From Pseudacidovorax intermedius (lineage in GTDB: Bacteria > Pseudomonadota > Gammaproteobacteria > Burkholderiales > Burkholderiaceae_C): a stretch of 39,215 bases of DNA. Both the position numbers and the translations under genes were made by a program. The stretch is taken from assembly GCF_001476815.1 (NCBI RefSeq), contig NZ_LDSL01000040.1, positions 1 through 39,215 on the forward strand, in the 5' to 3' direction. Below are positions 1-39,215 of this stretch, piece after piece. The notes beneath the pieces are model-generated. The model saw only the letters and a program-made list of their open reading frames with translations, was not told where the DNA came from and did not search any database. Numbering within the stretch: the stretch's first letter is position 1; each line of letters opens with the position of its first letter.

Positions 1-1263
1 GATGCGCAGCTCGCGCGCGGTGAGCGCCTGGGCTGGATGCACGGCTTTCCACTGGCGGTGAAGGACCTGAGCCATGCCGCCGGCCTGCCCACCTCGATGG
101 GCTCGCCGCTGGCACCCACCGGCCCGGCGCGCCACGACAGCCTGCACGTGGCGCGCGCCCGCGCCGCCGGCGCCATCGTCATCGGCAAGAGCAACACGCC
201 GGAGTTCGGGCTCGGCTCGCACACCTACAACACCGTCTTCGGCACCACCCGCAACGCCTGGGACGACAGCAAGTCGGCCGGCGGCAGCAGCGGCGGCGCG
301 GCCGTGGCGCTGGCCCTGGGCATGCTGCCGGTGGCCGACGGCAGCGACATGATGGGCTCGCTGCGCAACCCCGCGGCTTTCAACAACGTCATCGGCTTCC
401 GGCCCTCGCGAGGGCGCGTGCCGGGCTCGCCGGACGAAGACCTGTTCTTCAACCAGCTGAGCACCGAAGGCCCGATGGCGCGCACCGTGGAAGATGCCGC
501 GCGCCTGCTGTGCGTGCAGGCCGGCGCGGACCGCCGCGTGCCCCTGTCGCTGACCGACGCGCTGCCCGATGCCGACGAACTCGACCTCGAGGTGGACGTG
601 CGCGGCCTGCGCATCGGCTGGCTGGGCAGCCTGTGGCCCGACCTGCCCGTGGACCCGGCCGTGATGGCGACCTGCGAGCAGGCGCTGGGCGTGTTCCGCG
701 ACATGGGCTGCGAAGTCGACGCCTGCCGGCTCGACGTGCCGCGCGAGCAGAACTGGCAGGCCTGGCTGCGGCTGCGCCAGCTGCTGGTGGGCGGCAAGCT
801 GGGCACCCTGGCCGCCGACCCGCGCCACCGGGCGCGCATCAAGCCCGAGGCACTGTGGGAGATCGACCAGGCCCGAAACCTCGATGCCGCCTCGCTCTAC
901 CAGGCCTCCACCTGGCGCTCGAACGTCTACCGCGCCTTCGCCCGCCTATTCGAGCGCTTCGACGCCGTGGTGGCGCCGACGGCGCAGGTCTTTCCCTTCG
1001 ATGCCGAGCGGCACTGGCCGGACGAGGTGGCCGGCGTGAAGAGCCAGACCTACCACCACTGGATGGAGATCGTCACGCCCTTCACGCTGGCGGGGCTGCC
1101 CACGCTCAACGTGCGCGCGGGCTTCGGGCCGCAAGGCTTGCCGATGGGCCTGCAGCTGGCCGGCCCGGCCAACGCCGACCTGGCGGTGCTGCAGCTGGGC
1201 CATGCCTACGACCAGGCCTGCCCATGGTCGCGCTGGCATGCGCCGGTGCTCGGGCAGGTCTAG
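1..1263 (+). CDS. Amidase signature family protein, 5' end cut by the window
   Basis: The reading frame is open from base 1, so the N-terminus lies outside the window and 420 residues are visible. It belongs to the amidase signature (GatA/AtzF-like) family of Ser-cisSer-Lys hydrolases that cleave carboxamides. The catalytic Lys is in the LAVKD motif (codon 61-63), the glycine/serine-rich SAGGSSGGAA motif is at about 271-300, and the nucleophilic Ser is in GSLRNPAAF (codon 358-360). The C-terminal part has the usual LAGLPTLNVRAGF and GLPMGLQLAG stretches. The position just before the nucleophile reads MMGS rather than the more common TGGS. The substrate cannot be told from sequence. GatA is unlikely, because no gatB or gatC is nearby and the protein is short for GatA. 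It converges with the tail sheath gene. Confidence 0.88.
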   Translation, partial: DAQLARGERLGWMHGFPLAVKDLSHAAGLPTSMGSPLAPTGPARHDSLHVARARAAGAIVIGKSNTPEFGLGSHTYNTVFGTTRNAWDDSKSAGGSSGGAAVALALGMLPVADGSDMMGSLRNPAAFNNVIGFRPSRGRVPGSPDEDLFFNQLSTEGPMARTVEDAARLLCVQAGADRRVPLSLTDALPDADELDLEVDVRGLRIGWLGSLWPDLPVDPAVMATCEQALGVFRDMGCEVDACRLDVPREQNWQAWLRLRQLLVGGKLGTLAADPRHRARIKPEALWEIDQARNLDAASLYQASTWRSNVYRAFARLFERFDAVVAPTAQVFPFDAERHWPDEVAGVKSQTYHHWMEIVTPFTLAGLPTLNVRAGFGPQGLPMGLQLAGPANADLAVLQLGHAYDQACPWSRWHAPVLGQV

Positions 1264-1284
1264 CGTCCGCGCCAGGCCCTACCT

Positions 1285-1303
1285 TCGCCGGGCACGGCGG
1301 CGA
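1285..1303. terminator. Weak hairpin between convergent genes
   Basis: TCGCCG (1285-1290) and CGGCGA (1298-1303) form a 6-bp stem with a 7-nt loop in the 47-bp gap between the convergent amidase and sheath stop codons. There is no T-run. It could serve as a weak bidirectional terminator, but GC-rich DNA makes such stems by chance. Confidence 0.25.
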
Positions 1304-1310
1304 CGGGCGC

Positions 1311-2900
1311 TCAGGACTTCTGCATCTGCTGCTGGAAGGTGATCTCGATGAATTCCGCCGGTCGGCGGAGGGCGACGAGCACGGTGATGCGCAGGACGCC
1401 CTCCAGGACATCGTCGGGCGTCATCGTCTGCCCCAGGCCCACCTGCACGCTGAACGCGTCCTCGGGCGTGGCGCCCATCAGGCCGCCGTGCTGCCAGACG
1501 CCGGTGAGGTAGCGGGCGATCATGGCCTGGAGGGTCGTCCAGGTCGCCACGGTGTTGGGCTCGAACACGAAGGCCTTGGTGGCAAGCTTGCAGCTCTCCT
1601 CGAGCATGATCATCGTGCGGCGCAGGTTGACGTCACGCCAGTCGAGGCTGTTGCCGTCGAGGGTGCGTGCCCCCCACACGAGCACGCCCTCGCCGGTGAA
1701 GCTGCGGATGGCGTTGATGCTCTTGCCGGAGAGCGGAGCACGGAGATCTTCCTGCTCGGCGCCGGAGATGGCGACCGCCGGCGCGAGCACCCCCGCCATG
1801 GCGATGTTGGCCGGCGCCGCCCACACACCGCGCGCGTGGTCGACTGCGGTGTACAGGCCGGCCATCGCCGCCGACGGCGGCATCAGGTTCATCTGCCGCA
1901 GCGCCTCGTCGCGGACCCGGGCGTAGAGCGTGCTCATCGCCAGCAGCGATTCGTCCCGTTCGATGCGGCGCGTCCCCGGATCGACCTGCGCTTTCGCCAC
2001 GTCGGCAAGGGCCTGCCTTTGCGGCTCGGCCTGCGGGTCGCCGACCGGGCGCGTGTCCAGTTGCAGCGCGTCGCCGATCAGCGCGGCCAGCTCGGCCGTG
2101 TTTTCCACCATCCAGTAGCGGAAATCGCTGGTCTGCATCAGTGTGGTGTGCACCCACGGGTAGTAGGCCGCGCCGAAGTCGAGGAAATTCGGGCCAAGGG
2201 CGTTGCGGAAGCTGTCGATGCAGTCGCCCGCGGGGTCCTGCCGGCTGCAGTCGCCGCCCCATACATCGAGGATGGCGAAGCGGTTGCGCATCTCGCCGCC
2301 GCAATGCATGAGCATCGCAGCTTGAACCGCGGCACAGTCCGCGCTGGGAAGCGATACCGCATCGGGCACCACCACCAGGGTCGGCTCCTGTTCCTTGAGC
2401 AGCAGCGCGATGCCATCGATCAGGCTGCGGCCGTCGATCTCCGGCGCGCTCGCCGCGTCGCCGTACACGCCCACACTGACCACGTAGCAGGGCCCGCCGC
2501 CGTTCTGGAAGAAGTGGCGCATCGCGGCGTGCATCCGGTAGCCGTGGCCCGCCTTGCCCGCCGCGCGCGTCAGTCGGTAGGTGCGGCCCTGGTGCTCGAA
2601 GGTGCTGACCTGCGGACGCGGACCCCTCATGTCGATGGCGGGTGACGGGTCGGCCGTCGGGTCGTCGACCACCTTCAACGTGAAGCAGGGCTGCGGCGGT
2701 CCGCCGAAGTACTGCTCGAATTCCGTCATCGACGCGATGGGCCAGGGCTTGCGCACAAGCGCTTGCCCGTCGTTCCCGGCCTTCTCGGCCTTCTCGGTGT
2801 AGCCGATGAATGCCGCCACGGCGGTGGCGACTTCCACGACGGTGTTCGGGAACGCGGTCTTCTCGACGACGTACACGCCGGGCGTCTTCATCAAGGCCAT
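1311..2900 (-). CDS. Contractile tail sheath protein, orphan
   Basis: The 529-residue product looks like the tail sheath protein of contractile phage tails and extracellular contractile injection systems. The N-terminus carries the family hallmark TPGVYVVEK (residues 6-14), followed by the VEVATAVAAFIGYTEKA stretch. The C-terminal third has the conserved GVWAAPAN segment, LVWGARTL, LRRTMIMLEES, the FEPN segment, and a final beta-strand region ending in FIEITFQQQMQKS. In sheath families the N- and C-terminal extensions weave neighbouring subunits together, and both look intact, so the protein should be able to polymerise. The start lies 12 bp past the stop of the upstream dehydrogenase gene, with only a weak ribosome site. 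No tube, baseplate, spike, ATPase, holin or other phage gene is visible in the window. The family call is strong; the role of a lone sheath is unknown. Confidence 0.85.
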   Translation of the reverse strand: MALMKTPGVYVVEKTAFPNTVVEVATAVAAFIGYTEKAEKAGNDGQALVRKPWPIASMTEFEQYFGGPPQPCFTLKVVDDPTADPSPAIDMRGPRPQVSTFEHQGRTYRLTRAAGKAGHGYRMHAAMRHFFQNGGGPCYVVSVGVYGDAASAPEIDGRSLIDGIALLLKEQEPTLVVVPDAVSLPSADCAAVQAAMLMHCGGEMRNRFAILDVWGGDCSRQDPAGDCIDSFRNALGPNFLDFGAAYYPWVHTTLMQTSDFRYWMVENTAELAALIGDALQLDTRPVGDPQAEPQRQALADVAKAQVDPGTRRIERDESLLAMSTLYARVRDEALRQMNLMPPSAAMAGLYTAVDHARGVWAAPANIAMAGVLAPAVAISGAEQEDLRAPLSGKSINAIRSFTGEGVLVWGARTLDGNSLDWRDVNLRRTMIMLEESCKLATKAFVFEPNTVATWTTLQAMIARYLTGVWQHGGLMGATPEDAFSVQVGLGQTMTPDDVLEGVLRITVLVALRRPAEFIEITFQQQMQKS

Positions 2901-2912
2901 ACCGCTGGCCGC

Positions 2913-3851
2913 TCAGATGGGCGACACCACGCCCCGCCCCGCGAAATGCCCTTCGGCATTGGCCATGAAGCGATCCACGCTGCGCTGCACGGCCTCGGGC
3001 GACCAGCCCGCCATGTGGGGCGACAGCACGATGTTGGCGAGGCCGACGAGCGGCTCCGGCCGCTTCGGCTCGCTCTCGTACACGTCGAGCGCGGCGCCGG
3101 CAATGGTTTCGCTGCGCAATGCCGCGGCCAGCGCCTCGGTGTCGACCAGGCTGCCGCGGCCCACGTTGACCAGGTAGCCCTGCGGGCCCAGCGCCTCGAG
3201 CACGGCCGCATTCACCTTGTGCCGCGTGGCCGCGCCGCCCGGGGCCGCGCACACCAGCACGTCGCACCAGCGGGCCAGCTCGGCCAGGTCGTCGAAGTAG
3301 CGGTGCGGCGAGCCTTCCACCGGCTTGCGGTTGTGGTAGCCCACCGGCATGTCGAAACCGGCCGCACGGCGCGCCAGCTTGGCGCCGATGGCCCCCATGC
3401 CGAAGATGCCCAGGCGCCGGCCCTCGAGCTGCGGCGGCATGGTGAGCACGTCGCGCCACACGCCCTCGCGGCACAGCCGGTCGCGTTCGGGAATGCGGCG
3501 CACGATGGCCAGGATCAGGCCGAAGGCATGGTCGGCCACCGTGCTGTCGTTGGTGCCGGCACCGTTGGCGGTGGCGATGCCGCGTGCGCGCAGCACGTCC
3601 ATGGGCAGGCCCTCGTAGCCCACGCCCATGCAGCACACCAGTTCCAGCGCCGGCATGGCCGCGATCTCGTCGGGCGTGAGGCCCAGGGTGCCGATGGTGA
3701 GCACGGCCCGGATGTCGCGGCCCCGGCCGGCGACGGCGGCAGCACGCTCCGCCGGCGTGGGCGCATACACGAGGTCGTAGACGGCGCCGATCTGCTGCAG
3801 ATGTTCGGGCGTCTGCTGATTGAGGACGAGAAGGGGGATCTTGGCGGACAT
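2913..3851 (-). CDS. D-2-hydroxyacid dehydrogenase family protein
   Basis: A 312-residue NAD(P)-dependent D-isomer-specific 2-hydroxyacid dehydrogenase of the glyoxylate/hydroxypyruvate reductase type. The Rossmann motif is LGIFGMGAIGAKLARRAAGF in the middle of the chain. The catalytic Arg lies in the NVGRGSLVDTEAL segment, the Glu in the LDVYESEPKRPEPL segment, and the His in LSPHMAGWS near the end, the usual order for this family. The start is placed at the MSAKIP methionine; the frame stays open further upstream, but that stretch overlaps the exporter gene and does not look like protein. Only 26 bp separate it from the ABC exporter gene upstream on the same strand, and the sheath gene follows after 12 bp, so the three may share a transcript. 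Likely role: reduction of a small 2-oxoacid such as glyoxylate or hydroxypyruvate. The exact substrate is uncertain. Confidence 0.88.
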   Translation of the reverse strand: MSAKIPLLVLNQQTPEHLQQIGAVYDLVYAPTPAERAAAVAGRGRDIRAVLTIGTLGLTPDEIAAMPALELVCCMGVGYEGLPMDVLRARGIATANGAGTNDSTVADHAFGLILAIVRRIPERDRLCREGVWRDVLTMPPQLEGRRLGIFGMGAIGAKLARRAAGFDMPVGYHNRKPVEGSPHRYFDDLAELARWCDVLVCAAPGGAATRHKVNAAVLEALGPQGYLVNVGRGSLVDTEALAAALRSETIAGAALDVYESEPKRPEPLVGLANIVLSPHMAGWSPEAVQRSVDRFMANAEGHFAGRGVVSPI

Positions 3852-3877
3852 GGTGGCGAAGGAAAGCAAGAAGCGGT

Positions 3878-5767
3878 TCAGGCAGGCTGCGCGGCGCCAT
3901 CCTGCGATGCGGCCAGCGTGGCAGGGGCGGCCTCGGGCAGGCGCTCGTTCTGTTGCAGCGACCACATGCGTGCATACACACCGCCCCGCGACAGCAGCTC
4001 GGCATGGGTGCCGCGCTCGACCACCTGGCCGGCGTCGAGCACCAGGATCTCGTGCGCATCCACCACCGTGGAGAGCCGGTGCGCGATCACCAGCGTGGTC
4101 TTGCCGCGCGCGGCGCTGGCCAGCTCGGCCTGGATGGCCCGCTCGTTGGCGGAGTCGAGGGCCGACGTGGCCTCGTCGAAGATCAGGATGGGCGGGTTCT
4201 TGAGCAGCGTGCGGGCGATGGCCACGCGCTGCTTCTCGCCGCCCGACAGTTTGAGCCCACGCTCGCCCACCGTGGTGTCGTAGCCCTTGGGCGTGGCGGC
4301 GATGAAGGCGTGGATGCGCGCCGCGCGGGCGGCGGCCTCCACCTCGGCCGGGCTGGCATCGGGCCGGCCGTAGGCGATGTTGTAGCCGATGGTGTCGTTG
4401 AAGAGCACCGTGTCCTGCGGCACGATGCCGATGGCGGCGCGCAGGCTGTGCTGGGTCACGTCGCGGATGTCCTGCCCGCCGATGCGGATGGCGCCGCCGC
4501 CCGTGCCGGCCGAGGCCGGATCGACGTCGTAGAAGCGGTAGAGCAGCCGCGCCAGCGTGGACTTGCCCGCGCCCGAGGGGCCGACCACCGCCACCGTCCT
4601 GCCGGCCGGAATGGTGAAGCTCAGGCCGCGCAGGATGGGCCGCGCCGGCTCGTAGGCGAAGTGCACGTCGTCGAACTGCACGTCGCCGTCCGGATGACGC
4701 AGCGGGCGCGCGCCCGGCGCATCGGCCACCTCGCGTTCGCGCTCGAGCAGGGCGAACATCTTCTCCAGGTCCACCAGGCTCTGCTTGATCTCGCGGTAGA
4801 GCACGCCCAGGAAGTTGAGCGGGATGTACAGCTGGATCATGAAGGCATTGACCATGACCAGGTCGCCCAGCGTCATGCGTCCGTCCACCACGCCCTGCGT
4901 GGCGCGCCACAGCATGGCCACCAGGCTCAACGCGATCAGCATCTGCTGCCCGGTGTTGAGCAGCGACAGCGTGGTCTGGCTGCGCACGGCGGCGCGGCGG
5001 TAGCGCTCCAGCTGCTCGTCGTAGCGGCGCGCCTCGAAACCCTCGTTGTTGAAGTACTTGACCGTCTCGTAGTTCAGCAGCGAATCCACGGCCCGGCTCT
5101 GCGCTTTGGCCCCCAGCTCGTTCATGCTGCGGCGGAACTGCGTGCGCCACTCCGTCACCCACACCGTGAAGCCGATGTAGACCACCAGCGCCGAACCCGT
5201 GATGGCCACGAACCACCAGTCGAAGCGCACCCCCAGGATGCCGAGCACCAGCACCAGCTCGATCAGCGTGGGCACGATGCTGTAGAGCGAATAGGAGATG
5301 AGCGAATGCACCGCCTGGCTGCCGCGCTCGATGTCGCGCGTCATGCCGCCCGTCTGCCGCTCCAGGTGGAAGCGCAGCGACAGGCCGTGCAGGTGGCGGA
5401 ACACCTCCAGCGAGATGCGCCGCGCCGCCCCCTCGGTCGCGCGGGCGAAGACCAGCTCGCGCAACTCGGTGAAGAGCGAGGTGGAAAAGCGCAGCAGCCC
5501 GTAGCCCACCAGCAGCGCCGCCGGCACGACCAGCAACGCCCGCGGGTCGCCGGGCTGCAGCGTCATCGCATCGACCAGGTGCTTGAGCAGCACCGGCACG
5601 CTGACGTTGGCCAGCTTGGCGCCGACCATGAAGAGCAGCGCCGCGAGCACGCGCCACTTGTAGGCCCAGAGATAGGGAAAGAGGCGCCGCAGGGTGGCAG
5701 CATCGCTGCGTGCGGGCGCAGGCGCGCCCGGCTCGGCAGCGGGCGGCAGGGAGTGGGCAGGTCTCAT
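3878..5767 (-). CDS. ATM1-type ABC exporter, fused membrane and ATPase domains
   Basis: A 629-residue half-transporter that works as a homodimer in the inner membrane. Six membrane helices occupy roughly residues 25-325. The segment [11 protein letters not shown] (about 232-242) is the hallmark of the ATM1/HMT1 subfamily, which exports glutathione-linked or heavy-metal-linked substrates. The ATPase has Walker [10 protein letters not shown] (396-404), signature LSGGE (507-511), Walker B ILIFDEA (527-533) and the H-loop His at about 563. I chose the ATG at 5767. A TTG at 5845 and an ATG at 5806 are in frame upstream, but the added stretch is basic, proline-rich and unlike the family, and it would cover the divergent promoter region. 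The Gln/Ala-rich C-terminal tail is usual. Possible job: metal tolerance or thiol export. Confidence 0.9.
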
Positions 5768-5809
5768 CGGGGGCTTCTGGCGCGGCTGGCCGGGGCCGAG
5801 TCGCATGCG

Positions 5810-5843
5810 GGACAATCCGCGGCGTTGTTTTCCCGGATTGTCC
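5810..5843. promoter_or_regulatory. 34-bp palindrome in divergent promoter region
   Basis: GGACAATCCG (5810-5819) and CGGATTGTCC (5834-5843) are perfect 10-bp inverted arms with a 14-bp spacer. The right arm ends one base before the yciA start codon. Each arm contains GACAAT reading outward toward its own gene, a plausible -10 box for each direction, so the element may be a symmetric divergent promoter. It could instead be an operator, or an RNA hairpin close to the yciA start. No strong Shine-Dalgarno site is visible for yciA, which fits a short or leaderless mRNA. Confidence 0.5.
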
Positions 5844-5844
5844 A

Positions 5845-6267
5845 ATGACCGCCCCGACCGCCGCCCCTGCCGTCCTCAAAAGCCTGCCCGCCGATATGGA
5901 GCTCGTGCTCAAGGTGATCCCGATGCCGGGCGACACCAACGGCAACGGCGACATCTTCGGCGGCTGGGTCATGGCCCAGGTCGACCTGGCCGGCTCGGTG
6001 ATCCCGGCCCGCTATGCGCAGGGCCGCATGGCGACGGTGGCGGTCAACGAATTCATCTTCAAGCAGCCGGTGCGCGTGGGCGACCTGCTGTCCTTCTACG
6101 CCGCCGTCACCCGCGTGGGCCGCACCTCGGTCACGGTGAAGGTCGAGGTCTTCGCCGAGCGCATCCGCCAGCAGGGCGAGTACGTGAAGGTGACCGAGGC
6201 CTCGCTCACCTACGTGGCCATCGACGAGAACGGCCGGCCGCGGCCGGTGGTGCCGCCCAAGGGCTGA
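5845..6267 (+). CDS. yciA: YciA-type acyl-CoA thioesterase
   Basis: A 140-residue single-hotdog acyl-CoA thioesterase that hydrolyses acyl-CoA to free acid and CoA in the cytoplasm. The signature NGNGDIFGGWVMAQVD (residues 32-47) matches the YciA/BACH pattern. The Asp of GDIFGG (Asp36) is the expected catalytic residue. VAVNEFIFKQPVRVGD and the ARATEASL-like VTEASLTYVAID strand complete the hotdog core. The length is normal for YciA (about 130-150). The start at 5845 is chosen because the frame upstream is Arg/Ala-rich and overlaps the palindrome and the divergent exporter gene. Members act as hexamers with broad chain-length range, which would recover CoA. It is convergent with the TetR gene, and a strong hairpin separates the two. 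Confidence 0.9.
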   Translation: MTAPTAAPAVLKSLPADMELVLKVIPMPGDTNGNGDIFGGWVMAQVDLAGSVIPARYAQGRMATVAVNEFIFKQPVRVGDLLSFYAAVTRVGRTSVTVKVEVFAERIRQQGEYVKVTEASLTYVAIDENGRPRPVVPPKG

Positions 6268-6284
6268 GGCTCCGCCGCGCAGCA

Positions 6285-6308
6285 GGGCCCGCATTGATTT
6301 GCGGGCCC
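6285..6308. terminator. Bidirectional terminator-like hairpin
   Basis: GGGCCCGCA (6285-6293), loop TTGATT, and TGCGGGCCC (6300-6308) form a perfect 9-bp GC-rich stem with a 6-nt loop. It lies between the convergent yciA and TetR stop codons. No long T-run follows on either strand, so termination strength is uncertain. Confidence 0.6.
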
Positions 6309-6325
6309 ATGTCGGCCCCAGCCCG

Positions 6326-6916
6326 TCAGCCCCCGCCGGGCACCAACTGCGCGCAGATGAGCCTCACCAGTTCGCGCCGCAGTCGCGGCGACTGCAGCGT
6401 GCCGCGGCGCGCCGCGTTGTGGATCACGCCGTCCACTGCATCCGCCAGGACCTGGGCCCTTGCCCGGCGCGACGCCTTCGGCCCGCCGGCGGACTGTCCG
6501 GCCAATACGTCGTAGCCGGCCAGAAGGCGTGCCTCGACGTCGGCCTGCGCCGCATCCCCCGGCGCATGGCGCGGCGACGCATCGAGCAGCACGCGATGCA
6601 GCCCGGGATGGACGCTGTGGGCGGCGACCAGCCCGCGCACCAGCAGGTCCGCCCGCCGCGCGAGCGGCTGCGTGCCGGCCAGCGCCCGGTCCATGGCGGC
6701 GAGCACGTCGTCGGTATGGGCGCGGCGCACGGCGTCCACCAGCGCACGCTTGTCCGGAAAGTACTGGTAGAGCGAGCCGATGCTGACGCCGGCCAGCGCT
6801 GCCACCGCATTGGTGGTGAAGCCGGCCCAGCCGCGCTCGCCCAGAATGCGAGCCGCCGCCGTCACGATGGCCTGCACCGTGGCCTGCGAACGGGCTTGGC
6901 GCGGGGACTTGCGCAT
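6326..6916 (-). CDS. TetR family transcriptional regulator
   Basis: A 196-residue repressor-type protein. The N-terminal DNA-binding domain spans about residues 10-60: RSQATVQAIVTAAARILGE, then the helix-turn-helix TTNAVAALAGVSIGSLYQYF, a classic TetR recognition helix ending in YQYFPDK. The C-terminal ligand domain is poorly conserved, as usual, so no ligand can be named. I place the start at the MRKSPRQARS methionine (6916). A longer frame reaches 7015 but would cover the operator and the divergent start codon. The gene is divergent from the DinB-fold gene with 97 bp between, and that gap carries a strong palindrome, so self-regulation and control of the neighbour are likely. Confidence 0.9.
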   Translation of the reverse strand: MRKSPRQARSQATVQAIVTAAARILGERGWAGFTTNAVAALAGVSIGSLYQYFPDKRALVDAVRRAHTDDVLAAMDRALAGTQPLARRADLLVRGLVAAHSVHPGLHRVLLDASPRHAPGDAAQADVEARLLAGYDVLAGQSAGGPKASRRARAQVLADAVDGVIHNAARRGTLQSPRLRRELVRLICAQLVPGGG

Positions 6917-6969
6917 GGCGGAGGGCACGGCAGGAATGCGAGTGGACACGGGTGCGGCCTCCTTCGAAG

Positions 6970-6990
6970 ATGCGAGCAATCTACTCGCAT
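6970..6990. promoter_or_regulatory. Candidate TetR operator
   Basis: ATGCGAG (6970-6976), 7-bp spacer CAATCTA, then CTCGCAT (6984-6990): a perfect 7-bp inverted repeat of 21 bp, 24 bp upstream of the DinB-fold start and 53 bp upstream of the TetR start. Size and symmetry fit a TetR dimer site. A further half-site ATGCGAG lies at 6936-6942, just before the TetR start, and another at 6846-6852 inside the gene. Binding by the adjacent TetR protein is inferred from position. Confidence 0.6.
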
Positions 6991-7013
6991 TTCTCTTCAC
7001 TGGAGCGATACCC

Positions 7014-7544
7014 ATGGACGCCCTCCCCTTGCTGCGCGCGCTGTTCCACCATCAGGTCTGGGCCCATGGTGAACTGTTCGATGCCGTCGCACTGCTCGAC
7101 CCGCGGATGCACCCGGACGAGCGCGAGGCCGCCCTGCGCCTGCTCGGCCACGTGCACGTGGTGGCCCGCATCTTCGAGGCGCACCTGCAGGGCCTGCCGC
7201 ACGGCTACGACGCCGACAACACGCCACAGACGGCCGAGCTGGATGCGCTGCGGTCGGCGATGGCCGCGTCCGACCGCTGGTACCTGGACCATCTGGCGAG
7301 CGCCACGCCCGGGCAGCTGGCACGGCGCCGCACCTTCGTCTTCACCGACGGCGACCCGGGCTGCATGTCGGGCGCCGAGATGCTGCTGCACGTGGCCACG
7401 CACGGCACCTACCACCGCGCGGAGGTGGGCCGCATCCTTCGCGACGCCGGCATCGTGCCGCCCTGGGACACCTTCGCCGTGCACCTGCACGCGACCCAGC
7501 CCGCCCGCCGCCGGCAGGCGCTAGACGCCACCCACACCGCGTGA
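7014..7544 (+). CDS. DinB-fold protein (YfiT/DinB superfamily)
   Basis: A 176-residue four-helix-bundle protein of the DinB/YfiT superfamily, whose members bind one divalent metal through three histidines. Likely ligands are His46 in LGHVHVV, and His130 and His134 in HVATHGTYHRAEV, the typical spacing. The sequence near the N-terminus, LLRALFHHQVWAHGELFD, is the usual helix 1. Related proteins include thiol-dependent transferases (bacillithiol or mycothiol enzymes) and DNA-damage-induced proteins of unknown role, so no reaction is assigned. The ATG at 7014 follows the operator palindrome. The neighbouring divergent TetR gene suggests induction by a small molecule. The C-terminal tail (about 155-176) is Ala/Arg/His-rich and unlikely to be structured. 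Confidence 0.85.
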   Translation: MDALPLLRALFHHQVWAHGELFDAVALLDPRMHPDEREAALRLLGHVHVVARIFEAHLQGLPHGYDADNTPQTAELDALRSAMAASDRWYLDHLASATPGQLARRRTFVFTDGDPGCMSGAEMLLHVATHGTYHRAEVGRILRDAGIVPPWDTFAVHLHATQPARRRQALDATHTA

Positions 7545-7601
7545 ATGCATCTCCAAAGATCGAGTGGCCGCGGAGCAGGCCATGCGCGGGCACCCGGGGA
7601 A

Positions 7602-7675
7602 CTGGCTTCGCCAGGCCACTGGGTGCGCCCCCCTCCAAGCCGAAGGCGCCAGGGAGGGGGGAGCCGCGAAGCGGC
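7602..7675. repeat. Cluster of three hairpins between convergent genes
   Basis: Three palindromes lie in the 151-bp gap between the convergent DinB-fold and crotonase stops. They are CTGGC-ttc-GCCAG (7602-7614), CCCCCCTCC (7628-7636) with GGAGGGGGG (7653-7661) around a 16-nt loop, and GCCGC-gaa-GCGGC (7663-7675). The layout resembles a REP-like intergenic element that may also act as a bidirectional terminator. The rest of the gap shows nothing else. Confidence 0.5.
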
Positions 7676-7695
7676 ATGGGGGGTGTTCTACTTCC

Positions 7696-8460
7696 TCACA
7701 CCTTGCTGAAGTCCGGCCGGCGCTTCTCCATGAAGGCCGTGAAGGCCTCGCGCGCGGCGGGTTCGCGCAGCATGCGGCCGAAGCTCGCGCCCTCCTCGTC
7801 CATGCGCTCGACCACGGCGGCGGACTGGGTCTTCTTGAGCAGGCGCTTGGTCTCGATCAGCGCCGACAGCGGCTTGGCGGCCAGCTTACGGGCCTGCTGC
7901 TGCGCATAGGCGTTGCACTCCGTGGGCGGCAGCACGCGGTTGACCAGGCCCACTTCCAGCGCGGCCTCGGCCATGAAGGGCTCGCCCAGCAGCAGCGCCT
8001 CGGCCGCGCGGTGGTAGCCGAACATCTGCGGCACCAGCAGGCTCGACGCCGCCTCGGGGCACAGGCCCAGGTTGACGAAGGGCATGGAGAAGGCCGCGTT
8101 GTCGCCGGCGTAGACCAGGTCGCAGTGGAAGAGCAGCGTGGTGCCGATGCCCACCGCCGGGCCGCAGACGGCCGCGACCACCGGCTTGGGAAAGGCCGCA
8201 ATGCCGCGCAGGAAGCGGAACACCGGCGACTCTTGGGTCGACGGCGGCTGGTTGAGGAAATCGCCGATGTCGTTGCCGGCCGAGAAGATGGTGGCATCGC
8301 CCTGGATCAGCACGCAGCGCACGGCCGCGTCGTCGCGCGCGGCATCGAGTGCATCGGCCAGCGCGGCATACATGCGGCTGGTGATGGAGTTCTTCTTGTC
8401 GACGCGGTTGAAAGTCAGGGTGGTCACACCCGCTTCGGTGTGGACGAGGATGTCGCTCAT
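7696..8460 (-). CDS. Crotonase family, probable delta3-delta2-enoyl-CoA isomerase
   Basis: A 254-residue crotonase-fold protein. The oxyanion-hole segments are IFSAGNDIGDFL (58-69) and CGPAVGIGTTLL (99-110). The two glutamates needed by enoyl-CoA hydratase are absent: the GGCE position reads GTT (Thr108) and the next Glu position is Phe128. Instead a Glu is present in LGLCPEAASS (Glu136), the position and context of the catalytic Glu of the ECI2/PECI isomerases (PEGCSS). I therefore infer isomerisation of 3-enoyl-CoA to 2-enoyl-CoA, an auxiliary step for unsaturated fatty acids, rather than hydration. It is the last gene of the minus-strand fad cluster, 25 bp behind the DsbA-fold isomerase gene. 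Automated annotation would likely call it enoyl-CoA hydratase. Confidence 0.85.
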   Translation of the reverse strand: MSDILVHTEAGVTTLTFNRVDKKNSITSRMYAALADALDAARDDAAVRCVLIQGDATIFSAGNDIGDFLNQPPSTQESPVFRFLRGIAAFPKPVVAAVCGPAVGIGTTLLFHCDLVYAGDNAAFSMPFVNLGLCPEAASSLLVPQMFGYHRAAEALLLGEPFMAEAALEVGLVNRVLPPTECNAYAQQQARKLAAKPLSALIETKRLLKKTQSAAVVERMDEEGASFGRMLREPAAREAFTAFMEKRRPDFSKV

Positions 8461-8485
8461 GGTGCTTGGGAGGTGAAAAGAAGAA

Positions 8486-9088
8486 TCAATGGGGGGTCAG
8501 GGCGTCGCGCACGAAGTCCAGCCGGTCCTGGCCCCAGAACATCTGCTCGCCGACGAACATCGTCGGCGCGCCGAACACGCCGCGCTCCACGGCCTCCTGC
8601 GTGGTGGCCTTGAGCTGGTCCTTGACGTCCTGGCGGGCCAGCAGCGTCATGAACTCGGCCGCATTGAAGCCGGCGGCGGCGAGCACGGCTGTCAGCTCGC
8701 CCACGTCGCCCAGGTTGCGCGGCTGCGCCCACATGGCCTCGAACACGGCCTGCGCATAGCCCTGGAAGCGCTCAGGCCGGTGCATCTGCATCGCCGTGGC
8801 GCCGCGCATCAGCGTCAGCGTGTTGATGGGGAAATGCGGATTGTGCGCAAAGGGCACGCCGGCGCGGCGCGCGAAGCGCTGCAGGTCCTCGCGCATGTAG
8901 CGGCCCTTGGCCTCGACCTCGGCCGGCGAGCGATTGCCGGTGGCCTGGAACACGCCGCCCAGCAGCATCGGCCGCCAGACCAGCTCGGCGCCCGTGTCGG
9001 CGCACACATGGGGCAGCTGCATCCAGGCCAGGTAGGCGGCCGGGCTGCCGAAGTCGAAGAAGCATTCGACGCGGGCGGGAGCGGTCAT
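8486..9088 (-). CDS. 2-hydroxychromene-2-carboxylate isomerase family protein
   Basis: A 200-residue DsbA-like thioredoxin-fold protein of the HCCA isomerase/kappa-class GST family. The N-terminal strand and loop ECFFDFGSPAAYLAW (8-22) carries the family Ser (Ser15) where DsbA has its cysteines. NPHFPINTL and the cis-Pro segment FGAPTMFVGEQMFWGQDRL near the C-terminus are also typical. Characterised HCCA isomerases use glutathione in naphthalene catabolism, but no other aromatic-ring genes are present. Members are common beside beta-oxidation genes and their substrate there is unknown. The start at 9088 has a GGAG ribosome site about 8 bases upstream. It sits between the SDR and the isomerase-like crotonase in the fad cluster. 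Confidence 0.85.
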   Translation of the reverse strand: MTAPARVECFFDFGSPAAYLAWMQLPHVCADTGAELVWRPMLLGGVFQATGNRSPAEVEAKGRYMREDLQRFARRAGVPFAHNPHFPINTLTLMRGATAMQMHRPERFQGYAQAVFEAMWAQPRNLGDVGELTAVLAAAGFNAAEFMTLLARQDVKDQLKATTQEAVERGVFGAPTMFVGEQMFWGQDRLDFVRDALTPH

Positions 9089-9161
9089 GGGAAGTCTCCA
9101 GTCGTTCTCGTGGGGGTGCCGCAATGATGCCGGGCCGGCCCGGTTGCTGCGCAGCCGGCGC

Positions 9162-9905
9162 TCAGAAATTCTCGATCCACGGCCGCAGGTCCAGCTCGTG
9201 CGTCCAGGCATCGCGCGGCTGGCGGTGCAGCATCACGTAGGCCTGGGCGATGTGCTCGGGGTTCAGGATGCCGTCGTCGGCCTTGCGCGCATAGCGCTCG
9301 GGGAAGTTGCTGCGGATGAATTCGGTGTCGATGGCACCGTCGATGATGGTGTGCGCCACGTGGATGCCCTGCGGCCCCAGTTCGCGCGCCATGCTCTGGG
9401 CCAGCGCCCGCAGCGCCATCTTGGCGCCCGAGAAGGCGGCGAAGTTGGCGCCACCGCGCAGCGAGGCCGTGGCGCCGGTGAACAGGATCGTGCCACGCTG
9501 CCCGCCGGCCGGCAGCGGCCGCGCCACCATGCGTTTGGCCACCTCGCGGGCGTTGAGGAAGCCCGAGAAGCAGGCCATCTCCCAGACCTTGAAGTACTTG
9601 CGCGCCGTCTCGCTGAGGATGCTCTCGGGCACGTTGGCGCCGATGTTGAACACCATCACCTCGATGGGGCCGACGGTGGCTTCGATCTGCGCGACCAGGG
9701 CGACGACCTCGTCCTCCCTGCGCGCGTCGCTGCCGAAGGCATGGGCGGTGCCGCCGTCGGCCTGGATCTGCGCCACCAGCGGTGCCAGCTTGTCGGCGCT
9801 GCGGCGGGTGACGCAGGCGGCATAGCCTTCGCGCGCGAAGGCGCGGGCGATGGCGCCGCCGGTGGCGTCGCCGGCACCGACGATCAGGGCTGCGGGCTGG
9901 GGCAT
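9162..9905 (-). CDS. SDR family protein lacking the catalytic tyrosine
   Basis: A 247-residue short-chain dehydrogenase/reductase. The nucleotide-binding loop is VGAGDATGGAIA (9-20), and the NNAG-like motif reads FNIGAN (86-91). The usual YxxxK catalytic pair reads FSGAK (Phe158 to Lys162), so the proton-donating Tyr is replaced by Phe. The Ser region reads LFTGATAS (141-148). The Lys and the following ALAQSMARELGPQGIHVAH segment are normal. I believe this Phe form occurs in a whole subgroup of beta-proteobacterial SDRs, from memory and not checked. It may be a dehydrogenase with altered chemistry or a non-enzymatic NAD(P)-binding protein. The start at 9905 is the first good methionine before the Rossmann strand. 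The thioesterase gene ends 35 bp upstream. Confidence 0.87.
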   Translation of the reverse strand: MPQPAALIVGAGDATGGAIARAFAREGYAACVTRRSADKLAPLVAQIQADGGTAHAFGSDARREDEVVALVAQIEATVGPIEVMVFNIGANVPESILSETARKYFKVWEMACFSGFLNAREVAKRMVARPLPAGGQRGTILFTGATASLRGGANFAAFSGAKMALRALAQSMARELGPQGIHVAHTIIDGAIDTEFIRSNFPERYARKADDGILNPEHIAQAYVMLHRQPRDAWTHELDLRPWIENF

Positions 9906-9940
9906 GGTGGCTCCTGGCGATGGCGGAACGCGCGGGTGCG

Positions 9941-10771
9941 CTATTCCTTGTAGTAGACGATCTGATGGCTGGTGGCGAGCAGCAGCCCGGCCTCGCTCCA
10001 GAGCTGCGCGGTCTGGTCGAAGAAACCGTTGCGGAACTGCTGACCCGTGGCGCGCCCGAGCAGATGGCCATGGCCCACCTGCGCCAGTTCGGCCGCGCTG
10101 GCATGGAAGTAGGTGGTGATGGACACGGTGCCCGCCGGCACCGGCCGGGCACGCCGCAGCCAGGCACGCGGGTAGAACACATCGCTCATCGCCGCCAGCG
10201 CGGGGAAGTCCAGCGTGCGCGGTTGCGCGTCGCGCACCCAAATCAGCGTTTCGCTGTGGTCGCCGGCATCGTTCCATTCGCGCGGAATGCCGCCGCGGAT
10301 GGGCCGCATGTCGTACTGGCCGACCCAGGCCACGCCCTTGGGGCCGGCGACCATGCCGGGCACGTCTGCCGGGGCCGGCACCTGGGGCATGGCGAGGTCC
10401 GTGGTGCTCCAGGTCTGCCGCCGCAGCGCCGTGACGGCGGTGGCCGTGGTGTTGGGCTGGGGCCGGCCTTCCTCGCCGGCCTGGCTGAGCGTGAGCGTCC
10501 AGTGCTGCGTGGAGCGGTTGGTGCGCACCGGCACCGCCTGCACCTGCAGCGCGCCCTCGGTCACGGCCGCCGCGTAGTTGACCGTGAGCGCGATCGGCTC
10601 GCCCAGCCGGTCCGGATGCTGCATCACGGCCTGCAGCAGCAGCGCCGCCGTCGTCCCGCCGAAGGGCCCGACCATGTTCCAGTAGTCGGGACTGGTGGCC
10701 CCGGTGAAAAGCCCGGACTGGATGTCGCTGTGCGACAGCGCGAGGGCACGATCGAGCGGGTGGTCGTTCAT
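9941..10771 (-). CDS. Double-hotdog acyl-CoA thioesterase (TesB-like)
   Basis: A 276-residue protein with two hotdog halves, the architecture of the TesB/4HBT_3 thioesterases. The N-terminal half has NMVGPFGGTTAALLLQAVM, where the helix packs on a strand beginning LTVNYAAAV. The C-terminal half has VSITTYFHASAAEL and a final stretch with WSEAGLLLATSHQIVYYKE, typical of the end of the second hotdog. Expected reaction: hydrolysis of acyl-CoA in the cytoplasm. I chose the ATG at 10771; another in-frame ATG lies five codons upstream (10786), and neither has a clear ribosome site. It is part of the fad cluster, downstream of the thiolase gene and its terminator-like hairpin, so it may have its own promoter in the 130-bp gap. 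Confidence 0.83.
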   Translation of the reverse strand: MNDHPLDRALALSHSDIQSGLFTGATSPDYWNMVGPFGGTTAALLLQAVMQHPDRLGEPIALTVNYAAAVTEGALQVQAVPVRTNRSTQHWTLTLSQAGEEGRPQPNTTATAVTALRRQTWSTTDLAMPQVPAPADVPGMVAGPKGVAWVGQYDMRPIRGGIPREWNDAGDHSETLIWVRDAQPRTLDFPALAAMSDVFYPRAWLRRARPVPAGTVSITTYFHASAAELAQVGHGHLLGRATGQQFRNGFFDQTAQLWSEAGLLLATSHQIVYYKE

Positions 10772-10875
10772 GGCGGCAGTGTGCATAAAGCGACGGAGCG
10801 CGCGAGTCGTGTGCGGGACGCGCCGGCCTCCGGAGGAACCCGCAGCCGCCGGCCGCTGCCGACGGGTCGGCGCGG

Positions 10876-10897
10876 GCGCCGGCCGGTCGGCCGGCGC
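10876..10897 (-). terminator. Hairpin just after the thiolase gene
   Basis: GCGCCGGCC (10876-10884), loop GGTC, and GGCCGGCGC (10889-10897) form a perfect 9-bp, all-GC stem starting 4 bp past the fadA stop. There is no T-run. It could end or weaken transcription of the fadN-DUF559-fadA unit, or protect the mRNA 3' end. Confidence 0.5.
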
Positions 10898-10901
10898 GCG
10901 C

Positions 10902-12104
10902 TCAGACGCGCTCGAAGATGCCGGCCGCGCCCTGCCCCATGCCCACGCACATGGTCACCATGCCGTACTTGAGCTGCCTGCGGCGCAGCGCATGCACGAC
11001 GGTGGCCGCGCGGATGGCACCGGTGGCGCCCAGCGGATGGCCCAAAGCGATCGCGCCGCCCATGGGGTTGACCTTGGCCGCGTCCAGACCGAGCGTGTTG
11101 ATGACGGCCAGCGACTGGGCCGCGAAGGCCTCGTTCAGTTCGAACCAGTCGATGTCGTCCTGCTTGAGGCCGGCATAGCGCAGCGCGGCCGGGATCGCCT
11201 CGATGGGGCCGATGCCCATGATGGCCGGCGGCACGCCCTTGCTGGCGAAGCTGACGAAGCGCGCCAGCGGCTGCAGGTCGTACTTCTGGCAGGCGGCCTC
11301 GCTCGCCAGGATCAGCGCACCGGCGCCGTCCGAGGTCTGCGAGCTGTTGCCGGCCGTCACCGTGCCGCGGGCGGCGAACACGGTGCGCAGCTTGGCCAGG
11401 CCCTCCAGGCTGGTGTCGGGCCGCGGGCCCTCGTCCAGGCTGACGGTTCGCGTCTTCTCGGTGGTCTCGCCGCTGGCAGCGTCGAAGCCGCGGTCGGTGA
11501 CCTCGATGGGCGTGATCTCGTCGGCGAACTCGCCGGCCTGTTGGGCGGCGACGGCGCGGCGGTGCGATTCGAGGGCGAAGGCGTCCTGCGCCTCGCGGCT
11601 CACCTTCCACTGCTGCGCCACTTTTTCCGCCGTCAGGCCCATGCCGTAGGCGATGCCCACGTCGCCGTCGCGCTCGAAGATGGCGGGCGACAGCGAGGGC
11701 GCGTTGCCCATCATCGGCACCATGCTCATGCTCTCGACGCCGGCGGCGATCATCACCTCGGCCTCGCCCACGCGGATGCGGTCGGCCGCCATCTGCACCG
11801 CCGACAGGCCCGAGGCGCAGAAGCGGTTGACGGTGATGCCGCCCACGCTGGTGGGCAGGCCCGCCAGCACGGCAGCGATGCGCGCCACGTTCAGGCCCTG
11901 CTGCGCCTCGGGAATGGCGCAGCCGCAGACGATGTCCTCGATGGTCTGCGGATCGAGCCGCGGCACCTGCGCCAGCGCTGCCTTCAGCGTGGTGGCCAGC
12001 AGGTCGTCCGGCCGGGTGTTGCGGAAGAAGCCGCGGTGCGACTTGCCGATGGGGGTGCGCGTGGCGGCGACGATGTAGGCGTCTTGAACTTGCTTGCTGC
12101 TCAT
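10902..12104 (-). CDS. fadA: Acetyl-CoA C-acyltransferase (thiolase II), FadA-type
   Basis: A 400-residue thiolase that cleaves 3-ketoacyl-CoA to acetyl-CoA and a shortened acyl-CoA, the last step of beta-oxidation. The acyl-accepting Cys is Cys96 in NRFCASGLSA. The C-terminal catalytic pair is His356 in GGAIALGHPLGATGA and Cys386 in TMCVGMGQGAAG. The length is normal. The start at 12104 (MSSKQVQDAYIVAATRTPIG) matches the family N-terminus. Its ATG overlaps the TGA of the preceding DUF559 gene in an ATGA, so translation may be coupled. FadN/FadA pairs usually form an enzyme partnership and are normally adjacent. Here 483 bp holding a nuclease-like gene separate the two. Confidence 0.95.
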   Translation of the reverse strand: MSSKQVQDAYIVAATRTPIGKSHRGFFRNTRPDDLLATTLKAALAQVPRLDPQTIEDIVCGCAIPEAQQGLNVARIAAVLAGLPTSVGGITVNRFCASGLSAVQMAADRIRVGEAEVMIAAGVESMSMVPMMGNAPSLSPAIFERDGDVGIAYGMGLTAEKVAQQWKVSREAQDAFALESHRRAVAAQQAGEFADEITPIEVTDRGFDAASGETTEKTRTVSLDEGPRPDTSLEGLAKLRTVFAARGTVTAGNSSQTSDGAGALILASEAACQKYDLQPLARFVSFASKGVPPAIMGIGPIEAIPAALRYAGLKQDDIDWFELNEAFAAQSLAVINTLGLDAAKVNPMGGAIALGHPLGATGAIRAATVVHALRRRQLKYGMVTMCVGMGQGAAGIFERV

Positions 12105-12523
12105 GCCGGGGCTCCTGGGTGTTGGGCTCCTTCCCCCGCTGGGGGAAGGCTGGGATGGGGGCTCGCCTGCACCGCCAGCGATGCCAGTCGCAGGGCAATG
12201 GCGTGCAGAACACCCTCTGGATTGATGAAGGGTTCGTTGGAAGCGAAGCGAAGGACGGCGAATCCTTGCGCCTCGAAGAAGGCATCGCGTGCCTGGTCGT
12301 ACGCGCGCTGCTGCGCATGCTGCGAACCGTCCAGTTCCACGATCAGCTTCGGCGCCAGGCAGGCGAAGTCCGCGATGTACGGACCGAGCGGATGCTGCCG
12401 CCGGAACTTCACGCCCAACTGCTCGCCGCGCAGAGCCGACCACAGGCGACGCTCGGCGTCGGTCATTGCGGTCCGTAGGGCGCGCGCGTGGATGCGGACG
12501 GCGGGGGTGGATTGGTTCTGCAT
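12101..12523 (-). CDS. DUF559 / Vsr-like endonuclease domain protein
   Basis: A 140-residue protein with a DUF559 domain, a small PD-(D/E)XK-type nuclease fold related to Vsr. The visible core is TDAERRLWSALRGEQLG (21-37), FRRQHPLGPYIADF (40-53), then LIVELDGSQH (60-69). Asp52, Glu63, Asp65 and His69 are candidate metal or catalytic residues. FEAQGFAVLRF (83-93) is the usual last strand. The tail, about residues 121-133, is encoded by the left copy of a palindromic repeat, and a longer start (12550) would fall inside the right copy. The stop overlaps the fadA start. The gene has no link to fatty acid metabolism and looks like a passenger in the fad operon. Nuclease activity is inferred from the fold; substrate and biological role are unknown. 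Confidence 0.85.
   Translation of the reverse strand: MQNQSTPAVRIHARALRTAMTDAERRLWSALRGEQLGVKFRRQHPLGPYIADFACLAPKLIVELDGSQHAQQRAYDQARDAFFEAQGFAVLRFASNEPFINPEGVLHAIALRLASLAVQASPHPSLPPAGEGAQHPGAPA
12126..12162. repeat. Left 37-bp palindromic repeat of the DUF559 cassette
   Basis: It contains CCTTCCCCC (12129-12137), loop GCT, and GGGGGAAGG (12141-12149), followed by CTGGGATGGGGGC. Its reverse complement matches the copy at 12543-12579 at 34 of 37 positions. It lies 21 bp before the fadA start and encodes the C-terminal tail of the DUF559 protein. Confidence 0.85.
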
Positions 12524-12542
12524 GAGCGGTGGTGTGGCACTG

Positions 12543-12579
12543 GCCCCCATCCCTGCCTTCCCCCAAAGGGGGAAGGAGC
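12543..12579. repeat. Right 37-bp palindromic repeat of the DUF559 cassette
   Basis: It begins GCCCCCATCCCTG and continues with CCTTCCCCC (12556-12564), loop AAA, and GGGGGAAGG (12568-12576). It is inverted relative to the left copy and starts 8 bp past the fadN stop codon. Two of the three mismatches to the left copy are in the hairpin loop, so the stem is kept. No target-site duplication is obvious outside the pair. Confidence 0.85.
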
Positions 12580-12587
12580 AAGGCGGG

Positions 12588-14999
12588 TCAGTTACGTACC
12601 GGCTTGCCAGTGGACAGCATCCCCATGATCCGCTCCTGGGTCTTGGGATGCTGCACCAGCGCGCAGAAGGCTTCGCGCTCCAGGCGCATCAGGTACTCCT
12701 CGGTCACCAGGGTGCCGGGGTCCACGTCGCCGCCGGTCACCACGTGGGCGATCAGGCTGGCGATGTGGAAGTCGTGCGCGCTGATGAAGCCGCCGTCGCG
12801 CATGTTGACCAGCTGGCCCTTGATCGTGGCGGCGCCGCTGCGGCCGGCCACGCGGAAGGGCTTCGCCAGCGGCGGGCGCCAGCCGGCATCGCTCATGGCC
12901 TTGACCTGGCCGATGGCCACGTGCAGCAGCTCGTCCTTGTGCGGGACGATCACGTCGCCCTCGATCAGGTAGCCCAGCTTCTTCGACTCCAGCGCGCTGG
13001 TGCCCACCTTGGCCATGGCGGCGGCGGTGAAGCCTTCGGTGAGGAAGGGCAGCAGGTCGGTGCCGGTGGAGGCGGCGGCGTTCTCGGCCGCGCGGCGGGC
13101 GATGTAGGTCAGGCCGCCGGCGCCGGGCACCAGGCCCACGCCCACTTCCACCAGGCCGATGTAGCTTTCCATCGCGACCACGCGGCGGGCGCTGTGCACC
13201 GCCAACTCGCAACCACCGCCCAGGGCCATGCCGCGCACCGCGGAGACCACCGGCACGCTGGCGTAGCGGATGCGCAGCATCACGTCCTGCAGCGCCTGCT
13301 CTGCGCCCTCGATGGCGCCCACGCCGGCCACCACGAAGGCGGGCAGCATCGCCTGCAGGTCCGCGCCGACGGAGAACTTGTCCGACGGCGACCAGATCAC
13401 CAAGCCCTGGTACTCGCGCTCGGCCAGCGCCACGGCCTCGGCCAGTGCTTCGGCCACGTCGGGGCTGATGGCGTTCATCTTGGAATGGATGCTGGCGATC
13501 AGCACGCCCTCATAGCCCGGGCGGTCCAGCGTCCAGACGCGCACGTCGCCCTCGTCGCTGATCGTGGTGCCGGACTCTTCGACGGCCTTGGCGCCGCTGC
13601 CCAGCACGCTTTCGGGGAAGAGCTGGCGCGCATGCACCGGCAGGCGGCGCTCGGGCACGAAGCGCTGCTCGGCGGCGCTCCAAGAGCCTGCGGGCGTGTG
13701 CACGCCGCCGGCCTCGGCCACCGGGCCTTCGAACACCCACTTCGGCAGCGACGCCTTGGCCAGCGCCTTGCCGGCGTCGATGTCTTCCTGGATCCACTGC
13801 GCCACCTGCGACCAGCCGGCCTCCTGCCACAGCTCGAAGGGGCCCTGCTTCATGCCGAAGCCCCAGCGCATGGCGAGATCCACGTCGCGGGCGCTCTCGG
13901 CGATGTCGGCCAGGTGCAGCGCCGCGTAGTGGAAGCCGTCGCGCAGGATGGCCCACAGGAACTGGCCCTGCGGCCCTTCGCTCTCGCGCAGCAGCTTCAG
14001 GCGCTGGCCCGCCGGCTTCTTGAGCATGCGGCCGTAGACCTCGTCGGCCTTCTGGCCCGCAGGCACGTAGTCGCCCGATTCCAGATCGAAGCGCAGGATG
14101 TCGCGGCCCGCCTTCTTGTAGAAGCCGCCCTTGGTCTTCTGACCCAGATGGCCCAGCTCGATCAGCTTGGCCAGCACCGGCGGCGTGGCGAAGTTGGGGT
14201 AGAACGGATCGGTGGCTTCGCTCAGGTTGTCCTGCAGCGTCTTGACGACGTGGGCCATGGTGTCCAGGCCCACCACGTCGGCCGTGCGGAAGGTGCCCGA
14301 GCTGGCGCGGCCCAGGCGCTTGCCCGTCAGGTCGTCGACCACGTCGAAGGACAAGCCGAATTTCTCCACCTCCTTCATCGTGGCCAGCATGCCGGCGATG
14401 CCGATGCGGTTGGCGATGAAGTTGGGCGTGTCCTTGGCGCGCACCACGCCCTTGCCCAGCGCGGTAACGGCGAAGGCTTCCAGGTCGTCCAGCACCTGGG
14501 CATTGGTGGTGGGCGTGGGGATCAGCTCCACCAGCGTCATGTAGCGCGGCGGGTTGAAGAAGTGGATGCCGCAGAAGCGCGGGCGGATGCTCTCGGGCAC
14601 CGCCTCGGCGAGCTTCGTGATGGACAGGCCCGAGGTGTTGGAGGCCAGGATGGCATGCGGCGCGACGTGGGGCGCAATCTTCTTGTAGAGGTCGAGCTTC
14701 CAGTCCATGCGCTCGGCGATGGCCTCGATGACGAGGTCGCAGTCGCCCAGCAGGCCCAGGTGCTCTTCGTAGTTGGCGGCCTGGATCAGCGCCGCGTCCT
14801 CGGCCACGCCCAGCGGCGCGGGCTTGAGCTTCTTGAGGTTGTCGACGGCCTTGAGCACGATGCCGCTCTTGGGCCCCTCTTTCGCAGGCAGGTCGAAGAG
14901 GATGACCGGCACGCGCACGTTGACGAGATGGGCCGCGATCTGCGCGCCCATCACGCCTGCGCCGAGGACGGCGACTTTCTTGACTTGGAATTTGGACAT
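12588..14999 (-). CDS. fadN: 3-hydroxyacyl-CoA dehydrogenase / enoyl-CoA hydratase, FadN-type
   Basis: An 803-residue bifunctional beta-oxidation enzyme with the dehydrogenase first and the hydratase second, the order of FadN, opposite to E. coli FadB. The NAD-binding motif is VAVLGAGVMGAQIA (9-22), and the 3-hydroxyacyl-CoA dehydrogenase His is His146 in CGIHFFNPP. The C-terminal HAD domains follow (about 190-380). The crotonase domain is at about 490-740, with oxyanion segment KFSVGADLQAML and both hydratase glutamates, Glu598 in GGGCELA and Glu618 in GLVEVGVGLVPGAGG. It should convert 2-enoyl-CoA to 3-ketoacyl-CoA. No clear ribosome site precedes the ATG at 14999. Upstream (15000-15214) lie a REP element and an operator-like site, so this gene may head its own transcript. 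Confidence 0.94.
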   Translation of the reverse strand: MSKFQVKKVAVLGAGVMGAQIAAHLVNVRVPVILFDLPAKEGPKSGIVLKAVDNLKKLKPAPLGVAEDAALIQAANYEEHLGLLGDCDLVIEAIAERMDWKLDLYKKIAPHVAPHAILASNTSGLSITKLAEAVPESIRPRFCGIHFFNPPRYMTLVELIPTPTTNAQVLDDLEAFAVTALGKGVVRAKDTPNFIANRIGIAGMLATMKEVEKFGLSFDVVDDLTGKRLGRASSGTFRTADVVGLDTMAHVVKTLQDNLSEATDPFYPNFATPPVLAKLIELGHLGQKTKGGFYKKAGRDILRFDLESGDYVPAGQKADEVYGRMLKKPAGQRLKLLRESEGPQGQFLWAILRDGFHYAALHLADIAESARDVDLAMRWGFGMKQGPFELWQEAGWSQVAQWIQEDIDAGKALAKASLPKWVFEGPVAEAGGVHTPAGSWSAAEQRFVPERRLPVHARQLFPESVLGSGAKAVEESGTTISDEGDVRVWTLDRPGYEGVLIASIHSKMNAISPDVAEALAEAVALAEREYQGLVIWSPSDKFSVGADLQAMLPAFVVAGVGAIEGAEQALQDVMLRIRYASVPVVSAVRGMALGGGCELAVHSARRVVAMESYIGLVEVGVGLVPGAGGLTYIARRAAENAAASTGTDLLPFLTEGFTAAAMAKVGTSALESKKLGYLIEGDVIVPHKDELLHVAIGQVKAMSDAGWRPPLAKPFRVAGRSGAATIKGQLVNMRDGGFISAHDFHIASLIAHVVTGGDVDPGTLVTEEYLMRLEREAFCALVQHPKTQERIMGMLSTGKPVRN

Positions 15000-15037
15000 G
15001 GTGGTGGGGGTGTCTTGGACCGTTGGTGCACCACAAA

Positions 15038-15104
15038 CCGTTCGGGCTGAGCCTGTCGAAGCCGAGGCGCCAGGGCGGCCCTTCGACAGGCTCAGGGCGA
15101 ACGG
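15038..15104. repeat. REP/BIME-type inverted repeat
   Basis: A left arm at 15038-15061, beginning CCGTTCGGGCTGAGCC, and a right arm at 15081-15104, beginning CTTCGACAGGCTCAGG, are 24 bp each. They pair at 22 of 24 positions around a 19-nt loop. This is a sequence type widespread in intergenic regions of proteobacteria; when translated by mistake it gives the familiar FDRLRANG string. It sits in the 215-bp gap between the DUF2147 and fadN genes. Confidence 0.85.
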
Positions 15105-15122
15105 CTGGGGTGACTCATCACG

Positions 15123-15134
15123 ACGAACGGTCGA
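15123..15134. promoter_or_regulatory. Operator-like site upstream of fadN
   Basis: ACGAACGGTCGA differs at one base from the ACGAACGGTCGT at the centre of the palindrome upstream of the TetR gene (18259-18270). It lies 124 bp upstream of the fadN start. A shared site would put fadN under the same TetR protein. This is inference from two sites only. Confidence 0.4.
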
Positions 15135-15214
15135 GGTGTTTCAGGAAAGGCAAGCCAAAGTCGGAGTGTGGAGAAGGCAGGGGAAGTGGTCTGAAGGTGA
15201 AAGGGCTTCCGCCT

Positions 15215-15646
15215 TCACTGCGCTCTTTGCCAGGTCTGCGTCCGCCAGAACGGCCCCAGGTAGCCGCGCACCGCCAGCTTCTGGCCGCCATCGACCGGCG
15301 TGTAGGTGGCGCGGTATTCCTTGCCGTTCTCGGGGTCGAGGATCTTGCCGCCCTCCCACAGGTCCTTGCCCTCGGCCTTCTTGCCGCCGCGCACGATCTC
15401 CAGGCCCACGATGGGCTGGCCCTTGCGGTCGTCGGTGCACTGGTCGCAGGTGGACGAGCCCTCCTTCTTCAGCACCTTCTCGATGCGGCCCGACAGTTGG
15501 CCACCGCTGTCGGTGATGCGGATCTCGGCCTTGGTCTCGCCCGTCTTGTCGTCGACGTTGCGCCACAGGCCCACGGGGCTCATCTGCGCCAGCGCGGCCG
15601 ACGAGGCCAGCACCAGCGACAGGGCGATGGATGCACGAAGAAGCAT
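15215..15646 (-). CDS. DUF2147 exported protein
   Basis: A 143-residue small secreted protein. Residues 1-20 form a signal peptide (MLLRASIALSLVLASSAALA), with cleavage likely after ALA and before Gln21. The mature part has the DUF2147 pattern: SPVGLWRNVDDKTGETKAEIRI, a CxxC pair (Cys67, Cys70), ILDPENGKEYR, and GYLGPFWRTQTW at the end. It is predicted to be a periplasmic beta-rich protein. No biochemical role is established for the family. It is repeatedly found within acyl-CoA dehydrogenase / FadN clusters in this group of bacteria, as far as I recall. The start at 15646 is fixed by the signal peptide. It lies 44 bp downstream of the acyl-CoA dehydrogenase gene. Confidence 0.88.
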   Translation of the reverse strand: MLLRASIALSLVLASSAALAQMSPVGLWRNVDDKTGETKAEIRITDSGGQLSGRIEKVLKKEGSSTCDQCTDDRKGQPIVGLEIVRGGKKAEGKDLWEGGKILDPENGKEYRATYTPVDGGQKLAVRGYLGPFWRTQTWQRAQ

Positions 15647-15690
15647 GGAAGTCTCCGGTCGTGGATGAAGCAAGGGAAGGCGGGCGGCGA

Positions 15691-17487
15691 TCAGGCCAGG
15701 GCCGCGTCGGTGTCCATCAGCGTCTTGCTGCCGGCACGCGCGGTGCGCATCAGCGTCGCGGTCTCGGGGAAGAGCTTGGCGAAGTAGAAGCGCGCCGTCT
15801 GCAGCTTGGCGGTGTAGAACGGGTCGGTGCTGCCCGCGGCGATCTGGCGCAGCGCCACCTGGGCCATGCGCACGAACATGTAGGCGAAGACCAGGTGGCC
15901 GGCCACGCGCAGGTAGTCCACCGCGGCGGCGCCCACCTCGTCGGGGTTCTGGAAGCCCTTGAAGCCGATCTCGGTGGTGAACTTGGTCATCTGGTCGCCC
16001 AGGTAGGCCAGCGGGTTGATGAACTCGGCCATCTTCTCGTTGACGCCCTCCTCTTCCACCAGCTGGCCGATCAGCTTGCCGAACTTCTTGAGCGTGGCGC
16101 CGTTGTTGCCCAGCACCTTGCGGCCCAGCAGGTCCAGCGACTGCACGGTGTTCGTGCCTTCGTAGATCATGTTGATGCGGTTGTCCCGCACGAACTGCTC
16201 CATGCCCCATTCCTTGATGAAGCCGTGGCCGCCGAAGACCTGCATGCAGGCATTGGTGCTGATGTGGCCGTTGTCGGTGATGAAGGCCTTGACGATGGGC
16301 GTGAGCAGCGCGACCAGCTCGTCGCTGTTCTTGCGCACCTTCTCGTCGGGATGGTGGTGGGCCTTGTCCAGCAGCAGCGTGCAGAAGATCTGCAGCGCGC
16401 GGCCGCCTTCGGCATAGGCCTTGGCCGTCAGCAGCATCTTGCGCACGTCGGGGTGCACGATGATCGGGTCGGCGTCCTTGTCCTTGGCCTTCACGCCCGA
16501 CAGCGAGCGCATCTGGATGCGGTCCTTGGCATAGGCCAGCGCATTCTGGAAGGCCACCTCGGTCAGGCCCAGCGACTGGTTGCCCACGCCCAGGCGGGCG
16601 GCGTTCATCATCACGAACATGGCGGCCAAGCCCTTGTTGGGCTCGCCCACCAGGCTGCCGACGGCACCGTCCAGCGCGATCTGCGCGGTGGCGTTGCCGT
16701 GGATGCCCATCTTGTGTTCCAGGCCCGTGCAGAAGATCGGGTTGCGCTCGCCCAGGCTGCCGTCGGCGTTGACCTTGAACTTGGGCACCACGAACAGGCT
16801 GATGCCCTTGCTGCCCTTGGGCGCGTCCGGCAGGCGGGCCAGCACCAAGTGGATGATGTTCTCGGCCATGTCGTGCTCGCCGGCCGAGATGAAGATCTTG
16901 TTGCCGGTGAGCCTGTAGCTGCCGTCGGCCTGCGGTTCGGCCTTGGTGCGCAGCAGGCCCAGGTCGGTGCCGCAATGGGGCTCGGTCAGGCACATGGTGC
17001 CGGTCCATTCGCCGCTCACCAGCTTGGGCAGGTAGGTCTTCTTCTGCTCTTCCGTGCCGTGGGCCACCAGCGCTTCATACGCGCCGTGCGACAGGCCGGG
17101 GTACATGGTCCAGGCCTGGTTGGCGCTGTTGAGCATTTCGTACAGGCACTGGTTGACCGTGTGCGGCAGGCCCTGGCCGCCGAACTGCGAATCGCACGAC
17201 AGCGCGGGCCAGCCGCCTTCGACGTACTGCGCATAGGCCTCCTTGAAGCCCTTGGGCGTGGTCACGGCATGCGTCTTCACGTCCAGCGTGCAGCCCTCGG
17301 TGTCGCCGCCGATGTTCAGCGGAAAGGCCACCTCGGCGGCGAACTTGCCCGCCTCTTCCAGCACGGCGTTGATGGTGTCCGCGTCGGTCTCGGCATGGGC
17401 CGGCATGGCCTTGAATTCGTCGGCGACATTGAACACTTCATGCAGCACGAATTGCATGTCGCGCAGCGGGGGGGTATAGGTGGGCAT
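15691..17487 (-). CDS. Acyl-CoA dehydrogenase, FadE-like long form
   Basis: A 598-residue flavoprotein that introduces the 2,3 double bond into acyl-CoA, the first step of beta-oxidation. Visible family marks are an N-terminal extension (MPTYTPPLRDMQFVLHEV) typical of the roughly 600-residue class, the FAD-binding segment MCLTEPHCGTDLG, the SAGEHDMAENIIHLVLARLP region, the IYEGTNTVQSLDLLGRK motif late in the core, and a C-terminal extra helical domain ending FARFYFAKLFPE-like. It has a GCAGGAGA ribosome site. The mRNA leader just before it (17500-17556) is strikingly pyrimidine-rich on the coding strand. The TetR gene lies 69 bp upstream on the same strand, so both may be read from the TetR promoter. 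Confidence 0.92.
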   Translation of the reverse strand: MPTYTPPLRDMQFVLHEVFNVADEFKAMPAHAETDADTINAVLEEAGKFAAEVAFPLNIGGDTEGCTLDVKTHAVTTPKGFKEAYAQYVEGGWPALSCDSQFGGQGLPHTVNQCLYEMLNSANQAWTMYPGLSHGAYEALVAHGTEEQKKTYLPKLVSGEWTGTMCLTEPHCGTDLGLLRTKAEPQADGSYRLTGNKIFISAGEHDMAENIIHLVLARLPDAPKGSKGISLFVVPKFKVNADGSLGERNPIFCTGLEHKMGIHGNATAQIALDGAVGSLVGEPNKGLAAMFVMMNAARLGVGNQSLGLTEVAFQNALAYAKDRIQMRSLSGVKAKDKDADPIIVHPDVRKMLLTAKAYAEGGRALQIFCTLLLDKAHHHPDEKVRKNSDELVALLTPIVKAFITDNGHISTNACMQVFGGHGFIKEWGMEQFVRDNRINMIYEGTNTVQSLDLLGRKVLGNNGATLKKFGKLIGQLVEEEGVNEKMAEFINPLAYLGDQMTKFTTEIGFKGFQNPDEVGAAAVDYLRVAGHLVFAYMFVRMAQVALRQIAAGSTDPFYTAKLQTARFYFAKLFPETATLMRTARAGSKTLMDTDAALA

Positions 17488-17556
17488 GCGAGGCGTCTCC
17501 TGCTCGGGAAGAAGGTTGAAGAGGAAGGAAGGAAAGAGAAGAAAAATGAGTGCCGG

Positions 17557-18237
17557 TCAGCGGACGGTGCGCAGCTTGCGCGCGGGTGCGGCTGGGGCGG
17601 CCGGCGGGGCATCGGGCGTGGCGCTGCGCGCGAGGATGTTGTCGAAGCCGGTGTTGGCCCGGTCCACCGACCCATCGACGCGCAGGAACCGTGCCTCGTA
17701 GTGCAGCGCCAGGATCAGGCCGTGGACCTCGAAGGCGATCTGCCGCGCATCGGCGGCGGCCTGCAGGTGGCCTTCCTCCTGCGACTGGCGCACGGCCCGC
17801 AGCACGGCGGCCTGCCAGATGCTGACCGACTCGACCAGCGCATCGCGCACCGGGCCCGGGCGGTCGTCGAATTCGGAAGCGCCGCTGATGTAGATGCAGC
17901 CCGAGTCGATCTCGGTGGTGGTGCGCTTCATCCAGTTGGCGAACATGGCACGCAGCCGCGGCAGGCCGCGCGGCTGGGTGAGCGCCGGAAAGAAGACTTC
18001 CTGCTCGAAGCGCTGGTGGTATTCGCGCACCACCGAGATCTGCAGTTCCTCGCGCGAGCCGAAATGCGCGAAGACGCCCGACTTGCTCATCTGCGTGAGC
18101 TCGGCCACCGCGCCGATCGACAGGCCCTCCAGACCCACCTGGGCGGCCAGGTTGAGGGCAGCATCGACGATGGCGGCCTTGGTCTGCTGGCCTTTGGCGG
18201 CCTGGCGGACAGGCTTGGCGGCGCTGGAGGTGCTCAT
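17557..18237 (-). CDS. TetR family regulator, probable fatty-acid-degradation repressor
   Basis: A 226-residue regulator. The DNA-binding part is at about 18-62: TKAAIVDAALNLAAQVGLEG, then AVAELTQMSKSGVFAHFGSREEL, a standard TetR helix-turn-helix. The ligand domain (about 80-200) is all-helical with CIYISGASEFDD. The Ala/Pro-rich C-terminal tail (about 207-226) is unlikely to be folded. As first gene of the fad cluster it probably senses acyl-CoA, by analogy with TetR regulators of fatty acid breakdown (B. subtilis FadR with fadNAE, and proteins called FadP in beta-proteobacteria). A 39-bp perfect-arm palindrome lies just upstream of its start. The start at 18237 gives a short leader after that palindrome. 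Confidence 0.9.
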   Translation of the reverse strand: MSTSSAAKPVRQAAKGQQTKAAIVDAALNLAAQVGLEGLSIGAVAELTQMSKSGVFAHFGSREELQISVVREYHQRFEQEVFFPALTQPRGLPRLRAMFANWMKRTTTEIDSGCIYISGASEFDDRPGPVRDALVESVSIWQAAVLRAVRQSQEEGHLQAAADARQIAFEVHGLILALHYEARFLRVDGSVDRANTGFDNILARSATPDAPPAAPAAPARKLRTVR

Positions 18238-18247
18238 GCTCGGGATG

Positions 18248-18286
18248 GACAGAATAAAACGAACGGTCGTGCATTTTTATTCTGTC
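18248..18286. promoter_or_regulatory. 39-bp palindrome with nested operator core at the TetR/fad promoter
   Basis: GACAGAATAAAA (18248-18259) and TTTTATTCTGTC (18275-18286) are perfect 12-bp inverted arms 15 bp apart. Inside is ACGAACGGTCGT (18259-18270), itself near-symmetric (ACGA-N4-TCGT with a central CG). On the coding (minus) strand CAGAAT is a plausible -10 box, which would put the core over the transcription start, a typical repressor position. The palindrome ends 11 bp before the TetR start codon. Confidence 0.6.
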
Positions 18287-18364
18287 GCCCGACGGCGTCA
18301 AGCGGGTGAAATTCCCCGCCTCGCCGGGGGGCTTGCGGCGCGCCGCCGGCCGCGCACCCCGGCT

Positions 18365-19213
18365 TCAGCGCCTGAAGGCCACGACCGGCTGCACCTGCTC
18401 GCCCAGGCCCTCGATGCCCAACGTCATCGTGTCGCCGGCGCGCAGGAAGCGCTGCGGCTTCATGCCCATGCCCACGCCGGGCGGCGTGCCGGTGGCGATT
18501 ACGTCGCCCGGCATCAGCGTCATGAACTGGCTGACGTAGCTGATGATCTTGGCCACGCCGAAGACCATGGTGCGGGTGCTGCCGGTCTGCATGCGCTCGC
18601 CGTTCACGTCCAGCCACAGCGACAGGCGCTGCGGGTTGGGCACCTCGTCGCGCGTGACCAGCCAGGGACCGATGGGGCCGAAGGTGTCGCAGCCCTTGCC
18701 CTTGTCCCAGGTGCCGCCGCGCTCGATCTGGTACTCGCGCTCGCTGACGTCGTTGACCACGCAGTAGCCGGCCACGTGGTCCAGCGCCTCCTTCTGCGAG
18801 ACGTGGCGGGCCTGGCGGCCGATGACCACGCCCAGCTCCACTTCCCAGTCGGTCTTCACCGAGCCCTTGGGCAGCATCACCGGGTCATTGGCGCCCTGGA
18901 TGCAGGTGGTGGCCTTGAGGAAGATGATGGGCTCCTTGGGCATCGGCATGCCGGCCTCGGCCGCATGGTCGGCGTAGTTGAGGCCGATGGCCACCAGCTT
19001 GCCCACCTGCGCCACCGGGCAGCCCAGACGGGGCTTGCCGCGCACCAGAGGCAGCGTGTCGGTCTTGAGGCGGCGCAGCTTGGCGACCACCTTGTCGTCG
19101 AGCTGGGCGGCGCCGAGGTCGGGAATGACGGCGCTCAGGTCGCGCAGACGGCCCTCGGCATCGATGAGTCCGGGCTTTTCCTTGCCGGGATTGCCGTAGC
19201 GGACGAGCTTCAT
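18365..19213 (-). CDS. Fumarylacetoacetate hydrolase family protein
   Basis: A 282-residue FAH-superfamily enzyme. It starts [18 protein letters not shown], the usual N-terminal strand of this group. The metal ligands are Glu124 and Glu126 in [11 protein letters not shown] and Asp155 in [11 protein letters not shown]. The core ends with [16 protein letters not shown], the highly conserved loop. Family members hydrolyse C-C bonds of acylpyruvates, decarboxylate, isomerise, or act as ureidoglycolate lyases; this length class is often annotated as 2-hydroxyhepta-2,4-diene-1,7-dioate isomerase or ureidoglycolate lyase, and sequence alone does not decide. It lies between katG and the fad TetR gene on the same strand, with 122 bp before it that hold the katG terminator-like hairpin. 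Confidence 0.88.
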
Positions 19214-19245
19214 GGGAGATCCTCTTGTGTGTGACGTGAACCAAA

Positions 19246-19283
19246 GCGCCCGCCCGGCCGTGGGGACGGCGGCGGGCGGGCGC
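19246..19283 (-). terminator. katG terminator-like hairpin
   Basis: GCGCCCGCCC (19246-19255) pairs perfectly with GGGCGGGCGC (19274-19283). The loop holds a second stem, GCCGT (19257-19261) with ACGGC (19266-19270). Read on the minus strand it lies about 53 bp past the katG stop and is followed by TTT. It separates katG from the FAH gene. Confidence 0.6.
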
Positions 19284-19335
19284 ATTCTTCCACGCGCCTC
19301 CCCAGCCAGGCCGGAGGGACGCAGGACGTTGACGC

Positions 19336-24692
<5,357 letters not shown>

Positions 24693-24699
24693 GGGGCGG

Positions 24700-24705
24700 C
24701 CTCCT
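24700..24705 (-). promoter_or_regulatory. Strong ribosome site fixing a GTG start
   Basis: The minus strand reads AGGAGG here, 7 bases before the GTG at 24692. It decides for the GTG over the internal ATG at 24659 of the WecA-like gene. Confidence 0.75.
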
Positions 24706-24710
24706 AGAAT
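24705..24710 (+). promoter_or_regulatory. TAGAAT -10 box for the GT2 gene
   Basis: TAGAAT lies 50 bp before the ATG of the GT2 gene at 24761 and is followed by CCCGAG. The same TAGAATCCC-G string precedes wzm (30651). No good -35 is visible. The T of the box overlaps the ribosome site of the divergent gene. Confidence 0.4.
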
Positions 24711-24760
24711 CCCGAGCGAAATTAGACCATGGCTTCGCGGCCGGAATCCCTTCCCTGTCC

Positions 24761-25528
24761 ATGCCTTCCGCCGATCGCCCGCCGCTGACCATCTCCATCG
24801 TGAGCCACGGGCAACAGGCGCTGATCCTGCCGCTGCTGCACCAGCTGGCCCGCCTGTGCGGCCCCCTGATCGACCGCGTGGTGCTCACGGTCAACATCCC
24901 CGAGCCCGACCTGCTGGCCGGTGCGCCGCCCGATCTGCCGCTGCTGCGGCTGGAGAACCCGGCGCCGCTGGGCTTCGGCGCCAACAACAACCAGGCCTTC
25001 GGCCATTGCCGCACGCCCTGGTTCCTGGTGCTCAACCCCGACATCCGGCTGGACCACGACGTGCTCTCGCCGCTGCTGGCCGGCGCCGCGCCCGACGCCG
25101 GGCTGCTGGCGCCGCGCATCCTGGAGCCGGGCAAGCGGGCGCCCGAGCAGCACCGGGCCCTGCTCACGCCGCGCGAGATCCTCGGCCGGCGCAAGCCCGG
25201 CTACGCCATTCCAGCGGCGCCGGACTGGATCCCGGGCCTGTTCATGCTCTTCCGCAGCGAAGCCTATCGCCGGATCGGCGGCTTCGACGAGCGCTTCTTC
25301 ATGTACGGCGAGGACTTCGACATCTGCGCCCGCCTGCGGCTGGCCGGCTGGCGCATCCAGATCGCCGAGGACCAGCAGGCCCGCCACGAGGCCCAGCGCG
25401 AGAGCCACCGGCGGCTGCGGCCGCTGTGGTGGCATGTGAGCAGCCTGCTGAAGGTGTGGGGATCGCGGGCCTTCTGGCGCTACCGGCGGCTGCTGGCGCG
25501 CGAGGCCGGGGGCGCCTTGCCGCGTTGA
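24761..25528 (+). CDS. Glycosyltransferase family 2, rhamnosyltransferase-like (WbbL type)
   Basis: A 255-residue inverting GT-A enzyme. The N-terminal strand LTISIVSHGQQALILPLLHQL has the WbbL-like SIVSHG form. The metal-binding region is WFLVLNPDIRLDHDVL (DxD-like NPD). The catalytic base region is FFMYGEDFDICARLRLAGW, the MYGED-D form common in rhamnosyltransferases. This is inferred from motif likeness, and the rfb genes in the same locus supply dTDP-rhamnose. The protein has no membrane segment and likely works at the inner face of the inner membrane. It is the only plus-strand gene in this part and converges, 15 bp apart, with the next GT2 gene. Confidence 0.88.
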   Translation: MPSADRPPLTISIVSHGQQALILPLLHQLARLCGPLIDRVVLTVNIPEPDLLAGAPPDLPLLRLENPAPLGFGANNNQAFGHCRTPWFLVLNPDIRLDHDVLSPLLAGAAPDAGLLAPRILEPGKRAPEQHRALLTPREILGRRKPGYAIPAAPDWIPGLFMLFRSEAYRRIGGFDERFFMYGEDFDICARLRLAGWRIQIAEDQQARHEAQRESHRRLRPLWWHVSSLLKVWGSRAFWRYRRLLAREAGGALPR

Positions 25529-25543
25529 GCGGCGGGCTTGCGC

Positions 25544-26566
25544 TCAGGCGCGCTCGAACAGGTCCTGCAGGATGGCCGGCAGGCCGCGGTCGAAGCGGGC
25601 ATAGCGGCCCCGCGCCGCCTGCCAGGCGATCGGCAGCACCCGGGCCACGCGCCAGCGCGGCAGACCGGCGCGGAAGCGGAAATGGTCCAGCTTGCCCTGC
25701 GCCAGTTCGAGCACCCACGGCGGCACGCGCTCGCCCAGGCCGCGCAGGAAGTCCATCAGCGCCTCGGAGCGGCGCACGCGGTGCGCATACTTGTCGCCGC
25801 GCTCGCCCAGCGCCTTGTCGATCTTCTGGCGCAGCGTCATGCGCTGAGCACCGATCTGGTTGTTGCCGTGCTGGCGGTAGTCCATCAGCGGCTCGGGCAG
25901 CAGGTCCACCTCGCCGATGGCGGCGCCCACGGTGGCCAGCCATTCGTCGTGCACCCACAGCGGGCAGATGGGCAAGGCCGTCTGCAGCAGGCGGCGGCGC
26001 AGCACGGTGGTGGCGCCGGTCACCAGGTTGCGGTGCATGAGGGCGGCGAAGGCACGGCCGGCGGCGATGTCGGCCAGTTCGCCGGGCCGTGTCTCCAGCG
26101 CCTGCAGCAGGGTCTGGCCGAGCGGTTTCAGGTCGCCGTCGACCAGGCGCGCATCGGAATGCAGCAGCAGCAGACCGGGCCGGCGCTCGAACTCGGCCAC
26201 CATGCGGCGCAGGCGGCCGGGGTGCCAGACGTCGTCCTGGTCGCACAACGCGATCAAGGCGCCCCGGCAGGCGGTGATCGCCTGTTCGAAGTTGCGGGTG
26301 ACGCCCAGCGGCGGCCGGTTGCGCATGACGGTGAGCGGGATGCGCCCGGCCAGACCGTGGTCGGCGAGGACGCGCTCGACCACCGCCACGCTGTCGTCGG
26401 AGGAATCGTCGTCGGACAGCACGATCTCGCACGGCAGCAGGTCCTGCGTGCAGATGCTGGCGACCTGCGCGGGCAGGTAGCGGGCGCCGTTGCGGGTGCA
26501 CAGGGCGACGGAGACGTCGGCCTGGTCGGCCTGCGCGCTCGCCAGGCTGGCGCGCTCAGCGTCCAT
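25544..26566 (-). CDS. Glycosyltransferase family 2
   Basis: A 340-residue GT2 enzyme. The GT-A core begins VSVALCTRNGARYLPAQVASI, with the nucleotide-binding Asp cluster SDDDSSDDSV (51-60), LIALCDQDDVWHPGRL for the DxD-type metal site, and HDEWLA for the likely base region. The long C-terminal part (about 220-340) is helical and basic, ending FDRGLPAILQDLFERA, perhaps for membrane contact. I start it at the ATG at 26566, which has AGGAG five bases upstream; a TTG at 26581 is in frame but unneeded. Similar proteins transfer rhamnose or related deoxysugars in O-antigen assembly, but the acceptor is unknown. It follows the 618-residue transferase gene by 60 bp on the same strand. Confidence 0.87.
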   Translation of the reverse strand: MDAERASLASAQADQADVSVALCTRNGARYLPAQVASICTQDLLPCEIVLSDDDSSDDSVAVVERVLADHGLAGRIPLTVMRNRPPLGVTRNFEQAITACRGALIALCDQDDVWHPGRLRRMVAEFERRPGLLLLHSDARLVDGDLKPLGQTLLQALETRPGELADIAAGRAFAALMHRNLVTGATTVLRRRLLQTALPICPLWVHDEWLATVGAAIGEVDLLPEPLMDYRQHGNNQIGAQRMTLRQKIDKALGERGDKYAHRVRRSEALMDFLRGLGERVPPWVLELAQGKLDHFRFRAGLPRWRVARVLPIAWQAARGRYARFDRGLPAILQDLFERA

Positions 26567-26626
26567 GCCTGCTCCTGCCAAGGGCCGGGCGGCGGCCAGG
26601 CCGCACCGGGCGTTGGGCGGTACCGA

Positions 26627-28483
26627 TCATGGCGTCTTGCGCCGCGGCGGCCAGGCGAGGCTGAAGTCCTCGGCGCCCACGGTCAGGTTGGGGTTGTAGG
26701 CGGGGTCGTGGTCGATCAGCGCGCCCCAGCGCTTCTGCATGAAGGCGATCTCGCGCTCGAAGCGCGCCCGCTTCTCCGGCGCCACGTCCTCGCCCCGCGT
26801 GGCGGATTCGTGGTGCAGCAGCTCGGCATAGGGCGTCCACACGTTGCGGTAACCGGCCTCGCGCAGGCGCAGGCAGAAGTCCACGTCGTTGAAGGCGACG
26901 CTGAGGTTCTGCTCGTCCAGGCCGCCCACCTGCTGGTAGAGCGACTTGCGCACCACCAGGCAGGCGGCCGTCACGGCGCTGAAGGACTGGATCAGCGCCG
27001 CGCGGCCCGCATAGCCGTGCAGCCCCCGCGGCAGCGCCTTGTGCGCATGCACCGCCACGCCGCCCGGCCCCAGGATCACGCCGCCGTGCTGCAGCGTCAT
27101 GTCCGGGTACCACAGGCGTGCGCCCACGGCGCCCACGTCGGGCTGCAGGGCCAGGCTCACCATCTCGCCGAGCCAGCCGGGCGACATGACCTCGATGTCG
27201 TTGTTGACCAGGCCCACCAGCTCGCCGCGCGCGATGGCCACGGCCTGGTTGTTGAGCGCCGAGTAGTTGAAAGGCCGGTCGTCGCGCAGCACGCGGATGC
27301 TCGGCTGCTGCGCGATCTGCTGGAAGTAGGCCAGCGCGGCCGGGTCGGCCGAGCCGTTGTCGACCAGGATAATTTCCCAGTGGGGATAGTCGGTGCGCTT
27401 CTGGATCGACGTGATGCACTGGCGCACCAGCTCCACCGCGTTGCGCGTCGGAATGATCAGCGACACCAGCGGCAGCGGGCTGGGCAGCGCGTAGTGCACG
27501 CGGTAGCCGTAGCCCAGGTACTCGGCCTTGGCCTGCACGCCCAGGCGCCGGAAGTGCTCATCGAGCGCCCGCTCGCCGGCCACGGCGGCGTAGGGCTTGG
27601 CGTCCATGGACTTGGCCGTGCTCTCCACATGGATGCGCCAGTGGTAGAGCACGCGCGGGATGTGCACGATCTGCGACGGCGCGATGCGCTCGGCGCAGCG
27701 CAGCACCAGGTCCCAGTCCTGCGAGCCTTCGAACCCCTGGCGGAAGCCGCCGACCTCGCGCACCAGCGCCGTCCGCAGCACGCCCAGGTGGCTGAACATG
27801 TTGTGCGAGCGGAACAGGTCCAGGTTCCAGTCGGGTTTGAAGTACGGATCCGAGCGCTGGCCCGCGTCGTCGACCTTGTCCTCGTCGGAGTAGACGAGCT
27901 GCGCCTCGGGATGGTCGCGCACGCATTCGGCCACGCGCAGCAGGGCGTCCTCGGGCAGCAGGTCGTCGTGGTCCATCAGGGCGATCCATTCGCCCTGCAC
28001 CAGCGCCAGCGCGCTGTTGGACGCGGCGGAGATGTGGCCGTTCTTCGGCCGGAAGACGACCTGGATGCGCGCGTCCTCGGCCTGGCAGGCCTCGAGCACC
28101 TGCCGCACCTCGGGCGCGGGCGAGGCGTCGTCCGCAATGCACAGCTGCCAGCGCGGATAGCGCTGCGCCTGCACCGAGGCGATGGCCGCGCGCAGGAAGC
28201 GCGGGTCGGGGTTGTAGCAGGGCATGAGCACCGAGATCAGCGGGCCATGGGCCAGCGCTTCGGCCCGCGCGCGCAGCGCCTCGCGCCGCTCGGGCGTGAT
28301 CGTGTCGTGCTCGCGGGCCCAGCGCGCATAGTCGTTGCCAGGGCGCAGCTTGCGGCGGAATTCCCACTTCACGCCGCGCCAGCCGGCCTTGCGCCACACG
28401 CGCCAAGCCTGCGGCAGGCGCGTGGCCATGCGGGGCCCGTGGGTCAGGGCCAGGCGGGCGAGCCGCCACCATCGGTTCGTCAA
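26627..28483 (-). CDS. Two-domain GT2 glycosyltransferase
   Basis: A 618-residue protein with two tandem GT-A domains. Domain 1 spans about 82-300: PLISVLMPCYNPDPRFLRAAI, then ALMDHDDLLPEDALL with the DHDD site near 171-174, and YSDEDKVDD. Domain 2 spans about 337-560: PLVSLIIPTRNAVELVRQC, LVDNGSADPAAL, VGLVNNDIEVMSPGWL, and FNDVDFCLRLREAGYRNVW. The N-terminal 80 residues are basic and may touch the membrane. Both halves keep their Asp motifs, so both could be active and add two different linkages, as in other bifunctional O-antigen and rhamnan synthases. It lies 36 bp after the acyltransferase gene on the same strand. Confidence 0.9.
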   Translation of the reverse strand: MTNRWWRLARLALTHGPRMATRLPQAWRVWRKAGWRGVKWEFRRKLRPGNDYARWAREHDTITPERREALRARAEALAHGPLISVLMPCYNPDPRFLRAAIASVQAQRYPRWQLCIADDASPAPEVRQVLEACQAEDARIQVVFRPKNGHISAASNSALALVQGEWIALMDHDDLLPEDALLRVAECVRDHPEAQLVYSDEDKVDDAGQRSDPYFKPDWNLDLFRSHNMFSHLGVLRTALVREVGGFRQGFEGSQDWDLVLRCAERIAPSQIVHIPRVLYHWRIHVESTAKSMDAKPYAAVAGERALDEHFRRLGVQAKAEYLGYGYRVHYALPSPLPLVSLIIPTRNAVELVRQCITSIQKRTDYPHWEIILVDNGSADPAALAYFQQIAQQPSIRVLRDDRPFNYSALNNQAVAIARGELVGLVNNDIEVMSPGWLGEMVSLALQPDVGAVGARLWYPDMTLQHGGVILGPGGVAVHAHKALPRGLHGYAGRAALIQSFSAVTAACLVVRKSLYQQVGGLDEQNLSVAFNDVDFCLRLREAGYRNVWTPYAELLHHESATRGEDVAPEKRARFEREIAFMQKRWGALIDHDPAYNPNLTVGAEDFSLAWPPRRKTP

Positions 28484-28519
28484 TTCGGGCTCCAGGAGAC
28501 GGTCATGCGGCCACGGCGT

Positions 28520-30538
28520 TCAGCGCGCCGGCGCGAGCAGCGCGGGGTCGAGGAAAGTGGCCGCCTCGCGCGCGTAGGCGGCGCGCAGGTGGGTCGCGTC
28601 CTTGTAGACGGGATCGCCGGTGGCGTCGGCCCGCACGCACAGGCCATCGGGCCGGCACAGGCCGGCCATCGGATCCAGCGGGATGGCGCCGTTGTCCAGC
28701 GCCAGTTGCCGCAGCTGCGCATGCAGCGCGGCCTGCGAGGGCGGCAGCGGCGCCATCGGCGTGACCGGCGCGGCGGTCATCGCCTGCAGCCGGTTGCCGG
28801 TGAGGCGGCTGCGCGGCTCGAAGTCGGGGCCGACCGGAATGTTCAGCAGCAGGTAAGTGGTCTTGCCCATGGCACGCAACTCGGCCAGCAGCCGGCCGAG
28901 CGCGGCCATGGACTGCGGCACGCCGTCGCCGCCGCGCAGCATGTGGCGCTGGCCCTGGGCGTCGCGGTAGTAGTAGTGGTCGGGCGGCGGCGGGGCGCTG
29001 GCCGCGGCCGGGGCCTGGCTGACGTCGAAGTAGCAGCTCCAGCAGCCGCCGATGACCACCGCCTGGACGGCCGGGGTGCGCGCCAGGTCCAGCGCGGCGG
29101 CCAGGCGCTCGCCGCAGATCGGGTCGCGGTCCTCGATGAGGTCGGGGATCGGCGGGCAGGCGCCCCGGGTGGCGAAGAGCAGCGTCGACACGTCCTGGGG
29201 CCGCCGCTCGGCCAGCGCAAGCGCGCGGGCGCGGAACTGCTCGACGTGGCTGTCGCCGATCAGCAGCACCTGGCGCGGGCCGCCATCGATGCGCTCGAAA
29301 CGCTGGCCCTCGAAGGTGAAGGGCTTGAGCGCATCGGGGTACACCCAGTCGGCGCTCGCGTTCATGATGGCCTGGATGCTCGGGTCGTCGTTGCGCGGGC
29401 CCAGCCAGCGCATTTGCGCCGCCGCTCCCACCAGCGCGAGCAGCACCATGGCGCCGGCCAGGCCGGCGACCACGCGGCGGCCGCCGTGGCGCAGCGGCCG
29501 CTCCACGAAGCGGAAGGTCAGCCAGGCCAGCAGCACCGACACCGCGAGCGCGCCCCAGCGCACGGCGCGGGGCGGATCCATGAACCCGTCCTGCAGCACG
29601 CGGGCATAGGCCAGCAGCGGCCAGTGCCACAGGTAGAGCGGATAGCTGATCAGGCCGAACCAGACGAAGAGGCGCGAGCCCAGCAGCCGCCGGTTGAACC
29701 AGGCCTGCGGTCCCGCGGCGATGCACAGGCAGGCGCCCAACACCGGCAGCAGCGCCCAGAAGCCCGGGAAGGCCTCGTGCCGGTCGATGAATGCGAGCCC
29801 CGCCGCGATGCAGGCCAGGCCCGCCGCGCCCATCCACTGGTGGCCCGGCAGCGCCGGTGCGCCGGCGCCGCGCTTCCAGGCGACCCAGGCCAGCATGGCG
29901 CCCGCGCCCAGTTCCCACACGCGCGTGAGCGGCATGTAGAAGGCCGCATCGGGATGGCGCAGCACCAGCCCCACGTTGAGCAGGAAGGACAGGACCACCG
30001 CCACGCCCATCCAGCGCAGCAGGTGCTGGCGCTTCCAGGCCAGCGTCAGCAGCAGGGGCCAGAAGATGTAGAACTGCTCCTCCACCGCCAGCGACCACAG
30101 GTGCAGCAGCGGCTTGGTCTCGACCACGGTGTCGAAATAGCCGGCCTCGCCCCACAGCACCAGGTTGGCCACGAAGGCGGCGCTGGCCAGCACGTGCTTG
30201 CCCAACTGCCGGAATTCGTCGGCCAGCAGCACCCACCAGCCGAAGGCCAGCGTGGCGGCCAGCACCAGCACCAGGCCCGGAAAGATGCGGCGGATGCGGC
30301 GCGCATAGAACTCCGCGTAGCTGAAGCCGGCGGCGCCCAGGCTGCCGAACATGATGGTGGAGATCAGGAAGCCGGAGATGACGAAGAAGATGTCCACGCC
30401 CACGAAGCCGCCCGGCAGCCAGCGCGGCGAGGCATGGAAGACGATGACCGACAGCACCGCGATGGCGCGCAGCCCGTCGATGTCGGGCCGGTAGGTCGGA
30501 TGGGCGAGGGAATGCGACTTCGCGGGGCTGGGCGGCAT
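28520..30538 (-). CDS. OafA/YrhL-type O-acyltransferase with C-terminal SGNH domain
   Basis: A 672-residue membrane enzyme that likely O-acetylates the surface polysaccharide. The acyltransferase-3 domain (about 15-375) has some ten membrane helices, with YRPDIDGLRAIAVLSVIVFH (active-site His35), LPGGFVGVDIFFVISGFLIS, and the YARRIRRIFPGL segment. The periplasmic SGNH domain (about 385-672) has GDSH (428-431) with the nucleophilic Ser430, the GG of VVIGGCW, the N block, and the Asp647-His650 pair in KDATH. This is the fused two-domain layout of OafA and related O-antigen acetylases. It is divergent from wzm, with a 146-bp shared promoter region, and is followed by glycosyltransferase genes. 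Confidence 0.93.
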   Translation of the reverse strand: MPPSPAKSHSLAHPTYRPDIDGLRAIAVLSVIVFHASPRWLPGGFVGVDIFFVISGFLISTIMFGSLGAAGFSYAEFYARRIRRIFPGLVLVLAATLAFGWWVLLADEFRQLGKHVLASAAFVANLVLWGEAGYFDTVVETKPLLHLWSLAVEEQFYIFWPLLLTLAWKRQHLLRWMGVAVVLSFLLNVGLVLRHPDAAFYMPLTRVWELGAGAMLAWVAWKRGAGAPALPGHQWMGAAGLACIAAGLAFIDRHEAFPGFWALLPVLGACLCIAAGPQAWFNRRLLGSRLFVWFGLISYPLYLWHWPLLAYARVLQDGFMDPPRAVRWGALAVSVLLAWLTFRFVERPLRHGGRRVVAGLAGAMVLLALVGAAAQMRWLGPRNDDPSIQAIMNASADWVYPDALKPFTFEGQRFERIDGGPRQVLLIGDSHVEQFRARALALAERRPQDVSTLLFATRGACPPIPDLIEDRDPICGERLAAALDLARTPAVQAVVIGGCWSCYFDVSQAPAAASAPPPPDHYYYRDAQGQRHMLRGGDGVPQSMAALGRLLAELRAMGKTTYLLLNIPVGPDFEPRSRLTGNRLQAMTAAPVTPMAPLPPSQAALHAQLRQLALDNGAIPLDPMAGLCRPDGLCVRADATGDPVYKDATHLRAAYAREAATFLDPALLAPAR

Positions 30539-30650
30539 GCGGTGCGGCCGGGTGGCGCGGGGCCACGCTGCGCTGGAGAGGACCGCGGATTATCCACGCC
30601 CGCTGGCCGTGCCCGTCGCCCGCGGACGGCACTCGAAAGGCCCCCCCGGA

Positions 30651-30656
30651 TAGAAT
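30651..30656 (+). promoter_or_regulatory. TAGAAT -10 box for wzm/wzt
   Basis: TAGAAT, followed by CCCGCG, lies 28 bp before the wzm ATG, which gives a short leader. No clear -35 is seen. The other part of this 146-bp divergent gap shows nothing else distinct. Confidence 0.4.
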
Positions 30657-30684
30657 CCCGCGCTTCCCTTCAGCCCGCCAACGC

Positions 30685-31491
30685 ATGACCACCACCGTCC
30701 ACTCCAACCTGCACAGAAGCGCGTGGAGGGACTGGTGGGAAGGCACCCGCCGCATCGACATCTGGTGGACGCTCGCCTGGTTCGACATCGTGCTGCGCTA
30801 CCGGCGCTCGACGCTCGGCCCACTCTGGCTGACCCTGAGCATGGGCGCCATGATCGGTGGGATGGGGCCGCTCTACGCGTCGCTGTTCGGCACGGAACTG
30901 TCCAAGTTCTTCCCCCACCTGGCGCTCGGCATCATCTTCTGGACCTTCTTCTCGGTCACGGTCATCGACTCGGGCGACGCCTTCGTCAACGCGCAGAACT
31001 ACCTCAAGCAGGGGTACTTTCCCGTCAGCATGTTCGTCTGGCGCACCCAGGCACGCAGCGTCATCCAGTTCGCGCACCACATCATCCTGTTCGTGCCGGT
31101 GGCGCTGTGGACGGGCATTTCGCTGTCATGGCCGGCTTTGATGGTGATCCCGGCCTTCGCGCTGCTGATCGTCAATGCGCACTGCTTCGGCATTGCCCTG
31201 GGCATCCTGTGCACGCGCTTCCGCGACATCGCCCAGATCATCGCCAGCGTCATGCAGATGCTGATGTTCCTCACGCCCGTGTTCTGGCTGCCCGAGAACC
31301 TGCCCGACCGCGCCAAGTACATGCTGTGGAACCCGCTCGCGCAGATGCTGGAGCTGCTGCGCACGCCGCTGATGGGCGGCGTCGCCCATTGGCACAACTG
31401 GGTCGGCATGGGCATCTGGACGGTGATCAACATCACCCTGGCCTGCGTGCTCTTCGCCCGCTACCGCCGCCGCATCGTCTTCTGGCTCTGA
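30685..31491 (+). CDS. wzm: O-antigen/polysaccharide ABC exporter permease (Wzm)
   Basis: A 268-residue ABC-2 type membrane subunit. The N-terminal amphipathic part is WRDWWEGTRRIDIWWTLAWFDIVLRYRRSTLGPLW, the usual interface region before the first helix. About six membrane helices follow (MGAMIGGMGPLYASLFG; LALGIIFWTFFSVTVI; IILFVPVALWTGI; LMVIPAFALLIVNAHCFGIALGI; VMQMLMFLTPVFWLP; IWTVINITLACVLFA). With the ATPase encoded 7 bp downstream it forms the inner-membrane exporter for an undecaprenyl-linked polysaccharide made in the cytoplasm. The ABC route fits the absence of wzx and wzy in the window. Confidence 0.92.
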   Translation: MTTTVHSNLHRSAWRDWWEGTRRIDIWWTLAWFDIVLRYRRSTLGPLWLTLSMGAMIGGMGPLYASLFGTELSKFFPHLALGIIFWTFFSVTVIDSGDAFVNAQNYLKQGYFPVSMFVWRTQARSVIQFAHHIILFVPVALWTGISLSWPALMVIPAFALLIVNAHCFGIALGILCTRFRDIAQIIASVMQMLMFLTPVFWLPENLPDRAKYMLWNPLAQMLELLRTPLMGGVAHWHNWVGMGIWTVINITLACVLFARYRRRIVFWL

Positions 31492-31498
31492 CTCGCCC

Positions 31499-32227
31499 AT
31501 GACCTCCCTTTCGCTCAAGAACGTCAGCCTGGGCTTTCCCATCTACGGCGCCAGCGCCACCTCGTTCAAGAAGACCCTGGCCGCCTCGGTCACCGGGGGC
31601 CGCGTCGGCAAGGAAACCGGCGTGACGGTGGTGCAGGCGCTGTCGGACATCAACCTCGAACTGAAGGCGGGCGACCGCCTGGGCATCCTGGGCCACAACG
31701 GCGCCGGCAAGTCCACGCTGCTGCGCCTGCTGGCGGGCGTGTACGAGCCGACGTCCGGCGAGTTCACCCGCATCGGCAGCGTGGCCAGCCTGATCGACCC
31801 GTCGATGGGCATCGAGCGCGACGCCAGCGGCGTCGAGAACATCATGCTTCGCGGCTTGTCCATGGGCCTCAAGCGCCGGCAGATCGAGGCCATGACGCCC
31901 GAGATCTGCGAGTTCAGCGGGCTGGGCCAATATGTCGACATGCCGGTCCGCACCTATTCCACGGGCATGGTCATGCGGCTGGCTTTTGCCATCTGCACCA
32001 GCATGAGCGCAGATATCTTGCTCATGGACGAGTGGCTGTCCGTTGGCGACGCCGAGTTCCAGAGCAAGGCGGAGCAACGCATGGCAGCAATGGTCGCCAA
32101 GTCAGGGATTCTCATCCTTGCTTCGCACTCGCCACGATTGCTTCTGAAGGAATGCAACCGGTTTATCCGGTTGGAACACGGCCGCATCGTCGGTACCGAA
32201 CCGCCCCGTCTCGACGGCGAGGGCTGA
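31499..32227 (+). CDS. wzt: Polysaccharide ABC exporter ATPase (Wzt, short form)
   Basis: A 242-residue ATPase partner of Wzm. Walker A is GHNGAGKST (65-73), the signature is YSTGM (153-157) as usual in the Wzt/KpsT/TagH group, Walker B is ILLMDE (173-178) and the H-loop His is His210. It stops right after the ATPase core, so the C-terminal carbohydrate-binding domain of long Wzt proteins, which reads the capped chain end, is missing. Export should then not need a terminal cap signal. From about codon 150 on, codon use shifts (TTG, TCA, CGA, GGA, TTT appear), unlike the strongly GC-ending codons before, and the foreign-looking gene follows. The convergent neighbour ends 115 bp later; that gap has only a 6-bp hairpin at 32226-32244. 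Confidence 0.93.
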   Translation: MTSLSLKNVSLGFPIYGASATSFKKTLAASVTGGRVGKETGVTVVQALSDINLELKAGDRLGILGHNGAGKSTLLRLLAGVYEPTSGEFTRIGSVASLIDPSMGIERDASGVENIMLRGLSMGLKRRQIEAMTPEICEFSGLGQYVDMPVRTYSTGMVMRLAFAICTSMSADILLMDEWLSVGDAEFQSKAEQRMAAMVAKSGILILASHSPRLLLKECNRFIRLEHGRIVGTEPPRLDGEG

Positions 32228-32342
32228 CCCGCGCCCGACGGGTCCGCTCAACTCGGCGCGGGCAGCGGCCAAGCGATCGCCCGTCCAATGTCGGGCGCCA
32301 CGCTCGGCGACGCCTCGAGCGACGTGGCCTGCAACACCTAAT

Positions 32343-35300
32343 CTATGCGGACGTCCGCATCTCTTTAGCAAAGAAGTCCACCACGCCCGCGAGTGATTCA
32401 GTCCAGGAGTCAGGAATAGTCTGTTCCAGATAATTTTTGCGACGCGCTTCGGTGTTCGCCGCCAGCTCCGCAGCCCGGCGCAGCCCGTCTATTGCCTCTT
32501 CTAGGTCGAGCACGCAGGCAATGATGTTGGCGCTGCAAGAAAATTCAGTCTTGGTATAAAGCGTGTTTGTAAGTGCCACGCCACCTGCGCTGGCGACGTC
32601 GTACACCGGGTAGCCCGGATGAGGGGTATCGATAAGGCATATGCCTACATCGACGGTCTTCAGAAACTCGTGGTATTCGTCCCAGCTGAGAATTCCACGA
32701 GTCGACGGCTTCTTTCCACCCGAAAACTCAACCGGCTGGACTGAATCATCTCCAGCCAGATGAACATCCCACTGTCCCGTGTCGAGAATTCCTCTTTTGA
32801 AGCATTCGTCGATCACCCGCATGCCGAACCAGAACATGTTGCGCGGATTTGTGAGTCGCGCATAAAAGAACAGGTTGTATTTATTCTTTTCCGCAAACGT
32901 CCTCGACAGATCCTTCTTGAATACCGGCTCGAAAACAACACTGTTCTTGTAAATTTTAGGGTAGGCGTCTTTGAACCATCTATGGAGGTATCCACTATTC
33001 ACCAGATATTTCGAGTCGGGGGCATTGAGCGCATTGAGGCAGTTCAGATGTTCGTCTCCCATCTGGTAAAACATCAATTCGTCCTCCTGGATGATGTGGT
33101 AAACTTTCTTGTTGTCTACGTTGTTGCGCAGCGCAGTCGCCGTCCACCAGGAAGAGGCAAGAAATAGATCGCCGCTTGAACAGTACAGCGGCGCGCTGCC
33201 ACGTCCCGTCTCGTTTCTCGAGCTATCGGAATAGAAAGAAATATTTCGATGAGGCTCGATTCCCATGGCGGCCATGATGGCGAGATATTGCTCGTGCGTA
33301 GCGCCACCATCTCGTGTGATGATACGCAGATGCAGGTCGAGCGCCTTCGCGACGACCGTCGCGAGGCCCGTGCACGTTGCGATTCCCCCGAAGAGCTGTG
33401 CTCTGCCCAAGCTGGATATGACCAAATTCAGGCGAGGCGTCGCGCCTCCTTCTGCGACAACATTCAGCGGGTGAAGATGACGGTGCGTACGAAGCCAATA
33501 GTCGTTGTATTTCTGGGTTCTGGGCTTGACAGGCGCTGGAACGTCGCGCGGCGCCAAAATCCTCCTCCTGCGATGACGCTCTGCGAGCTTCTGGTAAATG
33601 CGTAGAGCCCCATAGGGCATGAGCATTTTCACGATTTTTCGTGGACGCGCCAACGTTCTCAATTTAGCGGCCACGCGTCCGAAAAAGCTCACAGGAAGAC
33701 CTTTGCTTGAATCCGCGTCCGACGCGGAAGAAATGCTGATAGAAACCGTCTTGGCCATGGGCGGCAGCGGGAGCATGCGATTTCGCTCGATCACATCGGC
33801 AAAACCCGTCGGAATTTCTCGAGGAACCACGACGCGATAATCGAATCCCGCATCCCATGCGATGTAGACGAGCGAGCGCTCGATGGCATGGAGCAGAGTA
33901 TGTTCGGGCAACGGCTCCGGGGGAATACGATCTTCATTGATTCCCAGCGATGTCAATCTCTTCAGTGCCAAAGGTCGATACCAGAACATCGTCCCGTAGG
34001 GCATGACAAATGCAGGGCTACCACGAAAATCGACGGCACGGCTGCACCCCATCTCCGCCCATAAATCTTCCATCAATGGAACGAAAAAACGTTCCCGCTC
34101 AGGACTGACGGGGGCGACATAGCGCCAGAAGCGCGGCACGTCAGGAATGACGATTCCCAGCTCTGGATACGCTGAGAATTCCTCGACGATGTCCGGTGCC
34201 TGATCGAGAATAGTGTCAAAAACATCCTGCTGCCATGACTCTCCAATCCAGCCTGCCGCGGTAGGGCTTCGCTTGGTATGGGCATGAAGGACAACGTCGA
34301 ACTGCTCCAGCTCGTCCGACAGGAAAAGCCAGGGCATGATGTCCCTGCCGCGATTCGACAATACGACGATTCGGATTTCTTGTCGTTTTTGATTTGGAAT
34401 CTTCAACGCCAGATTTTTTACTTCAGTCGCTTTTTCATTCGAATCAGTAGTGATGAAAATCCAATGATCGAAGTCGAAATTTTTCAAACGTTCGAGGTAG
34501 CGCTCCCATACATCGATGTAAAAAACATGTATATGCAAAGCGATTTTCAGGCCTTGCTGAAAACCCATTGCGCTATCTTTTATGAGCGTTTTATTGCAAT
34601 ACAGGACAGATTTATCGGGCTGGATATCCTGACTAAAATATCTTTCTATGAGTTCGGTAGGGTAATCAGACCTCCAGGCAATCTGCCGAATGACATGCTT
34701 TGGATCGCGGTGCTGAAGCAGCGCCTTGATTTTCAACAGAGGCAGCGCATTCCCCAAGCACAGGTCTGCAGGCACATATGACAATTCCTCAGGCGCAAGA
34801 TTGATAAATCTTGTATCCAGCAGCGCCCGATAACGGAAACCTGCCTCGCAAAGCAGCCTGGTAAGTTGAATTTCATATTTGGCGATGACGCGAAACACGT
34901 CAGACTCGCATTCCATGCTCGCCCAGAAATCCCTCCAAACTGGCGAGGCCAGAACTGGGGCTTTGAAGACCAGGAAAAAGCTCTGGAGATGCTCAGGCAG
35001 ACTTGTACCCAACTCAGGAATTATTTCCTTTTTTTCACGATGATTGGTCATGCCCCAGAAGTGGCACTCATCCGTTCGCATCGTGTGGTAGATGCTTTCC
35101 AAGTCGAAGATCGGACCGAAACATGTGTCATTCATGAGCGTGACTGTTTCGTAGCTGGCCAACCTATCCAGGCGCTCGCGATCCATGCCCTCCTTCCAGG
35201 CGTAGAAGTCAAACCCCGTATTCGCCCGCTCATAGATATCGTCGACGATCGTCATGAGCCGAGCAGCCTCAGCCGACGGCAAAGGACTGTTCGAGATCAA

Positions 35301-35405
35301 GACGATCCTAGAATAGATGGATCGAATTCTCTCGAGCAGATAGACCACGTGGTCGTGAACTTTTCCGCTTTTATTGTAGTGAACGAAGAACAGAATATTG
35401 TTCAT
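32343..35405 (-). CDS. RgpF-RgpF-WsaF-like rhamnosyltransferase fusion
   Basis: A 1020-residue protein with three apparent modules. Residues about 1-270 look like a rhamnan-synthesis RgpF domain (ILFFVHYNKSG, ANTGFDFYAWKEGM, TLMNDTCFGPI). Residues about 282-545 look like a second RgpF domain (KIALHIHVFYIDVW, NRGRDIMPWL, HAHTKRSP, GTMFWYRPLALKRL). A basic linker (about 570-640) leads to residues about 655-1015, which resemble the WsaF rhamnosyltransferase type (HIIQEDELMFYQMG, LVNSGYLHRWF, LFFYARLTNPRNMFWFG, DVGICLIDTPHPGYPVYDVASAGG). It probably adds rhamnose residues to the growing chain. GC content is visibly lower and codon use differs from all other genes here, a sign of transfer. It converges with wzt and is upstream-linked to rfbC only by a gene-free 347 bp. 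Confidence 0.85.
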   Translation of the reverse strand: MNNILFFVHYNKSGKVHDHVVYLLERIRSIYSRIVLISNSPLPSAEAARLMTIVDDIYERANTGFDFYAWKEGMDRERLDRLASYETVTLMNDTCFGPIFDLESIYHTMRTDECHFWGMTNHREKKEIIPELGTSLPEHLQSFFLVFKAPVLASPVWRDFWASMECESDVFRVIAKYEIQLTRLLCEAGFRYRALLDTRFINLAPEELSYVPADLCLGNALPLLKIKALLQHRDPKHVIRQIAWRSDYPTELIERYFSQDIQPDKSVLYCNKTLIKDSAMGFQQGLKIALHIHVFYIDVWERYLERLKNFDFDHWIFITTDSNEKATEVKNLALKIPNQKRQEIRIVVLSNRGRDIMPWLFLSDELEQFDVVLHAHTKRSPTAAGWIGESWQQDVFDTILDQAPDIVEEFSAYPELGIVIPDVPRFWRYVAPVSPERERFFVPLMEDLWAEMGCSRAVDFRGSPAFVMPYGTMFWYRPLALKRLTSLGINEDRIPPEPLPEHTLLHAIERSLVYIAWDAGFDYRVVVPREIPTGFADVIERNRMLPLPPMAKTVSISISSASDADSSKGLPVSFFGRVAAKLRTLARPRKIVKMLMPYGALRIYQKLAERHRRRRILAPRDVPAPVKPRTQKYNDYWLRTHRHLHPLNVVAEGGATPRLNLVISSLGRAQLFGGIATCTGLATVVAKALDLHLRIITRDGGATHEQYLAIMAAMGIEPHRNISFYSDSSRNETGRGSAPLYCSSGDLFLASSWWTATALRNNVDNKKVYHIIQEDELMFYQMGDEHLNCLNALNAPDSKYLVNSGYLHRWFKDAYPKIYKNSVVFEPVFKKDLSRTFAEKNKYNLFFYARLTNPRNMFWFGMRVIDECFKRGILDTGQWDVHLAGDDSVQPVEFSGGKKPSTRGILSWDEYHEFLKTVDVGICLIDTPHPGYPVYDVASAGGVALTNTLYTKTEFSCSANIIACVLDLEEAIDGLRRAAELAANTEARRKNYLEQTIPDSWTESLAGVVDFFAKEMRTSA

Positions 35406-35752
35406 TTTTCAATCGCGATCAGCGGCGATTTCATAAATTCTTCTTGAATCCGCGCGCTTGCGAGCGGTTAAGCCGGCGCGATTCACGCGCCCGGTCCGTC
35501 TGATCGAACCCCAGTGATACCGAGCCTGCTGACTGGAAGAGGGCGCTTGCCATCGCCGCTGTCCGTCTTGCTCCGTGCTTTGTTCGCACTTCAAAGCCGA
35601 GAGGCAAGTCCAGGCCCGTTCGCGCCTCGGCAGCAGGCGAGCGCCGGCATGCGTCGTTCTCATGCGTCTCGGACAACTGCGCACTGCCGCGGGCCCACAG
35701 CGGCTTGTAACGCCGCCCGCAATCGACAACCTGTGCCACCTGCGACGGGTGT
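35406..35752. other. 347-bp stretch without a convincing gene
   Basis: Frames here are short and of low protein quality. The part next to the RgpF-WsaF gene is AT-richer and may hold its promoter (minus-strand AAGAATTTATGAAAT). A 10-codon frame (35402-35434, minus) starts ATGAAA and its TGA overlaps the large gene's ATG; the large gene itself has no ribosome site. The rest is GC-rich and may be eroded sequence at an island edge. I see no terminator for rfbC. Confidence 0.4.
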
Positions 35753-36301
35753 TCAGTCGTAGGCGTTAGCGTCCGACAATCGAACAGCAACTGCATCCTT
35801 CGCCGACACCTTCGGCTCCCCACCAAAGTCCGGCCACGCGATCCCGATCTCCGGATCGTTCCAGAGAATGCTGCGCTCATGCGCCGGCGCGTAGTAGTCG
35901 CTGGCCTTGTACAGAAAGTCCGCGCTGTCGCTGGTCACCACGAAGCCGTGCGCAAAGCCGGCCGGGATCCACAGCTGCCGGTGGTTGCTCTCGTTCAGTT
36001 CCACGCCCACCCACTGCCCGAAGGTCGGCGAGCTTTTGCGGATGTCCACCGCCACGTCGAACACCGCGCCGCGCGTCACCCGCACCAGCTTGCCCTGGGG
36101 CTGCTGCAGCTGGTAGTGCAGTCCGCGCAGCACGCCCTTGCTCGAGCGCGAATGGTTGTCCTGCACGAACTCGACGTGCCTGCCCACCGCCTCGTCGAAG
36201 ACGCGCTGGTTGAAGCTTTCCATGAAGAAACCGCGCTCGTCGCCGAAGACCTTCGGCTCCAGGATCAGCACGCCGTCCAGCTTGGTGGCCGTGACCTTCA
36301 T
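35753..36301 (-). CDS. rfbC: dTDP-4-dehydrorhamnose 3,5-epimerase
   Basis: A 182-residue cupin-fold epimerase, third step of dTDP-L-rhamnose synthesis. Motifs are [11 protein letters not shown] (21-31), [18 protein letters not shown] (47-64) with the catalytic His62, the [15 protein letters not shown] strand, [10 protein letters not shown], and Tyr131 in FLYKASDYY. The length is standard. Its ATG overlaps the stop of rfbA (ATGA), so it is the last gene of the rfbBDAC operon and probably translationally coupled. Confidence 0.96.
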
Positions 36302-37188
36302 CCGCGGTACTCCTCGCGCAGCAGGCGCATCAGGTACTGGCCATAGCCGTTCTTCTTAAGCGGGGCGGCGAGCTTCTCGACCTGCACGGCGTCGATGAAG
36401 CCGGCGCGCCAGGCGATCTCTTCGGGGCAGGCAATCTTCAGGCCCTGGCGCTGCTCCAGCGTGGCGATGAACTGGCCGGCCTCCAGCAGGCTTTCGTGCG
36501 TGCCGGTGTCCAGCCACGCGTAGCCGCGCTTCATGATCTGCACGTTCAGGTTGCCCTGCTCCAGGTAGGCCTGGTTGACGGCCGTGATCTCCAGCTCGCC
36601 GCGCTCGCTGGGCTTGACGGCCTTGGCGATGTCCACCACTTGCTGGTCGTAGAAGTACAGGCCGGTGACGGCGTAGCTGCTCTTGGGCTGGGCGGGCTTT
36701 TCTTCGATGCTGACGGCGCGGCCGCCGGCGTCGAACTCGACCACGCCGTAACGCTCGGGGTCGTGCACGTGGTAGGCGAAGACGGTGGCGCCTTCGGGCT
36801 GCGCATCGGCGGCGCCCAGCAGGTGCTGCAGGTCGTGGCCGTAGAAGATGTTGTCGCCCAGCACCAGCGCGCTGGGGGCGCCGGCCAGGAACTGCTCGCC
36901 GATGATGAAGGCCTGCGCCAGGCCGTCCGGACTGGGCTGCACGGCGTACTGCAGGTTCATGCCCCACTGGCTGCCGTCGCCCAGCAGCTGCTTAAAGCGC
37001 GGCGTGTCCTGCGGCGTGCTGATGATCAGGATGTCGCGCATGCCGCCGAGCATCAACGTGCTCAGCGGGTAATAGATCATGGGCTTGTCGTAGACCGGCA
37101 GCAGCTGCTTGCTGATGGCCAGCGTGGCCGGGTGCAGGCGCGTGCCGGAGCCGCCGGCGAGGATGATGCCTTTTCTTGTCTGGGTCAT
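36298..37188 (-). CDS. rfbA: Glucose-1-phosphate thymidylyltransferase
   Basis: A 296-residue nucleotidyltransferase that makes dTDP-glucose from dTTP and glucose-1-phosphate, the first step of the rhamnose pathway. The N-terminal signature is [17 protein letters not shown] (6-22). [13 protein letters not shown] carries the metal-binding Asp, and [19 protein letters not shown] and [18 protein letters not shown] follow as in all RmlA proteins. The start at 37188 has an AGGA ribosome site. A 73-bp gap separates it from rfbD upstream, the only real gap in the operon. The longer frame upstream of 37188 lacks family likeness. Confidence 0.97.
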
Positions 37189-37261
37189 CGTTGGCTTCCT
37201 GAAGAGGGTGACGGAGTCGGGTCCGGAGAACGACAGGTGGCTGCGATGCCGAAGCGCCCGG

Positions 37262-38152
37262 TCAGAGCGTCTCGGCCAGCATGCGCGCCACGCCGGCCTG
37301 CCAGTGCGGCAGTTCGATGCCGAAGGTGCTGCGGATGCGCGAGGTGTCCAGGCGCGAGTTGTGGGGGCGCTTGGCCGGGGTGGGGAAGGCGCTGGTGGGC
37401 ACGGCTTCCACGGCATCAGGCGTGGTCTTCAGCGCGACGCCGCGGCGCAGCGCCTCCTCGACGACGAAGCGCGCATAGCCGTTCCAGTTGGTCGTGCCGC
37501 CCGCCACCAGGTGGTACAGGCCGGCCTTGGCCGGATCGCGCAGGGTCTCACGGATCGCCAGCGCCGTCACATCGGCCAGCAGTTCGGCGCCCGTGGGCGC
37601 GCCCCACTGGTCGTCGATGACCGTCAGGCGCTCGCGCTCCTTAGCCAGGCGCAGCATGGTCTTGGCAAAGTTGCCGCCGCGTGCGGCATAGACCCAGCTG
37701 GTGCGGAAGATCAGGTGCCGCTCGCAATGGGCGGCGACCAGTTGCTCGCCTTCGAGCTTGGTGGCGCCGTACACCGACAGCGGGCCGGTGGCGTCGTCCT
37801 CGCGCCAGGGCTTGTCGCCGCTGCCGTCGAAGACGTAGTCGGTGGAGTAATGCACCATCAGCGCGCCGATCTTCTGCGCGGCCTGGGCCACCACGCCGGG
37901 GGCGGTGGCGTTGAGGGCGCGGGCGAAGTCGGGCTCGCTCTCGGCCTTGTCCACCGCGGTGTGGGCGGCGGCATTGACGATGACGTCCGGGCGCACGGCT
38001 TCCACCGTGGCGGCCAGCGCCTGGGGGCGGCTGAAGTCGCCGTGCAGCTTGGTGCTGTCGAAGTCCAGCGCCACCAGCTCGCCCAGCGGTGCCAGCGCGC
38101 GCTGCAACTCCCAGCCGACCTGGCCGCCCTTGCCGAAGAGCAGGACCTTCAT
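37262..38152 (-). CDS. rfbD: dTDP-4-dehydrorhamnose reductase
   Basis: A 296-residue SDR-fold reductase, last step to dTDP-L-rhamnose. The nucleotide-binding loop is [13 protein letters not shown] (5-17). [15 protein letters not shown] follows, then STDYVFDG (103-110) and the catalytic Tyr128-Lys132 pair in YGATK. The C-terminal substrate-binding part ends with RNSRLDT-like [15 protein letters not shown]. The ATG at 38152 overlaps the stop of rfbB (ATGA). Order rfbB-rfbD-rfbA-rfbC is the common one for this operon. Confidence 0.97.
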
Positions 38153-39215
38153 GCGGCCGCCTTGGGCTGGTCGCCGTACTGCTTGGCCACCCAGTCGCGG
38201 TAGCCGCCGCTTTGCACGTTGCGCACCCATTCCTGGTTGGCCAGGTACCACTCGACGGTCTTGCGGATGCCGGTCTCGAAAGTCTCGGCCGGCTTCCAGC
38301 CCAGCTCACGCTCCAGCTTGCGGGCGTCGATGGCGTAGCGCCGGTCGTGGCCCGGGCGGTCGGTCACGTAGCTGATCTGCTCGGCATAGGCCTTGCCGTC
38401 GGCGCGCGGCTGCAGCTCGTCCAGCAGCGCGCACACGGTCTTGACGATCTCGATGTTGGGCTTCTCGTTCCAGCCGCCCACGTTGTAGGTCTCGCCCAGG
38501 CGGCCGGCCTCCAGCACGCGGCGGATGGCGCTGCAGTGGTCCTTGACGTAGAGCCAGTCGCGCACCTGCATGCCGTCGCCGTACACCGGCAGCGGCTTGC
38601 CGGCCAGGGCGTTGACGATCATGAGCGGGATCAGCTTCTCGGGGAAGTGGAAGGGCCCGTAATTGTTGGAGCAGTTGGTGGTCAGCACCGGCAGGCCGTA
38701 GGTGTGGTGCCAGGCGCGCACCAGGTGGTCGCTGGCGGCCTTGCTGGCCGAGTACGGGCTGTTGGGCTCGTACTTGTTCTCTTCGGTGAAGGCCGGGTCG
38801 GTGGGCGAGAGGGTGCCGTAGACCTCGTCGGTGGAGACGTGCAGGAAACGGAAGGCGCTCTTGCGCTCGGCCGGCAGCTGGCTCCAGTAGCCGCGCACGG
38901 CTTCGAGCAGGCGGAAGGTGCCCAGCACGTTGGTCTGGATGAAGTCCTCGGGGCCGTGGATGGAGCGGTCCACGTGCGACTCGGCCGCGAAGTTGACGAC
39001 GGCGCGGGGCTGGTGCTCGGCCAGCAGGCGGTCGATGAGGGCGCTGTCGCCGATGTCGCCCTGCACGAAGACGTGGCGCTTGTCGCCATCGAGCGAGGCC
39101 AGGGTCTGGAGGTTGCCTGCGTAGGTCAGCTTGTCGAGGTTGACGACCGGCTCGTCGGCGCCAGCCAGCCAGTCGAGCACGAAGTTGGCGCCGATGAAGC
39201 CGGCGCCCCCTGTCA
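38149..39215 (-). CDS. rfbB: dTDP-glucose 4,6-dehydratase, 5' end cut by the window
   Basis: The visible 355 residues cover nearly all of the protein; only a few N-terminal codons lie beyond the right edge, since the frame runs through base 39215 with [15 protein letters not shown], the Rossmann loop. It dehydrates dTDP-glucose to the 4-keto-6-deoxy sugar. Other marks are [25 protein letters not shown], the catalytic YSASK pair, [18 protein letters not shown] and [11 protein letters not shown]. It is first in the operon as seen; its promoter is outside the window. The variable NAD-binding and sugar-binding segments are all intact. Confidence 0.97.

Follow-up and report, generated by a model that had tools for sequence, protein, structure and literature searches.

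A DUF559 nuclease gene bounded by its own inverted palindromes in the fadN-fadA spacer of Pseudacidovorax intermedius, a candidate minimal mobile element

A small gene for a DUF559 nuclease sits between the fadN-like and fadA-like genes of Pseudacidovorax intermedius, enclosed by two inverted copies of one palindrome. We propose, with a probability of roughly 0.6, that this arrangement of palindrome, nuclease gene, and inverted palindrome is a minimal autonomous mobile element of ~450 bp whose nuclease acts on its own ends. The nuclease would recognize its own ends, probably folded into a hairpin or cruciform together with a G-rich tail, and would nick or cut them. Copying or pasting of the unit as a whole into another intergenic site would then fall to the replication or repair machinery of the host. 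Gene-less palindrome pairs, which behave like REPINs or MITEs, would be substrates of the same nuclease in trans. What the data show is the bounded architecture, the match between the two ends of a unit, the sorting of end type with nuclease clade, empty and filled sites in one genus, an internally deleted copy, polymorphic gene-less pairs, and the joint occurrence of palindromes and gene; the role assigned here to the enzyme, with end recognition, cutting, and the transposition chemistry, is inferred. The unit lies in a stretch of 39,215 nucleotides, which we call the window, and its features are collected in Table 1.

Table 1. Features of the unit and of the adjoining genes (positions are those of the window)
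Feature	Position	Strand	Basis or remark
Downstream host gene: thiolase (fadA-like)	10902..12104	-	Pfam Thiolase_N/C (run on 10902-12101)
DUF559 (Vsr-like, PD-(D/E)XK) nuclease gene, 149 aa	12101..12550	-	Pfam PF04480 9.1e-37; translation; model pLDDT 85.5
Downstream unit end: palindrome (12129-12149) and gene-facing G-rich tail	12126..12162	+	also codes part of the nuclease C-terminus
DUF559 domain proper	12185..12493	-	invariant residues across 57 aligned relatives
Alternative inner ATG of the nuclease gene	12521-12523	-	
Upstream unit end: palindrome (12556-12576) and gene-facing G-rich tail	12543..12579	-	
Gap of 8 bp from the unit to the fadN stop (12588)	12580..12587	.	no clear target duplication
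Upstream host gene: 3-hydroxyacyl-CoA dehydrogenase/enoyl-CoA hydratase (fadN-like)	12588..14999	-	Pfam

An earlier note on this DNA had described inverted palindromic arms around a small Vsr-like gene, and the same arms were recovered here, 37 nt each, with 34 of their 37 positions (92%) matching when one arm is inverted, 380 nt apart, and enclosing the DUF559 match. Within each of them lies a perfect palindrome, CCTTCCCCC-N3-GGGGGAAGG, with 9 bp per palindrome arm, and only these two copies of it occur in the 39-kb window when up to three mismatches are allowed (shuffle mean, 0.03). At either end of the unit a G-rich tail, GGGATGGGGGC, adjoins the palindrome and faces the gene. As single-stranded DNA the lone 37-nt arms fold not much better than their own shuffles (z = -1.3 and -1.8), and the case therefore stands on the exact palindrome and its pairing rather than on fold energy. 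The borders are also as they had been read before: 8 bp separate the unit from the fadN stop, the nuclease TGA (12101-12103) overlaps the fadA ATG (12102-12104), and the left palindrome codes for the ...SPHPSLPPAGEG... part of the nuclease C-terminus. By Pfam, the adjoining genes encode a thiolase and a fusion of 3HCDH and enoyl-CoA hydratase, which agrees with fadA and fadN. The minus strand at 1311-2900, close to the window edge, encodes a phage tail sheath-like protein (PF04984, PF17482), which may be left over from a contractile-injection system or a prophage.

The fadN-fadA junction was compared in 15 Pseudacidovorax genomes, the source genome of the window (G000) among them. The unit is present in three (G000, G008, and G013), and in 10 of the 15 the genes are separated by a bare spacer of 17 to 20 bp, in keeping with the previously suggested insertion between fadN and fadA. 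The G014 junction holds a different DUF559 gene, about 50% identical to that of the window, whose unit has the palindrome CCCTCTCCC-GCTGGC-GGGAGAGGG and the tail TTGGGGTGAGGG. In G009 the junction carries a G014-type unit that has lost 217 bp internally (258 versus 475 bases; 239 of 258 aligned bases identical). Since the G014/G009 unit is unlike the G000 unit, two unrelated units of the same design entered one short spacer. A DUF559 match of any kind was found in only 5 of the 15 genomes. The same gene at this junction in all relatives would have argued against mobility, according to the earlier note; the gene is not fixed in the genus, and empty junctions occur. We looked for a target duplication at fadN-fadA and at two gene-less sites, and none was readable and no defined target was found at these sites, because the empty and filled spacers have diverged.

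Alignment of 57 sequences revealed invariant residues that include E33, D61, D74, G75, and H78. A profile search of the PDB matched 3hrl, an endonuclease-like protein (5e-40), and 3r3p, a mobile intron protein (3.5e-5). The AlphaFold2 model (pTM 0.70) found the same two structures with Foldseek, 3hrl at 4e-8 and the I-Bth0305I catalytic domain (3r3p) at 4e-4, and matched E. coli Vsr (1vsr and 1cw0) more weakly, with E values of 0.04 to 0.08. The model and the profile together predict a protein with a Vsr/homing-endonuclease fold. I-Bth0305I itself we take to carry the EDxHD label. E. coli YcjD is listed among the PD-(D/E)XK members, and its profile is reported to detect Vsr (PMC1189080).

Such a fold, together with the sequence similarity to I-Bth0305I, keeps alive the "homing-like" option that had been put forward for this gene. 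The nuclease may cut in or beside existing palindrome pairs, gene conversion then copying the gene between the arms while the palindromes spread by other means, and the inward-facing arrangement shared by gene-less pairs and the small number of near-identical whole units per genome, both described below, would agree with this. We nevertheless regard homing as unlikely, given that 10 of the 15 fadN-fadA junctions are without any palindrome, that the two palindrome types at this site came with their own nucleases, and that the own-pair matching of ends better fits joint movement of ends and gene. No cognate allele for homing at fadN-fadA was identified among the 15 genus genomes.

The palindrome-bounded architecture was followed in three surveys, covering the genus, 150 genomes of the family, and a phylum-wide (Proteobacteria) sample of 398 genomes, with PF04480 matches in 50 of the 150 family genomes and 145 of the 398. 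Ends were scored by the inverted match between two 200-bp flanks, a score of at least 40 being taken as strong. All 20 family rows of at least 100 bits, which correspond to full-length genes and of which two are in G000, have inverted palindromic ends (lowest score, 35). Matching palindromes also surround the 18 other full-length genes of the 150 family genomes, each without exception. Together with the empty junctions, these relatives support the earlier view of a minimal mobile unit in which REP-like ends carry an endonuclease-like gene. The seven weaker partial matches that were scored (L069 and L071 to L076) have no such ends, with scores of 17 to 25, and partial-match DUF559 relatives seem to be a different, unbounded group. 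Within the source genome, where a search for further DUF559 genes with flanking repeats had been suggested, one of the two other matches (L001) is palindrome-bounded; the other, L003 (G000:C279:7611-7781), is a weak partial relative of 34.5 bits, and its sequence, when read through, showed no ends of this kind.

We then scored 132 loci, which are high-scoring survey rows rather than a random sample, lower rows and the internal-stop rows G354:C29 and G351:C26 having been left out. A score of at least 40 was obtained for 82 of the 132 (L081, with a score of 41, included), against 1 of 261 displaced control segments of the same loci, and the median was 51.5 compared to 21 for flanks paired across genomes, 7.6% of these mispairs reaching 40. 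Hairpins with pyrimidine/purine arms lie on both sides of 69 loci, on one side of 40, and on neither side of 23, whereas the corresponding figures for the 261 controls are 0, 16, and 245. Thirteen of the 23 hairpin-less loci still have an inverted pair (score of at least 32), and 10 of the 132 have neither hairpin nor inverted pair. Some alpha-proteobacterial units have a second, inner hairpin, and the units presumably resemble the RIME-type repeats of Rhizobium.

In a separate named collection, for which 80 of 215 relatives were kept and 78 scored (the Pseudacidovorax loci L197 and L198 being left out), 52 of the 78 reached 40, compared to 8.9% of mispairs, and these include records labelled Latescibacteria, Binatia, Nitrospinota, Xanthomonas cannabis, and Rhodopseudomonas. 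A plasmid collection gave 37 matching records, of which 8 were fetched and scored; two of the eight reached 40 (Sphingomonas parapaucimobilis, L195, and Sinorhizobium meliloti, L196), and the other six scored 15 to 29. In a Neisseria gonorrhoeae record (L191, 1301-2050) the repeat around the DUF559 gene is, by eye, direct and not inverted; structure 3hrl comes from the same species. A distinct palindrome type, AATCACTCCCCCCTTGAGGGGGAGTCG, is common to L244 (unclassified bacterium), L256 (Binatia), and L270 (Nitrospinota), and its occurrence across phyla hints at transfer between them. Neighbouring genes were also considered for an operon-direction bias: the upstream neighbour is on the same strand in 41 of 79 cases, i.e., no bias, and the downstream one in 55 of 80 (p = 0.001), but these calls are crude and ORF based and were not used.

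Among genomes with several end-bearing units in the set, the two ends of a unit matched each other better than any other scored end of the same genome in 33 of 38 cases, with medians of 70 and 24, and two of the five exceptions are ties. The sorting of ends into types (A, B, and other) was done by eye, and in one B row (L064) one of the two ends is of a different type. On the family nuclease tree, end type requires 4 changes against a mean of 10.9 when shuffled, none of 200 shuffles being as low, although neither A nor B is a perfect clade, with 2 changes each. The genus units are of type B in G000, G008, and G013 and of type A in G014, with a third type also in G000, and these three end types belong to three nuclease clades, each beside like-ended units of other genera. 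End type follows the nuclease clade rather than the host genus. Over the whole set, end similarity and protein identity are weakly correlated (Spearman 0.11, a value reached in 16 of 999 permutations), a less clear result than that of the family tree, although for 66 of 81 loci the partner with the best end is above average in protein identity.

This sorting also bears on the possibility that the palindromes are REPs moved by another enzyme, a RAYT or other transposase acting in trans, and that the DUF559 gene is a passenger caught between two of them. At least one Y1_Tnp match is present in 16 of 23 carrier genomes, and REPIN-like pairs are the known RAYT substrate (PMC3116915). The Y1 survey, which covered the PF01797 family in 23 genomes (22 carriers and G009 with its deleted copy), nevertheless detected no Y1 gene in 7 of the 23, including G063, G034, and G113, which are listed at 100% completeness. 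The sole Y1 gene of G000 has neither a flanking inverted repeat (score of 23) nor such a palindrome arm in its locus, and a passenger would leave the sorting of end types by nuclease clade unexplained. Mobilization by a RAYT in trans, offered in the earlier note, is on these grounds disfavoured, and we consider any passenger status of the gene improbable.

Gene-less copies of the palindromes are also found. The source genome has seven exact B palindromes, of which five lie outside the fadN-fadA unit, and three of the gene-less sites (L004, L005, and L006) have a sister palindrome with two mismatches 81 to 88 bp away, inverted and with tails inward, so that these pairs resemble the fadN-fadA unit minus its gene. 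As single-stranded DNA, the L005 and L006 pairs fold well beyond their shuffles (z = -4.4 and -3.4). The gene-less pairs are polymorphic in the genus: the L006 site was aligned in 14 of the 15 genomes (G006 was left out), with the pair in five, one hybrid palindrome in G011, and none in eight, and the L015 site, aligned in five genomes, is filled in three and empty in two. The G011 copy (L314, G011:C25) is a lone palindrome that combines the outer arms of the left and right copies, the product to be expected if the two palindromes of a pair slip or recombine. At L005 (G000:C67:22663-22764) the left and right flanks are found at separate places in G004, G008, G011, and G012, so that in G000 this pair marks either the breakpoint of a rearrangement or a join made in assembly.

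Palindromes and gene co-occur across the family. Exact A or B palindromes were found in 16 of 19 genomes with a full-length gene and in 20 of the 131 others (p = 3e-9; 150 family genomes), and at least four copies beyond the unit's own were present in 13 of 19 versus 5 of 131 (p = 1e-10); the unit's own palindromes were subtracted by hand, and both tests treat species as independent, which is not fully true. Some palindrome-rich genomes have no full-length gene (among them G029, with 25 copies, and G155, with 12). Repeats occurring independently of DUF559 genes had been named as evidence against a mobile unit. Gene-less repeats do exist, but they are largely inverted pairs or remnants, as expected of non-autonomous derivatives of the proposed nuclease-bearing element.

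The E. coli gene ycjD (b1289) is located between sapF and fabI, with degenerate copies of an A-like palindrome after it; the copy most easily recognized, GCCCCTCTGGGGAGAGGGTTAGGGTGAGGGG, recurs between ypfG and tkt in another strain. At least 80% of an 850-base ycjD query is present in 3,364 of 5,426 genomes, and all four fetched ycjD loci (K-12 twice, C10, and 118UI) have the order sapF-ycjD-fabI, while sapF is followed by a multidrug-efflux gene in both ycjD-less loci fetched (an ST131 strain and cattle strain 108). No inverted end pair was found at either of the E. coli copies that were scored, and E. coli ycjD looks like an old, decayed unit.

The presence of ycjD in many E. coli strains, in one gene order at the four loci read, would also suit a resident repair or defence nuclease of the VSP-repair type, its flanking palindromes being only terminators or regulatory hairpins. 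In Caulobacter, a DUF559 protein (VsrA) acts in a host methylation context, being needed for an SOS response when a cytosine methyltransferase is absent (PMC12907096), a finding that also accords with the mobile-element reading. A resident role is nevertheless very unlikely for the units described here: presence is patchy, with any DUF559 match in 5 of 15 genus genomes, empty sites occur, and the ends are inverted and matched to their own unit. A simple scan of positions 12050-12700 found neither a sigma-70-like promoter nor a terminator-like site, and PADLOC gave no significant match to the nuclease (best E value, 0.0037). More tentatively, at slightly less than even odds, we suggest that DUF559 nucleases are the dedicated mobilizers of a large class of untagged REPs, distributed from Comamonadaceae to rhizobia and decayed in E. 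coli YcjD, for which a Vsr-like nuclease and hairpin ends would suffice with no transposase.

REPs are common bacterial repeats, and for the GTAG type a dedicated mobilizer, RAYT, has been proposed. The REP/REPIN systems with RAYT (TnpA-REP) (PMC3116915, PMC3733652) share with the units short extragenic palindromes, inverted pairs, and gene-less non-autonomous copies, and there too the enzyme gene is accompanied by the same palindromes and the palindrome type goes with the enzyme. The differences lie in the enzyme, a Y1 (HUH) transposase there and a PD-(D/E)XK Vsr-like nuclease here, in the position of the gene, which here lies inside the pair, tens of bases from either end, and in the repeats. 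Unlike tagged REPs, the window palindromes lack GTAG or CGTC (by eye, window ends only) and have pyrimidine/purine arms with the GGGATGGGGGC tail. The unit would work like a RAYT/REPIN system yet lacks two of its defining features, the Y1 enzyme and the tagged palindrome.

Untagged REP-like repeats of Bordetellae, Brucellae, cyanobacteria, and others are likewise GC-rich palindromes, and in 2013 it was noted that CGTC repeats are apparently without a dedicated transposase and asked whether untagged palindromes go with specific proteins (PMC3733652). The arrangement described here, in which untagged palindromes enclose a nuclease gene and recur without it at other places in the genome, makes this question directly testable. 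I-Bth0305I (3r3p) and Vsr resemble the nuclease in predicted fold and in profile-level sequence similarity, but no intron or intein was seen around the gene here, which is free-standing in an operon spacer and bounded by its own palindromes. Insertion sequences and MITEs also have inverted ends, autonomous and gene-less forms, and internal-deletion derivatives such as the G009 copy; they differ in that the protein encoded here has no transposase domain and each end is a palindrome in its own right. A target duplication was not seen, the spacers being too diverged to read one.

Among the titles and abstract openings listed in searches of the open-licence literature, no paper linked DUF559 to flanking palindromes, and a report elsewhere is possible. 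Should the proposed element hold true, it would provide a working hypothesis for DUF559, a large nuclease family of unclear role that includes E. coli YcjD, and would represent a new class of mobile element built on a repair/homing fold instead of a transposase. Its newness as a class depends on the nuclease being the mobilizing enzyme; if the gene is a passenger, the unit is a REP variant.

Nucleases of the same genome are typically 34 to 76% identical, the exceptions being one pair each in G357, G535, and G283, with 83 to 93% identity. Near-identical whole units within a genome are rare in this set, and the gene therefore seems to spread less than insertion sequences usually do. The G357 contig C31 carries two units (L092 and L112) 5.7 kb apart, whose nucleases are 89% identical and whose inverted ends are ~100 bp long, matching at 100 of 101 and 95 of 100 positions, respectively. 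Of all the units seen here, these two make the strongest case for having moved or been duplicated recently.
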